From contig JAJRQT010000181.1 in the NCBI GenBank assembly GCA_024280115.1, positions 1-64,000 on the forward strand: DNA of 64,000 nt, read 5' to 3'. The notes under the pieces are model-generated. The model was not told the origin of the DNA. It was given only the letters and a program-made list of their open reading frames with translations, and did no database searches. Every line of letters begins with the position of its first letter. Position 1 is the stretch's first letter. The DNA is from Bacteroidota bacterium (lineage in GTDB: Bacteria; Bacteroidota; Bacteroidia; Cytophagales; Cyclobacteriaceae). A program made the position numbers and the translations under genes. Positions 1 through 64,000 of this stretch are shown here, in pieces.

Positions 1-167
1 AATTCGTCAATAGATTTACCTTCATCATCTGTGCCGGCGACGGCATTGTTCAGGTTTGTGACATAAGCGTTGTGATGCTTTCCATGATGAATTTCCATGG
101 TAAGCGTGTCAATGTGCGGTTCCAATGCGTTGGTTGCATATGGTAATGCGGGAAGTTCGAAAGCCAT
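1..167 (-). CDS. sodA: superoxide dismutase (Fe/Mn family), N-terminal part only
   Basis: Detoxifies superoxide to hydrogen peroxide and oxygen in the cytoplasm. Only the first 55 or so codons are in the window; the gene runs off the left edge. The translated start [20 protein letters not shown] and the following [10 protein letters not shown] stretch (residues 27-36) are the typical N-terminus of Fe/Mn superoxide dismutases; His27 matches the first metal ligand. It is the last visible gene of a minus-strand run that starts with rocD, 77 bases after tadA. Metal preference cannot be judged from this part. Confidence 0.93.
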
Positions 168-244
168 AGTTTAGTTAATTTTTAAGTGATACAATAATTT
201 ATAAGTTATTTTAAATTTGTTTAATTCTATATGATCTTGTCAAT

Positions 245-697
245 TTAGTCCTCTCTTAATTCTTTAAAGAAATCTTCCAATAATTGCCGGCATTCATTTG
301 CCATAATTCCTGTGTTTATTTTTGTCTTTGGATGTAAAATATTTTTTCCAATCAAAGAATAACCTCTTTTTTCATCTGATGCACCGTAATAGACCGTCTC
401 AATCTGCGCCCAGTTTAATGCTCCGGCACACATCACACACGGTTCCAGAGTTACATACATCGTACAATCTTCAAGGTATTTATTTCCAAGAAATTCGGTA
501 GCCGAAGTAATCGCAAGGATTTCGGCGTGAGCTGTTGGGTCATTCAACATTTCCACCTGATTATGCGCCCTCGCAATTATGCGACTGTTGGCAACCACCA
601 CAGCGCCAACAGGAACTTCACCTTTTTCATAGGCAAGTTCCGCCTGCCTGAAAGCTTCTTTCATATACCTTTCAGGAGAATAAACTGATAAGGTCAT
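245..697 (-). CDS. tadA: tRNA adenosine(34) deaminase
   Basis: Deaminates the wobble adenosine of tRNA-Arg(ACG) to inosine, a cytoplasmic zinc enzyme of the cytidine deaminase fold. The 150-residue protein has the family length. Zinc ligands are visible as His57 in TAHAE (with Glu59 as proton shuttle) and Cys87/Cys90 in PCVMC. The start codon overlaps the stop codon of the upstream gene by one base (TAATG), so the two are probably translationally coupled. A second in-frame ATG lies 11 codons in and could be the true start. Confidence 0.95.
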   Translation of the reverse strand: MTLSVYSPERYMKEAFRQAELAYEKGEVPVGAVVVANSRIIARAHNQVEMLNDPTAHAEILAITSATEFLGNKYLEDCTMYVTLEPCVMCAGALNWAQIETVYYGASDEKRGYSLIGKNILHPKTKINTGIMANECRQLLEDFFKELRED

Positions 698-1257
698 TAA
701 AGTGTTTTACTAATTTTTACAGATTCTAAAATTTCTTTCGCTATGGGCGCCCATTTATCCTTTTGGTTTGCCGGACAAGAGAAGTTAAATAAGACAGTTT
801 TGCTTTTCACAATGGTATATTGAATCCTGACAAATTTATTTATAGGCCTTTGGCTGATGGTTGTTCCGTCATTGTCTCGAACAGAAGAAACAAATTCGAA
901 AACGGCATAATCTTTTCCATTGATTTCTTCGATATCTTCTTTTATAAATTGAACTTCATCATATAAACCCATGATGGTGGATTTGTAAAAGCTTTTCATA
1001 ATCTCGATATCTTCAGCATTCCAGCGCGAATGAGCCACATTTACACCCAAATCGACAGATCTTGTAAAATCTGTATATACGGCAACCGGAGCTTTATCAC
1101 TGTCATACCGGCTGAGCAAATCTGCCTGGCTCATAAGGGTAAAACCCTCTGGCAACAACAGTGATACTGCCTTATTAACTTTAGTTTTTACATATTTTAC
1201 TTTTTGAAAAGAAGTGAAAAGGATAGTTGATAAAAACAGGATCAAAAAGGGTTTCAT
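697..1257 (-). CDS. small exported protein of unknown function
   Basis: I do not recognise this 186-residue protein with certainty. It begins with a short hydrophobic segment (residues 3-16) that looks like a signal peptide or membrane anchor. The rest is a single alpha/beta domain: a segment with LPEGF near residue 36, then a helix around residues 85-100 and alternating strands to the end. This layout resembles the DcrB/PsbP-like fold, but that is only an impression. It lies 3 bases after rocD and overlaps tadA by one base, so it is cotranscribed with both. No catalytic motif is evident. Confidence 0.8.
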   Translation of the reverse strand: MKPFLILFLSTILFTSFQKVKYVKTKVNKAVSLLLPEGFTLMSQADLLSRYDSDKAPVAVYTDFTRSVDLGVNVAHSRWNAEDIEIMKSFYKSTIMGLYDEVQFIKEDIEEINGKDYAVFEFVSSVRDNDGTTISQRPINKFVRIQYTIVKSKTVLFNFSCPANQKDKWAPIAKEILESVKISKTL

Positions 1258-1260
1258 ATT

Positions 1261-2493
1261 TTATTTATATTCAATGATGGTTTTTTCAATAATATCACAA
1301 CACTCGTGAATTTGCTGTTCGTTTATTACTAATGGAGGAGCAAAGCGAATTATATTTCCATGAGTAGGTTTAGCAAGCAGACCATTATCCTTCAACTTCA
1401 GGCAAATATCCCATGCCACTTCACTATCTTCAGACTTGTTAATGACGATTGCATTTAATAATCCTTTTCCTCTAACAAGGCTCACCAGATCACATTTTTT
1501 TACCAACTGATTCATGCGCGACCGGAAAATATTCCCTAACCCGAATGCATTTTCAATCAGATTTTCATTCTTGATCACTTCAAGTGCGGCCATGGCAACT
1601 GCGCAAGCCAGGGGGTTTCCACCATAAGTAGAACCGTGTTCGCCTGGCTTTATTGTCAACATGATTTCATCTCTGCACAAAACTGCTGAAACAGGCAATA
1701 CTCCACCTGATAGAGCTTTACCCAAAATTAAAATATCGGGTTTAAAGTCTTCATAGTCGCATGCCAAAAGCATACCGGTCCTCGCTATTCCTGTCTGGAC
1801 CTCATCAGCAATAAATAAAACATTATTTTTTCTACACAAATCATAAGCATTTTTCATGTAGCCATCATCCGGAACCACCACCCCTGCTTCTCCCTGAATT
1901 GGTTCTACCATAAATCCTGCTACATCCGGATCGCTTAGTGCTCGTTCCAATGCTTTTAAATCATTATAGGGGACCAGTTCAAATCCTGGCATATAAGGTC
2001 CGAAGCCAACTCTGCTTGTTGGATCGGTGGAAGAAGAAATAGCTGCCAGTGTCCTTCCCCAAAAGTTGCCTTCAGCAAATATAATCTTAGCCCGGTTGTC
2101 CGGAATCCCTTTAATATCATATCCCCACCTTCTGCAAAGCTTGACTGCGGTTTCCCCTCCTTCAACGCCAGTATTCATGGGCAGCACACGGTCATATCCA
2201 AAGAATTCAGTGATAAATTTTTCGTATTGACCAAGTATATCATTGTGGAATGCCCTGGAAGTAAGTGTTAGATTTGCCGCCTGATTATTTAACGCTTTGA
2301 GGATTTTCGGATGACAATGTCCTTGATTTACTGCGCTATAGGCGGACAAGAAATCATAATATTTATTTCCTTCTATATCATATAAATAAACACCTTTACC
2401 TTTGCTGAGTACTACTGGTAGTGGATGATAATTCTTTGCCCCGAATTTACTTTCAAGAGCGATGGCCTCTGAGCTGGATTTTATATTTATCAT
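1261..2493 (-). CDS. rocD: ornithine aminotransferase
   Basis: Class III PLP-dependent aminotransferase of 410 residues that moves the delta-amino group of ornithine to 2-oxoglutarate, giving glutamate semialdehyde and so linking arginine and proline metabolism. The PLP lysine is Lys259 in ILGKALSGG, the cofactor-binding acid is Asp230 in FIADEVQTG, and the [12 protein letters not shown] segment (residues 107-118) is typical of ornithine rather than acetylornithine aminotransferases. It is the first gene of the minus-strand run ending in sodA. A promoter matching the Bacteroidota pattern lies about 40 bases upstream of the start codon. Confidence 0.93.
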
Positions 2494-2532
2494 TGTGAGG
2501 TTTCATTTTAGGGTCATGAACAACTTCCCTTT

Positions 2533-2563
2533 CAAAGGTATTTCAAATTCAACAACGAACAAA
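2533..2563 (-). promoter_or_regulatory. predicted promoter of the rocD run
   Basis: On the minus strand TTTG (2563-2560) is followed after 19 bases by TACCTTTG (2540-2533), matching the Bacteroidota -33/-7 pattern. The start codon of rocD is 40 bases downstream. Motif match only. Confidence 0.6.
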
Positions 2564-2724
2564 ACAGGTCGAATGAAATTACGGCACACTGATATTTTAA
2601 TTTTATCATTAATTCCTAATTTATTTATTGCAGGGCCATGGGATACTTTCTTGCTTTAAATTCAAACCCCATGGCCATTTTTTAAACTTTTGGCATGCAT
2701 CTTCATTTTGTAAAATATTTACCC

Positions 2725-2732
2725 TATTTTTG
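2725..2732 (+). promoter_or_regulatory. predicted -7 element upstream of rpsP
   Basis: TATTTTTG fits TAnnTTTG and lies 53 bases before the rpsP start. No correctly spaced TTTG is present upstream. The surrounding CCCTATTTTTG is identical to the one before fabI (28772-28782). The 292-base gap between rocD and rpsP otherwise shows no gene. Confidence 0.45.
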
Positions 2733-2785
2733 CACTCCTTTTTACATTGGACGTGTTCCAAAATTAAAAAACAAAAAAAAAGTAA

Positions 2786-3871
2786 ATGGCAGTAAAAATT
2801 AGATTAGCGCGTCGAGGACGCAAAAAATTGGCAATGTACGACGTGATCGTAGCAGATGCCAGATCACCACGAGATGGTAGAATTATTGAAAAATTGGGTA
2901 CTTACAACCCTCTTACAAATCCGGCAACCATTGTGCTCAATGAAGATAAAGCACTTGATTGGTTGTTAAAAGGTGCTCAACCTACGAATACCGCAAGAAA
3001 AATTCTTTCTCATAAAGGAGTCATGCTAAAAAAGCACTTGCAGGTGGGTGTCTTGAAGGAGGCTATTACCCAGGAGCAAGCGGATAAGAAATTCGCTGAT
3101 TGGCTGAATACCAAGGAAGCTGAGATTTCAGGCAATATTGATTCTATTGCTAAGAAAAAGGCTGATGAAGCTAAAGCAAGATTAGAAGCTGAGCAAAAAG
3201 TCAATGAAGCTAAAGCTGAAGCATTGAAGAAGAAATTAGCTGCTTTGGTAGAGGAAGAAGCTGAAACTATTGAAGAACCTTCAGCTGAAGCACCAGTTGA
3301 AAAATCTCCGGTGGCTGAGCCAAAAGCTGAAGAGGCTAAGGTTGAAAAAGCTGAGCAAGAGGTCGTTGCCAAGGAAGTAAAAGCCGAGAAAAAAGTTGAA
3401 GAAGCAAAGACTGAAACCGCAGAGCCGGTAGCTGAAAAAGTAGATTCTCCTGTAGAAAAGGCTAAAGAAGTTGTGGAAACTCCGGAAGCTGAATCAAAGG
3501 TGGAGGTGGTTGAAGAACCGGTAGCAGAAAAGGTGGAGGAATCTCCAGTTGAGGAAGTGAAAACTGAGGAAACTCCTGCTGAAGAAGTAAAAGCTGAAGC
3601 TAAAGCCGAGGAAACAAAAACCGAAACAGTTGATGAACCGGTTGTTGAAAAAGAAGAGGTTCCTGAAGCAAAAGCTGAAGAAGTAAAGGAAGCTCCAGTC
3701 GCTGAATCAAAGGCTGAGGAAACCTCAACTGAAGAAGTGAAAATTGAGGAAAAAGCCGAAGCTACTGAAGAACCAGCAGCTGAAAAGGAAGAAGCTTCTG
3801 ATGAAGGAAAAAGGAAGAAGAGAAAAAATAATCTTTCTTTCCCATGCAGCTTGACGATTACTTTGAAATAG
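2786..3871 (+). CDS. rpsP: 30S ribosomal protein S16 with a very long Ala/Glu/Lys/Val tail
   Basis: Residues 1 to about 80 are a normal S16 ([13 protein letters not shown] start, then a [11 protein letters not shown] segment), a small-subunit assembly protein. The tail of roughly 270 residues is low-complexity and highly charged, built from repeated Ala-Glu-Glu, Val-Glu-Lys and Ala-Pro-Val-Ala-Glu units. Bacteroidota S16 proteins often carry a shorter extension. The final 17 residues change character and overlap rimM by 28 bases. One extra A in the A5 run at 3808-3812 would instead end the protein in Lys-Lys-Glu-Glu-Glu-Lys-Lys at TAA 3829-3831, 12 bases before rimM. The listed end is therefore probably an artefact or a recent mutation. 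First gene of rpsP-rimM-trmD. Confidence 0.9.
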
Positions 3872-4371
3872 GTTATTTACTCAAGCCTCATGGTCTTATA
3901 GGATTTATCAATTTTCAACTGGATGTTGATGATCCAAAAAAGTATAAAGGAATGGAATCAGTAATTGTCAAAATGGGCAATAATCTGGTTCCATTTTTAA
4001 TTTCCGCTTTAAAAATCAATGGCACAAAAGGCATTCTACATTTAGAGGGAATCAATTCTGTAGAAGACGCCGAAGAATTAAAATCATGTTCATTATTGCT
4101 TCCTTTGGAGCTGCTACCGAAACTCAGTGAAAATCAGTTTTATTACCATGAAGTGATCGGTTATAATATTGTTGATAAAGAAAACGGAACACTCGGAGTC
4201 ATTGAAAATGTATTTACCGGTGGAAACCAGGATCTGATTTCAATGAAATATAAGGAAAAAGAAGTGCTGATTCCTGTAACTGACGAAGTTGTAAAGAGTG
4301 CCGATCATGAGAAAAAGGTAGTTCATGTAAATATTCCTGAAGGATTGCTGGAAATATATCTCAACGAATGA
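3844..4371 (+). CDS. rimM: 16S rRNA processing / ribosome maturation factor
   Basis: Helps mature the head of the 30S subunit and binds S19. It has 175 residues with the usual two-part layout: an N-terminal barrel (about residues 5-85, with the [12 protein letters not shown] opening) and a C-terminal PRC barrel (about 95-170, with the [13 protein letters not shown] turn). It sits between rpsP and trmD, the standard partners. Its ATG lies 2 bases before the trmD start region ends (trmD begins 2 bases after the rimM stop), so the two are likely coupled. Overlap with rpsP depends on the suspected frameshift there. Confidence 0.95.
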
Positions 4372-4372
4372 T

Positions 4373-5050
4373 ATGCGAATCGACATCATAACATGTTTAC
4401 CTGATCTGCTCGAAAGCCCCTTCAATCATTCGATATTAAAAAGAGCACAGGAAAAAAAAATAATAGAGATCCATATCCACGATATACGTGATTATTCCAC
4501 GAGCAAACAAAGACAGGTGGATGACTATCAGTATGGTGGTGGAGCAGGAATGGTGTTGATGATAGAACCAATTGACCGGTGCATCACAAAACTTAAGTCA
4601 GAAAGGATATATGACGAAATCATATATCTCAGCCCGGACGGAGCATTACTCACCCAAAATATAGCCAATCAATTCTCGCTTAAAAAAAATCTGATCATGC
4701 TGTGTGGTCATTATAAGGGAGTTGACGAACGCGTGCGCAAGCATATAATTACTAAAGAGATAAGTATTGGGGATTATGTGCTGTCGGGCGGAGAGTTAGG
4801 TGCAGTAGTACTTTCTGACGCAATTATCAGGTTGATTCCCGGAGTACTTTCAGATGAGACGTCCGCGTTGAGCGATTCCTACCAGGATAACTTAATTGCT
4901 CCCCCTGTTTATACAAGACCTGCCGATTATAAAGGACAAAAAGTTCCTGAAATTTTACTTTCAGGACATGCTGCTAAAATCGAAGAATGGAGGCATACCC
5001 AATCCCTTAAAAGAACGAAAGAACGCAGGCCGGGACTTATTGATGATTAG
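4373..5050 (+). CDS. trmD: tRNA (guanine37-N1)-methyltransferase
   Basis: SPOUT methyltransferase that makes m1G37 in tRNAs reading CNN codons and prevents +1 frameshifting. The 225 residues have family length. Visible motifs are YGGGAGM (54-60), [10 protein letters not shown] (111-120) and the knotted S-adenosylmethionine loop [12 protein letters not shown] (133-144). It starts just after rimM. The last gene of the rpsP-rimM-trmD set is followed by a repeat-rich gap; rplS, which often follows, is absent here. Confidence 0.97.
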
Positions 5051-5150
5051 GAATAATTTCTCATTATTTTTCATTGGGGTCCAAGGAAAGTTATATTCAC
5101 AGGAGAAAGACGTTTTTGAGGAGTAAATGTACTTTTAAACAAGACCTCAA

Positions 5151-5465
5151 TAAAAACCCCCACTTTGGAAGTAGTATTGAAATTAATCATAACTCATTGG
5201 TATTCACTATCAATCCCCCTTCTCCAAGGGGGATTTAGTCGGACGCCAGAAATTATTTTTAAGCACTACTTTTGAATGCGTGTTTCCAAGTGGCATTAAT
5301 TCTAATTGCAGTTGGTCACTCCATCTCTTAGCGTATGTCGCGTAAGCAAACTTCCCATCTCCCCTAATTCGCGGAGTTATTAACCCGGCGATATTTTAAT
5401 GGGAAACGTATAATTTTTATCTGATTCAAATTCTCCTTCTTGGAGGGGTTAGGGGTGGGTTTTTA
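5151..5465. repeat. candidate degenerate repeat element with inverted ends
   Basis: The left end reads TAAAAACCCCCAC (5151-5163) and the right end, read on the other strand, TAAAAACCCACC (5465-5454). The right end TTGGAGGGGTTAGG followed by GGTGGGTTTTTA (5440-5465) is found again at 43758-43817 with a 34-base insert in the middle. No protein is encoded. It looks like a non-autonomous or decayed repeat. Confidence 0.5.
5212..5235. repeat. perfect inverted repeat (10-bp arms, 4-base loop)
   Basis: AATCCCCCTT (5212-5221), loop CTCC, AAGGGGGATT (5226-5235). It could form a strong hairpin in either strand. No T-run follows on either side, so it is not a standard intrinsic terminator. It lies inside the repeat element at 5151-5465. 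Confidence 0.7.
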
Positions 5466-5591
5466 GAAAATTGAGCATTCAAAAATCATAAACTTCATCT
5501 GCCATCTTAATAAGATCTAAATCAATTGCTGATGGCACAGGATTTGATGTATAATCCTGTTATTACGGAGTTTTACCTACGACAATTACTA

Positions 5592-6467
5592 ATGAAAAAT
5601 ATTGTTGTTTCTTTCATCATAATGTTGATTGTAATTTCTGGTTGTGCGAGGTTAGATATCAGTGGAATACAAAACCTCGATAGAGAGAAATTTAATCCCT
5701 TACATCTTTTTCCGGTAACAGAACCAAATGGTCTTAGAATTGATATCATCAGGAATACTACACGTACCAATAAAAGTGATTCCACTATTACGACGAGTTT
5801 AATGCCTTATCATCCATTGGGCTTCAGTTTAGGGAATGGCCTTTTTTATGATTTATATGGGAACTTAAGTTTAAGGATTGATTACCTGCTAAATTTTTCT
5901 TCTGAAGCTTCATTTATAGTTGAAAAGAGTAGTAGGTACAGGAAAAGCAGTGAGAATTTTACTTATTCATTTGTCAACGACTCAGCCAGTTTTAAATATC
6001 GAAACCGAAAGAAAATTTACCAAAAATACCATATAATAGAAAAAGGTGATAGTACCTTCTATTTGCGTAAGAATAAATTAAGGTATTCAATCATAAAATC
6101 TGATACCTCATTAACCTATAAATGGAAAAAGCGAAAAGGGCTCACGATATATCAACTCAATCATGATAGGTATCGTCTAAACAGAAGAAAAAGAGATATT
6201 TTTCAAAAAGATGGGGATGACATATTTCTTGGACGTTCTTATTTGCTTCGACGGACTTCCGATGGTAAAATAGTAAATGTTTATAAGATAGGCCGGAGCA
6301 AAAACAGGCTCTTATACACTTTGGTGAAGGGCGACAATAAATTGTATATATACGATAAAATGAACAGAGGCATCAAAATTGAGTATGTTGGCAAAACCAT
6401 TGAAATTTCGAAAGAAAAAAAAGTATTGACCAAATACAAATTGAAAGAAAAATCTGAAAACTATTGA
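5592..6467 (+). CDS. strongly basic predicted lipoprotein, unknown function
   Basis: A longer reading from 5526 exists, but the ATG at 5592 places a clean lipoprotein signal at the start: MKNIVV, a hydrophobic run, then the lipobox VISGC, giving about 291 residues. The mature part is rich in Lys, Arg and Tyr. It is made of short strand-like stretches with recurring patterns of the type Tyr-x-Ile-x-Lys-x-Asp-x-x-x-x-Tyr, suggesting a repetitive beta structure on the cell surface or periplasmic side. I do not recognise a family. It stands alone, with gaps on both sides. Confidence 0.75.
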   Translation: MKNIVVSFIIMLIVISGCARLDISGIQNLDREKFNPLHLFPVTEPNGLRIDIIRNTTRTNKSDSTITTSLMPYHPLGFSLGNGLFYDLYGNLSLRIDYLLNFSSEASFIVEKSSRYRKSSENFTYSFVNDSASFKYRNRKKIYQKYHIIEKGDSTFYLRKNKLRYSIIKSDTSLTYKWKKRKGLTIYQLNHDRYRLNRRKRDIFQKDGDDIFLGRSYLLRRTSDGKIVNVYKIGRSKNRLLYTLVKGDNKLYIYDKMNRGIKIEYVGKTIEISKEKKVLTKYKLKEKSENY

Positions 6468-6700
6468 TCCCGCCCTGATACGTCTGAAATAGCCCCATGT
6501 CAACAGAATATTTTACCCGGATCTTTCTATTAAAATCCAAAAATGATCTCAGCTGTAAAAATCAATGTGGATAGAAAACTCGTGAATTGCATTTAAAGTA
6601 ATTTATTGGATACTAAAATGTAAGGATCATTAACAACGCACGACTATTAAGGTAATAAAAACAAAGTAAAGGGCATCTCTCAAAACATAAAGTTTAATAT

Positions 6701-7063
6701 ATGGAATGGTATATCCCAATAACAATTTTGCCCGGCATTGGACTGATAATATTATCTACTTCGAACATACTGATAGCGCTGAATGATGAGATCAGTGAAC
6801 TGAATAAGGAAAAAGAAAAGTATCAGTCCATTATCATAAAGAAATTAAATCAGCTAAAGGAATTGAATTATGCATTGATAGGTCAATATATTTCAGCTTT
6901 TACCCTGGTGATTGGGGGAATATTGGGGAAAGTTTCCCAAAGCGAAAATCTTACAATATATATGGTTGTGACCGGGGTAATTTTCCTTACAATATCCATT
7001 ATCCTGCTGATTCACTATTCTTTTAAGTCATTAATAATCAGGCAGGAACACTTAAAATTATAG
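6701..7063 (+). CDS. small membrane protein of unknown function
   Basis: This 120-residue protein has three hydrophobic segments (about residues 4-24, 60-76 and 84-106). Between the first and second is a charged, coiled-coil-like stretch (about 28-52, rich in Glu, Lys and Leu). It ends with a short basic tail. The ATG follows a 233-base gap with no visible gene. I do not recognise a family; the layout suggests an inner-membrane protein with a cytoplasmic coiled coil. Confidence 0.7.
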   Translation: MEWYIPITILPGIGLIILSTSNILIALNDEISELNKEKEKYQSIIIKKLNQLKELNYALIGQYISAFTLVIGGILGKVSQSENLTIYMVVTGVIFLTISIILLIHYSFKSLIIRQEHLKL

Positions 7064-7107
7064 AGTTAACCATAAGGAATAGGATCAAAAAAAAATCTAA
7101 TAAATAA

Positions 7108-7201
7108 ATCAATGTCGTTTAGTCAAGAAATTTGATTGCATTACCTCTCCCTTCACCCTCTCCAGAGAGGGATAATAGGAGCTTAACTAATCGACATTGA
7201 T
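7108..7201. mobile_element. 94-bp MITE-like element with 20-bp terminal inverted repeats
   Basis: The left end ATCAATGTCGTTTAGTCAAG (7108-7127) matches the reverse complement of the right end (7182-7201) at 18 of 20 positions. Between them lies a perfect palindrome CCCTCTC-CA-GAGAGGG (7156-7171). There is no coding capacity. Size and structure fit a miniature inverted-repeat element. It ends 5 bases before the ATG at 7207. No clear target duplication is seen, and I found no second copy in the window. Confidence 0.55.
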
Positions 7202-7206
7202 ATACA

Positions 7207-7605
7207 ATGTATAATAAATTGATTATGGCAACTGAAGTAACTACAGAACTATTTAAAAATAAAGTATTGGAAGATGATAAGCCTGCTGTTGTTGAAGTTT
7301 ATACAGAAAGCTGTCCAAACTGTCGAGTATTGAATCCGATTTTTGACCAAGCATCAACTGATAATAGTGATCGCTATAACTTCTTCAGACTAAACGCTAG
7401 GGTAAATATGGATATAGCAAAACAGTATAAAGTTCTCGGAGTTCCCACATTGCTGTTTTTTAGTCATGGGAAATTGGTAGATAGGAAAACAGGTGTAATT
7501 AATCAACAGAAAATAGAAAAAAGACTCTTGCCATTGTTGGACTATTCCAATGAAATTGCTATAAAAAAAGAGATAAAGGGCTTTTTTAAATTACCATGGA
7601 AATAA
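7207..7605 (+). CDS. thioredoxin-family protein
   Basis: Likely a cytoplasmic thiol-disulfide protein. The active-site motif is CPNC (Cys36-Cys39 from this start) instead of the usual CGPC, and the cis-proline is Pro80 in LGVPTLLFF. The length of about 130 fits a single thioredoxin fold with a short C-terminal extension. There is no signal peptide. A second ATG at 7225 (MATEV) is an equally good or better start, because the upstream one lies only 5 bases from the inverted-repeat element. Its partner is not evident from its neighbours. Confidence 0.85.
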   Translation: MYNKLIMATEVTTELFKNKVLEDDKPAVVEVYTESCPNCRVLNPIFDQASTDNSDRYNFFRLNARVNMDIAKQYKVLGVPTLLFFSHGKLVDRKTGVINQQKIEKRLLPLLDYSNEIAIKKEIKGFFKLPWK

Positions 7606-7619
7606 TATGATGAAACCGA

Positions 7620-7646
7620 CATGCCAATCTGCCGCAAACAGGCATG
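7620..7646. repeat. short inverted repeat between genes
   Basis: CATGCC (7620-7625) and GGCATG (7641-7646) form a 6-bp stem around a 15-base GC-rich loop, in a 93-base gap that is otherwise AT-rich. It resembles remnants of repeats common in Bacteroidota gaps. No T-run follows. Confidence 0.35.
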
Positions 7647-7698
7647 AGGGCAATGATTATATGCCAGAGTAAATGGCAAACTTTAAAAATATAAACAG

Positions 7699-9225
7699 AT
7701 GAAAATAAGAGAAAAATTTATCGTTTTGACTTTTCTGATTTTTGGAGGAATAGTCAGCATTTACGCTTTTTGGCCACCAATTCTATGGACATTAATCTTT
7801 TTCGCTCCGGTTATTTTGATAGGCTACCTGGATATCCTGCAAACCAAACAGACTATAAAACGGAATTTTCCCGTAATAGGTCATTTCCGGTATCTTTTGG
7901 AAACCTTCCGCCCGGAGATTATGCAATATTTTGTGGAGACAGATACTGAGGGAAGGCCAATCAGCAGGATGTTTCGATCATTGGTTTACCAACGGGCAAA
8001 AAAAGTGAACGACACTACTCCATTTGGGACACAAATGGACGTGTACAGGAGCGGATATGAATATATGACACATTCTATTTATGCTAAAAAATTCACTGAA
8101 GTAGAGGCGTCCCCAAGGGTCATAGTTGGAGGGCCGGACTGTGAGCAACCTTATTCTGCAAGTATATTAAATATCTCTGCAATGAGTTTTGGAGCACTGA
8201 GTAAAAATGCCGTATTGGCTATGAACGGTGGAGCTAAAATGGGTGGTTTTGCCCATAATACCGGTGAAGGGGGTATTAGTCCCTACCATATAAAACCTGG
8301 AGGAGATTTAATATGGCAGATTGGTACAGCTTATTTTGGCTGCAGAAAAAAGGACGGAAGTTTTTGTCCTGACACATTTCAGAATAACGCTTCGAATGAA
8401 CAAGTGAAAATGATTGAAATAAAAATTTCTCAGGGGGCAAAACCAGGCCATGGAGGCATATTGCCGGCGAGTAAAAACACACCGGAAATAGCAGCCATCC
8501 GTGATGTTGAAGCACACACCAGCGTTCATTCTCCTCCGGGGCATACTGCTTTTAAAGACGCCGAAGGATTGGTGTATTTTATCAAACAATTACGTGAATT
8601 GAGTGGAGGGAAGCCTATTGGATTTAAACTATGCATCGGTATAAAACAAGAATTTAAAGATATGTGTAAAGCCATGGTTTCTACAGGAATATCACCGGAT
8701 TTTATCACTATAGATGGTGGGGAAGGAGGGACAGGCGCGGCGCCGGTTGAATTTTCCAATTCTTTGGGAATGCCGTTACGGGAGGGTCTGGCTTTTGTCT
8801 ATGATACATTAGTTGAGTATGATCTAAAGGAGGATATTAAACTGATCGCCTCTGGTAAAATTCTAACAGGTTTTCACATGGCAAGAGCCATAGCAATAGG
8901 AGCGGACATGTGTTACAGCGCAAGGGCAATGATGATGGCCGTTGGATGTATTCAAGCGTTACAGTGTAATACCAATACCTGTCCGGTTGGTGTGGCAACG
9001 CAAAATAAAAGTTTAATGAGAGGATTGGTTGTCGATGACAAAGCTCAAAGAGTAGCTAATTTTCATGAAGAAACTGTAAAAAGTTTTATGGAGTTAATAG
9101 CAGCAGCCGGTATCTGCAAGCCAGAGGATTTAAACAGGAATCATATTTATAGAAGGGTCAACATGAATTCCATATTGAGTTATGCCGAAATATATTCCCA
9201 AGCAGAAACTGTCACGCAAATGTGA
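7699..9225 (+). CDS. membrane-anchored FMN-binding glutamate-synthase-like protein
   Basis: The 508-residue protein starts with two hydrophobic segments (about residues 9-27 and 30-46), then carries the FMN/Fe-S domain of glutamate synthase large subunits. The domain includes SAMSFGALS (FMN-binding region) and GGEGGTGAAP (barrel loop). Cys417, Cys423 and Cys428 are spaced Cys-x5-Cys-x4-Cys in the CPVGVATQ region, as in the 3Fe-4S site of GltB. The glutaminase and C-terminal GXGXG domains of true glutamate synthase are absent. No gltD-like partner is near, so the substrate is unknown; a redox role at the membrane is an inference. Confidence 0.88.
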   Translation: MKIREKFIVLTFLIFGGIVSIYAFWPPILWTLIFFAPVILIGYLDILQTKQTIKRNFPVIGHFRYLLETFRPEIMQYFVETDTEGRPISRMFRSLVYQRAKKVNDTTPFGTQMDVYRSGYEYMTHSIYAKKFTEVEASPRVIVGGPDCEQPYSASILNISAMSFGALSKNAVLAMNGGAKMGGFAHNTGEGGISPYHIKPGGDLIWQIGTAYFGCRKKDGSFCPDTFQNNASNEQVKMIEIKISQGAKPGHGGILPASKNTPEIAAIRDVEAHTSVHSPPGHTAFKDAEGLVYFIKQLRELSGGKPIGFKLCIGIKQEFKDMCKAMVSTGISPDFITIDGGEGGTGAAPVEFSNSLGMPLREGLAFVYDTLVEYDLKEDIKLIASGKILTGFHMARAIAIGADMCYSARAMMMAVGCIQALQCNTNTCPVGVATQNKSLMRGLVVDDKAQRVANFHEETVKSFMELIAAAGICKPEDLNRNHIYRRVNMNSILSYAEIYSQAETVTQM

Positions 9226-9294
9226 AGCTATGTCGATGGTTGAGCTCTCTTAGAAGATTGGCAATCAAGCCCACAATTCGATAATGATATAAAT

Positions 9295-10635
9295 ATGAAA
9301 TACTTTACAATATTTTTTCTTCTCTATACAACAAGTGTATTCTCGCAGGTAAATTCATCTTCTGAAAAGGAACTTCTTATTGATGACCTGTTGGATTCTC
9401 TATGGGTAAATCCTACCAGTTTTTTTAACAGCAATGAGACTAATTGGCGCCTGCTATGTAGCAATTTACATCAGGTTGACAGGAAGAAACTAAATCAGGT
9501 TAGGGTATCAATTTATGCCGGGAATCAAGCCATGGTTGAGAATGAATCTACCTCATCAGAAGGGATTCTTGGTTCTTTGAATAGTAATTCCCATAAAAAA
9601 AAATTAAAGAAATTTCGTAAAAAAATAGAAGGCGATTTTACAAATAAAGATCTTTTTCCCAATAATAAAATTGTGCTGGTAGAAGGTGATTCCTGGCTTG
9701 AGTACCCGCTGTTTTTACACGACATTACGGATAATCTGATGGAGCAGGACAACCTCGCTGTGTATAGCATAGCATCTGGCGGAGACTGGGCCGCCAATAT
9801 GATTTCCGGTGGAGAATATCTGAGCGATTATTTAAAGTTTAAACCAAATGTATTTATTATTAGTGGTGGTGGAAACGATTTATTGGATGAAGAAAGGTTA
9901 TTAAATTTAATCTCAAAAGAGCCTATCGATGAGGATGCTCCATTTTTGAAAGATTACAGGGAGTATGTTGTTTTGAGGCAAAACAATAAACCTGTTCCAA
10001 TGTGTAACGCCAGTTATTGCCCTATAGAATATCATACCTTTCAAGATTCCCTGGCAACCTTTACTTCAAATATTGATGGAAAAAATCTTGAAAAAATTGT
10101 AAATGGCAGGAGATACATCAATAAAAATTTTTACAGGTTTCTCGTTACGTTCAAACTTGAATATAAGATACTCTTTGAATCACTGCGGAAAATCGATTCA
10201 GTTCATTTTGATTCCCTGAAGATTATAACCCAGGGCCACGACTATGCCATACCCAACTCGGGAAAGAAATTTGGTGTCCGGTTGCTTTTAGAAAATGGAA
10301 AATGGTTGAAAAAGCCTTTTGAAAATGAAGGAATTACCGACCAGTACACTCAGGAATCAATTGTAATGGCTCTGATATTTGATTTCAATGAAATGCTGAT
10401 CGAATTAGGGAAGGAATATCATAACATTTCACATGTGGACGTCAGAGGGTTCACCAGTTTTCTTGAGCAATATAATCACAAAAAAACCGGGACTTATTGG
10501 TATAATGAACTTCATCCATCTAATCCTGTATTTGCGGAGATATCAAAAACTTATGTTGCAATTATCAATAATAATATATCAAAAGAGCGCCGGGTTGTCA
10601 GCGTTATTCAATATTTCAAAGAGCATGAAGAGTGA
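9295..10635 (+). CDS. exported SGNH-hydrolase-like protein
   Basis: A signal peptide (residues 1-17, ending near VFSQ) is followed by about 100 unassigned residues. An SGNH-type core follows: GDSW (131-134, candidate nucleophile Ser133), a glycine-rich SGGDW segment (161-165), GGND (192-195, oxyanion Asn194) and a C-terminal NELHPS with His407. The position normally held by the catalytic Asp (three residues before His) is Asn404. It may be an esterase or lipase with an altered triad, or a non-catalytic relative. It stands alone and its substrate cannot be inferred from context. Confidence 0.75.
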   Translation: MKYFTIFFLLYTTSVFSQVNSSSEKELLIDDLLDSLWVNPTSFFNSNETNWRLLCSNLHQVDRKKLNQVRVSIYAGNQAMVENESTSSEGILGSLNSNSHKKKLKKFRKKIEGDFTNKDLFPNNKIVLVEGDSWLEYPLFLHDITDNLMEQDNLAVYSIASGGDWAANMISGGEYLSDYLKFKPNVFIISGGGNDLLDEERLLNLISKEPIDEDAPFLKDYREYVVLRQNNKPVPMCNASYCPIEYHTFQDSLATFTSNIDGKNLEKIVNGRRYINKNFYRFLVTFKLEYKILFESLRKIDSVHFDSLKIITQGHDYAIPNSGKKFGVRLLLENGKWLKKPFENEGITDQYTQESIVMALIFDFNEMLIELGKEYHNISHVDVRGFTSFLEQYNHKKTGTYWYNELHPSNPVFAEISKTYVAIINNNISKERRVVSVIQYFKEHEE

Positions 10636-10878
10636 TGAAAAAAAGTTAGAAGCGAAATTGTCCTAAAATTTACAAAGACACCCATATTCCATATTTATCC
10701 ACCTCAGTGGATCTTGCACCGGTTTTTAACCTTCCGAAATTTACGTAATTAAATATTTGTCAAATCTTGTGCACAGAGATCTATAGGGCTATTTTTACAA
10801 TGGAAGTAAAAATCGAGATAAATAAAACCATTATTTCAATCATGATTTTTTCGGATCACAATAAATATCTTTTAGAAA

Positions 10879-11346
10879 ATGAGAAGGAAAAGAAAGCCTC
10901 ACCTGAAGAAAAAAAACAGTGATAAAGAGATGGTGAATACCACAAATAAGGAGCTTAAAAATTCTTTTAAGGATTCTAAGGTAGTTTTAAAAAGTCATCA
11001 AAATCCCAGGAAATATTCTCAAATATTTCACGAATTCATGGAACAAGCAATCAATGAGGTTATACATGATGAAGAGTTATTGAAGAAGACATTGGATCTG
11101 GGACAAATTGTTTGGAATACTGCCATAGCAGAGGCTTTCCCCGAGCACCAAAATAGTAAGACTATAAATGTTTTAGCGCCTCTTCTTAAATTAGCTGGCT
11201 ATGATCAGGAGTTTATATCAGAATTTCTCAAACGAAAGAGAAAATTGTTTGGCGGGGATAATTTTTTTATAGTAAAACAAACGATGCTTTTAGATCCTGA
11301 TGGAAGATTATCAATTAGTGTATCTGTTTTACCAGTTGAAGATTGA
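10879..11346 (+). CDS. hypothetical protein with basic N-terminus
   Basis: 155 residues with no signal peptide or membrane segment. The first 40 residues are very rich in Lys and Arg, and the rest looks mainly helical, with a KRKRK patch near residue 130. I recognise no family. An in-frame ATG at codon 18 could be the true start. A DNA- or RNA-binding role would fit the charge but nothing else supports it. It lies between two gaps of 243 and about 280 bases without visible genes; the upstream one holds a small hairpin at 10697-10712. Confidence 0.65.
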   Translation: MRRKRKPHLKKKNSDKEMVNTTNKELKNSFKDSKVVLKSHQNPRKYSQIFHEFMEQAINEVIHDEELLKKTLDLGQIVWNTAIAEAFPEHQNSKTINVLAPLLKLAGYDQEFISEFLKRKRKLFGGDNFFIVKQTMLLDPDGRLSISVSVLPVED

Positions 11347-11566
11347 AGTGATTAATGAATGACGTAAAGTTTATACATTATATTTTTCATAAAAAGAAGT
11401 GAAACTAAAACTGTACTGTGATGAAATGTATAGCGTCACACACGCCTATTTTGTCCAGATAAATAATTCAACTCAAAGAATGAAATATTCATGATTTATT
11501 CCGGATACCTTGTATTGAACAAGAGAGCAAGTTGAGTTATCAATAAATGAATCATTAATAATGAAG

Positions 11567-11574
11567 TATATTTG
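11567..11574 (+). promoter_or_regulatory. possible -7 element upstream of the type IX cargo gene
   Basis: TATATTTG fits TAnnTTTG, 50 to 70 bases before the candidate starts of the next gene. No correctly spaced TTTG is present, so this is weak. Confidence 0.3.
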
Positions 11575-11624
11575 ATGGAACTGAAGGTATCACACATTAT
11601 AGAAAACTGCTACAACCCCTGATA

Positions 11625-12857
11625 TTGGAGTATTTAAAAAGTAAAATGAAGTTATTATTCCCGATGGTGAACTATTATTTAAACAAAAGGGCGCCAGTAT
11701 TTCTGATCATTTTCACTGCGCTTGCAACAGCAGCTATCGGTCAATCGTATCCGTCCTTCGGACCAGAAAGACAAGTGACAATCAGCGGGTTGACATTTGA
11801 CGCTATGGAACCTTTTATTTCACCGGATGGGAAATACCTTTTTTTTAATAATCTGAATGATGGTATCAATACAAAACTATTTTATACCACAATGGTCAAT
11901 GATTCTACTTTCAACTTTGTGGGAGAATTGAACGGGCCAAATCAAACATCGCCTCCACATCTTGATGCTGTTGCTGACATGGATTCTTTGAATAATTTTT
12001 ATTGGACCTCCACAAGGGGATATCCGGCTGATTTTGATAATCTATTTCATGGAATATTCAATGAAGGAAATGTGACGAACATAGGAAGAGTGCATGGAGA
12101 TTTTTATATTTATTCTCCTGGTTGGCTTATTATGGATCACGGTATCAGTTACGACGGACAAGAGTTGTATTACAATAATGCACGATTTGATGGTGTTTGT
12201 AAGGGACCTTGCGAAACACTGTTGGGGATTGCTCAAAAAGTGAATGACTCGACTTTTAATAAGTTATCTAATTCCGATGAAATATTGCAAAATATCAACG
12301 ATAATAGTTACATCTATTACGCGCCCTGTATTTCGTCGGATAATTTGGAGCTTTATTATACAAGATATCTGAAAGGGGAAGTTACGGTTAATACCGTCTT
12401 TGAAGTTTGTGTTGCGGTTCGTGAAACTCCCACAGGCACTTTCTCTCCCCCGATTGTGCTGTTTTCAGAGCTCATAGGCAACATTGTTGAAGCACCGACA
12501 ATTACTGCAGATAAGCAAATAATGTATTATCATAAAAAGATTGGAGGGGTTCATAAGATTATGATGAGGTACAGACATTCTATAACCGGTTTAGCAGAAC
12601 CGGTTAAGCGCCTGTCAAATCTTGAAATAATCCCAAATCCAATGATTATGAACTCAATTATAAAATTTGAAAATACCATACAAGAACCATATCAAATTAC
12701 TATATTGGATAACTCCGGCAGGCTTGTAAGGACCTATAGTAATATATTGACCAACCAGGTTGAGATTAATAAGGGAAACCTTAAAGCCGGTATGTACATT
12801 GTTCATATTAGCGCCGAAAGTACAGTGATTGCGACGGGTAAATTAATCATTGAATAA
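11625..12857 (+). CDS. type IX secreted protein (type A sorting domain) with PD40-like repeats
   Basis: The first ATG (11646, MKLLF) or a later one gives a signal peptide ending at AIGQS. The body contains WD40-like/PD40 strands such as FISPDGKYLFFNN and MDHGISYDGQELYYNN, typical of a secreted beta-propeller. The last 80 residues are a classic type A type IX sorting domain: NPMIMNSIIKFEN, then ITILDNSGRLVRTYS and LKAGMYIVHI. Expected fate is export across the outer membrane and attachment or release. Ligand unknown. No type IX partner gene adjoins it. Confidence 0.85.
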   Translation: MEYLKSKMKLLFPMVNYYLNKRAPVFLIIFTALATAAIGQSYPSFGPERQVTISGLTFDAMEPFISPDGKYLFFNNLNDGINTKLFYTTMVNDSTFNFVGELNGPNQTSPPHLDAVADMDSLNNFYWTSTRGYPADFDNLFHGIFNEGNVTNIGRVHGDFYIYSPGWLIMDHGISYDGQELYYNNARFDGVCKGPCETLLGIAQKVNDSTFNKLSNSDEILQNINDNSYIYYAPCISSDNLELYYTRYLKGEVTVNTVFEVCVAVRETPTGTFSPPIVLFSELIGNIVEAPTITADKQIMYYHKKIGGVHKIMMRYRHSITGLAEPVKRLSNLEIIPNPMIMNSIIKFENTIQEPYQITILDNSGRLVRTYSNILTNQVEINKGNLKAGMYIVHISAESTVIATGKLIIE

Positions 12858-12920
12858 TGCGCCTCCGTAATCAGCGTATGTGCGTGAGATTATATTATTA
12901 TTGAATTGACATAAAAAATT

Positions 12921-13316
12921 ATGAAAAAAGCATTAACGTATATCCCACCAGTTATCTTAGCAACATTTGGCTTGCTGACATTATTTTTGAGTAGCTCAAT
13001 TATATTTGATTGGTTTGGAATCAGGGCGAAAGAAGGCAACTATGTACTATTTGTGGTTTGGACAAATTTTATATGTAGCTTACTCTATCTATCATCTGTT
13101 TATGGGTTTCTTAAACATAAGAAATGGACGATTAAGCCTTTAGTCGCTTCTGTTTTGATCCTTATTTTTGCGCTGATTGGATTATTTTTTCACATTAAGT
13201 CCGGAGGATTATACGAAACTAAAACCATCGGGGCAGTATTTTTTAGAATAGCCGTAACTCTTGTTTTTGTTTTAATTGCCTATAAGAAAAATTTAATTCA
13301 AAAGGCAAAAAGTTAA
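12921..13316 (+). CDS. small four-helix integral membrane protein
   Basis: 131 residues with four hydrophobic segments at about 7-29, 42-62, 73-91 and 104-123, ending in a basic cytoplasmic-type tail. There are no conserved motifs I can name. It follows the type IX cargo gene and precedes the TonB receptor with short gaps of about 60 bases; a functional link is not shown. Confidence 0.75.
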   Translation: MKKALTYIPPVILATFGLLTLFLSSSIIFDWFGIRAKEGNYVLFVVWTNFICSLLYLSSVYGFLKHKKWTIKPLVASVLILIFALIGLFFHIKSGGLYETKTIGAVFFRIAVTLVFVLIAYKKNLIQKAKS

Positions 13317-13347
13317 TTTTAAAATGTAAAATTCCCATGGGCTTGAA

Positions 13348-13355
13348 TATCTTTG
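13348..13355 (+). promoter_or_regulatory. possible -7 element of the TonB receptor gene
   Basis: TATCTTTG fits TAnnTTTG and would start a transcript about 18 bases before the GTG at 13380, which supports that start codon. No good -33 element is present. Confidence 0.4.
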
Positions 13356-13379
13356 CGGGATATATTTTAAAATAATATC

Positions 13380-15437
13380 GTGACCTGCAAGAGATTTTTT
13401 TTATTGATATTTTATTTTTCCACAGCCAATACTTCCTGGGCAACAGACGATGATGTCGATACCCTTTCTACAATTCACCTGAATAATCCCGTGATTATTT
13501 CTGCTCAGCGTTATGAGACAGATGCCTTTGAGCGGCCGGAGTCTGTAGCATATTTGGGTAAAAAACAGCTTAGTCGTTTGTCTCCAATGTCTATGCCGGA
13601 GGCACTTTTATATGTCCCGGGGGTATGGATGCAGAAAACGAATCATGGAGGAGGATCAGCTTTTGTGCGAGGACTGACTGGGTACCAAACACTTATGATG
13701 GTGGATGGAATCAGAATGAATAATTCCACATATCGTTCAGGCCCAAATCAATATTTGAATACAATTGATCCGCTGATGATTTCAAACATTGAAGTATTGC
13801 GTGGAGGAGGTTCTGTACAATACGGGTCGGATGCTATCGGAGGAACGATTCATTTGCTTTCCAACGATCCTTTATTTTCTAATGAAGGATTAAAAGTAGG
13901 TGGCAGTTTGTATGGTAAATACTGGTCATCTGACATGGAGAAAACGAGTAGAGCGCAGATCAATATAGGATCGAATAGATTCGCATTTGTTGGTGGGGTC
14001 ACCTATAAAAATCTTGGTGACATAAAAGCAGGGGGTGACCTGGGAACATTATCCCCAACAGGTTATGATGAATATTCCATGGATTTTAAAGGTATTTATC
14101 GATTTAAAAACAAGCATCAATTGACTGCGGCCTATCAACGCCTGAAACAGATGGATGTACCGCTTTACCATAAAATTGCCCCGGGAGATTATCAGGTTTA
14201 TCAATTCAATCCGCAGCAAAGAGATCTGGCCTACCTGAGGTTTGAATCATTTTACAAGAACCGGCTTTTTTCTGAAATCCGATATACGCTTTCTTTTCAA
14301 AATTCACTGGAGGTTAGACAAAAACAGAAAACCGGCTCCGTGGAATTTGTGCAGGAGGAAGACGATGTAAATACCATTGGTGCGAATATTGAAGTCATTT
14401 CCAACATCAATGAGGAGTGGAAAGCTTCCACAGGTATAGAGTTTTATCATGATAATGTAGGCAGTAAAGCTGAATTAACGAATTTAGAAACAGGAGAATA
14501 TTCTCAATTAAGAGGTTTATATCCGGATGGTTCGACTTACGATAATTTTGCAATTTACAGTTTGCATAATTATAAATTGAATCGATGGAATTTCTCTGCA
14601 GGGCTGAGATATAATTTTATCCAGCTACATTTAGAGGATACCACATTTGGAAATACAACGATCACGCCAGATGCTTTGGTGGGTAATATGGGAGTTGTCT
14701 ATAAAATAAATGAAAACCACCATTTGACCACAAATATTAATTCCGCGTTCAGGGCGCCCAACATCAATGATGTTTCCAGTTTTGGCATTGCAGATTTCCG
14801 TTATGAAGTACCAGCCTATGACTTAAAACCCGAAACATCACTAAATAAAGAAATAGGATATAAGTTCAGGTATGATGGTTTTTCGGGGGCAATAAATGTT
14901 TTTCACAATAAACTGAATGATCTTATTGCAAATGTTCCGGGTGAGTATAATGGTCAGGATTCCTTGGATGGCTACAAAGTTTATAAGCGAGAAAATATCA
15001 ATGAAGCTGAGATATACGGCGGAGAAATAGAACTTGAAGCAAAACTGACAAACTCAATCATCGGATATGGAAATATCTCATATACACATGGCCAGAATAT
15101 CAGCAAGAATGAGCCAATGAGACGTATTCCTCCCATGAATGGAAAGGTCGGCTTACGGGGTGATTTTATTCAACATGTTTCATTTATTGCAGAATGGGTA
15201 TTTGCTGCTGATCAGGACAGGTTGTCATCTGGAGATATGGCTGATGACCGCATTGCAGAGGGGGGCACCCCAGGCTGGAATATTTTTAATATTTATGCCG
15301 GTTACGATCATCGTTATTTTTCTGTAAATGCCAGCCTGCAAAATTTATTTGATGAGGCATACAGGATTCACGGATCGGGAATAGATGGAATTGGAAGAAG
15401 TTTTTGGATATCCTTAAAAATCAATATTAATCCATAA
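13380..15437 (+). CDS. TonB-dependent outer-membrane receptor
   Basis: 685 residues that import a substrate across the outer membrane using TonB energy. A short signal sequence from a GTG start (no upstream in-frame ATG) is followed by a plug domain: residues about 50-160, with SMPEALLYVPGVW, the FVRGLTGYQT turn and IEVLRGGGSVQYGSDAIGG. A beta-barrel then ends in a typical aromatic C-terminus (ISLKININP region). Its size and lack of a SusD partner suggest an iron-chelate, vitamin or metal receptor rather than a glycan SusC. A transposed SufBC- or heme-type context is absent, so the ligand is unknown. It ends 3 bases before alkD. Confidence 0.93.
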   Translation: MTCKRFFLLIFYFSTANTSWATDDDVDTLSTIHLNNPVIISAQRYETDAFERPESVAYLGKKQLSRLSPMSMPEALLYVPGVWMQKTNHGGGSAFVRGLTGYQTLMMVDGIRMNNSTYRSGPNQYLNTIDPLMISNIEVLRGGGSVQYGSDAIGGTIHLLSNDPLFSNEGLKVGGSLYGKYWSSDMEKTSRAQINIGSNRFAFVGGVTYKNLGDIKAGGDLGTLSPTGYDEYSMDFKGIYRFKNKHQLTAAYQRLKQMDVPLYHKIAPGDYQVYQFNPQQRDLAYLRFESFYKNRLFSEIRYTLSFQNSLEVRQKQKTGSVEFVQEEDDVNTIGANIEVISNINEEWKASTGIEFYHDNVGSKAELTNLETGEYSQLRGLYPDGSTYDNFAIYSLHNYKLNRWNFSAGLRYNFIQLHLEDTTFGNTTITPDALVGNMGVVYKINENHHLTTNINSAFRAPNINDVSSFGIADFRYEVPAYDLKPETSLNKEIGYKFRYDGFSGAINVFHNKLNDLIANVPGEYNGQDSLDGYKVYKRENINEAEIYGGEIELEAKLTNSIIGYGNISYTHGQNISKNEPMRRIPPMNGKVGLRGDFIQHVSFIAEWVFAADQDRLSSGDMADDRIAEGGTPGWNIFNIYAGYDHRYFSVNASLQNLFDEAYRIHGSGIDGIGRSFWISLKININP

Positions 15438-15440
15438 ATC

Positions 15441-16109
15441 ATGAATCCATATACTCAAGGTGTTATTGAGGTGTTTAGTAGCCATGCTAATCCTGATACA
15501 GCAGCACCTATGGCAAAATACATGAAAAACAAGTTTGAGTACTTCGGGATTAAATCTCCTTTACGGAAGGAGATTTCAAAACCATTTTTAGAAAGAATAC
15601 ATTTACCTCCCGTTGGTGATGTTCCGATAATCATCAGAGAATTCTGGGTTCAACCACAACGGGAATTGCAGTATTTTGCTATGACTTTATTTCAAAAATA
15701 CACAAAATCTTCACCTTCGGACTGGATTGATCTATATGAGGATGTGATCACTAAAAAATCATGGTGGGATACGGTTGACGGATTGGCTGCATGGAATGTT
15801 GGAGATCATTTTGTCAAATTCCCGGATCAGCTAACTCCATATACTCAAAGATGGATGGATTCTGAAAACATTTGGTTGCAGCGATCCTGTCTTCTATTTC
15901 AACTCAGATATAATGAACGGACCAATTTTGATTTGCTGAAATCATATATAATTCCACTTTCATCGTCTAAAGAGTTTTTTATCAGGAAGGCAATCGGCTG
16001 GGCTTTGAGGCAATATTCTAAGGTGAACCCTATGGCTGTTATGGAGTTTGTGAAGGATCAACCACTATCAAATTTAAGTAAAAGGGAAGCCCTGAGATTG
16101 ATGAAGTAA
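15441..16109 (+). CDS. AlkD-like DNA alkylation repair glycosylase
   Basis: A 222-residue HEAT-like repeat protein that probably removes positively charged alkylated bases (such as N3- and N7-alkyl purines). Residues matching the AlkD active site are present: the Trp and Asp of WDTVD (around residue 113) and the Trp of GWALRQ near residue 190. The EFWVQPQRELQYFA motif early in the protein is also characteristic. It begins 3 bases after the receptor gene, so it is probably cotranscribed, though the functions look unrelated. Confidence 0.9.
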   Translation: MNPYTQGVIEVFSSHANPDTAAPMAKYMKNKFEYFGIKSPLRKEISKPFLERIHLPPVGDVPIIIREFWVQPQRELQYFAMTLFQKYTKSSPSDWIDLYEDVITKKSWWDTVDGLAAWNVGDHFVKFPDQLTPYTQRWMDSENIWLQRSCLLFQLRYNERTNFDLLKSYIIPLSSSKEFFIRKAIGWALRQYSKVNPMAVMEFVKDQPLSNLSKREALRLMK

Positions 16110-16439
16110 AGTCAATAAAAGATGGTTTGGATTGATTTGTTGTTATCCAATATTCACCTATTCCAGTATGTAATTGTAATGAAGAAAGTAATTTTAGTCA
16201 CCATTTAAATTATTAAAGCACATTACATTTGAAATGCTTTAGTGATTTTAGTTTGAAACGCTTTTAAATTCATTCATTATCACAAAATGTATCAATTTAA
16301 AAGACATCTATTTTTTAATGCGCCGGTCAAATATTGATCGGCGTTTTTTTGTGATACTATTAACCATTATTTAATTTTCTAAATGATGCAGGGGCTTGTT
16401 TTATCTGGAGACCTGAAATTGCAGTATAAGTTTGAAGCG
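16110..16439 (+). other. 330-base gene-free gap between convergent genes
   Basis: Contains no credible gene. It holds a weak hairpin (AAAGCA near 16215 pairing with TGCTTT near 16240) and a strong terminator at 16321-16350. The terminator is over 200 bases after the alkD stop, so either alkD has a long 3' tail or a small RNA is made here. Confidence 0.5.
16321..16350 (+). terminator. intrinsic terminator (plus strand)
   Basis: CGCCGGTCAA (16321-16330), three-base loop, TTGATCGGCG (16334-16343), with one G-T pair in the stem, then seven T at 16344-16350. A classic terminator for plus-strand transcripts entering from alkD or from within the gap. Confidence 0.85.
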
Positions 16440-17834
16440 CTAAATTGAAATTGTATTTTCAACATCCGCAATCGTTTTTGGGATTTCATTTCCCAGTAAC
16501 TTCGAGCCACCTTCTGTAATCACAAAATCTTCCTCAATGCGAATGCCGCCAAAAGATCTGAATTTTTCAAGTTCTGAGTAATTGATAAATTCTTCATATT
16601 TTTTGTCAGCTTTCCAAAGATCGATTAATGAAGGAATAATATAAATTCCCGGTTCTACAGTGAGCACCATTCCAGTTTCTAGTTTTCTACTAAGCCGCAA
16701 GGATTTTAGTCCGAATTGAGTGCTTTTAATCATGTCCGGGGTATAACCCACATTTTGCTCTCCGAGGTTTTCCATGTCGTGTACGTCCAGACCCATTAAA
16801 TGACCCAGGCCACATTGAAAAAACATTGCGTATGCCCCCGTTTCAACGATTTCATCTACCTTGCCTTTCAATAAATTTAAATCCTTTAAACCTTCGGAAA
16901 GTTTTTTACTCGCGATTAAATGAACATCTCTGAATTCTATACCTGGCTTAAGCGCTTCTACTGCTGTTTGGTGAGCGTTTAATACAATTTGATAGAAGTC
17001 TTTTTGAATGTCTGTGAATTTTTGACCAATTGGAAAAGTTCTTGTTAAATCTCCGGCGTAGCCCATATCGGTCTCCGCCCCAGAATCAACCAGCAGTAAA
17101 TCACCTTTTTTGAGTGTATTTCCATGATAATGATTATGCAAAGTTTCCCCGTTGATCGTAACAATGGGAGGGAAGGAATAATATCCACCATAGGAAGTTG
17201 CAACTTCCAAAAGTTTAGATGCCACATCCTGTTCCTTCATTCCTGGTTTGGCCATCTTCATGGCGGCGAGGTGCATTTCTCCAGATATATTCACACCTTT
17301 TTCAATTTCCATTATTTCTTCATCGCTCTTTAATAAGCGTTGATTTACAATCCCTTTAATAAGTGAAAGCGAAAATGATTTTTTTGCCGCATCTATCGAT
17401 ATGCTTAAAAGGTCGGCCAAAAGAATAACCTGGTCGTCACGATATGGGTTTAAAAAGTGTATTGTTCTTTTCCTATCTATCGCTTGTTTAATAATATCAT
17501 AAATACTTTGAAATGAGCGAGTCATTTTTACACCGATCATTTCACCGTGCTCATCAATGCTTTTTTGAGGCCCTGTCCAGACTATTTCATCAATCGTAGG
17601 ATCATCTCCATATAATACACTTTCGTTTGATTCACAATCAATTGTTGCGGCCAGCCCGGCTTTGCTTAGGCCAAAGAAGTACAGGAACGTGGAATCCTGC
17701 CTGTAAGGATAGGTATTGTCCTTATAATTCATGGGAGCCTCATTATTCCCGAGTAAAATGATAATACCTTCATTCACGTCCTGTGCGAGCTGTTCTCTTC
17801 TCTGGATATAAGTTTTTGAATTAAAAAGTCTCAT
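16440..17834 (-). CDS. pepP: Xaa-Pro aminopeptidase (aminopeptidase P family)
   Basis: Metallopeptidase that removes an N-terminal residue preceding proline; probably cytoplasmic. 464 residues: an N-terminal creatinase-like domain (about 1-165) and the pita-bread catalytic domain. All five metal ligands are visible: Asp250 and Asp262 (LLVDSGAE, AGDLTRTFP), His345 (GLGHLMGLDVHD), Glu394 (TVEPGIYI) and Glu434 (GIRIEEDFVI). It is transcribed divergently from the MerR gene, with a perfect palindrome in the shared 227-base region. Confidence 0.95.
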   Translation of the reverse strand: MRLFNSKTYIQRREQLAQDVNEGIIILLGNNEAPMNYKDNTYPYRQDSTFLYFFGLSKAGLAATIDCESNESVLYGDDPTIDEIVWTGPQKSIDEHGEMIGVKMTRSFQSIYDIIKQAIDRKRTIHFLNPYRDDQVILLADLLSISIDAAKKSFSLSLIKGIVNQRLLKSDEEIMEIEKGVNISGEMHLAAMKMAKPGMKEQDVASKLLEVATSYGGYYSFPPIVTINGETLHNHYHGNTLKKGDLLLVDSGAETDMGYAGDLTRTFPIGQKFTDIQKDFYQIVLNAHQTAVEALKPGIEFRDVHLIASKKLSEGLKDLNLLKGKVDEIVETGAYAMFFQCGLGHLMGLDVHDMENLGEQNVGYTPDMIKSTQFGLKSLRLSRKLETGMVLTVEPGIYIIPSLIDLWKADKKYEEFINYSELEKFRSFGGIRIEEDFVITEGGSKLLGNEIPKTIADVENTISI

Positions 17835-17950
17835 GATAAGTTTTAATGATATTGTATTTTTGTGAATTTAAATCATAAAGATATCTCTAAAAATCAGATT
17901 TTTTTTAATTGATATAATGTTGATTTCAATTATCTGCAAATCAGTGATTT

Positions 17951-17966
17951 GTGAAGTTAACTTCAC
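17951..17966. promoter_or_regulatory. perfect 16-bp palindrome, candidate operator
   Basis: GTGAAGTTAACTTCAC reads the same on both strands. It lies in the divergent region between pepP and the MerR-family gene, 95 bases before the latter. A dimeric regulator such as the neighbouring MerR protein is an obvious candidate binder; no experimental support is available from sequence. Confidence 0.5.
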
Positions 17967-18061
17967 CTTAATTAATAAATAATGTAAATTTTATTTTAAA
18001 ATTCGAAAACAATTTTAGCTTACTTTTTGATTATACATAAGAGAATTACAGATAACCTACT

Positions 18062-18952
18062 GTGTCAAATTATTCCATTAAAGAAATAGAGCAATTGTCC
18101 GGCATTAAAGCGCATACTTTGCGTATTTGGGAGCAGCGTTATGATTTTATAAAACCAAAAAGAACAGAAACCAATATTAGATACTATGATGATGAGGACC
18201 TGAAATTGGTACTCAACATTTCACTTTTAAAAGACAACGGGTTAAAAATTTCCAGGATTTGTTGTATGACCGTAGAAGACCTTCAATCCGAGGTAAAAAA
18301 ACTCATGGAAAAAAAGATGGGTTACCCGGAGCAAATTCAGGGGCTTACTTTGGCAATGCTGGAATTAGATGAGGACAGGTTTGATAAAATATTAAATACA
18401 AATATATTACGGGTAGGCTTTGAAAGAACTTTACTTAGTCTTATTCATCCTTTCTTTCAAAAAATAGGGATATTGTGGCAAATCGGTGCCATTACGCCTG
18501 CTCAAGAGCATTTTATTTCAAATCTTGTCAGACAAAAATTAATTGTTGCGATTGATGGTCAACTTGTGAATTCAGCAAATTTTAATAAGAAGTATTTGTT
18601 GTTTTTACCGGAAAATGAAATGCATGAAATGAGCCTCCTATTTTCTGCCTTCATTTTAAAATCGCGAAACAATAGAGTTATTTACCTCGGACAAAATGTT
18701 CCTTTTGAAGATATAGTTGAAATTAGCGGAGAGCACCATCCTGATTATTTGTTAACAGTTATGACTTCTTATCCACCAAAGGAAGAAGTTCAGGAGTATG
18801 TAAATAAGCTTTCGAGTCATTTCAATATCACTCAATTAATTATCTCAGGCCAACATGTAGTCGGGCAGGAAATGGATTTACCGGATAATGTAATTTTATT
18901 GAAAAAATTAGGTGATCTTATCGAATTCTCTGATAAAGTTTCTCTATCCTAA
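18062..18952 (+). CDS. MerR-family regulator with a B12-type C-terminal domain
   Basis: A GTG start gives 296 residues. Residues 1-70 are a MerR winged helix (YSIKEIEQLSGIKAHTLRIW, then RYYDDEDL). Residues about 90-165 match the cap of CarH/LitR-type proteins, including Trp139-x9-Glu149-His150. The last part is a B12-binding-like Rossmann domain with Glu186-x-His188 but Ser191 where the usual motif has Gly, and only a partial GG later. It may sense cobalamin or light, or have lost the cofactor. Followed by an ECF sigma gene; carotenoid genes often linked to such regulators are not present here. Confidence 0.88.
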   Translation: MSNYSIKEIEQLSGIKAHTLRIWEQRYDFIKPKRTETNIRYYDDEDLKLVLNISLLKDNGLKISRICCMTVEDLQSEVKKLMEKKMGYPEQIQGLTLAMLELDEDRFDKILNTNILRVGFERTLLSLIHPFFQKIGILWQIGAITPAQEHFISNLVRQKLIVAIDGQLVNSANFNKKYLLFLPENEMHEMSLLFSAFILKSRNNRVIYLGQNVPFEDIVEISGEHHPDYLLTVMTSYPPKEEVQEYVNKLSSHFNITQLIISGQHVVGQEMDLPDNVILLKKLGDLIEFSDKVSLS

Positions 18953-19140
18953 AACCCAATTTATTCTTTTGTCTCTTTGTTGACTTTTCGGAAAACATTA
19001 TTGGCTTATATTTATTTAGATTTAGAATAAATTGTTTATTTATATCAATTTAATGTTAAACAATTACTAAAAGAGATGTTTCGGGAAATTTTACCAAAAT
19101 TGTTTAGAAACATTATAAATAGTATTATTTTAATATTGAA

Positions 19141-19266
19141 TACGTTTAATATACGTATAGGGGCTAAATAATTTTATTATTTCAATTTTTATAATTGAGG
19201 GATTAATATTTTATTTAGAATATTTCTAAATAATCTCCTATAAAAGTTTGCATTACGTTTAATATA
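19141..19266. repeat. pair of 13-base direct repeats
   Basis: TACGTTTAATATA occurs at 19141-19153 and again at 19254-19266, 113 bases apart, the second ending 36 bases before the sigma factor start. Could be regulator sites; in an AT-rich background chance is possible but the shared TACG makes it less likely. Confidence 0.45.
19211..19233. repeat. perfect inverted repeat (10-bp arms, 3-base spacer)
   Basis: TTATTTAGAA (19211-19220), TAT, TTCTAAATAA (19224-19233). A candidate dimer-binding site 70 bases upstream of the ECF sigma gene. Confidence 0.5.
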
Positions 19267-19302
19267 TAATACTTTTGATTAAACAAAATAAATATAATAA
19301 GA

Positions 19303-19815
19303 ATGACTGCACTCGAATTCAGCTACACAATTGACAGATTATCAGGATCATTGAAACCTTTTGCACTTCGTCTTACCAGGGATATGGAAGATGCCAACGA
19401 CTTAATGCAGGAGACGATATTAAAAGCATTTTCTAATAGAGAAAAATATGCGGAAGGCACCAACCTAAAGGCATGGATGTACACCATTATGAAGAATACA
19501 TTCATTACTAATTATCAAAGAATGCTTCGGAAAAACACTTTTATTGACTCAACTAATAATCTTCATTATATCAATTCAACTTCATCAACGATTGAAAATT
19601 CTGCCTATGGTAAATTTGCAATGAAGGATATTAAAAAGGCCATTGATAAGTTGAATGATGCATATAAGGTGCCTTTCATGATGCATTTTAAAGGGTATAA
19701 ATATCATGAGATAGCTGAAAATTTGAATATTCCTATAGGCACTGTGAAAAATAGAATTCATATAGCCAGGAAGGAATTAAAAAGTAAGCTTAAGAATTAC
19801 GCTTACAGCTTTTAA
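19303..19815 (+). CDS. ECF-type RNA polymerase sigma factor
   Basis: 170 residues. Region 2 spans about residues 20-75 (DMEDANDLMQETILKAF, then GTNLKAWMYTIMKN). Region 4 spans about 120-165 (MHFKGYKYHEIAENLNIPIG, then VKNRIHIARKEL). No anti-sigma gene adjoins it, unlike the second ECF gene at 53.4 kb, so control may be transcriptional through the repeat-bearing upstream region or the MerR protein before it. Target genes are unknown. Confidence 0.93.
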   Translation: MTALEFSYTIDRLSGSLKPFALRLTRDMEDANDLMQETILKAFSNREKYAEGTNLKAWMYTIMKNTFITNYQRMLRKNTFIDSTNNLHYINSTSSTIENSAYGKFAMKDIKKAIDKLNDAYKVPFMMHFKGYKYHEIAENLNIPIGTVKNRIHIARKELKSKLKNYAYSF

Positions 19816-19831
19816 AATGTGAATTATCCTA

Positions 19832-19854
19832 TGATCAACAAGCAACCTTGATCA
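19832..19854. repeat. short hairpin after the ECF sigma gene
   Basis: TGATCAA (19832-19838), nine bases, TTGATCA (19848-19854). It lies just after the stop codon but lacks a following T-run, so terminator function is uncertain. Confidence 0.3.
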
Positions 19855-19983
19855 CCAAAACTTCTGGGATTTAAGGAAGTGCCTACTTTTTATTATTAGA
19901 AATGATGTCAAATAATTAATTGGGCAATGCATTTTCACAGTGAAAGTTGTTTTGGTCAAATTTCGTAAAAGGCGAAGCGAAAT

Positions 19984-22038
19984 TTATTTATTTAGTGCTT
20001 CCATCTCGTTTAGTTCAAATTCAACTCTTCTATTTATTTCGCGGCCTTTCTCAGTTGTATTGGGAACTTTTGGCCTTGCTTCACCATAACCGTGGTACGT
20101 AAGCGAAGTTTCTAACACACCTTTTCCGATAAAGTATTTGACAATTGACCCAGCACGTCTTTCGGATAAATTCTGATTGTATTCTGTGGTTCCTATCGAA
20201 CAAGTATGTCCATCGATGGTCATATGTAAGTTTGGATTATCGAGCAACATTTCTGATATATTGTCTAATTCAGGGAAAGATTTAGGCCGAATGACATCGC
20301 TATCAAAATCGAAATATACATTGTTGAGTATAATGGCTTTGTCTTTCACAATTGGATCTAAATAAAGATTTTTTTCAATCTCGACACTGTTGATAATGTC
20401 TCTGAGATCAACATCATCAATAGAATTATAATAGTTATCGGATTTTGCTACAATCTGATATTTAAAACCTTCGGACAATGTAGTCACAAAACCCAGCGTA
20501 TCAGCTGCAATTAGTTCAATTTGCTGTTCATCGACTTGTCTTATAAATTCGATTGACGCTTCTATAGGTCTTAATGTGACAGCATTAAATACCCTTCCTT
20601 TTATAGAAACAATGATATTTGGATTGTTGTAGTTAGCACCCATTAAAGAAGCCAGCATCTTGGGTTTTTGATAATACGGTAATTTCACCTTGTATATATC
20701 AATATTAGTCTTTGTGCCCCTTGTGAAATAAGCGTATTCATCATTTTCGGTGAAATTGAAAAAAATATCGTCTTCACTTGAATTAAATCCCGCTCCAAGA
20801 TTTTCGGGTTCTGACCAGTTTTGCCATGTGTCATCGAGCCTTCTGGATAGGTATATATCATATCCTCCATAACCGCTGAAACCTTTTGATGAAAAAAACA
20901 TGGTTTTTCCATCCGATGCTAAAAACGGCGATCCTTCTTCAGCAGCTGAATTAATTTGATCTCCCAAATTCATAGGTTGTGTCCATGTCCCGTCTTCATT
21001 AAGAAAAATCACATACATATCTCTGTCACCATGACTATCTTTTCTTTCTACTGACATAATAATGGTTTTCATGTCGTCACTTAAAAAATAATTAGCCTTT
21101 GCTGATAGGTTATAATCATTTGTGATATCAAGATTTTTTGGCTTTGACCAGGTACCGTCTGCATTTTTAGTGGACATAGAAACACCTTGCGTCATTTTGT
21201 TTTTGGAGTAATAGGCATTTCCAAGTAAAAGGAGCATAGCATTTCCGTCTGAAGATATGGAACTTATAAAATTTGGCCCTTTATTATTCAATGGTCTGCC
21301 GATATTTTTAGCTTGCAGCCAATTGCCTGTTATCGAATCCTTTTCAGAGTACCAGATATCTTCATCGTCTCTTACACCACCTGTATTATCCGGATGGTTT
21401 TGCCGGCTGAAAAATAATGTTTTAGCATCCGGGGAGATCAATGGTCTCAGTTCATTGTATTTAGAATTTATATTTGTATCTAAGGCCACCGGGACATAGT
21501 CGTTATTCATTTCGTCCGTAATATTGATTTCTACTGTAATTGGATCTTTAGAATCAGAAATTCCAATGGCATCAATACCAAAATGACCGACAAGTCTTGA
21601 ACCATCTATAGTAATTTTGATTGCGGCAACTTCATATTCGGTAATATCAAAGAAGAATCTAAATAATCTCCCTTCAATAGGAATGTAATTTGGTTCAAAA
21701 GTATTTAATAAGTATTCTTTGCCTTTTGTGTCATAGGCGAAAATCTTATGGATCCCACCAGGATTATGGGTTTCCGCAATGGCAATTTGTTGGATTTTCA
21801 GTGGATTTTTAAATCCTACTTTTACAAACTCCTGCTTCCCTTTCTTCTTAGGTGACCAGGCGTTTGGACTAGCGCCCAGGTTAGGTAAAACATTTGGTTT
21901 TCCCGTTACTTGATTTGCAGAATATTGCCTTTTCCCAAATTGGGAAGAATATTTTAATGTTTTGTTTGCCCATTCTATTTTTTGACCAAAACCAGTCAAG
22001 GACAAGAGAAAAAACGTAATTAATAAGATGTTTTTCAT
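19984..22038 (-). CDS. OmpA-family protein with PD40 propeller (type IX-associated)
   Basis: 684 residues with a signal peptide (residues 1-18). An N-terminal domain (about 20-175) is followed by a propeller of PD40/WD40-like repeats (such as LRPLISPDAKTLFFSRQ, FISSISSDGNAMLLL and GSPFLASDGKTMFFSSKG). A carboxypeptidase-like regulatory domain (about 490-560) and a C-terminal OmpA peptidoglycan-binding domain (VYFDFDSDVIRP, then NQNLSERRAGSIVKYF) complete it. It most likely sits at the periplasmic face of the outer membrane and ties the complex to peptidoglycan. It lies 20 bases after porP/sprF in the same transcript. Confidence 0.92.
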   Translation of the reverse strand: MKNILLITFFLLSLTGFGQKIEWANKTLKYSSQFGKRQYSANQVTGKPNVLPNLGASPNAWSPKKKGKQEFVKVGFKNPLKIQQIAIAETHNPGGIHKIFAYDTKGKEYLLNTFEPNYIPIEGRLFRFFFDITEYEVAAIKITIDGSRLVGHFGIDAIGISDSKDPITVEINITDEMNNDYVPVALDTNINSKYNELRPLISPDAKTLFFSRQNHPDNTGGVRDDEDIWYSEKDSITGNWLQAKNIGRPLNNKGPNFISSISSDGNAMLLLLGNAYYSKNKMTQGVSMSTKNADGTWSKPKNLDITNDYNLSAKANYFLSDDMKTIIMSVERKDSHGDRDMYVIFLNEDGTWTQPMNLGDQINSAAEEGSPFLASDGKTMFFSSKGFSGYGGYDIYLSRRLDDTWQNWSEPENLGAGFNSSEDDIFFNFTENDEYAYFTRGTKTNIDIYKVKLPYYQKPKMLASLMGANYNNPNIIVSIKGRVFNAVTLRPIEASIEFIRQVDEQQIELIAADTLGFVTTLSEGFKYQIVAKSDNYYNSIDDVDLRDIINSVEIEKNLYLDPIVKDKAIILNNVYFDFDSDVIRPKSFPELDNISEMLLDNPNLHMTIDGHTCSIGTTEYNQNLSERRAGSIVKYFIGKGVLETSLTYHGYGEARPKVPNTTEKGREINRRVEFELNEMEALNK

Positions 22039-22058
22039 CGGTTGGTTTAACCTAGTGA

Positions 22059-23105
22059 TTAATATCTGACTTTAGGTGCAGCGGGTTTAAAAAATCTATA
22101 TCCCATGGAGATTTCAAATGAACCTGCGCCACGATTATTATATCTCAAAGAGGTTACATTCCAATCATAGCTAAATCCAAATTGGAGGTTATTGGAAAGA
22201 AATTCAATGCTTGCAATAAACGAATCCTGAACTCTATACCATGCCCCAATCCTGGTCACAAGGCCGCTCATCTGGCCTTTGGTATCAAATGGTAATTTAT
22301 ATGACAGGAAAGAACCAATATTTGATTGGTTCACCTGATCCTGAAGCAGTGATACAAAGTTTGCCGATAAAGATGCCTTATCACTTAATGCGATTATCAT
22401 TCCACCATGAACTTTGTATAAGACCGGCAACCTGCTTTTGGTTCCTTCTATAACTGATTCATTGGGATTATTTAAATGTCCGGCACTGATTCCGGCATAT
22501 ACACTTCTTATATTTTTTAAGTCAGAATTGGCATAATATCTCCAGAAAGCTCCTGCAGTTACATCTAAAAATGTTGTGTTTTGGAACTGATCTAATTCAG
22601 CTGGAACAACAGTATTATCAAATCCAATAAATGGATTGTATTGCTCACCCCATTCCAATTTATTTACATCGATGTTTTTATGGATAAAACCCATCTGTAA
22701 TGCAAAGGTAATCCTGTTTAACGATTTGTTTGATAAATGCAGATTGTAGGCAAAAGAGGCATTCCCTCCATAAGTCCTTAAGTTTGATCCTTGCCCCGCT
22801 TCATCTCCGTAAAAGGAAACTCCTATGCCCCCAACATGACCTTCCGGCTTCACATGCTTATTATTAAAATATGGTACAATCAATGAAACCTGACTTGTTG
22901 TATAAGGGAAATCTAAATTTCCCCATTGAGATCTGTGAGCAAAATTCACGAATACATTTTCTTCTTCGCCAATCAGTGCGGGATTTAAATATGCCGCAGA
23001 ATTGTAAAATTGTGAGAAAACAGGATCCTGAGCTTTCAATTGAGAAGCTCCAAGAAAAAGTAATATCACTATAAAGTAGTAGTTCCTCTGTCGCGTCGTT
23101 TCCAT
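22059..23105 (-). CDS. PorP/SprF-family type IX outer-membrane protein
   Basis: 348 residues with a signal peptide ending near LKAQD and a beta-barrel with the family opening DPVFSQFYNSAAYLNPALIG. It ends in an aromatic strand. Members are outer-membrane partners that allow secretion or anchoring of a particular type IX cargo, notably those with type B sorting domains. One such cargo is encoded immediately upstream (1 base gap), and an OmpA-like protein immediately downstream. Confidence 0.92.
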   Translation of the reverse strand: METTRQRNYYFIVILLFLGASQLKAQDPVFSQFYNSAAYLNPALIGEEENVFVNFAHRSQWGNLDFPYTTSQVSLIVPYFNNKHVKPEGHVGGIGVSFYGDEAGQGSNLRTYGGNASFAYNLHLSNKSLNRITFALQMGFIHKNIDVNKLEWGEQYNPFIGFDNTVVPAELDQFQNTTFLDVTAGAFWRYYANSDLKNIRSVYAGISAGHLNNPNESVIEGTKSRLPVLYKVHGGMIIALSDKASLSANFVSLLQDQVNQSNIGSFLSYKLPFDTKGQMSGLVTRIGAWYRVQDSFIASIEFLSNNLQFGFSYDWNVTSLRYNNRGAGSFEISMGYRFFKPAAPKVRY

Positions 23106-23106
23106 C

Positions 23107-25446
23107 TTACTTAATTTGTGTTATTGTTCCGGTTTTTTCAAATGATTCTCCACCAATGAAATTCCCTTTCAGAACATAGGTAAAGACATTTAACTCCTGC
23201 TCTTCGTTATTGATATTATTCACTCCATTCCAGCCAACGCTATTCGCTTCAGCAAAACTATTGGTCTGGTACATTATCTTGCCCCACCTATTTATGATTT
23301 TAAAAGAAAATGAACTTTCATTTACATTGTTTCCATAAACTTTTACGACTTGATTATCGGGGTGCTGGGCGGAAGGGTTAAATGCGTTAGGAACAAAAAG
23401 CTCACCTTTTAATAAAACCTCAATTTCCATACTTTCACTTGCTTCACATTCTCCAACATTCACAGTAAGTTCAACCGTGTAAATTCCACCTTCAGAATAT
23501 TCCGTAGAAGAAATTGTTGAATTACTCGAGTTGCCATCTCCAAAATCCCAATTGTACTCCTGATAGTTACTATTGGAAGGTGTAAATGTAATTTGCGTTT
23601 TTGTTAAAAGATTGTTGTCTGGAGAAACTGTGAAGGATGCATCTAATTCATCGACTATCTCAATTTCTTTACTAACGGTTTTCACAGAACAACCATTGTT
23701 TACTTCCGCATAGAAAACAACAATACCTGTCTCATCTGTTGCGGGTGTATATATTGTTTCCATTTTATCAGTATTGCTAAAACTCCCCTTTCCTTCGGTG
23801 GTCCATTTTATAGTTATCGCATCCAAATCACCAATCAATGAGAGTTCAATATTCCCATCACAAACCGCATTTGGAGCATCAATCTCAACCTGTATATCTT
23901 CGCTTAAGACCAAAATTGTAGATACTCCGTCCACTTTTCCGATACAATTAGCATCTTCAATACTAACGAGTGTGAAAGTTTCAGGCTCTTGAGTAGTAAA
24001 CTCATAGATTTTCTCATCAGTTGTGACTGTCGTTTCAGTTTTACCATCTGTATAAACAAGTGTAAATGGCGCTGTGCCGGTAAGGCTGATCTTAACAGTC
24101 GCTTCTTCTCCTTGACAAATGGAAACATCATCACCAATTTGAGCAGTCGGGGCATTATTTATCTCGAGCGCAACACTACCTGTAGCTTTATTTTCACAAT
24201 TTGCATCTACAATTCCTGTCAGTTCAAATAATCCACTTTGACCTATGCGTAGAGCGAAGGATGCTTCATTTGCCTGAGCGGCCATTGTCTGCCCATCCAG
24301 TTTGTAAAGAACTGTCCATGGAGCCTGACCGGTAAGGGATAAATTAATGATGGCTTCATCCTCACCACATTCATTACTATAATTATCTAATGTGGCGGTT
24401 GGTTCAGAAAAATTAATAACTGCCTGCCCTAAGACCACTCCTTTTTTATTATTATCATTTACGGAAACAAGGGTTATTGTATCTTTTTTTATTGTTTCAA
24501 ATGTGAAAACACTGTCTTCAATATTACTGATTTCTATATTTTTAATTCCATCGTTATAAACAATGGTCCAGGGGGCCTGACCGGTAAGTTCAACCTTTAA
24601 GGTAGCGGGTGCATTTTCGTCACAAATTGTGGTATCACCACTTAATAGGGCGGTTGGTATTTTTGGAATGTTTGTAGTATCAATTGCACTAGTTTTAGTG
24701 GTAATATAAAAAACAGCATCATTGAAATCGTCATCTACAAATGGCCCGTCCGGTCGTTTGGTATCTTCAAAACCCAGTAAAATCTTATTCTCTTGCTCAA
24801 AATTGAGTAAAACTGTATGTTGTCTGTATTCTTCAGTTGTGAAGGTATTAAAGTGAGTATCTGAAAATACCATGTATGATGATAGACATATAGTATCTCC
24901 AACCCATCCCTTGGCAATCAGGAAATAACCGATCCCGGTTTTTTCAGGGAATTCACCCAAAAGAACCCTGTCTCCTTGTGTAATGGAATTTGGATCAGTA
25001 ACGTTTGGGAAAATGATGACGAGGCTATCAATGTCATATACAGTTGCTGGAGGATTGTCGATATCATACGTGTAAAAACCAAGTGTATTTTCCCAATTTG
25101 CACCTTCATGCACCATGGTTAAATATACCTTACTTGATTCAGTAAGCTCAGTATTTAACTGGACGTTATCACCAAAGTATTCTGCATGTGTATCCGGGAG
25201 ACTAACCTTTTCAGGTAGAACTTCATTCACATAATCTATCAATGCATCTGAAACTTCACCTGTCTCCGCTTCAAGGTAAAGAGGTGTGCCATTTGGTCCC
25301 CAATCTCCAAGAAATCTGAATTTTGAAGTTAAATCAATATTAATTGAATCGCAGGTTGATGCATTTTCCTCAGCCCGGAGCCTGCCTGATGATAGAATAA
25401 TTACAGTTACGGCTAAAACGATTTGGAAGGATAACTTTTTCATCAT
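23107..25446 (-). CDS. large secreted protein with DUF4114, PKD and type B (gliding-type) sorting domain
   Basis: 779 residues. A signal peptide (residues 1-25) precedes a DUF4114-like domain (about 150-250, with the acidic DDDFNDAVF motif, probably calcium-binding). Next come about three related Ig-like units, each with an APxxLVYTDG or APWTxxY phrase (about 265-510). A PKD domain (near 635-690, with YNWDFGDGNSS) precedes the C-terminal gliding-motility-type domain (LFVPNAFNP, then FKIINRWGKIMYQT and GWNG). Predicted surface adhesin or matrix protein exported by type IX and anchored through the adjacent PorP/SprF protein. First gene of the set. Confidence 0.92.
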   Translation of the reverse strand: MMKKLSFQIVLAVTVIILSSGRLRAEENASTCDSINIDLTSKFRFLGDWGPNGTPLYLEAETGEVSDALIDYVNEVLPEKVSLPDTHAEYFGDNVQLNTELTESSKVYLTMVHEGANWENTLGFYTYDIDNPPATVYDIDSLVIIFPNVTDPNSITQGDRVLLGEFPEKTGIGYFLIAKGWVGDTICLSSYMVFSDTHFNTFTTEEYRQHTVLLNFEQENKILLGFEDTKRPDGPFVDDDFNDAVFYITTKTSAIDTTNIPKIPTALLSGDTTICDENAPATLKVELTGQAPWTIVYNDGIKNIEISNIEDSVFTFETIKKDTITLVSVNDNNKKGVVLGQAVINFSEPTATLDNYSNECGEDEAIINLSLTGQAPWTVLYKLDGQTMAAQANEASFALRIGQSGLFELTGIVDANCENKATGSVALEINNAPTAQIGDDVSICQGEEATVKISLTGTAPFTLVYTDGKTETTVTTDEKIYEFTTQEPETFTLVSIEDANCIGKVDGVSTILVLSEDIQVEIDAPNAVCDGNIELSLIGDLDAITIKWTTEGKGSFSNTDKMETIYTPATDETGIVVFYAEVNNGCSVKTVSKEIEIVDELDASFTVSPDNNLLTKTQITFTPSNSNYQEYNWDFGDGNSSNSTISSTEYSEGGIYTVELTVNVGECEASESMEIEVLLKGELFVPNAFNPSAQHPDNQVVKVYGNNVNESSFSFKIINRWGKIMYQTNSFAEANSVGWNGVNNINNEEQELNVFTYVLKGNFIGGESFEKTGTITQIK

Positions 25447-26029
25447 TTCTAATGATTTTAAAGGATAAATACGTTAAAATGAATCTCTGAATTTAACCTA
25501 CAATTTCCCTGTTAAATACAGACTGGAAATGTGCAAATTTGAACTGCATTGGGCGATCCTTTCTAACATAAATTTAAATTTTATTATATTTATTTGAACT
25601 ATTTCAACACAAATTTAAAACAATATATTACAAAAACACAATTAATTATTGAATGAATCATATTTTAAAATATTATCTAATTCACTATATAAATTTCTGA
25701 GTCGTGTAATTAGTAACCTCTTTTTTTAATATTTTGTTAATTTTTTTATTTGGATGATGCTTTTCCCGATGGATTTTGATTCTTAATGCAGTACATTATT
25801 AAGTTAATATAAGACCCTGACAGCAATGATTTTAAAAATCTGCATGCAAGACTATCCACCATTAAAAAATAGAATATATGCATTGTTCTAAATCAAGGTA
25901 GTGTCGAAAATAATATGTAGGGTTTGGGTAATAAAGTTAATTGATGAGGCCGCAAGTAAACAAATACTTATAAAATTTACATATGAAGGGAGCTGTTTGA
26001 GTTGAAAAAAAATTATTTGTGCACAGTTA
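25447..26029. other. 583-base AT-rich gap without genes
   Basis: Upstream of the type IX set and downstream of the HD gene (which converges away). I find no coding frame of substance and no strong hairpin. A minus-strand promoter-like pair is present at 25610-25641. Confidence 0.6.
25610..25641 (-). promoter_or_regulatory. possible promoter of the type IX cargo/PorP/OmpA set
   Basis: On the minus strand TTG (25641-25639), 21 bases, TAAATTTG (25617-25610), about 165 bases before the first start codon. AT-rich context makes a chance match possible. Confidence 0.35.
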
Positions 26030-26626
26030 CTATTCCAATCTTTTTTTGAGTTCAAGGAGATTTTTCTCCTGATTGGGCAACAAAACTTTCTTTCCGTAGG
26101 GAGTTTGATATTGGTGAGACTCTATAAAATCTTTACTTTTATTAAGCCAATTGTCAAATGTTAATTTTAAATCATGAAAGGTAAATTCTTTCCAGAGAAG
26201 TTCAGTTTTATCAAAAAACTTATCTGTTGATAGGTGAAAAAGATCCGCGTCACAAATGACTTTTTCTATCAAATTTTTTGGAGACTGGGGGATTTTTGTC
26301 GCTATAATGCAATTGACAACTTTATCTGTAACGGAAGAGGATATCGGCTGAGTTGCTAAATACTCCACTGCGATTTTAGCACTGACTTTTTCATGATCAT
26401 TACCACCCAGATAATATCCCGTATCATGAAACCAGGATGCAATTAAGACAATTTCTAAATCTGAATCAGAAAGATTACATTGTCTGCCAATAATCTCACA
26501 GGCTTCGACCACCTCTGTTGTATGGTCAATATTATGATAGCAAATTAATTCTGTAAAATGTTCGGCGATATATTCTGCAACATATACCCTGATTTTTTCT
26601 AAAAGTGGAGTGCTGAATTTTTTCAA
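26030..26626 (-). CDS. HD-domain metal-dependent hydrolase
   Basis: 198 residues with the HD superfamily pattern: His35 (HNIDHTTEVV), His67-Asp68 (WFHDTGYY), His78 and a later Asp in VICDADLFHLS. Such proteins are phosphohydrolases, often acting on nucleotides, and this short single-domain type resembles predicted metal-dependent HD hydrolases. Substrate unknown. It is alone on the minus strand, flanked by gaps of 583 and 232 bases. Confidence 0.88.
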   Translation of the reverse strand: MKKFSTPLLEKIRVYVAEYIAEHFTELICYHNIDHTTEVVEACEIIGRQCNLSDSDLEIVLIASWFHDTGYYLGGNDHEKVSAKIAVEYLATQPISSSVTDKVVNCIIATKIPQSPKNLIEKVICDADLFHLSTDKFFDKTELLWKEFTFHDLKLTFDNWLNKSKDFIESHQYQTPYGKKVLLPNQEKNLLELKKRLE

Positions 26627-26891
26627 TGTACCCTCTATTATGCTAAGTTCAATAAATCAAATCAAGTTAATGAACATTGTTCATTATAACGGATATCTAG
26701 AAAAATGGATTTAGATAATAGCAATTAAACTTGATTCCGCCGTTTTATGGATGTTCATATTAGGAATATTATTTGACTCTTCAATATCTTTTTAATCCTG
26801 AATGAATTAGATTGGTCTTTTTTATTTAGTAAATTCAAATTGGCAATTCACGTTTACATTGAGACATCAATTGCATAGAACGTTTTTACAA

Positions 26892-27800
26892 ATGCGAATA
26901 AATTTGAGAATTAATAACATATTTATAATAATGGGAGGAGTGTTCTTACTTGGGTTTTATGCATTTTATTTATTCAATATATATCATTGGGATTATGTTG
27001 ATTCTGTATATCAGGTAGAATTCAATGAAGATTCCTATGACCTTAAGCATCCAAAAGAAAGATGGGATTTGCCTAAAGAGCTTGTGGAAATTTCCGGGCT
27101 TTCATTCTACAGAAAAAATCAATTAGCCTGTATTCAAGACGAGGATGGAATTTTTTATACTTATGATTTGAAGAAAAAGGATATAATCAGAAAAGACCAT
27201 TTTGGTGAAAAGGGAGATTACGAAGGTATTGAGGTAATAGCGGATACTGCTTACGTATTGAAAAGTAATGGGATTGTTTATTTCTTCCATCTGGAAAAAG
27301 AAGGCATTGGGGAAGTTAGTGCAATAAAAACAGATCTTAAAAAAGGGAATGACTCAGAAGGTTTAGGGTTTTATAAAGAATTTAAAGAATTGCTCATCGC
27401 CTGTAAAGAAGACCCCGGGACTAAAAAGAATGATATTAAAAAAGGCAGATCGGTTTACAGTATAGAATTGGCGGGGGAAAAATTCAAGAAGAAACCAAAA
27501 TATATCATTGATGGGAAATCCTACAATAAAATGCTTGAGGAGAAGGGATTGAGTAAGAAAAAACATAAGCCATTTAAGCCGAGTGGAATAGCTGTTCACC
27601 CGAAAAATAAATATATATTCATCATCGCATCTGTCGGCAAAATGATGGTTATTTTAAATCCGGGAGGTGAAATTGAAAATCTCATTCCATTGGACCCGAA
27701 AATTTTCTGGCAACCAGAAGGAATTTGTTTTAGCCCCAATGGTGATTTATATATATCTTCTGAAGGACGGGGTAAAAAAGGGTACATCCTTAAATTTTAA
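26892..27800 (+). CDS. SdiA-regulated-domain (YjiK-like) protein, membrane-anchored or exported
   Basis: The ATG at 26892 is preferred over an upstream TTG at 26859, giving about 302 residues. A hydrophobic segment (about residues 8-26) precedes a propeller-like domain of the SdiA-regulated family: VEISGLSFY, GDYEGIEVIADTAYVL, SEGLGFYKEFKELLIA, then KPSGIAVHPKNKYIFI and PEGICFSPNGDLYISSEG. The function of the family is not established; repeated EG and SG turns suggest a six-bladed propeller in the periplasm. It ends 10 bases before the PhzF gene. Confidence 0.85.
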   Translation: MRINLRINNIFIIMGGVFLLGFYAFYLFNIYHWDYVDSVYQVEFNEDSYDLKHPKERWDLPKELVEISGLSFYRKNQLACIQDEDGIFYTYDLKKKDIIRKDHFGEKGDYEGIEVIADTAYVLKSNGIVYFFHLEKEGIGEVSAIKTDLKKGNDSEGLGFYKEFKELLIACKEDPGTKKNDIKKGRSVYSIELAGEKFKKKPKYIIDGKSYNKMLEEKGLSKKKHKPFKPSGIAVHPKNKYIFIIASVGKMMVILNPGGEIENLIPLDPKIFWQPEGICFSPNGDLYISSEGRGKKGYILKF

Positions 27801-27810
27801 ATTTGAATCT

Positions 27811-28584
27811 ATGAAAATCTACCAGGTCGATGCATTTACGGATCATATTTTTGGCGGGAATCCTGCTTCAATTTGCCCTTTGGATAATTGGATTTCTAAA
27901 GGCAAAATGCAACAAATCGCTATGGAAAACAATTTGTCAGAAACGGCTTTTTTTGTTCAGGAGAACGGTTTGTTTCATATCAGGTGGTTTACTCCGGAAA
28001 TGGAAATTGATCTATGCGGACATGCCACGCTTGCTTCTGCTCATGTTATTTTCAATCATATGAATCATGGAAAAGATGTCATTAATTTTCAATATGGAGG
28101 AGGTAAACTTTCAGTGAAAAAAGACCATGATTTGCTATGTATGGATTTCCCTACGGTAATTTCTGAAAAGGCAGAAATCACTGATCAGGTTGTCTTGGGA
28201 TTAGGAAAGTATCCTGAAGAAGTTTATAAAGCAAGAGACTTGCTGGCTGTTTTTAAAACCGAAAAAGAAATTTTGGAGCTTAAACCAGATTTTAGTGCAA
28301 TGATGAATATTGAACATCTTGGAGTAATTGCAACCTCCCCCGGTGATCAGGTTGATTTTGTATCCAGGTTTTTTGCTCCAAGGGCAGGGATCAACGAAGA
28401 TCCGGTTACGGGTTCTGCGCATTGCATGCTCATACCATTTTGGGCAGACCGTTTAGGAAAGAATAAGTTGGAAGCGTTGCAATTGTCAAAACGTGTGGGG
28501 AAACTTTTCTGTGAATATAAAGGAGAACGAGTGGAAATATCTGGAAAAGCAGTTACCTATTTGGAAGGAGAAATCAAAAATTGA
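27811..28584 (+). CDS. PhzF-family isomerase/epimerase
   Basis: About 257 residues from the ATG at 27811; a longer in-frame reading upstream overlaps the preceding gene and is not needed. The start IYQVDAFTDHIFGGNPA and the catalytic Glu44 in NNLSETAFF are typical of the PhzF family. So are WFTPEMEIDLCGHATLASAHV and the late GINEDPVTGSAHCML. Relatives act in phenazine synthesis, but most bacterial copies are housekeeping isomerases of unknown substrate; no phenazine genes are nearby. Confidence 0.92.
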   Translation: MKIYQVDAFTDHIFGGNPASICPLDNWISKGKMQQIAMENNLSETAFFVQENGLFHIRWFTPEMEIDLCGHATLASAHVIFNHMNHGKDVINFQYGGGKLSVKKDHDLLCMDFPTVISEKAEITDQVVLGLGKYPEEVYKARDLLAVFKTEKEILELKPDFSAMMNIEHLGVIATSPGDQVDFVSRFFAPRAGINEDPVTGSAHCMLIPFWADRLGKNKLEALQLSKRVGKLFCEYKGERVEISGKAVTYLEGEIKN

Positions 28585-28774
28585 TCTACGTTTTAGCATG
28601 GATATGGGGCCTAAATTTTTATAGATTTTAATCTGAATAATATTGGATATATCATTGGATTCTTATATTTGGATAGGCATTACATTAAAGGCCGGAGGTT
28701 TCATAGATTATGTGAAATATTATATCGCAATCTCAGCATGAGAATTATTGTATAAATAATAGAAGTTAAATCCC

Positions 28775-28782
28775 TATTTTTG
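28775..28782 (+). promoter_or_regulatory. predicted -7 element of fabI-ispE
   Basis: TATTTTTG fits TAnnTTTG 31 bases before the fabI start. A TTG lies 24 bases further up (28748-28750), longer than usual spacing. The preceding 229-base gap has no gene. Confidence 0.45.
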
Positions 28783-28813
28783 TACGCTCAAAAAAATCAA
28801 CAACAAATCAATA

Positions 28814-29653
28814 ATGGCATATAACTTATTAAAAGGGAAAAAGGGCATCATATTTGGCGCGCTTGATGAAAAATCAATTGCATGGTTGACTGCTGAAAAG
28901 GTTAGTGAAGAGGGAGGTGAGTTTGTATTAACTAACGCGCCAATCGCCATGAGGATGGGCCGAATTTATGAATTAGCTGAAAAATGTGGAAGTAAAGTGA
29001 TCCCTGCTGATGCTACATCGCTTGTGGATATAGGAAATCTCTATAAAGAAACAGAGGAAATACTCGGTGGCAAAATAGATTTTATTTTACACTCAATCGG
29101 TATGAGTCCGAATGTTAGAAAGGGTAGAGATTACGGTGATATTAATTATGAATGGTTTTTGAAAACGCTTGATGTATCAGCACTATCATTTCATAAAGTG
29201 ATGCAGGTTGCTGAAAAAATGGACGTAATGAATGAGTGGGGATCTATTATTGCGCTTTCCTATATTGCAGCACAGCGGACTTATCCGGATTATTCTGATA
29301 TGGCTCAGGCCAAGGCAGTTCTTGAATCTATTGCAAGAAGTTACGGTTATAGAATGGCAAGGGACAAGAAAGTCCGGGTAAATACTATCTCTCAATCACC
29401 GACTGTTACAACCGCGGGTACCGGAGTGACAGGATTTGATATTTTTCATAGCTTCGCGGATAAAATGTCTCCCCTTGGAAATGCTGATGCAGAATCGTGC
29501 GCGGAATATATAGTTGCGATGTTTTCAGATTTCACAAGAATGGTTACCATGCAAAATCTGATGCATGATGGTGGATTCTCAAATTCCGGAATCACCCATG
29601 AAATTGTTGATTTTTTACAGGGTCTCGAAAAAAGTTCATCCAGGGAAAAATAA
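28814..29653 (+). CDS. fabI: enoyl-[acyl-carrier-protein] reductase (NADH)
   Basis: Catalyses the last reductive step of fatty-acid elongation. 279 residues of the short-chain dehydrogenase fold. The cofactor-binding start is IIFGALDEKSIAW (residues 12-24). The active site is Tyr150, Tyr160 and Lys167 (LSYIAAQRTYPDYSDMAQAK), spaced as in FabI (Tyr-x6-Lys). It lies 3 bases before ispE, so the two are cotranscribed. Confidence 0.95.
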   Translation: MAYNLLKGKKGIIFGALDEKSIAWLTAEKVSEEGGEFVLTNAPIAMRMGRIYELAEKCGSKVIPADATSLVDIGNLYKETEEILGGKIDFILHSIGMSPNVRKGRDYGDINYEWFLKTLDVSALSFHKVMQVAEKMDVMNEWGSIIALSYIAAQRTYPDYSDMAQAKAVLESIARSYGYRMARDKKVRVNTISQSPTVTTAGTGVTGFDIFHSFADKMSPLGNADAESCAEYIVAMFSDFTRMVTMQNLMHDGGFSNSGITHEIVDFLQGLEKSSSREK

Positions 29654-29656
29654 AGG

Positions 29657-30460
29657 ATGATTGTATTTCCAAATGCCAAAATTAATCTTGGACTCAACAT
29701 TATCAATAAGAGACCGGATGGATACCATGAATTGGAAACGTGTTTTTATCCCGTTCCATGGCGCGATACACTCGAAATAGTAGAATCCGATAAAACCACT
29801 TTTAACGTTTCCGGTATTGAAATCCCGGATGATGGAGACAATATTGTTTTAAAATCGTATCGGTTACTAAAAACTACTTATAATCTTCCACCTGTTAATA
29901 TTCACCTGCACAAAGTTATTCCTATTGGCGCCGGCTTAGGAGGGGGATCGGCTGATGCGGCTTTTACCCTTACAATACTTAATGAACTTTTTTCCCTGGG
30001 CCTGGATGATAATATGCTAATAAAATATGCAGTGACACTTGGCGCAGATTGTGCTTTCTTTATAAAAAACAAGCCATTGCTGGCCACCGGAATAGGAGAG
30101 CAATTGATTGAGGTAAATATATCTCTGGAAGGTATGTTTATTTTATTGGTTTATCCGGATATCCATATTTCTACTAAAGAGGTTTTTGACCGCATTCAGC
30201 CAAATAAGCCAATTACAAGTGTCAGTCAGATTTTAACTGGCAAAGAAATCTCTGAATGGAAGGCTATCCTGGTAAATGATTTTGAGAAATCGCTCTTTGG
30301 AAAATATCCAATTCTCCAGAAGCTTAAGGCGCATTTGTATGATTCCGGAGCCATTTATTCCTCTATGTCCGGATCAGGATCTTGTATGTATGGAGTTTTT
30401 GAAGAAGATCCTAAATTAAATTTTCCCGTAGAGTATAAAACCTGGTTTGGCAGGCTTTAG
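29657..30460 (+). CDS. ispE: 4-diphosphocytidyl-2-C-methyl-D-erythritol kinase
   Basis: GHMP-family kinase of the non-mevalonate isoprenoid pathway, phosphorylating the 2-hydroxyl of CDP-methylerythritol. 267 residues. Motifs: FPNAKINLGLNIINKRPDGYHE at the start, the phosphate-binding PIGAGLGGGSADAAF, and SGSGSCMYGVF near the C-terminus. It follows fabI by 3 bases and converges on the minus-strand fusion gene; a small CCAGG/CCTGG hairpin lies in the 31-base gap. Confidence 0.96.
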   Translation: MIVFPNAKINLGLNIINKRPDGYHELETCFYPVPWRDTLEIVESDKTTFNVSGIEIPDDGDNIVLKSYRLLKTTYNLPPVNIHLHKVIPIGAGLGGGSADAAFTLTILNELFSLGLDDNMLIKYAVTLGADCAFFIKNKPLLATGIGEQLIEVNISLEGMFILLVYPDIHISTKEVFDRIQPNKPITSVSQILTGKEISEWKAILVNDFEKSLFGKYPILQKLKAHLYDSGAIYSSMSGSGSCMYGVFEEDPKLNFPVEYKTWFGRL

Positions 30461-30491
30461 ACGGTTTGACTTTACCAGGAAACCCTGGATT

Positions 30492-31841
30492 CTACAATTG
30501 GTTAAGTTCTTTTATACTTCTGTATTCAAATTCAAAATCAATTTCAAAGGTATCGACAAACTTTTGTTTCATTGCTTTCTTTAATTGATCCACATCATGT
30601 GAATAAAATAAAAAAGCACCGCCACCACCTGCTCCACATAGTTTTCCTCCAAGGGCGCCTTTGTCTTTAGCATAAGAATACATTTCATCCAGTTTGGGGG
30701 TGGTGGATGAAGCAGCGAGTAGTTTTTGGGCATTCCAATTGCGGCTGATGATATTCGCGCATTCATCAAATTGTTCATTTGCAAGTGACTGGGCAAAATC
30801 ATATCCGCATGAGACCAGCTCAGAAATGGCTTTCTGACCATTGGGACTTTTATAGTTTTTATAAACTTCTTCTACTGCTACCTGTGCATTTCTTGATTCA
30901 CTGGTATGGAGTAAAAGTAGTTTTGACCTGAATTTTTCAAGTGTTTCCTGGGGGATATCAATATCTAATGGCTTTGCATAGTTGTCGCCAAATTCAAAAC
31001 AATGAAAGCCACCATACACAATAGAATATTGATCCTGACGGCCAATGAACCATTGAAGATCCTGATTTTCCAGGTTGAACAGATCTTCACCAATGTTCGC
31101 CAAAGTCTTCGGTTCGGCATTGTATGTTTTTGAATTAAGCATTTCGAGAAGCTTTGCAGCAGTGGATGTGCTTAGGCCACTACCCCTGGGATATCCTGAG
31201 AAATTAAATTTCCCAGCTTTGTACTCCACCAATGGCCTGATTGCTACGTTGGAAACATACCCTTTTTTCCCATTCATAATATAAGGTACGTCTGCCCATC
31301 CTCCTGCAAAATCAATTCGTAGGGGTGCTTTTAAACTGTAATTTATTTTATTAATAATATTTGATGTGGAGGTTGGCATTAATTCCTCAGGGACATCCCT
31401 GGTTACAAATTCAATTTTTACTCCCAATTCATCACAAAGGGCTTTCTTTGGTTTTATCGAAGAGTCATCATCATTGACAATAAATATTTCCGGCCTCAAT
31501 TCAGTCAGCACATTTTTGAAATCTATTTTACCCTCCCCAATTTCATCATCATTCAATACGGTGTAATTCACATCCTCCATTGCAGCGACAAGGTATGCGC
31601 GGTTATTTTCAGGATTGACAGGTCTTCCAGGACCTTTTAGCTGCCTGAGAGTTTCATCTTTTCCCACACCAACAACTAAAATATCTCCATAACTTTTACA
31701 TTGATTAAAAAAAACCGCATGGCCCGATTGCAAAATATCATAGCAACCAGTGCAAAAAACTATGGTTTTATCTTTATGCTGTTTCCTGATATCCTGAAGC
31801 TGTTCCTGCGTTATTACCTTGTTTTTAATATTTTCAAACAT
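30492..31841 (-). CDS. fusion of RfaE2-like nucleotidyltransferase and GHMP sugar kinase
   Basis: 449 residues with two enzyme domains. Residues about 1-165 are a cytidylyltransferase-like domain (VFCTGCYDILQSGH, then GPGRPVNPENNRAYLVAAME and TSTSNIINKI). Residues about 170-449 are a GHMP kinase (APLRIDFAGGWADVP, then PRGSGLSTSTAAK and LCGAGGGGAFLF), closest in look to fucokinase or heptose 7-phosphate kinase types. The HxGH catalytic motif reads QSGH (38-41). The pair would phosphorylate a sugar and activate it as a nucleotide sugar, perhaps for surface glycans. The exact sugar is unknown. Confidence 0.85.
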   Translation of the reverse strand: MFENIKNKVITQEQLQDIRKQHKDKTIVFCTGCYDILQSGHAVFFNQCKSYGDILVVGVGKDETLRQLKGPGRPVNPENNRAYLVAAMEDVNYTVLNDDEIGEGKIDFKNVLTELRPEIFIVNDDDSSIKPKKALCDELGVKIEFVTRDVPEELMPTSTSNIINKINYSLKAPLRIDFAGGWADVPYIMNGKKGYVSNVAIRPLVEYKAGKFNFSGYPRGSGLSTSTAAKLLEMLNSKTYNAEPKTLANIGEDLFNLENQDLQWFIGRQDQYSIVYGGFHCFEFGDNYAKPLDIDIPQETLEKFRSKLLLLHTSESRNAQVAVEEVYKNYKSPNGQKAISELVSCGYDFAQSLANEQFDECANIISRNWNAQKLLAASSTTPKLDEMYSYAKDKGALGGKLCGAGGGGAFLFYSHDVDQLKKAMKQKFVDTFEIDFEFEYRSIKELNQL

Positions 31842-31865
31842 GTTTCTGAGGGTTAAAAAATTCCA

Positions 31866-32723
31866 TTATATTTTATCGAGAACTTTGCTGATGATCGAAT
31901 CTATGATTTCATATGGATTTTTTGAAAAAGTTCCTTTTGTTCTATTTCCTAATATCGCATTTATACTCATTGCCTGATGACCTAACATCTTTGCAAAAGC
32001 GTAAAGCATCGAGGTTTCCATCTCAAAATTGGTTAATCTGAATCCATCGTGGTTGAATTGTGTGATCTGATTCAGTAATTCCGGATTTTTAACATCTATC
32101 CTAAGTTGTCTTCCCTGGGGGGCGTAAAATCCTGGCGAAGTCAATGTATTGCCATGAATGAAATCTCTTCCTAATTTTTCTTTTAGTATTTCCGATCCTT
32201 CTACAACGTAAGGGGAAAACGGGAACCTGAGAACATCCTGGAGCTTTAGCCCAATTTCAATTTCAAAATCTGAATGGTCCAAATCGTAATACAACATCAA
32301 ATTATCCATGCCTATGCCATATTCTGATAGCACTTGGGCACCCACTTCAAGATCTTCATGAATAGCTCCCGAAGTTCCTATACGAATGATATTAAAGCTT
32401 TTCTTTTTATCTTTTGGAGTTCGATTTATTAGATCAATATTGAATAGGGCATCTAACTCTATCATAGCAATTTCGATGTTATCAACGCCCATTCCTGTGC
32501 TCATGACAGTAATGTGTTTGCCCTTGTAGGTGCCAGTATGCGTGATAAATTCACGCTTGCTCATTTCGAATTCAATATCGTCAAAATGTTTACTTACGCG
32601 AAATACACGTTCCGGATCTCCAACAATTATTATATTTTCCGCAACGTTTTCTGGTTTAAGATTCAAATGATAAACACTTCCATCATTATTTAATATTAAG
32701 TCTGCTTCGGAAAAGATTGTCAT
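31866..32723 (-). CDS. nucleoside phosphorylase (uridine phosphorylase-like)
   Basis: 285 residues of the PNP/UDP phosphorylase family, cleaving nucleosides with phosphate for salvage. Motifs: IVGDPERV near residue 31, IRIGTSGAIHEDLEVGA for phosphate binding, and FRLTNFEMETSMLYAFAKML for the ribose. The match to uridine phosphorylase is better than to purine enzymes but substrate is not certain. It lies 24 bases before the fusion gene (minus strand) and may share its transcript. Confidence 0.88.
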   Translation of the reverse strand: MTIFSEADLILNNDGSVYHLNLKPENVAENIIIVGDPERVFRVSKHFDDIEFEMSKREFITHTGTYKGKHITVMSTGMGVDNIEIAMIELDALFNIDLINRTPKDKKKSFNIIRIGTSGAIHEDLEVGAQVLSEYGIGMDNLMLYYDLDHSDFEIEIGLKLQDVLRFPFSPYVVEGSEILKEKLGRDFIHGNTLTSPGFYAPQGRQLRIDVKNPELLNQITQFNHDGFRLTNFEMETSMLYAFAKMLGHQAMSINAILGNRTKGTFSKNPYEIIDSIISKVLDKI

Positions 32724-32778
32724 GTCTGTAAAAAACTGGATATGATATAGATTCTATATGTAACTTAATATGTAAAAA

Positions 32779-33726
32779 TCATTTTCTATTTATACCACGA
32801 TATGGATTGTATCCGTTTAGTGTCTTTGGATAATTTCCACTACCATCATAAACCCTTTTATTGGGGTGTTCCTTGCATTTTACAGAGCAGGCACCATCCA
32901 TTTCTTCAGCACACTTATCACATATCGGCACATGTTTGTTGCATTCCGGATTGGAGCAATTCACCATCCGGTCACAATCTGTACCGCAAATATGGCAAGA
33001 ACTTATGACAGTTGGATTAACTTTATTGACATCAACTAAAATGCGATTGTCAAAAACGTAGCATTTACCTTCAAAGTCTTCTCCATTTTCTTCTGTTCCA
33101 TATTTAATAATTCCCCCGTGGAGCTGATAAACATTTTTAAAGCCCTGCTCCAATAAATATGCGCTGGCTTTTTCACACTTAATTCCTCCAGTGCAGTAGG
33201 TTATTATTTTTTTATCAGTGTACTTTTTAAGCTCCTTGACTTTTCCTGGGAAATCTCTGAAATTATCAATATCAAAAGATATGGCATTTTTGAATTTACC
33301 GACATTATGCTCATAATTGGAGCGTACATCAACGATTACAACATCATCGTCATCTATCACCTTTCTGAAATCAGAAGGTTCAATATATTTCCCGGTTTTT
33401 ACTGAAGGATCAATATGCTTCAAACCTGAGTAAACAATTTCATCTTTTACCCGAACATTTAGTTTCCGAAAGGCATGGGTTTCACTAGGTTCTATTTTAA
33501 ATTCAGTATGAGAAAACCTTGAATCTGCCTGCAAATCTTCCATATATTTTTTACAGTCTTCTTTTTTCCCGGAAATTGTGCCATTAATGCCTTCTTCGGC
33601 TATTATAATTCTACCTCTAAGATTATTTTTAATACAGTAAAAATGATGTTTTTCCCGGAAGACCTCAGGATTTTCGATTTTAGTATAGCAATAATAAAGT
33701 AAGATTAAGTAATCTTTCATCTGCAT
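32779..33726 (-). CDS. trhO: tRNA uridine(34) hydroxylase, rhodanese type
   Basis: Makes 5-hydroxyuridine at the wobble position of certain tRNAs in an oxygen-dependent reaction. A longer frame begins at 33798, but the ATG at 33726 (or 33720) matches the family start (MKDYLILLYYCYTKI) and avoids overlap with the upstream gene. Rhodanese domain in the middle, with active-site Cys in YCTGGIKCEKAS and the DVRSNYEHNVGKF segment; a Cys-rich C-terminus (CHICGTDCDRMVNC) may bind zinc. About 315 residues. Confidence 0.93.
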   Translation of the reverse strand: MQMKDYLILLYYCYTKIENPEVFREKHHFYCIKNNLRGRIIIAEEGINGTISGKKEDCKKYMEDLQADSRFSHTEFKIEPSETHAFRKLNVRVKDEIVYSGLKHIDPSVKTGKYIEPSDFRKVIDDDDVVIVDVRSNYEHNVGKFKNAISFDIDNFRDFPGKVKELKKYTDKKIITYCTGGIKCEKASAYLLEQGFKNVYQLHGGIIKYGTEENGEDFEGKCYVFDNRILVDVNKVNPTVISSCHICGTDCDRMVNCSNPECNKHVPICDKCAEEMDGACSVKCKEHPNKRVYDGSGNYPKTLNGYNPYRGINRK

Positions 33727-33757
33727 AATATTTAGTTCATGGTCTTTGGTTAATATT

Positions 33758-34393
33758 TCACTTAATTGATTTGGCCGGGTTCCCGAATAACGTTTCATTT
33801 TGTTTTACATCGGCAATTACCACAGAGCCAGCGCCAATTCTGGCTCCTTCTCCTATTGTAATTCCACTGACAACAGTTACACCGCTCCCGATAAATGCTC
33901 CATGACCAATACGGGCACCCGAATTAATAATACTCCCTGAACCAACCTGAACGAAATCACCTATTTTAACTACGTAATCAATAATAGATCCGGAATGCAA
34001 TATGCAATGATTGCCAATATCGGAATATGACCCAATAACAACTCCCTGGTTGATGAACGTGCCATGATGAAGTACAGCAGAATTGGCAATTTTTGCTGAA
34101 TCATGGATGGCATTTACAGGCATGGTCTTTTGATCTTTTCTTACCTTTTTGATGACATTTGCCTTCCAAGCATTATCATCAGAAGCTATAAATACATCAC
34201 AATCTTCCCCAATTATATTCAGAAATTCCTCATCGTCAATACTACCGAGCACTGTGGTATCTTCAATCTGCTGATCGTGGAGTTTTTTATCATCATCCAG
34301 AAATCCATAAACGATGACATCATTACTTTTAAAAATCTCAAAAACGGCTTTTCCAAGATCTGTTGCACAAATAATTATAACTGGCTTATTCAT
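33758..34393 (-). CDS. NeuD/PglD-type sugar O- or N-acyltransferase
   Basis: 211 residues. The N-terminal domain (1 to about 90) has a Rossmann-like start (VIIICATDLGKAVFEIF). The rest is a left-handed beta-helix of hexapeptide repeats (such as IANSAVLHHGTFINQGVVIG, then IGHGAFIGSGVTVVSG), with the active His expected in the HHGT turn. Such enzymes acetylate sialic acid-like or UDP-amino sugars for surface glycans. A sugar kinase/nucleotidyltransferase fusion lies 2 kb downstream on the same strand, which fits a glycan role. Confidence 0.9.
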   Translation of the reverse strand: MNKPVIIICATDLGKAVFEIFKSNDVIVYGFLDDDKKLHDQQIEDTTVLGSIDDEEFLNIIGEDCDVFIASDDNAWKANVIKKVRKDQKTMPVNAIHDSAKIANSAVLHHGTFINQGVVIGSYSDIGNHCILHSGSIIDYVVKIGDFVQVGSGSIINSGARIGHGAFIGSGVTVVSGITIGEGARIGAGSVVIADVKQNETLFGNPAKSIK

Positions 34394-34412
34394 ATATTTT
34401 TATAATTGACCG

Positions 34413-34443
34413 CAAAAATAAAATTAAGAATTGTATTCGGCAA
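34413..34443 (-). promoter_or_regulatory. predicted promoter of the neuD-like gene
   Basis: On the minus strand TTG (34443-34441), 20 bases, TATTTTTG (34420-34413), ending 20 bases before the start codon. Fits the Bacteroidota pattern. Confidence 0.55.
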
Positions 34444-34477
34444 TTTGCGCCGTAAGAATTCAAATAAAACTGAATAT

Positions 34478-34503
34478 AAAAAAAGCGGGCACTAACCCGC
34501 TTT
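34478..34503 (-). terminator. intrinsic terminator of the pyrophosphatase gene
   Basis: On the minus strand AAAGCGGG, a six-base loop and CCCGCTTT (34503-34482) form an 8-bp perfect stem followed by a run of seven T (complement of 34478-34484). It lies about 22 bases after the gene stop. Confidence 0.88.
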
Positions 34504-34524
34504 ATGAATAATTAATAAAAATCG

Positions 34525-36897
34525 TCAAATACCAAAAAGGTTTTCAGTTTCCGGTTGAGTATCAATATCTACATTTTCTACGATGATTTCTGAAGATCCA
34601 GTATTTTCTACTATTTCTTCAACTTGAACTTCAGAAGTTGTTTTAACTGGTTCAAAGTCGTTCATCGCGGTCTCTACTGTGATCACTTTTTCTACATTAT
34701 CAATATTAATTGCCTCCGGATTATCTTCAGTAATCATAATGGATGGAGCGATAACCAAGGCGACAACGGACATCAATTTTAACAGGATATTTAGGGAAGG
34801 ACCTGAGGTATCTTTAAAAGGATCGCCAACTGTATCACCAACCACTGCAGCTTTGTGGGGTTCAGAGCCTTTGTAGTACATCTTACCATCGATTTCTACA
34901 CCTTCTTCAAATAATTTCTTAGCATTATCCCAGGCGCCGCCGGCATTTGATTGAAAAATGGCCATTAATACGCCTGCAGATGTAACCCCAGCCAATAATC
35001 CGCCAAGCATTTCAGCTCCTCCGACAAATCCAATAATAACCGGTGAGGAAACAGCTAAAAGCCCGGGGAATATCATTTGCCTGATTGAAGCTTCAGTAGA
35101 GATTTCAACACATTTGCCATATTCCGCCTTTCCATCAGCCGCATGAAAAATTTTCAAATCTTCCTCCGTAGCATTTTCCATGTTGGAATCGTATTTTTTC
35201 ATAATTTCCAGGGCATTTTTTAAAGCAGGAATATCACTGAATTGCCTCCTGACTTCCTGGATCATAGCCATTGCAGCTTTTCCGACTGCTTTCATTGCTA
35301 AGGCGGAAAACACAAAGGGAAGCATAGCGCCCAAAAGCAACCCTACCATTACTACTGGTTTTGATATATCAATAGTAGATACATTTGCCTGTTGAGTATA
35401 GGCAGCGAACAAAGCAAGCGCAGTCAATGCTGCCGAACCAATTGCAAATCCTTTTCCTATTGCAGCAGTTGTATTACCCACAGCATCAAGTTTATCAGTT
35501 CGTTGTCTTACTTCTTTTGGTAGGTTGCTCATTTCGGCAATTCCGCCGGCATTATCAGAAATTGGGCCATAGGCATCAACAGCTAATTGAATTCCGGTGT
35601 TTGCAAGCATACCAACGGCTGCAATAGCGATACCATATAATCCTGCAAAATGATGTGAAACCAATATGGCTATAGAAATTAATATTATTGGAACAGCTGT
35701 TGACATCATACCAACGCCAAGCCCGGAGATAATATTTGTTGCGCTTCCTGTGAGCGACTGTCTTGCTATAGAAAGTACAGGACGAGTACCGGTACCGGTA
35801 TAATACTCAGTGATTTTTCCAATACCCAGACCTGCACACAATCCGGCAATGGTAGCCCAAAATACTCCCATTGCCTTGTAGGTGTGACCATTGAAATTCC
35901 AGCTATCCGGAAGCATGAATAGAATTAGAACCAGTGAAACAAATACCATTAATATAGAAGAACCAAATTCCCCCATATTCAAGGCTTTTTGAGGGCTTCC
36001 TCCTTCCTTTACTTTTACAAAAAAGGTCCCAATAATTGATACTAATATTCCTGCTGAAGCAAGTGCTAAAGGCAATAATACGGCTCCAAGTCCATTGAAA
36101 TTACCTGAAAATTCCGGTAAAACCACAAATGCTGCACCAAGGACCATCGTTCCAACAATTGAACCCACATAAGATTCAAAGAGGTCTGCTCCCATACCTG
36201 CAACATCACCGACATTGTCACCGACATTGTCTGCAATAGTTGCCGGGTTAAGTGGATGATCTTCAGGTATGCCAGCTTCCACTTTCCCAACGAGATCGGC
36301 TCCTACATCGGCAGCTTTTGTGTATATGCCGCCACCGACACGGGCAAAGAAAGCTATTGAAGATGCACCTAATGAGAACCCAGCTAATACATTGATTACT
36401 TTACTTATATTATCAAAGTCAATTCCGAAAAGATGGGTATAGAGAATGAATAGTGAATTTAATCCGAGAACTCCAAGTCCCACAACACCAAGCCCCATTA
36501 CCGACCCTCCTATAAAAGCAACTTCGAGTGCTTTTCCAAGTGAAGTTCTTGCGGCATTGGTAGTTCTGACATTTGCTTTTGTTGCAACTTTCATTCCTAA
36601 ATATCCTGCAAACGCAGAACAAAATGCTCCTACAAGAAAAGACAGGGCTATTAATGGATGAGAACCTGCTTCAGTATGTCCTTTAAATGCAAGAATGGCT
36701 CCTACTGCCACTACAAAAATTATTAAAACCTTGTATTCGGCCTTTAAAAAAGCCATAGCTCCTTTAGAGATATGGTCTGCAATTTCAGCCATCTTTTTAG
36801 TTCCTACTTCCTGTTTCGAAACCCACGATGATCGCCATACAACATATAAAAGTGCTATTACGCCCGTGATCGGGAAAAAATATTTAATACTTTCCAT
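34525..36897 (-). CDS. hppA: membrane-bound proton/sodium-pumping pyrophosphatase
   Basis: Hydrolyses pyrophosphate and uses the energy to pump H+ or Na+ out of the cytoplasm. 790 residues, about 16 membrane helices. Visible motifs include [20 protein letters not shown] and [20 protein letters not shown], the pyrophosphate site. [14 protein letters not shown] has Ala where potassium-independent enzymes have Lys, so it is predicted potassium-dependent. After the last helix (IAPSIMI) there is an unusual acidic tail of about 70 residues ending in ETENLFGI. It is the only gene of its transcript, with a clear promoter and terminator. Confidence 0.96.
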
Positions 36898-36978
36898 ATT
36901 TTTTTTGACAGTTTAGGTTTAAAAAATCTTTAAATAAAGATAACTTTTCTTTGAGTGATTCTGTTTGTTTTTTGATAC

Positions 36979-37011
36979 CAAAAATATAGTGGAAAAGATT
37001 TTTAGATCAAA
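36979..37011 (-). promoter_or_regulatory. predicted promoter of hppA
   Basis: On the minus strand TTTG (37011-37008), 21 bases, TATTTTTG (36986-36979), about 80 bases before the hppA start. Fits the Bacteroidota pattern. Confidence 0.55.
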
Positions 37012-37109
37012 CCAAAAAAACATAATCCTTTAGTCAAATTGGCTTGAAATACAATTTTTTAATAATCGTGTATATTTAGAAGATGTATAACCACAAAGGT
37101 CATATCCAT

Positions 37110-38291
37110 TTAGAGTAAATTTAAATACGCAACGATACTTCGCAAGAATTCTGCAATATCGTTAGCAAGAGGATGGTCAGCGCCTCTGCCAATTACATAA
37201 AGCGTAAATATGCCATAAATTCCCAGTAGCATATATGCCTGCACACCATCAATCACTTTGCGGAATGTATAAACACCAAAAGCTATAATTGTTAGAATCA
37301 ATAATAACATTCTGAGTTCAGAGCTTTGGTCGATAGTTTCCTGGTGCATTACAATAGGACCATGAATTATTGTATAAACAAATAAAGGAAACCCCAGGGC
37401 AAAGCAAATATCAAATATATTGCTACCTAGTGCATTTGAAATAGCGTCATCATAATTACCTTTTTTAGCATCATTCATTGAAATGATTGTGTCTGGCACG
37501 CTGGATGCTGCAGAAGCTAATATTACTGCCACAAACATGATCGGTATATCCAAACCTTCAAACGTACCAAGATAAGGCAAGGTATATTCAGCGCTTCCAA
37601 TCCATTCACAGGCTTGAACCAGCAATAAACAAGTAAATGCAATAGATACGGTTGAGAAAATGAGTAAAGGCCATGCAGTTTTATCCGAAATTTTATCTTT
37701 GCCTATAAAAACAGGTTCCAGGTCAAAAGTAGCCAGATAGTACAAAATACTCTTTCTGGCTTCATGAACTATAAACTCTGGTTCACGGTGGTAATGATTT
37801 TCTATCCCGGGCCTTTTCATAGTCTTAAGCATATAAGTCAGGTAAATGAAATATATGACCATTAAAAACAGACCATGCCACCAGTTCAGTGATTTACCAC
37901 TGATTATTATAATGAAAAGAAATTCGGCTATAATTAAGGCGGATCCATCTCGAAAAAACACTTTCTGAGAGACGGTAATATTTTTCGCAAGACCCGTTAG
38001 TATAACAACAAGAATTACAAATGCCGGGATGATCATCCCATTAAAAATAGCACTACCCGCAGTGGTACCGATTCCTCCGGAAAATCCATCGACATCTTTT
38101 AGATAAAATAGAAAGAAAAAAGTTGTGAATAATTCAGGGAGAGAGCTACCAATGGCATTAATAGTAGCCCCTCTAACACCCTCCGAGAGATTCCTGCCAA
38201 TATAATCCGATGCTAAAGCAAACCCATCACTAGCCCTCCAAATTATAATACAGCATATGATGACTATGAATAAAGGAATTAAAATACCCAT
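37110..38291 (-). CDS. sodium/calcium exchanger family membrane protein
   Basis: 393 residues with about ten hydrophobic helices in two homologous halves. Each half carries a family alpha-repeat: GATINAIGSSLPELFTTFFF (about residues 40-59) and ASAASSVPDTIISMNDA followed by ALGSNIFDICFALG. It should exchange Na+ or H+ for Ca2+ or another cation. The central loop is short and has no regulatory domain. Its neighbour hppA pumps ions too, but each appears to have its own transcript. A minus-strand TATCTTTG at 38329-38322 may be its -7 element. Confidence 0.9.
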   Translation of the reverse strand: MGILIPLFIVIICCIIIWRASDGFALASDYIGRNLSEGVRGATINAIGSSLPELFTTFFFLFYLKDVDGFSGGIGTTAGSAIFNGMIIPAFVILVVILTGLAKNITVSQKVFFRDGSALIIAEFLFIIIISGKSLNWWHGLFLMVIYFIYLTYMLKTMKRPGIENHYHREPEFIVHEARKSILYYLATFDLEPVFIGKDKISDKTAWPLLIFSTVSIAFTCLLLVQACEWIGSAEYTLPYLGTFEGLDIPIMFVAVILASAASSVPDTIISMNDAKKGNYDDAISNALGSNIFDICFALGFPLFVYTIIHGPIVMHQETIDQSSELRMLLLILTIIAFGVYTFRKVIDGVQAYMLLGIYGIFTLYVIGRGADHPLANDIAEFLRSIVAYLNLL

Positions 38292-38645
38292 TTAATATCA
38301 GCTGCTTAAAAAATAAACGTCCAAAGATAATTTATTTTTCTTTATCTTAAAGACATTTATAAAATAAAAATGCAATTTTTTCTATAAATTGTCTAATATC
38401 ATTTTTGAATTCAAATTCAATTATCTGACAATTATTGCGCATTATCAAGGATTATTTACTCAATGTTACTTTAGTCTATCATGGCTATTTTGCAAAATTT
38501 ATCAATTGTGTCTCAACGGAAACTTTCTAATTTTGCGGAGTTTCAGCTCAGGCACAAAATACCTATGGCTGGCTATAATATTTTTTAAAATATCTTTCGA
38601 ATGGTTTTATTTATTATTTAGGAGATTTCTTATGAATTTTGCGTT
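38292..38645 (+). other. 354-base gap with promoter, leading to the cytochrome-b5/pyrD genes
   Basis: AT-rich and without a convincing gene; an 86-codon reading frame here contains the promoter below and is judged spurious. It ends with AGGAG and a five-codon frame ATG (38632) to TGA (38649) that overlaps the next start codon. Confidence 0.5.
38506..38535 (+). promoter_or_regulatory. predicted promoter of the cytochrome-b5/pyrD genes
   Basis: TTG (38506-38508), 19 bases, TAATTTTG (38528-38535). A good match to the Bacteroidota pattern, giving a leader of about 100 bases before the GTG at 38646. Confidence 0.6.
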
Positions 38646-38900
38646 GTGAAAAAGCCTTCTTTAAATTCTTATACGAAATCGCAACTTGCCCTGAGAAACG
38701 GACAGGATAGAGAAGAAATATGGTGTAGTTATGATGGCAAAATATATGATTTGACTAATTCCAAAATGTGGAGAGCGGGCAGCCACTATGAACACTGGGC
38801 AGGGCAAGATCTGACGGACGAATTGAGTGATGCTCCACATGATTTGAGTGTATTTAATAAGCATCAGATTGTAGGAGTTTTAACTGATATTAACGGATAG
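38646..38900 (+). CDS. small cytochrome-b5-like heme-binding domain protein
   Basis: 84 residues from a GTG start. The sequence matches the cytochrome b5-like family found as single domains in bacteria: EIWCSYDGKIYDLTNSKMW, then GSHYEHWAGQDLTDEL and APHDLSVFNKHQIVG. Histidines in the HYEHW and PHDLS/NKHQ regions are candidate heme ligands. There is no signal or anchor, so it is probably cytoplasmic. The GTG overlaps the stop (TGA) of a five-codon frame that has an AGGAG ahead of it, suggesting coupled initiation. It is followed 2 bases later by the next gene. Electron partner unknown. Confidence 0.85.
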   Translation: MKKPSLNSYTKSQLALRNGQDREEIWCSYDGKIYDLTNSKMWRAGSHYEHWAGQDLTDELSDAPHDLSVFNKHQIVGVLTDING

Positions 38901-38902
38901 CT

Positions 38903-39475
38903 TTGCATGAAATAGAACCATATTATTCGTGGCTAAAATATTATGACTCTTCACATGATGAGCTTTCGCCATTCTTTGGTAAAGAATATAATATGGATCT
39001 CTACCAGGATGCCATCTACAATTATTATATCGATCCTGCCTGGGATTTTTTTGGTTCCGAAACCTTATATTTGAAAATACTGTTTGTGGATTATAATTTG
39101 GGGTTTTCTGTCATAGAATTTATCGGAGAATGGAATGATGCGATATCAAATGATATTATGTTTTTGAAAAGAAATATAATTGATCATTTAAATATGAATA
39201 GCGTTAATAAATTTATTTTGATAGGTGAAAATGTTTTTAATTTCCATGGATCTGATGATTGTTACTACGAAGAATGGTTTGATGAAGTAGAAAATGGCTG
39301 GATAGCCGCAATTAATTTCAGCGATTTTGTGACGGAGGAATGGAAGAATTATGATATAGACAGCTATATAAATTATGGAGGTGAACTGGAAATGCCAAAC
39401 TGGAGGACGCTTACACCGCAGGCTTTTTTTTTAAAAGTCAGATCTATTATCGGCAGGAGAATTGAACTAACCTAA
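38903..39475 (+). CDS. conserved-looking protein of unknown function, acidic and aromatic-rich
   Basis: 190 residues from a TTG start that lies 2 bases after the cytochrome-b5-like gene. It is soluble, strongly acidic and rich in Tyr, Trp and Phe, with a central alpha/beta core ([19 protein letters not shown], then [18 protein letters not shown]). I do not recognise a family. Close packing between the heme protein and pyrD implies cotranscription; a role with either is an inference only. The next gene begins 11 bases after its stop. Confidence 0.8.
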
Positions 39476-39486
39476 ATTATTTCATA

Positions 39487-40545
39487 TTGTATAAGCTTAT
39501 TATAAGACCATTACTTTTTTTATTCAACCCTGAGAAGGCACATCACATTGTGACCACTTTACTCAGATTTATTTGTAAAATCCCCGGCGGGACATATCTG
39601 CTCAATGCTCTATTTAAATATAAAAATCAAAACCTTGAAATTGAGGTTTTTGGGATAAAATTTGAAAACCCGGTGGGTCTTGCCGCGGGATTTGATAAGG
39701 ACGCCTGGTTTATTGATGAATTTGCAGCCCTGGGATTTGGCTTTATTGAAATAGGAACCATCACCCCAAAAGCCCAGCCGGGAAACCCAAAACCGCGGTT
39801 GTTCAGGCTGAAGGAAGATGAAGCCCTTATAAATAGAATGGGTTTCAATAACTACGGTGCAGATTATGCGGTGGAACAGCTTAAAAACAGAAAATCAAAA
39901 GTTATAGTTGGAGGGAACATTGGTAAAAATAAGATAACACCAAATGAGGAAGCGGATGAGGATTATGAATTTTGCTTTGAAGCGCTTTATGAATATGTTG
40001 ACTATTTCGCTGTAAATGTCAGTTCGCCAAATACACCTAATCTGAGAGCACTGCAGGAAAAAGAGCCACTGAAAAAGTTATTACTCAGTTTGAAGGAAAA
40101 AAACGACCAAAAAAAACTTCCAAAACCCATACTTCTAAAAATAGCCCCGGACTTGACGGATGAACAATTGGATGACATAATAGAAATTGTTGATGAAGTA
40201 AAATTATCTGGAGTGATTGCAACAAATACAACCATATCAAGAGAAGCTTTGAAAACTGATCAAACAAAACTTAGGCAAATAGGGAACGGTGGTTTGAGCG
40301 GAAAACCTGTGAAGGATAGATCTACGGAAGTCATTAGATATTTGAAAAATAATGCCAAATCTCCATTCACCATCATTGGAGTTGGCGGGATTAATTCCCC
40401 TGAAGATGCTCTGGAGAAAATAGAAGCCGGAGCAAGTTTAATACAACTTTATTCAGGGTTCATTTACCAAGGGCCCATGCTGATTAAAAAGATTAATAAG
40501 TTGCTGTTAAAAAGTGGTGTTGGTGAAACGCATCTCAATTCTTGA
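39487..40545 (+). CDS. pyrD: dihydroorotate dehydrogenase (quinone), class 2
   Basis: FMN enzyme that oxidises dihydroorotate to orotate in pyrimidine synthesis and passes electrons to quinone at the inner membrane. 352 residues from a TTG start; no upstream in-frame ATG exists. Class 2 features are the N-terminal helical extension (about residues 1-45) and the motifs [37 protein letters not shown] and [10 protein letters not shown], the last with the family Ser as base. Late [11 protein letters not shown] binds FMN phosphate. Third gene of the heme-protein/unknown/pyrD set. Confidence 0.96.
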
Positions 40546-40576
40546 TTAATTTTCTTATAATTCTTCATCATTTCAT

Positions 40577-40584
40577 TAGTTTTG
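40577..40584 (+). promoter_or_regulatory. possible -7 element of ftsK
   Basis: TAGTTTTG fits TAnnTTTG, 16 bases before the ftsK ATG. No correctly spaced TTTG upstream. Confidence 0.35.
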
Positions 40585-40600
40585 TGCTTTCAAATTATTG

Positions 40601-43030
40601 ATGGGCAAGAATACGTATAAGTCAAATACTTTTAAAAAGAAGAAACCGGAACGGAAAAAACGCTCCTTTAAGTTTGGTTTTTTTAAAGACAGAAGGCTGC
40701 ATTTAACGGTCGGCATTTTTCTTTTGGCCACATCATTTTTTTTAATTACAGCCTTTATTTCTTACTTGTTTACCGGCAAAGCTGACCAGAGCGTAATTGA
40801 AGCCATTTCAACATCTGACATCAGGGAATCTGGTTTTGAAATAGAGAATTGGCTTGGACTTTTAGGAGCATTCTCCAGTCATTATTTTATTTACAAGTGG
40901 TTTGGAATTGCCTCATTTCTTATTCCTCCGTTTCTGTTTCTTTTAGGCAACTATATTCTTTTCAGAAAGCAGTTGATCGCTATCACAAAATCCTTTCAGT
41001 TTATACTGTTTTTTGTTTTTTGGCTCAGCACGTTATTTGGTTACATCACCCTCGATGAGACTAATCCGGTTCAATTAAGCTTTATTGCCGGGGATATAGG
41101 ATTCGAAATTGCAGTTATTCTACATGGACTTATGGGATGGGGAACTTATATTTTATTAGTTTTTCTTTTCTTCGTTTTCATTATCTACTTCTTTAACATT
41201 ACTTCAATCATCGGACTTGAAAAGCAAGGAAGTAGTTCGGGGTTGGATGCACCTATTAATAAGAAGGTTGATGTTATTGATGAATTACAAGTAAATGATG
41301 ACTCTTCAGATCAACAAACTCAGGTACCTGTCAATGCTGAAACTGAAAGTTGGATTGTCGAAGGTTCGAAGAAATCTGTTAAAAAAGAGGAACCAAATCT
41401 TGAATTGGCAATAGAAAATGAGGGGATTGTCAAGTCAGTTGAGGAAGAAGATACAAAAAAACTGCCATTTGAAGTAGATGATAAAATAGAGGCTGAAAAA
41501 GCTGTTGAGGGGCTCTCAAATTACGATCCGACACTTGATTTAGGGACATATCAATTCCCTGATATATCGTTGTTCAATGAATATGATCAAAACAATGTAC
41601 AGGTGACCAAAGAGGAGCTTGAGCAGAATAAAGATAAAATTGTTGAAACTCTCATCAATTTTAAAATAGGAATTACTAGTATAAAAGCCACTATCGGCCC
41701 GACTGTAACTTTGTATGAAATTGTTCCTGATGCAGGTGTGAAAATATCGAAGATTAGGAACCTGGAAGATGACATTGCATTGAGCCTTGCCGCTCTTGGC
41801 ATTAGAATTATTGCCCCAATTCCAGGCAAAGGAACGATTGGTATTGAAGTGCCGAACAAACACAGGGAAATGGTATCGGTTCGTTCAGTGTTGGCGACTG
41901 AGCGGTTTAAAAATACCAAACATGAGTTGCCTGTAATACTCGGAAAAACAATTTCTAATGAAGTATATATTGCAGATCTGGCAAAAATGCCTCATTTGCT
42001 TATGGCAGGAGCTACAGGGCAGGGAAAATCTGTAGGGCTGAATGTTTTAATTGCTTCCCTGATGTTCAAACTTCATCCATCTCAATTGAAGTTTGTAATG
42101 GTTGATCCTAAAAAAGTTGAGCTTACATTATACAATAAAATAGAAAGACATTATCTGGCCATGCTACCCGATGGTGAGGAGGCAATCATTTCAGATAGCA
42201 AAAAAGTGATTTATACCCTTAATTCTCTGTGTATTGAGATGGACAACAGGCTTACGCTACTGAAAAGTGGTGGTTGCAGAAATCTAAAAGAGTACAATTC
42301 CAAATTTGTTAGAAGATTGTTAAACCCGGAAAAAGGGCACAGGTTTCTTCCTTACATCGTTTTGATTATCGATGAATTGGCTGATCTTATGGTGACTTCC
42401 GGAAAAGAAATTGAAACGCCTGTAGCAAGACTCGCGGCAGTTTCACGAGCAACAGGAATTCACCTGGTTTTAGCAACTCAACGACCTTCGGTAAATGTAA
42501 TTACAGGTATAATTAAAGCTAATTTCCCGGCAAGATTATCCTTTAGAGTGGCTTCAAAGATAGACAGCCGTACCATTATGGATGCTGGAGGCGCCGAACA
42601 ATTGGTAGGACTTGGTGATATGCTTTATTCTCATGGTTCTGATTTGGTCAGACTTCAGGGACCTTTTATTGACACTTCTGAAGTAGATAGAATATGTGAG
42701 TTTGTCGGAGCGCAGAGAGGTTATGAAACCGCTTATGTTTTGCCGGAATTTGTGGGAGAGGAGACCGATATCCCGGGTGCTGTTGACCTTGCAGACCGTG
42801 ACAATATGTTTGATGAGGCAGCGAGATTGATTGTCAGGCATCAGCAGGGTAGTACTTCTTTGATACAGAGAAAGCTAAAGTTGGGATATAACCGGGCGGG
42901 ACGACTGATTGATCAATTGGAAGCTGCTGGAATTGTAGGACCTTTTGAAGGGAGTAAGGCCAGGGAAGTTTTAGTTCAGGATGAGTACAGTTTGGAACAA
43001 TTGTTGAATGAAATAGATGATAAAAATTAA
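40601..43030 (+). CDS. ftsK: FtsK/SpoIIIE-family DNA translocase
   Basis: Links cell division to chromosome segregation by pumping DNA through the septum. About 809 residues from the ATG at 40601. A basic N-terminus precedes four membrane helices (about residues 30-200), an acidic linker (about 205-320) and the motor: Walker A GATGQGKSVGLN (near 470), Walker B VLIIDELADLM, and TGIHLVLATQRPSVNVITG. The C-terminal gamma winged helix (LIQRKLKLGYNRAGRLIDQLE) recognises orienting DNA sites. The linker is short compared with E. coli FtsK. Followed after 15 bases by lolA. Confidence 0.96.
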   Translation: MGKNTYKSNTFKKKKPERKKRSFKFGFFKDRRLHLTVGIFLLATSFFLITAFISYLFTGKADQSVIEAISTSDIRESGFEIENWLGLLGAFSSHYFIYKWFGIASFLIPPFLFLLGNYILFRKQLIAITKSFQFILFFVFWLSTLFGYITLDETNPVQLSFIAGDIGFEIAVILHGLMGWGTYILLVFLFFVFIIYFFNITSIIGLEKQGSSSGLDAPINKKVDVIDELQVNDDSSDQQTQVPVNAETESWIVEGSKKSVKKEEPNLELAIENEGIVKSVEEEDTKKLPFEVDDKIEAEKAVEGLSNYDPTLDLGTYQFPDISLFNEYDQNNVQVTKEELEQNKDKIVETLINFKIGITSIKATIGPTVTLYEIVPDAGVKISKIRNLEDDIALSLAALGIRIIAPIPGKGTIGIEVPNKHREMVSVRSVLATERFKNTKHELPVILGKTISNEVYIADLAKMPHLLMAGATGQGKSVGLNVLIASLMFKLHPSQLKFVMVDPKKVELTLYNKIERHYLAMLPDGEEAIISDSKKVIYTLNSLCIEMDNRLTLLKSGGCRNLKEYNSKFVRRLLNPEKGHRFLPYIVLIIDELADLMVTSGKEIETPVARLAAVSRATGIHLVLATQRPSVNVITGIIKANFPARLSFRVASKIDSRTIMDAGGAEQLVGLGDMLYSHGSDLVRLQGPFIDTSEVDRICEFVGAQRGYETAYVLPEFVGEETDIPGAVDLADRDNMFDEAARLIVRHQQGSTSLIQRKLKLGYNRAGRLIDQLEAAGIVGPFEGSKAREVLVQDEYSLEQLLNEIDDKN

Positions 43031-43045
43031 AACCAATATATAATA

Positions 43046-43696
43046 ATGAAGAAATTAGGATTATTGATAGTCGCGATTGCCTTTATTGGGGTGGTGCACG
43101 CGCAGGATGATGAAAAGGCTAAGGGCATATTGGATAAGATGAGTGATAAATACCAAACCATTCCATCCTATAAAACAAATTTTGTCTATCGGCTTCAGAA
43201 TAAAACAGAGGAGATCGACGAAGAGTTTTCCGGTCAAATCATAGTAAAAGGAGAAAAGTATGTGCTGCTCATGGGAGAGCAGGAAATATTTAATAATGGC
43301 AAAGTGATCTGGACATTTCTCAAAGACGCCAATGAAGTAAATGTTGATTTTTATATGCCGGATGAAGGAGACCTCTCGCCAAACAATATTTATTCTGCCT
43401 ACAAAAAGGGATATCGATACCGGTGGATTGAGATTAAAAAAGTAGGAAGCAGAACACTTGATGTTGTGGAATTACAGCCCAAGAACCCGAATGATCCGGA
43501 TAAGATGTTTTACAGGATCATATTAAATATTGATCAGGCTGACTTTACAATACATAGTTGGGAAATGTATGATCGGGCAGGAAATATATTTTCTTATACC
43601 ATATCCGGATTCAATCCGCAATTTAAAGCCGATGACTCTTTTTTCGAATTTGATGAATCGAAGTTCCCGGATGTTGAGGTTGTTGATTTAAGATGA
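43046..43696 (+). CDS. lolA: LolA-like periplasmic lipoprotein carrier
   Basis: 216 residues with a signal peptide (1-19, ending VHAQD). The mature part has the LolA pattern: KMSDKYQTIPSYKTNF, FSGQIIVKGEKYVLLMGEQE, then NGKVIWTFLKDANEVNV and a late TIHSWEMYDRAGN. It ferries lipoproteins across the periplasm to the outer membrane. It lies just after ftsK, an arrangement seen in many Bacteroidota, and is probably cotranscribed with it. Confidence 0.9.
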   Translation: MKKLGLLIVAIAFIGVVHAQDDEKAKGILDKMSDKYQTIPSYKTNFVYRLQNKTEEIDEEFSGQIIVKGEKYVLLMGEQEIFNNGKVIWTFLKDANEVNVDFYMPDEGDLSPNNIYSAYKKGYRYRWIEIKKVGSRTLDVVELQPKNPNDPDKMFYRIILNIDQADFTIHSWEMYDRAGNIFSYTISGFNPQFKADDSFFEFDESKFPDVEVVDLR

Positions 43697-43757
43697 TTTT
43701 AATCCGATGATCTTGATTATGATAAATTGAATTTTTATCACAATCAATTTCCGCTCC

Positions 43758-43817
43758 TTGGAGGGGTTAGGTCTTGCTTCGCCGTAGCGGCTTCGCGAAG
43801 GCAAGGGTGGGTTTTTA
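43758..43817. repeat. second copy of the TTGGAGGGGTTAGG/GGTGGGTTTTTA repeat with a hairpin insert
   Basis: TTGGAGGGGTTAGG (43758-43771) and GGTGGGTTTTTA (43806-43817) match the copy at 5440-5465 exactly. They are separated here by a 34-base insert (43772-43805) whose ends CTTGC-TTCGC and GCGAAG-GCAAG pair into a 10-bp stem with one bulge. Located in the 208-base gap between lolA and pyrF. Confidence 0.65.
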
Positions 43818-43904
43818 TAAAAACAGCTCAATTATGAATCATATACTAAGGCCACCATGTTAACAGCAAGCCGTATATAACCATTATTTGCAATAAAACA
43901 GGAG

Positions 43905-44723
43905 ATGACTAGAGCAGAACTCATAAACCAGATAAAGAAAAAGAAATCATTTTTATGCGTGGGTCTGGATACGGATATCAGAAAAATGCCAGCACATCTT
44001 TTGTCATCCGGGGACCCGATTTTTGAATTCAACAAGCAGATAATAGACGCCACCGCTGACTATTGTGTAGCCTATAAACCAAACCTTGCGTTTTATGAGG
44101 CTGAGGGTTCTATGGGATTGGAAAGCCTTCAAAAGACAATTGAATATATTCCGAAAGAAATATTTACGATTGCTGATGCTAAGAGAGGTGATATTGGCAA
44201 TACCTCAAGTCTCTATGCGAGGGCCTTTTTCGAAAAAATGAATTTTGATTCCATCACTGTAGCTCCCTATATGGGGGAAGATTCTGTGGTGCCTTTTATG
44301 GCTTATGATGGGAAATGGGTGATTCTTTTAGCGCTTACATCTAATAAGGGCAGCAAGGATTTTCAGGATCTTGATATTAATGGAAGATCTTCCAAGCTTT
44401 TTGAAGAAGTCCTCAAGACCAGCAGGAAATGGGGTACCAGTGAAAATCTAATGTATGTAGTGGGTGCCACCAAAGCTGAAAAGTTAAGGGCAATTCGAAA
44501 GATAGTTCCAGATCATTTTTTATTAGTTCCTGGTGTTGGTGCGCAAGGAGGAAGCCTGGAAGAAGTGGCAAAATTTGGAATGAATCATGATTGCGGACTT
44601 TTAGTGAATTCCTCAAGGGGAATTATTTATGCCTCATCAGGTTATGATTTTGCTATCAAAGCCGGAGAGGAAGCCAAAAAATTGCAACAGGAAATGGAGC
44701 AATATCTCGATGTCTATCTTTAG
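43905..44723 (+). CDS. pyrF: orotidine 5'-phosphate decarboxylase (longer bacterial type)
   Basis: Final step of UMP synthesis. 272 residues, the longer subfamily. Motifs: [16 protein letters not shown] at the start, [13 protein letters not shown], the catalytic [12 protein letters not shown] (Asp-x-Lys-x-x-Asp), and a late [11 protein letters not shown] that binds phosphate. An AGGAG lies directly before the ATG. pyrD is 3.4 kb upstream on the same strand but separated by ftsK and lolA. Confidence 0.96.
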
Positions 44724-44787
44724 GCGGTCGCTTTAAGTTTGGGAGGCACAATTTTTAACTCTGCGACAAAAGAAGTATTTCTGGATA

Positions 44788-46113
44788 CTATAAGTTACGA
44801 TAATAATTCCGCACCCTCGATTGAAACTGTCCATAAATCGGTTTGCAAAATTCTATGAAAAGTTGTTGCGGAGGAGGAGGTTGCATAGGCCGCTGATTGG
44901 CTATTCTCAACTGCTCTCTTGTCAATGCTCGTTCATCGCCATTGAAGCTTCCCCATCTATTGACCCAAATAAATTCACCAGGAAATTTCTCGTGTAAAAC
45001 AACCGTGTTTGACTTTGCATCCATAATTCTCATGCTCATTAATCCCCTGGAAACTACCTGTCTTGTGTTTTCCCGAAATCTCGCTTTTACAGTCCCATAT
45101 ACGTTTATATATGTTTCTTTTTGAGGGGCGGAATTTGAAGAAGTCAAATTTCCTGAATAACCATCGCAAGGTCCGATTTTATCACCGTGATCAATATGTG
45201 CCTGCAAGGCAGAAACGCTAACCTCAATGGTTTGTTTAATATTAGGATTGCCTGGAGGCGAATGGCAAATGACTACTTTCTGTTCTTTTTGAGTTTCAGA
45301 CTGCACAGATGATTGTGGTATCTTAGCAATAATCACACTGTCCTTCGATGCCTCAATAATCCTTTCCTGATTATTTACCTGTCCAACCACAAAATCATCA
45401 AACTGTAAAACAAGTATTTGATCAGGATCTTTTAAATTTTCATCTCTCGTTGAGTAAAACCTGATAAACTCATTGTCCTGGTAATTAAAAAGAAATTGCT
45501 CAATCTGATCCTGGAAAAATTGAGCGCTTAAGCCTGCCTGCATAGAAGGAACAGGAACCTGCTCGACCAATACCCTTAATGTAGCAAAATATCTTGCCTC
45601 TTCAATTTTGTCTTTTACATCCAGATAACCCGGCATGTACAAGTTTGCCTGAACAAAATGATAATAGGCCTCAATCGCATAATTTCTTGTTCCCATTGCG
45701 AGCACTTCTTCACCGGCAGTATATCTTTCACCGGCAGCCTCCCGGGTATGGAATTTTAATTGGTTGTAAAAATCCTCAGGGTTTGGAATTACCTGTAAAG
45801 CTCCGGGGCTTCTACGAATTTCATCGTGCATGTTATTGAGCATCTTATACGAATCAACAATCTTACCGTTTTTAAACCTGTCCTGGCTGTCTTTCATTCT
45901 ATTCACCTGCGAGGTATAAAAATCGACAGCCATGGGATAGGCTTGTGAAAGAATCTCTCTGGATTTTTTATTGTTCGGACTTTTCCTCAACTTACTTACT
46001 GATTGCATGACGGAGGAATAGTAATTTCCTGATTTGAAAGATTTTTTACTTGAAGAACATCCATAGATGCCTCCAATTACAAGTATCAGAATAATGATGC
46101 TGAATTTTCTCAT
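44788..46113 (-). CDS. predicted lipoprotein with a Cys/His-rich insert, unknown function
   Basis: 441 residues. The signal peptide ends in the lipobox GIYGC (Cys19). Residues about 30-185 look helical and tetratricopeptide-like, and about 190-270 and 330-410 look like beta domains. Residues 281-316 carry a distinct motif: CHSPPGNPN (283-291), then AHIDHGD (305-311) and a Cys at 316. That segment, seen in diverse secreted proteins but without known function, appears inserted between two beta parts. The family is otherwise not recognised. It converges on pyrF. Confidence 0.82.
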   Translation of the reverse strand: MRKFSIIILILVIGGIYGCSSSKKSFKSGNYYSSVMQSVSKLRKSPNNKKSREILSQAYPMAVDFYTSQVNRMKDSQDRFKNGKIVDSYKMLNNMHDEIRRSPGALQVIPNPEDFYNQLKFHTREAAGERYTAGEEVLAMGTRNYAIEAYYHFVQANLYMPGYLDVKDKIEEARYFATLRVLVEQVPVPSMQAGLSAQFFQDQIEQFLFNYQDNEFIRFYSTRDENLKDPDQILVLQFDDFVVGQVNNQERIIEASKDSVIIAKIPQSSVQSETQKEQKVVICHSPPGNPNIKQTIEVSVSALQAHIDHGDKIGPCDGYSGNLTSSNSAPQKETYINVYGTVKARFRENTRQVVSRGLMSMRIMDAKSNTVVLHEKFPGEFIWVNRWGSFNGDERALTREQLRIANQRPMQPPPPQQLFIEFCKPIYGQFQSRVRNYYRNL

Positions 46114-46284
46114 GGTTAGATTGTGTCTGTTTTGAAATATTAGAAAGACGATTATGCCTTAATCTTCATTAAATTTAAAATTATATGCAAGTAAGCTATT
46201 GCAAGATCAATTTCATCTCTATTAATTATTGAAAAAATTCACTCGTGACTTTTATGGAATATTTCAATAAAAACTAAAATCTGT

Positions 46285-48072
46285 CTATTCTTCTATTTCA
46301 TTACTTATTAGCTGTTTTTCATATAATTTTCTAAATGGACCATTGAGAGACATGAGATGGTCATAAGTCCCATTTTCAATTATATATCCATCATCCAATA
46401 CAATAATTTTATCCGCAAGTTTTGCTGATGAAACCCGGTGAGAAATGATCATACTGGTCTTGTCTTTCATAATCATTTTCAGACTATTCAGAATATTGTG
46501 CTCGGTTTTGGTATCTACAGCGGAGAGGCAATCATCGAGTATCAGCAATTTTGGTTCTTTGGAAAGCGCCCTGGCAATAGAAAGCCTTTGCTTTTGTCCA
46601 CCAGACAAAGTGATGCCCCTTTCGCCAAGAACGGTTTTCAGTTGTTGTGGAAATTCCATGATATTTTCATATAAATCGGCATGCTTTAATGCTTCAATTG
46701 TTTTGTTTTCATTGAGGTCATTCAGCCCGAAAGCCACATTGTTTGAAATGGTGTCAGAAAAAAGAAAAACATCCTGTGGTACACATCCAATCTGATCTCT
46801 ATATCCTGATGGATTGTAATCTCTCAAACCAATTCCATCTACCGTTATTGACCCAGAAACAGGATCAATCATTCTACTGACGAGATTGGCTATTGTGCTT
46901 TTGCCGCTACCTGTAGTCCCGATTATTGCTATAGATTCCCCGGGATTTACAGTAAATGAAATATTTTTTAATGCCTCAATACCCGAATCCTCGTATGTAA
47001 AATTCACATCTTTAAATTCCACCTTTCCAATAATTTCTTTCTCAATATTTTCTTTGGAAATAATATCGTTTTTTGTCAATAAAAACTCATTGATTCTTTT
47101 TTGAGATGCGGCAGCACGCTGAATAATACTCGTCACCCACCCGAGTGCAGTCACAGGCCATGTGAGCAGGTTTACATACAAAATAAACTCAGCGATATTT
47201 CCGATGGAGAGATTGCCATTGATCACTTCTGTACCACCTACATATATTGTCAGTATTGTACTCAATCCAATAAATGACATGATTAAAGGGAAAAACATCG
47301 CGTTAACCTGCGTGAGCTGGAGGGACTTTTTTTTATAATGATCACTTTCGGCACTGAATTTTTCCAAAGAATCCGCTTCTCTTGCAAAGGACTTTAATAC
47401 ACGGATACCCGAAAATGCCTCCTGGACAAATGTTGAAAGATCTGAAATGCTTTCCTGGATTTCTTCAGATCTTTTATTGATAATGTTATTCACAAAATAA
47501 ATGCTTATCGACAATATGGGAAGCGGGGCCAACGCGTATAAAGTAAGTTTAACACTGATGGAAAACATAACCGGTAAAAGGATTAGCGCAAGAATAATCA
47601 TATTTAATCCATACATAATTGCAGGACCGATATACATTCTCACTTTACTAACATCTTCCGAGATTCGCGCGATGAGATCTCCTGTATTATTTCTCCTGTA
47701 AAAGCTGAGCGATAAAGATTGGTAGTGATTGAATACTTCGTTTTTCAGATCAAATTCGATATGCCTCGACATTATAATAATTGTTTGCCTTACCAGGAAA
47801 AGGAACAATCCCCTCAACAGGGCAATCAAAAGTATGAGCACTCCATAAAATACGATGCTTTCATTGATGGTGTCATTAAAAATATCCTGAATTTCAAGAC
47901 CATCGAAAGATTGATAAATAATTAAATTTTCCGCTACAAGATCTAATGCAAACCGCACTAACTGAGCGGGAAGAATCTGAAAAATAGTAGATAATACTAC
48001 GAATAACAGTCCTAATAATAGATAGGCTTTATATTTTATGAAATATTTATTAAGATGACTGAGCTCTTTCAC
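46285..48072 (-). CDS. ABC exporter, fused permease and ATPase (MsbA/multidrug type)
   Basis: 595 residues: six membrane helices (about 15-320) and one ATPase domain. Walker A is IGTTGSGKSTIANL, the Q-loop is CVPQDVFLF, the signature is LSGGQKQRLSIARAL, Walker B is LLILDDCLSAVD, and the switch His lies in MIISHR. It works as a homo- or heterodimer and exports lipids, drugs or peptides; the substrate is not evident. It stands alone, divergent from the amino-acid dehydrogenase. Confidence 0.93.
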   Translation of the reverse strand: MKELSHLNKYFIKYKAYLLLGLLFVVLSTIFQILPAQLVRFALDLVAENLIIYQSFDGLEIQDIFNDTINESIVFYGVLILLIALLRGLFLFLVRQTIIIMSRHIEFDLKNEVFNHYQSLSLSFYRRNNTGDLIARISEDVSKVRMYIGPAIMYGLNMIILALILLPVMFSISVKLTLYALAPLPILSISIYFVNNIINKRSEEIQESISDLSTFVQEAFSGIRVLKSFAREADSLEKFSAESDHYKKKSLQLTQVNAMFFPLIMSFIGLSTILTIYVGGTEVINGNLSIGNIAEFILYVNLLTWPVTALGWVTSIIQRAAASQKRINEFLLTKNDIISKENIEKEIIGKVEFKDVNFTYEDSGIEALKNISFTVNPGESIAIIGTTGSGKSTIANLVSRMIDPVSGSITVDGIGLRDYNPSGYRDQIGCVPQDVFLFSDTISNNVAFGLNDLNENKTIEALKHADLYENIMEFPQQLKTVLGERGITLSGGQKQRLSIARALSKEPKLLILDDCLSAVDTKTEHNILNSLKMIMKDKTSMIISHRVSSAKLADKIIVLDDGYIIENGTYDHLMSLNGPFRKLYEKQLISNEIEE

Positions 48073-48123
48073 TTGAGATAAAAACGGTTATCATGCGATA
48101 TGGTTTATATGTTATCCAATCAG

Positions 48124-48154
48124 ATTGTAATAAAAGCAAAAAGTACTAATTTTG
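48124..48154 (+). promoter_or_regulatory. predicted promoter of the amino-acid dehydrogenase gene
   Basis: ATTG (48124-48127), 19 bases, TAATTTTG (48147-48154), 64 bases before the start codon. Good fit to the Bacteroidota pattern. Confidence 0.6.
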
Positions 48155-48217
48155 CCCTGTTTCAACATCATCGGATGTTTTGTGCAAAAGTAGCCAATCC
48201 GATAAAATATAATATCA

Positions 48218-49312
48218 ATGATAAAGGTAAATAATTTAGAAAAGGCCAGTGAGTTTGAGGTCTTTGATGAATTGGTTAAAAATGAGCACGAACAGGTCGT
48301 TTTTTGTAATGATAACGAAACGGGCTTAAAGGCAATCATTGGAATACATAATACAGTTTTGGGACCTGCCCTGGGTGGTACGCGGATGTGGAACTATAAA
48401 TCTGATGCAGAGGCTTTGACCGATGTACTGAGGCTTGCCAGGGGGATGACATATAAAGCTGCCATTTCAGGTTTAAATCTTGGAGGCGGAAAAGCCGTGA
48501 TAATTGGCGATGCCGACAAGTTGAAAAATGAAAAATTCCTAAGAAGGTTTGGAAGGTTTATTGAAAGCCTGAATGGCAAATATGTGACTGCTGAAGATGT
48601 AAATATGTCACCGGAAGATATGGAATTTATTTCCAGGGAGACAAAACATGTTACAGGGCTTTCGGAAAGTATTGGCGGTGGTGGAGATCCGTCACCGGTT
48701 ACTGCTTACGGTGTCTATGTTGGAATGAAAGCTTCAGCGAAGAAAGCCTATGGAAGTGACTCACTCAAAGGAAAAAGAATAGCTGTACAGGGTGTCGGTC
48801 ATGTAGGGATGTATCTTTTGGAATACCTGGTTAAGGAGGATGTCGAATTATTTGTATCTGATTTCAATCTGGATAGAGCCTACGATGCTGCCTCAAAATT
48901 TGGTGCTAAGACCGTTGGCTTGGATGAAATATACGATTTGGATGTTGATATTTATTCTCCAAATGCATTAGGGGCCACGATCAATGATGATACGATGAAA
49001 AGATTGAAATGCCAGATAATTGCCGGTGGTGCTAATAACCAGTTGGATGATGAAAAAATCCACGGTAAAATGTTGATTGATAGAGGGATTGTTTATGCAC
49101 CGGATTTTCTTATCAATGCAGGGGGGTTGATTAATGTTGGGATAGATTACCTTGGGGGCTGGAACAAGGAAAAGGTTTACAAAAAAACCGAGCGTATATA
49201 TCAAACGACATTGGATATTTTAAATCTTTCAGAAAACAAAGGAATTAGTACTCAGGATGCCGCAATGAGTTTGGCGACTAAAAGAATTGCTGATTTTGCT
49301 GAAATAAAATGA
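48218..49312 (+). CDS. Glu/Leu/Phe/Val dehydrogenase, most like leucine dehydrogenase
   Basis: 364 residues; NAD-dependent oxidative deamination of a branched-chain amino acid. The substrate domain has GPALGGTRMWNY (49-60) and RLARGMTYKAAISGLNLGGG with the catalytic Lys80; Lys92 in GGGKAVI is also conserved. The NAD domain holds the GVGHVGMYLLEYL dinucleotide fold. Length and GGTRMW pattern favour leucine over phenylalanine or glutamate dehydrogenase. It is separated from nusB by 80 bases with its own promoter-like element. Confidence 0.92.
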   Translation: MIKVNNLEKASEFEVFDELVKNEHEQVVFCNDNETGLKAIIGIHNTVLGPALGGTRMWNYKSDAEALTDVLRLARGMTYKAAISGLNLGGGKAVIIGDADKLKNEKFLRRFGRFIESLNGKYVTAEDVNMSPEDMEFISRETKHVTGLSESIGGGGDPSPVTAYGVYVGMKASAKKAYGSDSLKGKRIAVQGVGHVGMYLLEYLVKEDVELFVSDFNLDRAYDAASKFGAKTVGLDEIYDLDVDIYSPNALGATINDDTMKRLKCQIIAGGANNQLDDEKIHGKMLIDRGIVYAPDFLINAGGLINVGIDYLGGWNKEKVYKKTERIYQTTLDILNLSENKGISTQDAAMSLATKRIADFAEIK

Positions 49313-49337
49313 ATGATTTCACACTGCATTTCTGAAA

Positions 49338-49345
49338 TAAATTTG
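49338..49345 (+). promoter_or_regulatory. possible -7 element of the nusB run
   Basis: TAAATTTG fits TAnnTTTG, 47 bases before the nusB start. No correctly spaced TTTG. Confidence 0.4.
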
Positions 49346-49392
49346 GAAATGGCGGTGTATTGGGTTAAAAAAAGTTCTTTGAATTATATATA

Positions 49393-50565
49393 ATGATAAA
49401 TCGCAGGTCACTTAGAATAAAAGCATTTAAGAATTTATATGCTTATGAAAGCTGTAAAGGAGCAAATTATCTTATGGCTTTAGATATGATCGACAAGGAG
49501 TTTTCCCTGGATTTAAATTCGATGGATATCATCGATAAGGATGAATTAGATAGAAAGAAAATTCTGGCAATCGAAGATTTTGATAAATTCTTCGATCCAA
49601 ACAGTGAAGATGAAAGTATAAATGTAGAGGTAAAGAAAGAAGTTGGCGAGGCTCTGGAATTTGTCAAGAAACAAAATGTTGCGGATTATACCAGGTTGGC
49701 TAAGGATTTAAATGAAGAAGCGACAAGGGTGACAAAAGATCATTTATTGATTATTTCCTTGCTGGAGGAATTGGCTTTTCAAAACAAGAAATTTGAAGAC
49801 GAGCAAACAGATATTTCAGAAATTCTTGGGGAGAAATCAGTAGTGAATACCAACCTTTATAATAATAAAGTTTTAGCAAAATTTAAGAGTGATAGTACAT
49901 ACAATAAACTACTTTCTTCTTTTAAAATTAATTGGGCAAATCAGGAAGATAAACTCGGGAATTGGTATCGTGTAATCAGCAAAAAGGATGATACATTTAA
50001 GGAGTATATTAAAAAAGAAAACCCTGTTTATGAGGAAGATTGGTTAATTCTCGATTATATTTGCCGCGGAGTATTTTTCAAAAATGACGTATTTACCAGT
50101 TACTTTGAAGATATTGATTTAGACTGGTCAGAAAATAAGCCGATTATAAGGAGTCTTGTACTGAAGACTCTGAAGTCAGTTAAGGAAGAAGAAGATAAAG
50201 TTAAAATTGCTGAAATATCATATAATTGGAAAGATGATTCTGAATATGTAAAGGAGTTATTTAAGGTTAGCGTGAAGGAGAATGATAAGTTGGAAAAGTT
50301 GTTGATAGGGAAGCTACAAAACTGGGACATAGAAAGGGTTGCACTTACGGATAGAGTTTTGCTAAAAATGGCTTTGGCGGAATTGATTCATTTTCCAAGC
50401 ATCCCAACAAAAGTGACGATCAATGAATTTATTGAAATTTCAAAAACATTTAGTACCCCAAAGAGCAAAAAATTCGTAAATGGTATATTAGACGGGCTTT
50501 CTGCTGAACTGGTAAAAAGTGGAATCATCAGGAAAAGTGGCAGGGGGTTATTAGATAATAAGTAA
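49393..50565 (+). CDS. nusB: transcription antitermination factor, long Bacteroidota type
   Basis: 390 residues, over twice the length of E. coli NusB. The C-terminal 130 residues carry the NusB fold: RVALTDRVLLKMALAELIHF, then IPTKVTINEFIEISKTFSTP and KFVNGILDGL. The N-terminus (RRSLRIKAFKNLYAYE) also resembles the family start, with a long acidic middle that appears to be an insertion. Acts with NusE/S10 in rRNA transcription. First gene of the conserved run to coaE. Confidence 0.93.
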   Translation: MINRRSLRIKAFKNLYAYESCKGANYLMALDMIDKEFSLDLNSMDIIDKDELDRKKILAIEDFDKFFDPNSEDESINVEVKKEVGEALEFVKKQNVADYTRLAKDLNEEATRVTKDHLLIISLLEELAFQNKKFEDEQTDISEILGEKSVVNTNLYNNKVLAKFKSDSTYNKLLSSFKINWANQEDKLGNWYRVISKKDDTFKEYIKKENPVYEEDWLILDYICRGVFFKNDVFTSYFEDIDLDWSENKPIIRSLVLKTLKSVKEEEDKVKIAEISYNWKDDSEYVKELFKVSVKENDKLEKLLIGKLQNWDIERVALTDRVLLKMALAELIHFPSIPTKVTINEFIEISKTFSTPKSKKFVNGILDGLSAELVKSGIIRKSGRGLLDNK

Positions 50566-50575
50566 ATATAAAAAC

Positions 50576-50878
50576 ATGAGTAAAAGATCAAATTCGGCAT
50601 TAGCATTTATAATGGGTGCAGCAACAGGAGCCATACTTGGAATTCTGTACGCTCCGGATAAAGGAGCAAGCACAAGAGATAAGTTATCCTTTTTAGTTGA
50701 TAAGTATAAAAAAGAATTGGAAGAGCTTGTAAACAATCTATTGGAAGGTGGCGATGATACATCTACCATAGCAAAAGAAAAAGGCAAAAAAGTCATCAGC
50801 GATGCCAAAGAAAAGGCAGAAAAGTTGTTGGAAGATGTTGATGAGCTTATTGGTCAGATTAAAGGGGAAAGTAATTAG
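50576..50878 (+). CDS. YtxH-like small membrane protein
   Basis: 100 residues with one membrane helix near the N-terminus (NSALAFIMGAATGAILGILY), followed by the family LYAPDKGASTRDKL and a Lys/Glu-rich amphipathic tail that looks coiled-coil. Relatives are general-stress or gas-vesicle-like proteins of poorly known function. It begins 10 bases after nusB and 12 bases before the DUF1573 gene. Confidence 0.88.
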   Translation: MSKRSNSALAFIMGAATGAILGILYAPDKGASTRDKLSFLVDKYKKELEELVNNLLEGGDDTSTIAKEKGKKVISDAKEKAEKLLEDVDELIGQIKGESN

Positions 50879-50890
50879 CATAAATTCAAG

Positions 50891-51421
50891 ATGATGAAAG
50901 GATTTTACTTAAAGGCGATTTTGATTGTTTTTGTAGCAGGTGCAGTAGGAGCATGTTCCAACAAAAAAATAGAAAACAATATAAAAAGCCTTGAAAAAAG
51001 AGTGGCTGCCCTGGAAGGCAAGTCGGGCATCACTCCGGCAAGTACCTCCGCACCGGCAACACCAGCTGCAAACCTGGGAAGTGACACTGAATTTCCGGTT
51101 ATGAAATTTGTTCAGACAGAATATGATTTTGGAAGTGTAAAAGAGGGTGATATTGTTGATTACACTTTTAAGTTTACAAATACCGGTAATTTTCCTCTTA
51201 TTATAAACAAGGCAACCGCAACTTGCGGATGCACAGTGCCCGAATGGCCCAAAAAACCAATCGCAGCAGGTGAATCCGGAGAGATCAGGGTAAAGTTTGA
51301 CAGTAAAAACAGGAAGAATCTTCAGACTAAATATGTAAATATAAATGCAAATACGAAGCCTGAAGTGACAAGGTTGAAGATTACAGGTAATGTAATTCCA
51401 AAAGACGATTCAAATAGTTAA
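50891..51421 (+). CDS. DUF1573 lipoprotein
   Basis: 176 residues. Lipoprotein signal with lipobox VGACS (Cys22), a short coiled-coil-like segment (about 28-42), an Ala/Pro/Thr linker (about 50-65) and a DUF1573 domain. The domain has YDFGSVKEGDIVDYTFKFTN, the conserved ATCGCTVPEWP (two Cys) and FDSKNRKNLQTKYVNI, an Ig-like fold close to MSP/ASPM types. Periplasmic or surface location; function unknown. Between ytxH and yajC. Confidence 0.9.
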   Translation: MMKGFYLKAILIVFVAGAVGACSNKKIENNIKSLEKRVAALEGKSGITPASTSAPATPAANLGSDTEFPVMKFVQTEYDFGSVKEGDIVDYTFKFTNTGNFPLIINKATATCGCTVPEWPKKPIAAGESGEIRVKFDSKNRKNLQTKYVNINANTKPEVTRLKITGNVIPKDDSNS

Positions 51422-51436
51422 TAAATATAATTTTTT

Positions 51437-51742
51437 ATGTTAGGTATATTATTACAAGCCGGCGGAGGGTCGGCGATGACTGGAAATTTAGTACTCATTG
51501 GAGGCATTATTGTTATTTTTTATTTTTTCATGATCCGTCCTCAACAAAAGAAACAGAAAGATCAGAAGAAATTTTTGGATGACATAAAAAAAGGTGATAT
51601 GGCTGTTACAATGGGAGGTATCCATGGTAAAATTTCATCCATAGAAGGTGATACAGTAATGTTGGAAGTGGACAGAGGCACAAAAATAAAGATTGAAAAA
51701 TCATCTATTTCTCTTGAGTCCACCAAAAAATACAAGAAGTAA
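51437..51742 (+). CDS. yajC: preprotein translocase accessory subunit
   Basis: 101 residues with one N-terminal membrane helix (LVLIGGIIVIFYFFMIRPQQ) and a cytoplasmic domain that includes KGDMAVTMGGIHGKISSIEG, the family signature. Works with SecDF in protein export. It lies in the DUF1573-yajC-ybbR-coaE order typical of Bacteroidota. Confidence 0.95.
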   Translation: MLGILLQAGGGSAMTGNLVLIGGIIVIFYFFMIRPQQKKQKDQKKFLDDIKKGDMAVTMGGIHGKISSIEGDTVMLEVDRGTKIKIEKSSISLESTKKYKK

Positions 51743-51756
51743 AAACAACAAATGAA

Positions 51757-52728
51757 TTGTTTGACATAAGGAAAATATCACTTGCTTTAGCCCAATATTT
51801 AGCACCTTTAAGAAGGGCAAATTGGAAGGTGATTTTACTTTGTGTTACAACAGCCGCTACATTTTGGTTTTTCCGTGCTTTAAATAAAATTTATACAACA
51901 CGAATTAGCTACCCTGTTGAATTGATCTATAACAGGGATAGTCTGATAGCACTAAAGGACCCACCGGAAGAGATTCCAATTAATGTTACAGGGGGAGGTT
52001 GGCAATTGTTGAAAAAGACAATTTCCGTCGATGTAGAACCTGTGTTAATTAAACCTGATAATCCGGTGCAAACTCATTTTTTCACAGCGGCAAACCTATT
52101 GCCCATTTTTTCAAGTCAACTAAAAGATTTGAATATAAATTATATTGCTACTGATACCATTTACTTTAAAATTGAGCCATTTAAAAAAAGAAAATTGTGC
52201 ATCAAATTGGATTCCTCAAACATCCATCTTAAGGAAAATTTCTTTATAACCTCCAATTTGTTTTTGGAACCGGATTCAGTTACTTTTCGAGGTCCTGTTT
52301 CGCTTGTAGATAAACTTCCTGAAATATTCAAGGTTGCTCTGTCAGATAAGAATATTGACAGCCGCTACGATGAGGAATTAAGTCTCGACCTCTTTTCTTC
52401 CTCGATGATAAAGAAAACCCCCGAAGTAATCCATATTAAATTTGATGTAGAGGAATATATTGATCAAACCGCAAAGCTGAATATTGAACAGGTAAATTTC
52501 CCCTATGATTCAACAGCATTTATTTTAAACAGTACTGTTGATGCTACTTTTAAGCTACAGAGAAGTTTCAGGAACAAATTGAAACCAGATGATTTTCTGC
52601 TTTTTGCTGATTTAAATAATATGCATGCAGCCGATTCAACAATTACAATAGAAGTAATGGATCAGCCTGATTATATAATGGATTTGTCTTTAAAGGAAAC
52701 CAGGGTTAAGGTTTTTCATGCAAAATAA
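51757..52728 (+). CDS. YbbR-domain membrane protein
   Basis: 323 residues from a TTG start; a nearby ATG is out of frame. One membrane helix (about residues 23-40, VILLCVTTAATFWFFRAL) is followed by YbbR-like repeats (LKDPPEEIPINVTGGGWQLL, then EPDSVTFRGPVSLVDKL). Elsewhere YbbR proteins regulate the c-di-AMP cyclase CdaA; no cyclase gene is adjacent here. It overlaps the coaE start by 11 bases. Confidence 0.85.
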   Translation: MFDIRKISLALAQYLAPLRRANWKVILLCVTTAATFWFFRALNKIYTTRISYPVELIYNRDSLIALKDPPEEIPINVTGGGWQLLKKTISVDVEPVLIKPDNPVQTHFFTAANLLPIFSSQLKDLNINYIATDTIYFKIEPFKKRKLCIKLDSSNIHLKENFFITSNLFLEPDSVTFRGPVSLVDKLPEIFKVALSDKNIDSRYDEELSLDLFSSSMIKKTPEVIHIKFDVEEYIDQTAKLNIEQVNFPYDSTAFILNSTVDATFKLQRSFRNKLKPDDFLLFADLNNMHAADSTITIEVMDQPDYIMDLSLKETRVKVFHAK

Positions 52729-53332
52729 ACCTTTGAAAATCGGCATTACCGGCGGTATAGGCTCAGGAAAATCAAGTGTTTGTGAAATATTCAAGACCCT
52801 GGGTATTCCGGTTTATAATGCGGATGAAAGAGCCAGGATTCTGATGCTGAAGGATCCAAAAATCATCAAGGCAATAAAAAGCAATTTCGGTGTAGAATCT
52901 TATCTTCCGACTGGAGAACTTAACAGGAAATTTCTTGCTCAAAATGTTTTCAATGATGAAAACAAGCTAGAAACAATCAATAGTATTGTACACCCCTCTG
53001 TGGCGGAAGATTTTGAAAGATGGTCTCAAAACTACAGGGATCATGTGTACATCATGAAGGAGGCTGCCTTGTTGGTAGAATCGGGGTCATACAAAATGCT
53101 TGATTTTTTAGTGACCGTAACAGCACCAGAAACACTTAGAATTCAAAGAGTGCTGAAGAGAGATCAACACAGAACCGAGGAGGACATCAGATTAATTATT
53201 TCTAAGCAGCTCAGCGATGAAGAAAAGATGTTAAAATCAAAGTTCAGAATAATCAATGATGACAAAAGTTTATTGATACCGCAAGTGTTCGAAATCCACA
53301 ATTATTTGATTAATATCATTCAGGCTGGCTAA
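52718..53332 (+). CDS. coaE: dephospho-CoA kinase
   Basis: Last step of coenzyme A synthesis, phosphorylating the 3'-hydroxyl of dephospho-CoA. 204 residues. P-loop GITGGIGSGKSSVCEIF at the start, then PVYNADERAR (substrate region) and VTVTAPETLRIQRVLKRD (lid). The ATG lies inside the end of the YbbR gene (11-base overlap), indicating translational coupling. Confidence 0.95.
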   Translation: MQNKPLKIGITGGIGSGKSSVCEIFKTLGIPVYNADERARILMLKDPKIIKAIKSNFGVESYLPTGELNRKFLAQNVFNDENKLETINSIVHPSVAEDFERWSQNYRDHVYIMKEAALLVESGSYKMLDFLVTVTAPETLRIQRVLKRDQHRTEEDIRLIISKQLSDEEKMLKSKFRIINDDKSLLIPQVFEIHNYLINIIQAG

Positions 53333-53376
53333 ATTTAGCTAAATTCAGTAATTTCGTGTTTTCAATATTTTTTTTA

Positions 53377-53952
53377 ATGGAAGAAGTACAATCTTCTTAT
53401 ACCGAGGAGCAAAAACATCGTATTTTCGAAAGTGAATTTATGCCGCACATAGATGCTATGTACAATTTTGCCTATCGGATCACGTATGATGAAGATAGTG
53501 CAAAAGATCTTCTGCAGGATACTTATTACAAAGCATTTAAATACATAGAATCTTTCCATGAGGGAACAAATGCTAAGGCATGGTTGTTTAGAATATTAAA
53601 GAATGGATTCATTAATGAGTTCAGGAAAAAAAATAAGGAGCCATCCATGATAGATTATAAGGATGTTGAAACTTATTATAACTCGGATGATGTTAATGAA
53701 GTAATGACCAGTGATTTAAGAGTTGATGCATTAAAGGACATGATAGGAGATGAAGTTTCAAATGCATTAAACGCTTTGGCAGTAGATTTTCGGATTGTGA
53801 TAATTTTATGCGATCTTGAGGGGTTTACATATGAAGAAATGTCCAAGATACTTGATATTCCAATTGGTACAGTCAGATCACGGCTTCACAGAGCCAGGAA
53901 TTTATTGAGAGAAAGGTTGAAGACATATGCAAAATCAATGGGCTTTAAATAG
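53377..53952 (+). CDS. ECF-type RNA polymerase sigma factor
   Basis: 191 residues from the ATG at 53377, preferred over an upstream GTG at 53356 that would add a short hydrophobic run. Region 2: FAYRITYDEDSAKDLLQDTY and GTNAKAWLFRILKNGFINEF. Region 4: FRIVIILCDLEGFTYEEMSK, then IPIGTVRSRLHRARNLLRER. A small Cys-rich gene follows after 6 bases and is a likely anti-sigma factor. Located inside a run of housekeeping genes. Confidence 0.94.
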   Translation: MEEVQSSYTEEQKHRIFESEFMPHIDAMYNFAYRITYDEDSAKDLLQDTYYKAFKYIESFHEGTNAKAWLFRILKNGFINEFRKKNKEPSMIDYKDVETYYNSDDVNEVMTSDLRVDALKDMIGDEVSNALNALAVDFRIVIILCDLEGFTYEEMSKILDIPIGTVRSRLHRARNLLRERLKTYAKSMGFK

Positions 53953-53958
53953 AAGATT

Positions 53959-54261
53959 ATGAAAGATAAAGAAGCACAGGATTATTTGGATAGTTGCATT
54001 ATTAATCAATGCGGTACACCCGGATGTGATAGCCATGGTGTGAAATTAGATTTAGTTCAAAAAATCATAGACGGACAAGCAAATGAAGAAGAGTCAAAAT
54101 TATATAACGAAATAATTGACGGTTGTATAAATTGTAAATGCCGTCAGTATTGCGAACAGGAGCTGGCGATTAAAAATATACTTCAAACCAAACTCGACCG
54201 CAAAAGAGTCCCACTAGATGTCGTGGAAAAAATTAAAACCAGCATTATCAAAATCATCTGA
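53959..54261 (+). CDS. small Cys-rich protein, probable anti-sigma factor
   Basis: 100 residues with two Cys groups: CIINQCGTPGC (residues 13-23, with a following His) and CINCKCRQYC (about 54-63). No membrane segment. Position right after an ECF sigma gene suggests a zinc-binding soluble anti-sigma factor of the redox-sensing type; the order of Cys and His does not match ZAS exactly. The last step (direct binding to the sigma factor) is inference. It ends 3 bases before gmk. Confidence 0.72.
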   Translation: MKDKEAQDYLDSCIINQCGTPGCDSHGVKLDLVQKIIDGQANEEESKLYNEIIDGCINCKCRQYCEQELAIKNILQTKLDRKRVPLDVVEKIKTSIIKII

Positions 54262-54264
54262 TGT

Positions 54265-54846
54265 ATGAGCGATGGGAAAGCAATTATTTTTTCTGCGCCA
54301 TCCGGATCAGGTAAAACAACTATAGTCAGGCATCTGCTCAGAACTTGTGATTTCTTAGATTTTTCCATATCAGCAACGACCAGGCTACGCCGTAAAGAGA
54401 GAGAAGTTGACGGGAAGGACTATTTTTTTCTTTCCTCAGAAGATTTTAAGAAAAAAATAAAGGAGAATAAATTTATTGAGTGGGAGGAGGTTTATGATGG
54501 CAATTACTATGGCACATTGAAATCCGAAGTAGAAAGACTTTGGGATGAAGGCAAGCACGTGGTTTTTGATGTTGATGTTAAAGGTGGTATAAAGCTCAAA
54601 GATTATTTTCAGGAAAAAGCCCTGGCTATTTTTGTTAAGGTTAAAGATTTATCAGTACTGGAATCGAGGCTAATACACAGAAATACCGAATCGGGAGAAA
54701 ACATTCAAAACAGGCTTTCTAAAGCCAAATACGAAATGAGTTTTGAAAATAGATTTGACATAACCTTAATTTCTGACAAGCTGGATGAGACCCTAAAAAC
54801 GGCTGAAGAGATTGTCACAAACTTTATTTATATTGAAAAGCGCTGA
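54265..54846 (+). CDS. gmk: guanylate kinase
   Basis: Phosphorylates GMP to GDP. 193 residues with the P-loop FSAPSGSGKTTIVRHLL, the GMP-binding SATTRLRRKEREVDGKDYFF, and YGTLKSEVERLWDEGKHVVF. Starts 3 bases after the putative anti-sigma gene and is followed after 6 bases by nadD, so it is cotranscribed with both. Confidence 0.96.
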   Translation: MSDGKAIIFSAPSGSGKTTIVRHLLRTCDFLDFSISATTRLRRKEREVDGKDYFFLSSEDFKKKIKENKFIEWEEVYDGNYYGTLKSEVERLWDEGKHVVFDVDVKGGIKLKDYFQEKALAIFVKVKDLSVLESRLIHRNTESGENIQNRLSKAKYEMSFENRFDITLISDKLDETLKTAEEIVTNFIYIEKR

Positions 54847-54852
54847 TAGAAC

Positions 54853-55425
54853 ATGATTATTGGATTATATTTTGGCTCCTTCAATCCTATACACAATGGC
54901 CACCTTATTATAGCTCAATCCATCCAGGAAATAGCATTGCTCGATGAAATCTGGTTCATTGTTTCACCTCAGAATCCGTTAAAAAAAAGCAAATCATTGC
55001 TTCATGAATTTGACAGGTATGATATGGTTAAAAGAGCCATTGAAGATAATGACCGTTTCAAGGTGAGTGATATCGAGTTCAATATGCCAAGGCCGAGCTA
55101 TACAATCGATACACTTACATATCTAAAAGAAAAGCATCCTGATCATAGTTTTAAATTAATCATAGGAGGCGATAATCTATCTATTCTGCCAAAATGGAAA
55201 AATAGTCAAAGAATTATTGAAGAATTTGGATTGATAGTTTATCCGAGACCGGGCTCAAAATCAACCACTCTGAAGGTTCATCCAAACATCACTTATGTTG
55301 AGGCTCCGTTGCTGGATATTTCGGCTACTTTTATCAGGAAATGTATCAGGGAAAACAGGTCAATAAAATACCTCGTGCCAGAAAAATCGGCTGAATTTAT
55401 CTATGACAGGAAATTATACCAGTAA
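54853..55425 (+). CDS. nadD: nicotinate-nucleotide adenylyltransferase
   Basis: Adenylates nicotinate mononucleotide in NAD synthesis. 190 residues; ATP-binding GLYFGSFNPIHNGHL (with the HxGH pair), the substrate loop SPQNPLKKSKSLL and the late ISATFIRKCIRE. Last gene of the nusB-to-nadD run, converging on frr with an 11-base gap. Confidence 0.95.
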   Translation: MIIGLYFGSFNPIHNGHLIIAQSIQEIALLDEIWFIVSPQNPLKKSKSLLHEFDRYDMVKRAIEDNDRFKVSDIEFNMPRPSYTIDTLTYLKEKHPDHSFKLIIGGDNLSILPKWKNSQRIIEEFGLIVYPRPGSKSTTLKVHPNITYVEAPLLDISATFIRKCIRENRSIKYLVPEKSAEFIYDRKLYQ

Positions 55426-55436
55426 AAAGGGGATGA

Positions 55437-55997
55437 CTATATGGTCATGATTTCTTCTTCCTTTTTTGTGAGAAGCGCATCAATTTGCTTGATAAAATCG
55501 TCCGTGAAATCCTGTACTTTGGTTTCGGCTTTTTTTACTTCATCCTCTGATACATGCTCTTTAATGAGTTTTTTAAGATGATCATTAGTGTCTTTTCTCA
55601 CATTCCGAACACTCACACGTCCATGCTCTGCTTCAACTCTTGACTGTTTTACGAGATCCTTTCTTCTCTCTTCTGTCAATGGAGGGATATTAAGCCTGAC
55701 AATTTCACCATCGTTTTGAGGGTTTAGACCTAAATCACTGTTGATGATGGCTCTTTCAATTTCATGAACCATGTTTTTTTCCCATGGTTTTATAGCCAGC
55801 GTTTTTGCGTCAGGCGTATTTACTGAAGCAACCTGGCTGATTGGTGTAGGATTTCCATAATAATCAACCGTAATTCCATCCAGCATATTTGGCATTGCTC
55901 TGCCCGCCCTGATTTTGGACAATGCAACAGAAACATGATGTACGGATTTTCCCATATGATCTTTTGCTTCTTCTAAATAAAATTCGAGATCTTCCAT
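55437..55997 (-). CDS. frr: ribosome recycling factor
   Basis: Splits post-termination ribosomes with EF-G. 186 residues of two-domain tRNA-like shape; motifs include LSKIRAGRAMPNMLDGITVD, NTPDAKTLAIKPWEK, IPPLTEERRKDLVKQ and VSVRNVRKDTNDHLKKL. It follows pyrH by 15 bases on the minus strand, the usual pairing. Confidence 0.97.
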   Translation of the reverse strand: MEDLEFYLEEAKDHMGKSVHHVSVALSKIRAGRAMPNMLDGITVDYYGNPTPISQVASVNTPDAKTLAIKPWEKNMVHEIERAIINSDLGLNPQNDGEIVRLNIPPLTEERRKDLVKQSRVEAEHGRVSVRNVRKDTNDHLKKLIKEHVSEDEVKKAETKVQDFTDDFIKQIDALLTKKEEEIMTI

Positions 55998-56012
55998 TAT
56001 TGTATAATTTTC

Positions 56013-56717
56013 TTAGTGTACCAGTGTTCCTATATCTTCACCTTCAATAATTTTTAACAAATTACCCGGTTTATTCATGTCAAAGACTATTATTGGCAAA
56101 TCGTTTTCCCTGCAAAGTGTAAAAGCGGTCATATCCATTACGTTCAATCCCTTTTGAATTACATCATTGTAAGTGATATCAGAAAATCTATCGGCGTTGG
56201 GATTTTTTTCAGGATCTTCTGAGTAAATCCCATCTACTCTTGTCCCTTTCAGCACTACATCCGCTTCAATTTCAACAGCTCTTAAACTTGCGGCGGAGTC
56301 TGTAGTGAAATATGGATTTCCGGTTCCTGCACCAAAAATGACAATCCTGCCTTTTTCCAGGTGTCTAATGGCCCTTCTCCTAATGAATTGCTCACAAACC
56401 TGGTCGATTTTTATTCCCGACATCAATCTTGTATATACTCCTGCACCTTCAAGGGCACTCTGTAATGCCATGGCATTTATTACAGTAGCCAACATGCCCA
56501 TATAATCTCCCTGAACCCGGTCCATGCCCGATTGTTCTGCCTGGATACCGCGAAATATGTTTCCACCGCCGATTACAATTGCAAGTTCAACACCACTTTT
56601 CTTTACTTTTTTAATCTCGCTTGTATATTGCTCCAACCGTCGTGGGTCAATCCCAAATTTCTGATTTCCCATCAATGCTTCTCCACTTAGTTTCAGCAGT
56701 ATTCGTTTATATTTCAT
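56013..56717 (-). CDS. pyrH: UMP kinase
   Basis: Phosphorylates UMP to UDP; hexameric amino-acid-kinase fold. 234 residues with [13 protein letters not shown] at the start, [30 protein letters not shown] and the catalytic-region [20 protein letters not shown]. Upstream of frr. A minus-strand TATATTTG at 56747-56740 may be its -7 element. Confidence 0.97.
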
Positions 56718-56833
56718 ATTGTATCGGTGTTTTATTAGGCAAATATAATATTGTAAAAAAGATTACATAAAATCTACGAAGATAAATACTCAAATAATAT
56801 CAGGATTAGCCCCTCCCTGGAAACAATAATCAA

Positions 56834-57331
56834 CTAAAAATGCAGAATTACAGCATCTTTATTTATTTTTTGATTTTTCTCAACCAATATTTTCTTAACC
56901 ACACCATCCTGGGGCGCTTTCAATATATTTTCCATTTTCATGGCCTTTAATACTATTAGTGGTTCACCGGCAATTACTTTTTGTCCTTCTGTTATCCTGA
57001 TATCTACAATCAACCCTGGCATCGGCGCTTTTAATACATCGGATTTCGGAATGGTTTTATTCCGGATACCTAATGTCTCCATTAAAAGGTCATTCTCATC
57101 TTTCATATTCACTTTATATGTGCCTTCATTAACTTTCACTACAAAAGATTTTGTCTGCAAATCATGTTCTAACACCCTAACTCTAAATGATTTATTATCG
57201 TGGATTACATGGAAACCATTATTGTCAAGTTTCACTATTTTCAATTCTTTCTTTTCGCCGCTTACCAGGAAATAATCTTTGAATTTATCAATTAAAAAAT
57301 CATATGTGTTGTTAACCTTTGACTTTACCAT
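56834..57331 (-). CDS. biotin carboxyl carrier (biotinyl-domain) protein
   Basis: 165 residues. The C-terminal 70 residues are a biotinyl domain: APMPGLIVDIRITEGQKVIA then LIVLKAMKMENILKAP with the biotin-accepting Lys132 in AMKM. The N-terminal half resembles the linker of propionyl- or acyl-CoA carboxylase alpha subunits. It serves as a carrier for an acyl-CoA or oxaloacetate-type carboxylase. No carboxylase gene is in the window. Confidence 0.9.
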   Translation of the reverse strand: MVKSKVNNTYDFLIDKFKDYFLVSGEKKELKIVKLDNNGFHVIHDNKSFRVRVLEHDLQTKSFVVKVNEGTYKVNMKDENDLLMETLGIRNKTIPKSDVLKAPMPGLIVDIRITEGQKVIAGEPLIVLKAMKMENILKAPQDGVVKKILVEKNQKINKDAVILHF

Positions 57332-57407
57332 TTTAAATTTATTTGCATCAGTGGCCTAAATATAAGTTTATTTGCCGTTTTTTGTCGGCTGAAAATGATT
57401 GATTATT

Positions 57408-59951
57408 ATGAGAGCGAATATTTTTATATACCTGCATATTTTATTTTTATTAGGAATTTATTCCTGTAAAGTAACCGAAAAGCAGGCGATTGTTACGGAA
57501 GTTAATGATGTTGTAGCTGAACCGGCGGATTCAACTGTTGTTGAAGACAAAAATCTGGTTGAAGTCAAATTATATAAAAGTGAGCAAACGCGTCACTTCC
57601 GGCTAATTCACACAAAACTTGAGGTCAGTTTTGATTGGGAGAAGCAATATATGCATGGTATTGCTACATTGATTTTGGAGCCGTTTTTTTATGCTCAATC
57701 CAATCTGGTGCTGAATGCAAAAGGATTTGATATTCATAATGTTTCGATCATTAAAGGGGAAAACCATGAGCATCTAAATTTCAAATATGATGGAAAGAGA
57801 ATCAATATCGACCTTGGGAAAGAATATGAAAGAGGGCAAAAGATCAATATCTTAGTCAACTATACAGCCAAACCAGATGAGGGTGAATATGGGGATAATT
57901 TCAATAATGATCAGAAAGGGCTTTATTTTATAAATCCACATGGCGACGAATCGGATAAACCGCAGCAAATTTGGACTCATGGAGAAACGTCATCAAACTC
58001 GAGATGGTTTCCGACAATTGATGCACCAAATCAAAAATCCACGCAGGAGATGTACATTACCGTCAACGAAAAATATAATACACTTTCCAACGGAATTTTG
58101 GTTTATTCCCAGTCGAACTCAGATAATACAAGAACTGATTATTGGAAAATGGATAAACCTCATGCCCCGTATTTATTCATGATGGCTGTCGGTGAATTTT
58201 CAATTGTGGAGGATAAGTGGGAAGGTATAACCGTAGATTATTATGTAGAACCGGAATATGAAGCTTATGCAAAGAATATATTTGGAAATACACCGGAGAT
58301 GATCGGATATTTTTCAGAATTATTGAATTATCCATTTCCATGGATCAAATATAATCAGGTAGTAGTGAGGGATTTCGTTTCCGGAGCCATGGAAAATACT
58401 ACAGCTTCGGTGTTTATGGAAGATCTAAATGTTGATAACAGAGCCCTTATCGATTATAATTGGGATGACATCATTGCACATGAGTTGTTTCACCAGTGGT
58501 TTGGTGATTTGGTGACTTGCGAATCCTGGGCAAACCTCCCTTTGAATGAGTCCTTTGCAACTTATGCAGAATTTTTATGGAAAAATCATAAATATGGAGT
58601 AGATGAGGGAGCCTATCAATTGTATGAAGAATTGCAGAGCTATCTCGAAGAAGCGGAGAGCAAAAAGGAAGATCTGATCAGATATTACTACGATGAAGAA
58701 GAAGATATGTTTGACAGCCATTCCTATGCTAAAGGTGGACTTATTCTTCATATGTTGAGAAATTATCTGGGAGATGAGGCGTTTTTCAAATCCTTAGAAT
58801 ATTACCTCAAGTCTCATGAGTTTGGAAAAGCTGAAGTGCACGATCTTCGGCTCGCTTTTGAGCGGATATCAGGTGAAGATTTAAATTGGTTTTTTAACCA
58901 GTGGTTTTTGGCGGCTGGCCATCCCAAGCTAAGAGTTGAAGAGTCTTATGATCAAGCAAACGGAAAATATATAGTTAAAGTGTGGCAAGAGCAGGATATA
59001 GAGAAATATCCGGTGTTCAAGTTGCCTCTTAACCTGGATGTATGGGAAAATGGCAATAAAACTGGTTATACCATAGAAATTGATAAAACTTATCAGGAAT
59101 TCGAGTTTGGAGATGTTGAAAATCCTGATTTGATTTTAATAGACAGTGATTTTACGCTGGTTGGTGAGATTGAGCATAATAAAAAACCAGAGCAGTTTCA
59201 ATACCAATTTGATCATTACGGGAATAATGTCCGGGCCAGGATTGATGCCCTGGAGTATTTTCTTGATGCTCCTATAAATCCTATTTCACGAATTGTATTG
59301 ATCGATGCACTGCAGGATTCTTTTTGGATTTTAAGAGAAAAAGCCCTCCAGGTATTCGAGGTGGATTCTAGTGATTTATTTTCTGCGGCGGAAAGTAAAA
59401 TTAAAATCATGGCGACGAATGACCCGAATTCTTTGGTAAAAGCAAGAGCGCTTGGTGTTTTGGCAGAAAAGGAAAAATCGCAGTATATTGATATTTTCGA
59501 GGCAAGTCTGTACGATTCTTCCTATTCGGTTTCTGGCATGGCACTGTATGCCTATTTGCAAAGTGGAGTAGATGATACAGATTCCGTTTTGGTGAATTTT
59601 AGAAATGAGACGAACTTCAATATAACATCTTCTGTCGCAGATTATTATATACAACAACAGGATCATGGACAATACATTTGGTTTGCGGAGAAATTGCAAC
59701 AGTATAATGGTGGAGATTTATGGTATTTCATCAAATTATTTGGTATGTATTTGGTTGCAGCTCCAGATGACCAGATTGCGGAAGGAGTTAAGGCGCTGGA
59801 AAAAATCGCAAAAAATCATTATCAGTTTTATAACAGGCTTTCTGCCTACCAGTCGATAGAATTGCTATCGGACAACCCAGGGGTGCCTGAAATGTTGGAG
59901 GGAATCAGGGAAAATGAGTCGGATCCTCGGTTAAGAGATTATTTTAAATGA
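57408..59951 (+). CDS. M1-family zinc aminopeptidase, predicted lipoprotein
   Basis: 847 residues from the ATG at 57408 (a TTG 3 codons earlier is also open). The signal peptide ends at the lipobox IYSC. The catalytic domain has GAMEN (substrate N-terminus recognition), HELFHQ (zinc His358, Glu359, His362) and the third ligand Glu381 in NES. A Tyr downstream fits the transition-state role. A HEAT-like helical C-terminus follows (about 590-845). It trims N-terminal residues of peptides in the envelope. Alone in its transcript. Confidence 0.94.
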   Translation: MRANIFIYLHILFLLGIYSCKVTEKQAIVTEVNDVVAEPADSTVVEDKNLVEVKLYKSEQTRHFRLIHTKLEVSFDWEKQYMHGIATLILEPFFYAQSNLVLNAKGFDIHNVSIIKGENHEHLNFKYDGKRINIDLGKEYERGQKINILVNYTAKPDEGEYGDNFNNDQKGLYFINPHGDESDKPQQIWTHGETSSNSRWFPTIDAPNQKSTQEMYITVNEKYNTLSNGILVYSQSNSDNTRTDYWKMDKPHAPYLFMMAVGEFSIVEDKWEGITVDYYVEPEYEAYAKNIFGNTPEMIGYFSELLNYPFPWIKYNQVVVRDFVSGAMENTTASVFMEDLNVDNRALIDYNWDDIIAHELFHQWFGDLVTCESWANLPLNESFATYAEFLWKNHKYGVDEGAYQLYEELQSYLEEAESKKEDLIRYYYDEEEDMFDSHSYAKGGLILHMLRNYLGDEAFFKSLEYYLKSHEFGKAEVHDLRLAFERISGEDLNWFFNQWFLAAGHPKLRVEESYDQANGKYIVKVWQEQDIEKYPVFKLPLNLDVWENGNKTGYTIEIDKTYQEFEFGDVENPDLILIDSDFTLVGEIEHNKKPEQFQYQFDHYGNNVRARIDALEYFLDAPINPISRIVLIDALQDSFWILREKALQVFEVDSSDLFSAAESKIKIMATNDPNSLVKARALGVLAEKEKSQYIDIFEASLYDSSYSVSGMALYAYLQSGVDDTDSVLVNFRNETNFNITSSVADYYIQQQDHGQYIWFAEKLQQYNGGDLWYFIKLFGMYLVAAPDDQIAEGVKALEKIAKNHYQFYNRLSAYQSIELLSDNPGVPEMLEGIRENESDPRLRDYFK

Positions 59952-60010
59952 CGTTTGATTAAGCTAATGAATCAGTCGCTGAAAAAAAAAGATACTATTT
60001 GCTTTAAATA

Positions 60011-60041
60011 TTTGAATAATATAAAAAAGGGTATAATTTTG
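60011..60041 (+). promoter_or_regulatory. predicted promoter of tRNA-Tyr/Gly/Thr-tuf
   Basis: TTTG (60011-60014), 19 bases, TAATTTTG (60034-60041): an exact fit to the Bacteroidota consensus, 70 bases before tRNA-Tyr. The strongest promoter match in the window. Confidence 0.75.
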
Positions 60042-60111
60042 CATTCCCTTAAAAACGGGCAGATTTTCTGATTCAAAATTTAGGGGTAAGTTCTTTAACA
60101 AAATGAATGCC

Positions 60112-60193
60112 GGGGAGATACCGAAGCGGTCAAACGGGGCAGACTGTAAATCTGTTGGCTCAGCCTTCGGAGGTTCGAATCCTCCTCTCCCCA
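60112..60193 (+). tRNA. tRNA-Tyr (anticodon GTA)
   Basis: 82 bases. Acceptor stem GGGGAGA (60112-60118) pairs with TCTCCCC (60186-60192); discriminator A. Anticodon GTA in the loop CTGTAAA, a long variable arm as expected for type II tRNA-Tyr, and GGTTCGAATCC T-arm. No encoded CCA. First of three tRNAs before tuf. Confidence 0.96.
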
Positions 60194-60263
60194 CATTGAT
60201 TAAAAAAGGCAATAATTTGAATTTAGATATTGTATAAAATGTACAATTCTAAAATAATAAACT

Positions 60264-60336
60264 GCGGGAGTAGCTCAGCTGGTAGAGCGACAGCCTTCCA
60301 AGCTGTAGGTCGCGAGTTCGAACCTCGTCTCCCGCT
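60264..60336 (+). tRNA. tRNA-Gly (anticodon TCC)
   Basis: 73 bases. Acceptor GCGGGAG (60264-60270) pairs with CTCCCGC (60329-60335); discriminator T. Anticodon TCC in CTTCCAA, T-arm with GAGTTCGAACCTC. CCA is not encoded. 70 bases after tRNA-Tyr. Confidence 0.96.
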
Positions 60337-60371
60337 CAGATTATATAAAATGATTGGCCGTAATTTACCAA

Positions 60372-60443
<72 letters not shown>

Positions 60444-60504
60444 CAAATTAATTATATTAGATTACATAAAATAAAATTTTTAATTAAACCGAGAGTTATC
60501 AAAA

Positions 60505-61692
60505 ATGGCTAAAGAAAACTTTGACCGTTCGAAACCGCATGTTAATATCGGTACAATAGGTCACGTTGACCATGGTAAAACCACATTGACAGCTGCTATC
60601 ACAACAGTTTTAGCATCAAAAGGGTTATCAGAAATCAGGGAATTCGATTCTATCGATAATGCACCTGAAGAAAAAGAAAGAGGTATTACAATTAATACCG
60701 CGCATGTTGAGTATTCAACTGCAAACAGACACTACGCACACGTTGACTGTCCTGGTCACGCTGACTATGTGAAGAACATGGTTACGGGAGCGGCCCAGAT
60801 GGATGGCGCTATCATCGTTGTTGCAGCTGACGATGGACCAATGCCTCAAACAAGGGAGCATATCCTTCTTGCTCGTCAGGTAGGTGTTCCAGCTTTGGTT
60901 GTTTTCATGAACAAAGTTGACCTGGTTGATGATGAGGAATTGCTGGAACTCGTTGAAATGGAAATAAGAGAACTTCTTAGCTTCTATGAATACCCCGGTG
61001 ATGATATTCCTGTAATCCAGGGATCAGCTCTTGGTGGATTAAACGGAGAGCCGAATTGGGTAGAGAAAATTGTTGAATTGATGGATGCCGTAGATGAGTA
61101 TATCCCGCTTCCTGAACGAGATATAGATAAAACTTTCTTAATGCCGGTAGAAGATGTTTTCTCAATCACTGGTAGAGGAACAGTTGCTACAGGTAGAATT
61201 GAAAGAGGTGTAATCAACACAGGAGATCCTGTTGATATCCTTGGTATGGGAGCTGAAAACCTTAAATCAACGGTTACCGGAGTTGAGATGTTCAGAAAGA
61301 TTCTTGATAGAGGTGAAGCTGGTGACAATGCTGGTCTGCTTCTTAGAGGTATTGATAAGGACGAAATCAGAAGAGGTATGGTAATCTGTAAGCCAGGTTC
61401 TGTAACTCCTCATGCTCATTTCAAGGCAGAAGTTTATGTGCTTTCAAAAGATGAAGGAGGAAGACATACTCCATTCTTCAATAAATACAGACCTCAGTTC
61501 TATTTAAGAACGACTGATGTAACAGGTGAAATTATGTTACCTGAAGGTGTTGAAATGGTTATGCCTGGAGATAATGTAACTATTGAGGTTACGCTCATCA
61601 ACACAGTTGCTATGGAGAAAGGTCTCCGATTTGCAATCAGAGAAGGTGGTCGTACAGTTGGTGCCGGACAGGTTACCGAAATTCTGGACTGA
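60505..61692 (+). CDS. tuf: elongation factor Tu
   Basis: Delivers aminoacyl-tRNA to the ribosome. 395 residues, full length. GTPase motifs [18 protein letters not shown] and MNKVD are all intact, followed by domain II ([20 protein letters not shown]) and domain III ([20 protein letters not shown]). Encoded after three tRNA genes and before tRNA-Trp-secE-nusG, the order conserved in many bacteria. Strong terminator follows. Confidence 0.99.
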
Positions 61693-61714
61693 TAATCTAT
61701 ATAGAATTCCCTAA

Positions 61715-61770
61715 CAAATGCGTTTCTTGAAAATAATTAAGAAACGCATTTGCTTCTATAAAATTTTTTA
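61715..61770 (+). terminator. strong intrinsic terminator of tuf
   Basis: A perfect 14-bp stem (61715-61728 with 61739-61752) around a 10-base loop, followed by a T/A-rich stretch with TTTTTT at 61764-61769. Its right arm also supplies the TTTG (61749-61752) of the next promoter. Confidence 0.88.
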
Positions 61771-61780
61771 AATAAATTTG
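61749..61780 (+). promoter_or_regulatory. predicted promoter of tRNA-Trp-secE-nusG-rpl run
   Basis: TTTG (61749-61752), 20 bases, TAAATTTG (61773-61780), 14 bases before tRNA-Trp. Overlaps the 3' arm of the tuf terminator. Confidence 0.65.
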
Positions 61781-61794
61781 CGGGCCGTTTTAAT

Positions 61795-61867
61795 ACGGGT
61801 GTAGCTCAATTGGTAGAGTAGTGGTCTCCAAAACCATTGGCTGGGAGTTCGAGTCTCTCCACCCGTG
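61795..61867 (+). tRNA. tRNA-Trp (anticodon CCA)
   Basis: 73 bases. Acceptor ACGGGTG (61795-61801) pairs with CACCCGT (61860-61866); discriminator G. Anticodon CCA in TCTCCAAAA, T-arm GGGAGTTCGAGTCTC. CCA tail not encoded. Directly before secE. Confidence 0.96.
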
Positions 61868-61886
61868 CTACTAAAAAATTAAGAAA

Positions 61887-62078
61887 TTGCTTAAGCTAAA
61901 AAAATTCATTGTAGAGTCAGTTGATGAGCTAAGAAACAAAGTTTCATGGCCGAAATACAACGAGTTGCAAAGTAGTTCAATGTTGGTACTTGTAGCATCA
62001 TTGATATTTGCAATAATAATAGGAGTTATCGATTTCGTTTTTGATAACCTGATGAGTTGGTTTTATAATGAGTTTTAA
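61887..62078 (+). CDS. secE: preprotein translocase subunit SecE
   Basis: 63 residues with one membrane helix (about 32-52, [20 protein letters not shown]) after the conserved amphipathic [19 protein letters not shown]. The short, single-helix type. Starts with TTG (no ATG in frame nearby), 19 bases after tRNA-Trp. Core part of the SecYEG channel. Followed by nusG. Confidence 0.94.
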
Positions 62079-62095
62079 AACGAATAGATTTCCAG

Positions 62096-62653
62096 ATGAG
62101 TGAGCATAAATGGTATGTGATACGGGTGATTAGTGGACAGGAGAAGAAAATAAAAACTTACCTGGAAAACGAAATTTCACGACAAAAACTTGAAGAATAT
62201 ATTCCTCAGATACTCATTCCTTCTGAGAAGGTTTACGAAATGCGGAATGGGAAAAAGCGTATTAGAGAACGCAATTTTTTCCCGGGTTATGTGCTTATTT
62301 CTGCAGATCTCACTTATGGAGAGGCGATGCATGTTATAAACAGCATTCCTGGCGTTATTGGGTTTTTGGGTAATAACAGCGCAAGCGCTTCAAAGGAGCC
62401 TGTTCCACTTCGTCAATCAGAAATTAACCGGATATTAGGAAAGGTTGATGAGTCGGAGGAAATGGAAGAAAAGTTTGATACTACTTATATAGTTGGTGAA
62501 TCAGTAAAAGTTATGGATGGTCCATTTAGTGGATTTACCGGAACTGTAGAAGAGGTATTTGATGAAAAGAAGAAATTGAATGTGATGGTGAAAATTTTCG
62601 GAAGAAATACACCAGTCGAGTTGAATTATATGCAAGTAGAAAAACAAGATTAG
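62096..62653 (+). CDS. nusG: transcription termination/antitermination factor NusG
   Basis: 185 residues. NGN domain at the N-terminus ([20 protein letters not shown], then [20 protein letters not shown]) and a C-terminal KOW domain ([20 protein letters not shown]). It binds RNA polymerase and couples it to ribosomes or Rho. Between secE and rplK as usual, 4 bases before rplK. Confidence 0.97.
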
Positions 62654-62657
62654 CATT

Positions 62658-63101
62658 ATGGCTAAAGAAATAATAGGATTTTTAAAACTACAAATTCGAG
62701 GAGGTGCAGCAAATCCTTCTCCTCCTGTAGGTCCCGCACTTGGTAGTAAGGGGCTTAATATAATGGAGTTTTGTAAACAATTCAATGCAAGAACACAGGA
62801 GAAAAATGGTCAATTGTTGCCAGTTGTAATTACAATTTTTAAAGATAAATCTTTTGATTTTGTTATTAAGACTCCACCTGCTGCTGTCTTATTGCTTGAA
62901 CATTCAAAAATAAAGAAGGGATCATCTGAACCAAACAGGGCTAAAGTTGGATCTGTAACCTGGGATCAGGTTAAGGAAATTGCAGAATTGAAAATGCAGG
63001 ATCTTAATGCATTCAGAGTAGAATCAGCAATGAGAATGGTTGCTGGTACCGCTCGAAGTATGGGATTGAGAGTTAAAGGAACTGCACCCTGGGCAAATTA
63101 A
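62658..63101 (+). CDS. rplK: 50S ribosomal protein L11
   Basis: 147 residues. Typical start ([26 protein letters not shown] region) and C-terminal rRNA-binding part ([20 protein letters not shown]). Part of the GTPase-associated centre of the large subunit. 12 bases before rplA. Confidence 0.97.
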
Positions 63102-63113
63102 AGGAAAGTAACA

Positions 63114-63812
63114 ATGGGTAAGGTAAGTAAGAAAAGAAAAGCAATATTAGAAAAGTATGACTTCCAGAAAGTTTTTGCTTTGTCTGATGCTGCAGAAGTC
63201 ATTAAAGACATAACTACTACAAAGTTTGATTCATCTGTTGATATCGATATCAGATTAGGAGTAGATCCCAGGAAGGCTGACCAAATGGTCAGAGGTGTGG
63301 CAACACTACCTCATGGCACTGGTAAGGATGTGAAAGTCCTTGTATTATGTACACCTGAAAAAGAGCAGGAAGCAAAGGATGCCGGTGCTGATCATGTGGG
63401 TTTAGATGAGTATATCAAAAAAATAGAAGGTGGATGGACTGATATTGATGTTATCATCACCATGCCACCCGTAATGGCGAAAGTTGGTAAACTCGGTAGA
63501 ATATTGGGTCCCAGAGGATTGATGCCTAACCCAAAATCAGGAACAGTTACCATGGATATCGGTAAAGCTGTTCAGGAAGTGAAAATGGGTAAGATTGATT
63601 TTAAAGTTGATAAATTTGGTATTATTCATACATCAATTGGGAAAGCATCTTTTTCTAAAGAAAAAATTATTGACAATGCCATAGAGATGTTGAATACTGT
63701 CTCAAAATTAAAACCGGCTTCTTCAAAGGGTACTTACTTCAAAAGTATTCATTTGTCAAGTACCATGAGTCCTGGCATTGCTATTGATCAACACAGCGTT
63801 AGCGATATTTAA
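63114..63812 (+). CDS. rplA: 50S ribosomal protein L1
   Basis: 232 residues with the L1 signature: [20 protein letters not shown], then [20 protein letters not shown] and [10 protein letters not shown]. Builds the L1 stalk that moves deacylated tRNA; in many bacteria it represses its own operon with rplK. Followed by rplJ, 1 base after the stop. Confidence 0.97.
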
Positions 63813-63813
63813 G

Positions 63814-64000
63814 ATGACAAAGCAAGAAAAAACAGAAGTAATAGGCGAGATAGCTCAAAGATTCAGTGAGAATAAAAATTTTTATTTCGCTAATGCCTCA
63901 GGTCTTTCTGTGGCAGAAATAAATGATTTCAGGAGAATTTGTTTTGAAAAAGGAGTTGAGTATAATGTTTATAAAAATACTCTTATCAAAAAAGCTCTTG
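63814..64000 (+). CDS. rplJ: 50S ribosomal protein L10, N-terminal part only
   Basis: The first 62 codons (MTKQEKTEVIGEIAQRFSEN, then FYFANASGLSVAEINDFRR and VEYNVYKNTLIKKAL) match ribosomal L10 and run off the right edge. It anchors the L7/L12 stalk. Begins one base after the rplA stop, continuing the ribosomal operon. Confidence 0.94.
   Translation, partial: MTKQEKTEVIGEIAQRFSENKNFYFANASGLSVAEINDFRRICFEKGVEYNVYKNTLIKKAL

Follow-up and report, generated by a model that had tools for sequence, protein, structure and literature searches.

The 3' end of rpsP in this Bacteroidota genome is most simply explained by an ordinary, recent loss of a single base, whether real in the organism or introduced by the assembly. 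This involves no new mechanism, and the end is unique among the assemblies examined. Comparison with related sequences gives good support to a one-base departure from the ancestral frame, which leaves the last ~20 codons of this rpsP out of frame. The features discussed below lie near the start of the window, that is, the whole 64,000-nucleotide stretch of DNA analyzed, and are as follows.

2786..3871, + strand: rpsP, encoding ribosomal protein bS16, whose C-terminal extension is long and rich in Ala/Glu/Lys (PF00886 match and ORF list).
3806..3818, + strand: stretch holding the one-base loss, with its best place at 3806/3807 (pairwise alignments to the relatives L003 and L004, and multiple alignment).
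3814..3832, + strand: what remains of the ancestral 3' end, which reads EEEKK-stop in its former frame; 19/19 bases are identical to L003.
3823..3829, + strand: A AAA AAT as now framed, a heptamer that resembles a slippery site only in its shape (read from the sequence).
3829-3831, + strand: TAA, the ancestral stop, which is no longer in frame and lies 12 bases before rimM (sequence and multiple alignment).
3844..4371, + strand: rimM, intact and with its start codon untouched (PRC_RimM and RimM domains over cut-off).
4373..5050, + strand: trmD, intact, the next gene of the operon (PF01746 match, 193.6 bits).

The rpsP open reading frame, as listed for the window, encodes 361 aa and stops at a TAG. 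A profile search of the genome placed the PF00886 domain at 2810-2986, scoring 81.1 bits where the curated cut-off is 27; no other S16 match in the genome exceeded that cut-off, and the whole protein scored 78 bits. In its present frame the tail is basic/hydrophobic and overlaps rimM, whose ATG lies at 3844, by 28 bases. On re-reading the sequence, the positions given in the earlier note for the rpsP end, the A5 run (3808-3812), the TAA, the rimM start, and the 28-base overlap all proved correct. The gene is A/G-rich, low-complexity sequence with 16 runs of at least five A, and its extension carries an internal DNA repeat in which 3437-3506 resembles 3650-3719 (76% identity). A search of this assembly for a second rpsP, or for a variant of it from another strain, found none; the site itself and this internal tail repeat were the only matches. 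The downstream genes are well preserved, with rimM showing 64.7-69.1% and trmD 76-80% identity to the four same-genus copies. The gene order rpsP-rimM-trmD, assigned by Pfam in the window, recurs in these four relatives, and is essentially all that the stretches around rpsP have in common.

To compare S16 tails, we searched with residues 1-164 of the protein and obtained matches in 56/59 genomes, counting that of the window. The 30 best matching places were taken as loci L002-L031, and further loci were the best 80 of at least 544 candidates from named genomes, mostly Cytophagales and other Bacteroidota by title. Six other genomes of the same genus were available, of which G004 and G005 gave no S16 match and the other four supplied L003-L006. 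Of the 110 loci (L002-L111), all but L015, which a contig end truncates, were read to the stop, and these 109 yielded 106 distinct proteins including the window's (L032, for example, is a repeat of L005 with the same tail and a contig of equal length). The last 18 residues of the window's S16 contain seven of the residues FILMWYCHR and carry a net charge of +5, whereas the other 105 proteins have none (100 proteins) or one (5 proteins) of these residues and a net charge of -1 or below. The window's tail is thus the only odd one among 106 distinct complete tails, a break beyond what chance would give. L003-L006 end in EEEKK, KKEDKE, TEEEKK, and EEEEKK, respectively, of acidic/Lys character, with a TAA 12, 11, 11, and 10 bases before rimM. 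L003, which has the best E-value among the relatives and is 85% identical to the window's S16 over the first 110 residues, ends in frame as EEKKEEEKK-TAA. The tails of close relatives, which the earlier note had named as a check on its reading, bear out a one-base break: L003-L006 keep the other frame and its stop, as do all 105 other distinct tails. An acidic end kept in all 105 may hint at constraint, and total S16 length varies from 233 to 361 aa across the five same-genus copies.

The place of the missing base is best defined by L003, against which the window lacks one base at a single gap at 3806/3807, whichever of three gap settings is used; two further alignments, which score equally when gaps are cheap, retain this gap and add a compensating pair. 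Against L004, the printed equal alignments under stricter settings (4 of 9) put the gap at about 3808-3818 and need a second gap after the stop, while cheap gaps give 234 equal alignments with several gaps each, four of them printed. The alignment to L005 contains several gaps and offers no definite place for the missing base. The earlier note had proposed a one-base disruption within the A5 run; the one-base loss against the relatives' frame stands, but its placement does not, since the best gap to L003 is upstream of the run. With the best gap outside this homopolymer, the case for slippage at A5, whether by a polymerase or by a basecaller, is weaker.

We give roughly an even chance to a true deletion of one base, recent and private to this genome, at the end of rpsP and within the low-complexity extension of bS16. 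One base would have been lost recently near 3806, at the far end of the extension; ribosomes would now stop 28 bases inside rimM, leaving its start codon untouched, and the altered last ~20 residues would be tolerated because the S16 core and ~340 residues are unchanged. The variable S16 length within the genus, together with the internal repeat, also suggests that the extension tolerates change. The one-gap alignment to L003, the 19 identical bases just downstream, and the best gap place outside a homopolymer all count in favor of a natural mutation. Against it stand the acidic end kept by all 105 other tails and the condition of the old 3' end, which is undecayed (3814-3832 identical to L003) although the RimM protein is 65% identical to that of L003. 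An intact old end means that the loss is either very recent or an assembly error, and is what would be expected of a faulty assembly of cells in which the old end is still in use.

We rate at somewhat short of even the alternative that sequencing or assembly introduced an error into this draft genome, in which case the organism's rpsP would end like those of its relatives, 12 bases before rimM. The odd end is private to one assembly among those examined, the draft consists of 236 contigs, the former end survives unaltered together with its stop, and the A/G-rich sequence with its many A runs is of low complexity. Other observations weigh against an error: the best gap place lies outside any homopolymer, and the site is 3.8 kb inside a contig of 144,080 bases, so that a contig-end effect does not apply.

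The screen of the genome at large for further frameshifts drew on 659,331 bases of its own sequence, among them the window, and on 896,973 bases from relatives in the same genus. Among 120 homologous pairs (32,486 aligned residues; 65 distinct places, 68,654 bases), none had a frameshift-like break in this genome's DNA, which speaks against an error; the screen masks low-complexity sequence, did not flag rpsP itself, and does not reach sequence that is masked or terminal, as the rpsP end is. With the direction reversed, such a break appeared in one of 110 pairs, in G006, where the gene at L121:14328-15904 is interrupted relative to its intact homologue L182:367-1890. As a sensitivity control, one deletion was planted per place in three rounds, and 32, 39, and 46 of the 65 were detected (30/41, 34/40, and 44/47 for those more than 120 bases from both ends). 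The 19 to 33 of 65 planted deletions that were missed keep an error in play: indels are unlikely to pervade the assembly, but with detection so limited a low or moderate error rate stays compatible with the screen.

Terminal breaks were tallied separately. Of 652 ORFs of this genome, 76 have a relative at 50% or more, and 11 of the 76, including rpsP, have at least 10 unaligned C-terminal residues; judged by their listed tails, several of the 11 look like partial, antisense, or low-complexity matches. One ORF, L188:14170-15795, differs in its last 16 residues from its 55% relative L152:17776-19422. Split genes within the window were also considered, but a Pfam scan of nine ORFs lying at overlaps or in tandem matched 8/9, with neighbors belonging to different families, and so revealed no split gene. 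At 26859-28584 two ORFs, one SdiA-regulated/NHL-type and one of the PhzC-PhzF family, overlap by 134 bases as listed, probably because of the start codons that the list chose.

Programmed or regular -1 slippage, which would restore the ancestral stop in part of the products so that both tails are made, is very improbable. The A AAA AAT heptamer would let tRNA-Lys re-pair in the -1 frame, which then meets the TAA at once, and an AGGAAG lies 5 bases upstream. But the heptamer is present because the old end was AAA AAA TAA, as in L003 and L005, and selection for slipping need not be invoked. The A5 run reads A AAA AGG (3808-3814), where a -1 shift would leave the Arg-tRNA mismatched. Predicted folding is not clearly above that of shuffled sequences (z-scores of 0.29 for 3800-3880, -1.47 for 3830-3890, and 0.22 for 3780-3860), with 15/200 shuffles folding as well as 3830-3890, and 0/105 other tails have the arrangement. 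The dnaX-type signal comprises A AAA AAG, a Shine-Dalgarno (SD)-like element 10 nt upstream, and a wild-type hairpin 6 nt downstream (PMC11162774). The rpsP end resembles this site in its six-A run allowing Lys-tRNA re-pairing and in its SD-like AGGAAG; it differs from the signal as described there in codon (rpsP has A AAA AAT and lacks A AAA AAG) and in spacing (5, not 10), and has no hairpin clearly beyond chance and no conservation. The suggestion that slippage during expression yields two forms therefore gained no positive support, the heptamer being a by-product, the folds not clearly beyond shuffles, and conservation absent, and on these sequence comparisons programmed slippage at the rpsP end is unlikely. 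More doubtful still is a variant in which, through the fresh deletion, the AAA-AAA-TAA end would now function in slippage, giving two bS16 tails, the one stopping early and the other overlapping rimM, and tying RimM output to the slippage rate.

The last reading concerns the overlap itself. rimM was located in 107/110 loci (all but L015, L027, and L050), and in 104 of the 106 other placed loci, three repeats included, every available estimate puts it downstream of the rpsP stop; L081 and L091 each have two estimates, which disagree. Selection of the new overlap for coupling rimM translation to rpsP has in its favor the 28 bases and an intact rimM start, but we regard it as scarcely credible, because the four same-genus relatives space the genes by 10-12 bases, which would already be near enough for coupling, and none of the 106 loci has a clear overlap.

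Taken together, we place about half of our confidence in a natural mutation in a tolerant tail, somewhat less than half in a sequencing or assembly error, and very little in anything functional. The division between mutation and error is a judgement, which the sensitivity control left the same, and reads are needed to tell the two apart. Among the titles and abstract openings consulted, none described such an rpsP end. The 3' end of rpsP is best annotated here as a probable private indel and best left out of any argument for a gene overlap or a new S16 tail, and has little importance beyond annotation. If the loss is real, it would show that in this group the long bS16 extension can do without the acidic character of its far end.

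The window's protein shares with the extended bS16 proteins of Cytophagales and other Bacteroidota the core domain, the Ala/Glu/Lys-rich extension, and the rpsP-rimM-trmD order, and differs from them in the shifted frame of its last ~20 residues and in extending 28 bases into rimM. Private terminal frameshift indels in draft genomes are a common kind of event. The sequence comparison revealed no difference between the rpsP end and such indels, with which it shares a one-base net loss, a low-complexity 3' end, occurrence in a single genome, and intact downstream sequence.
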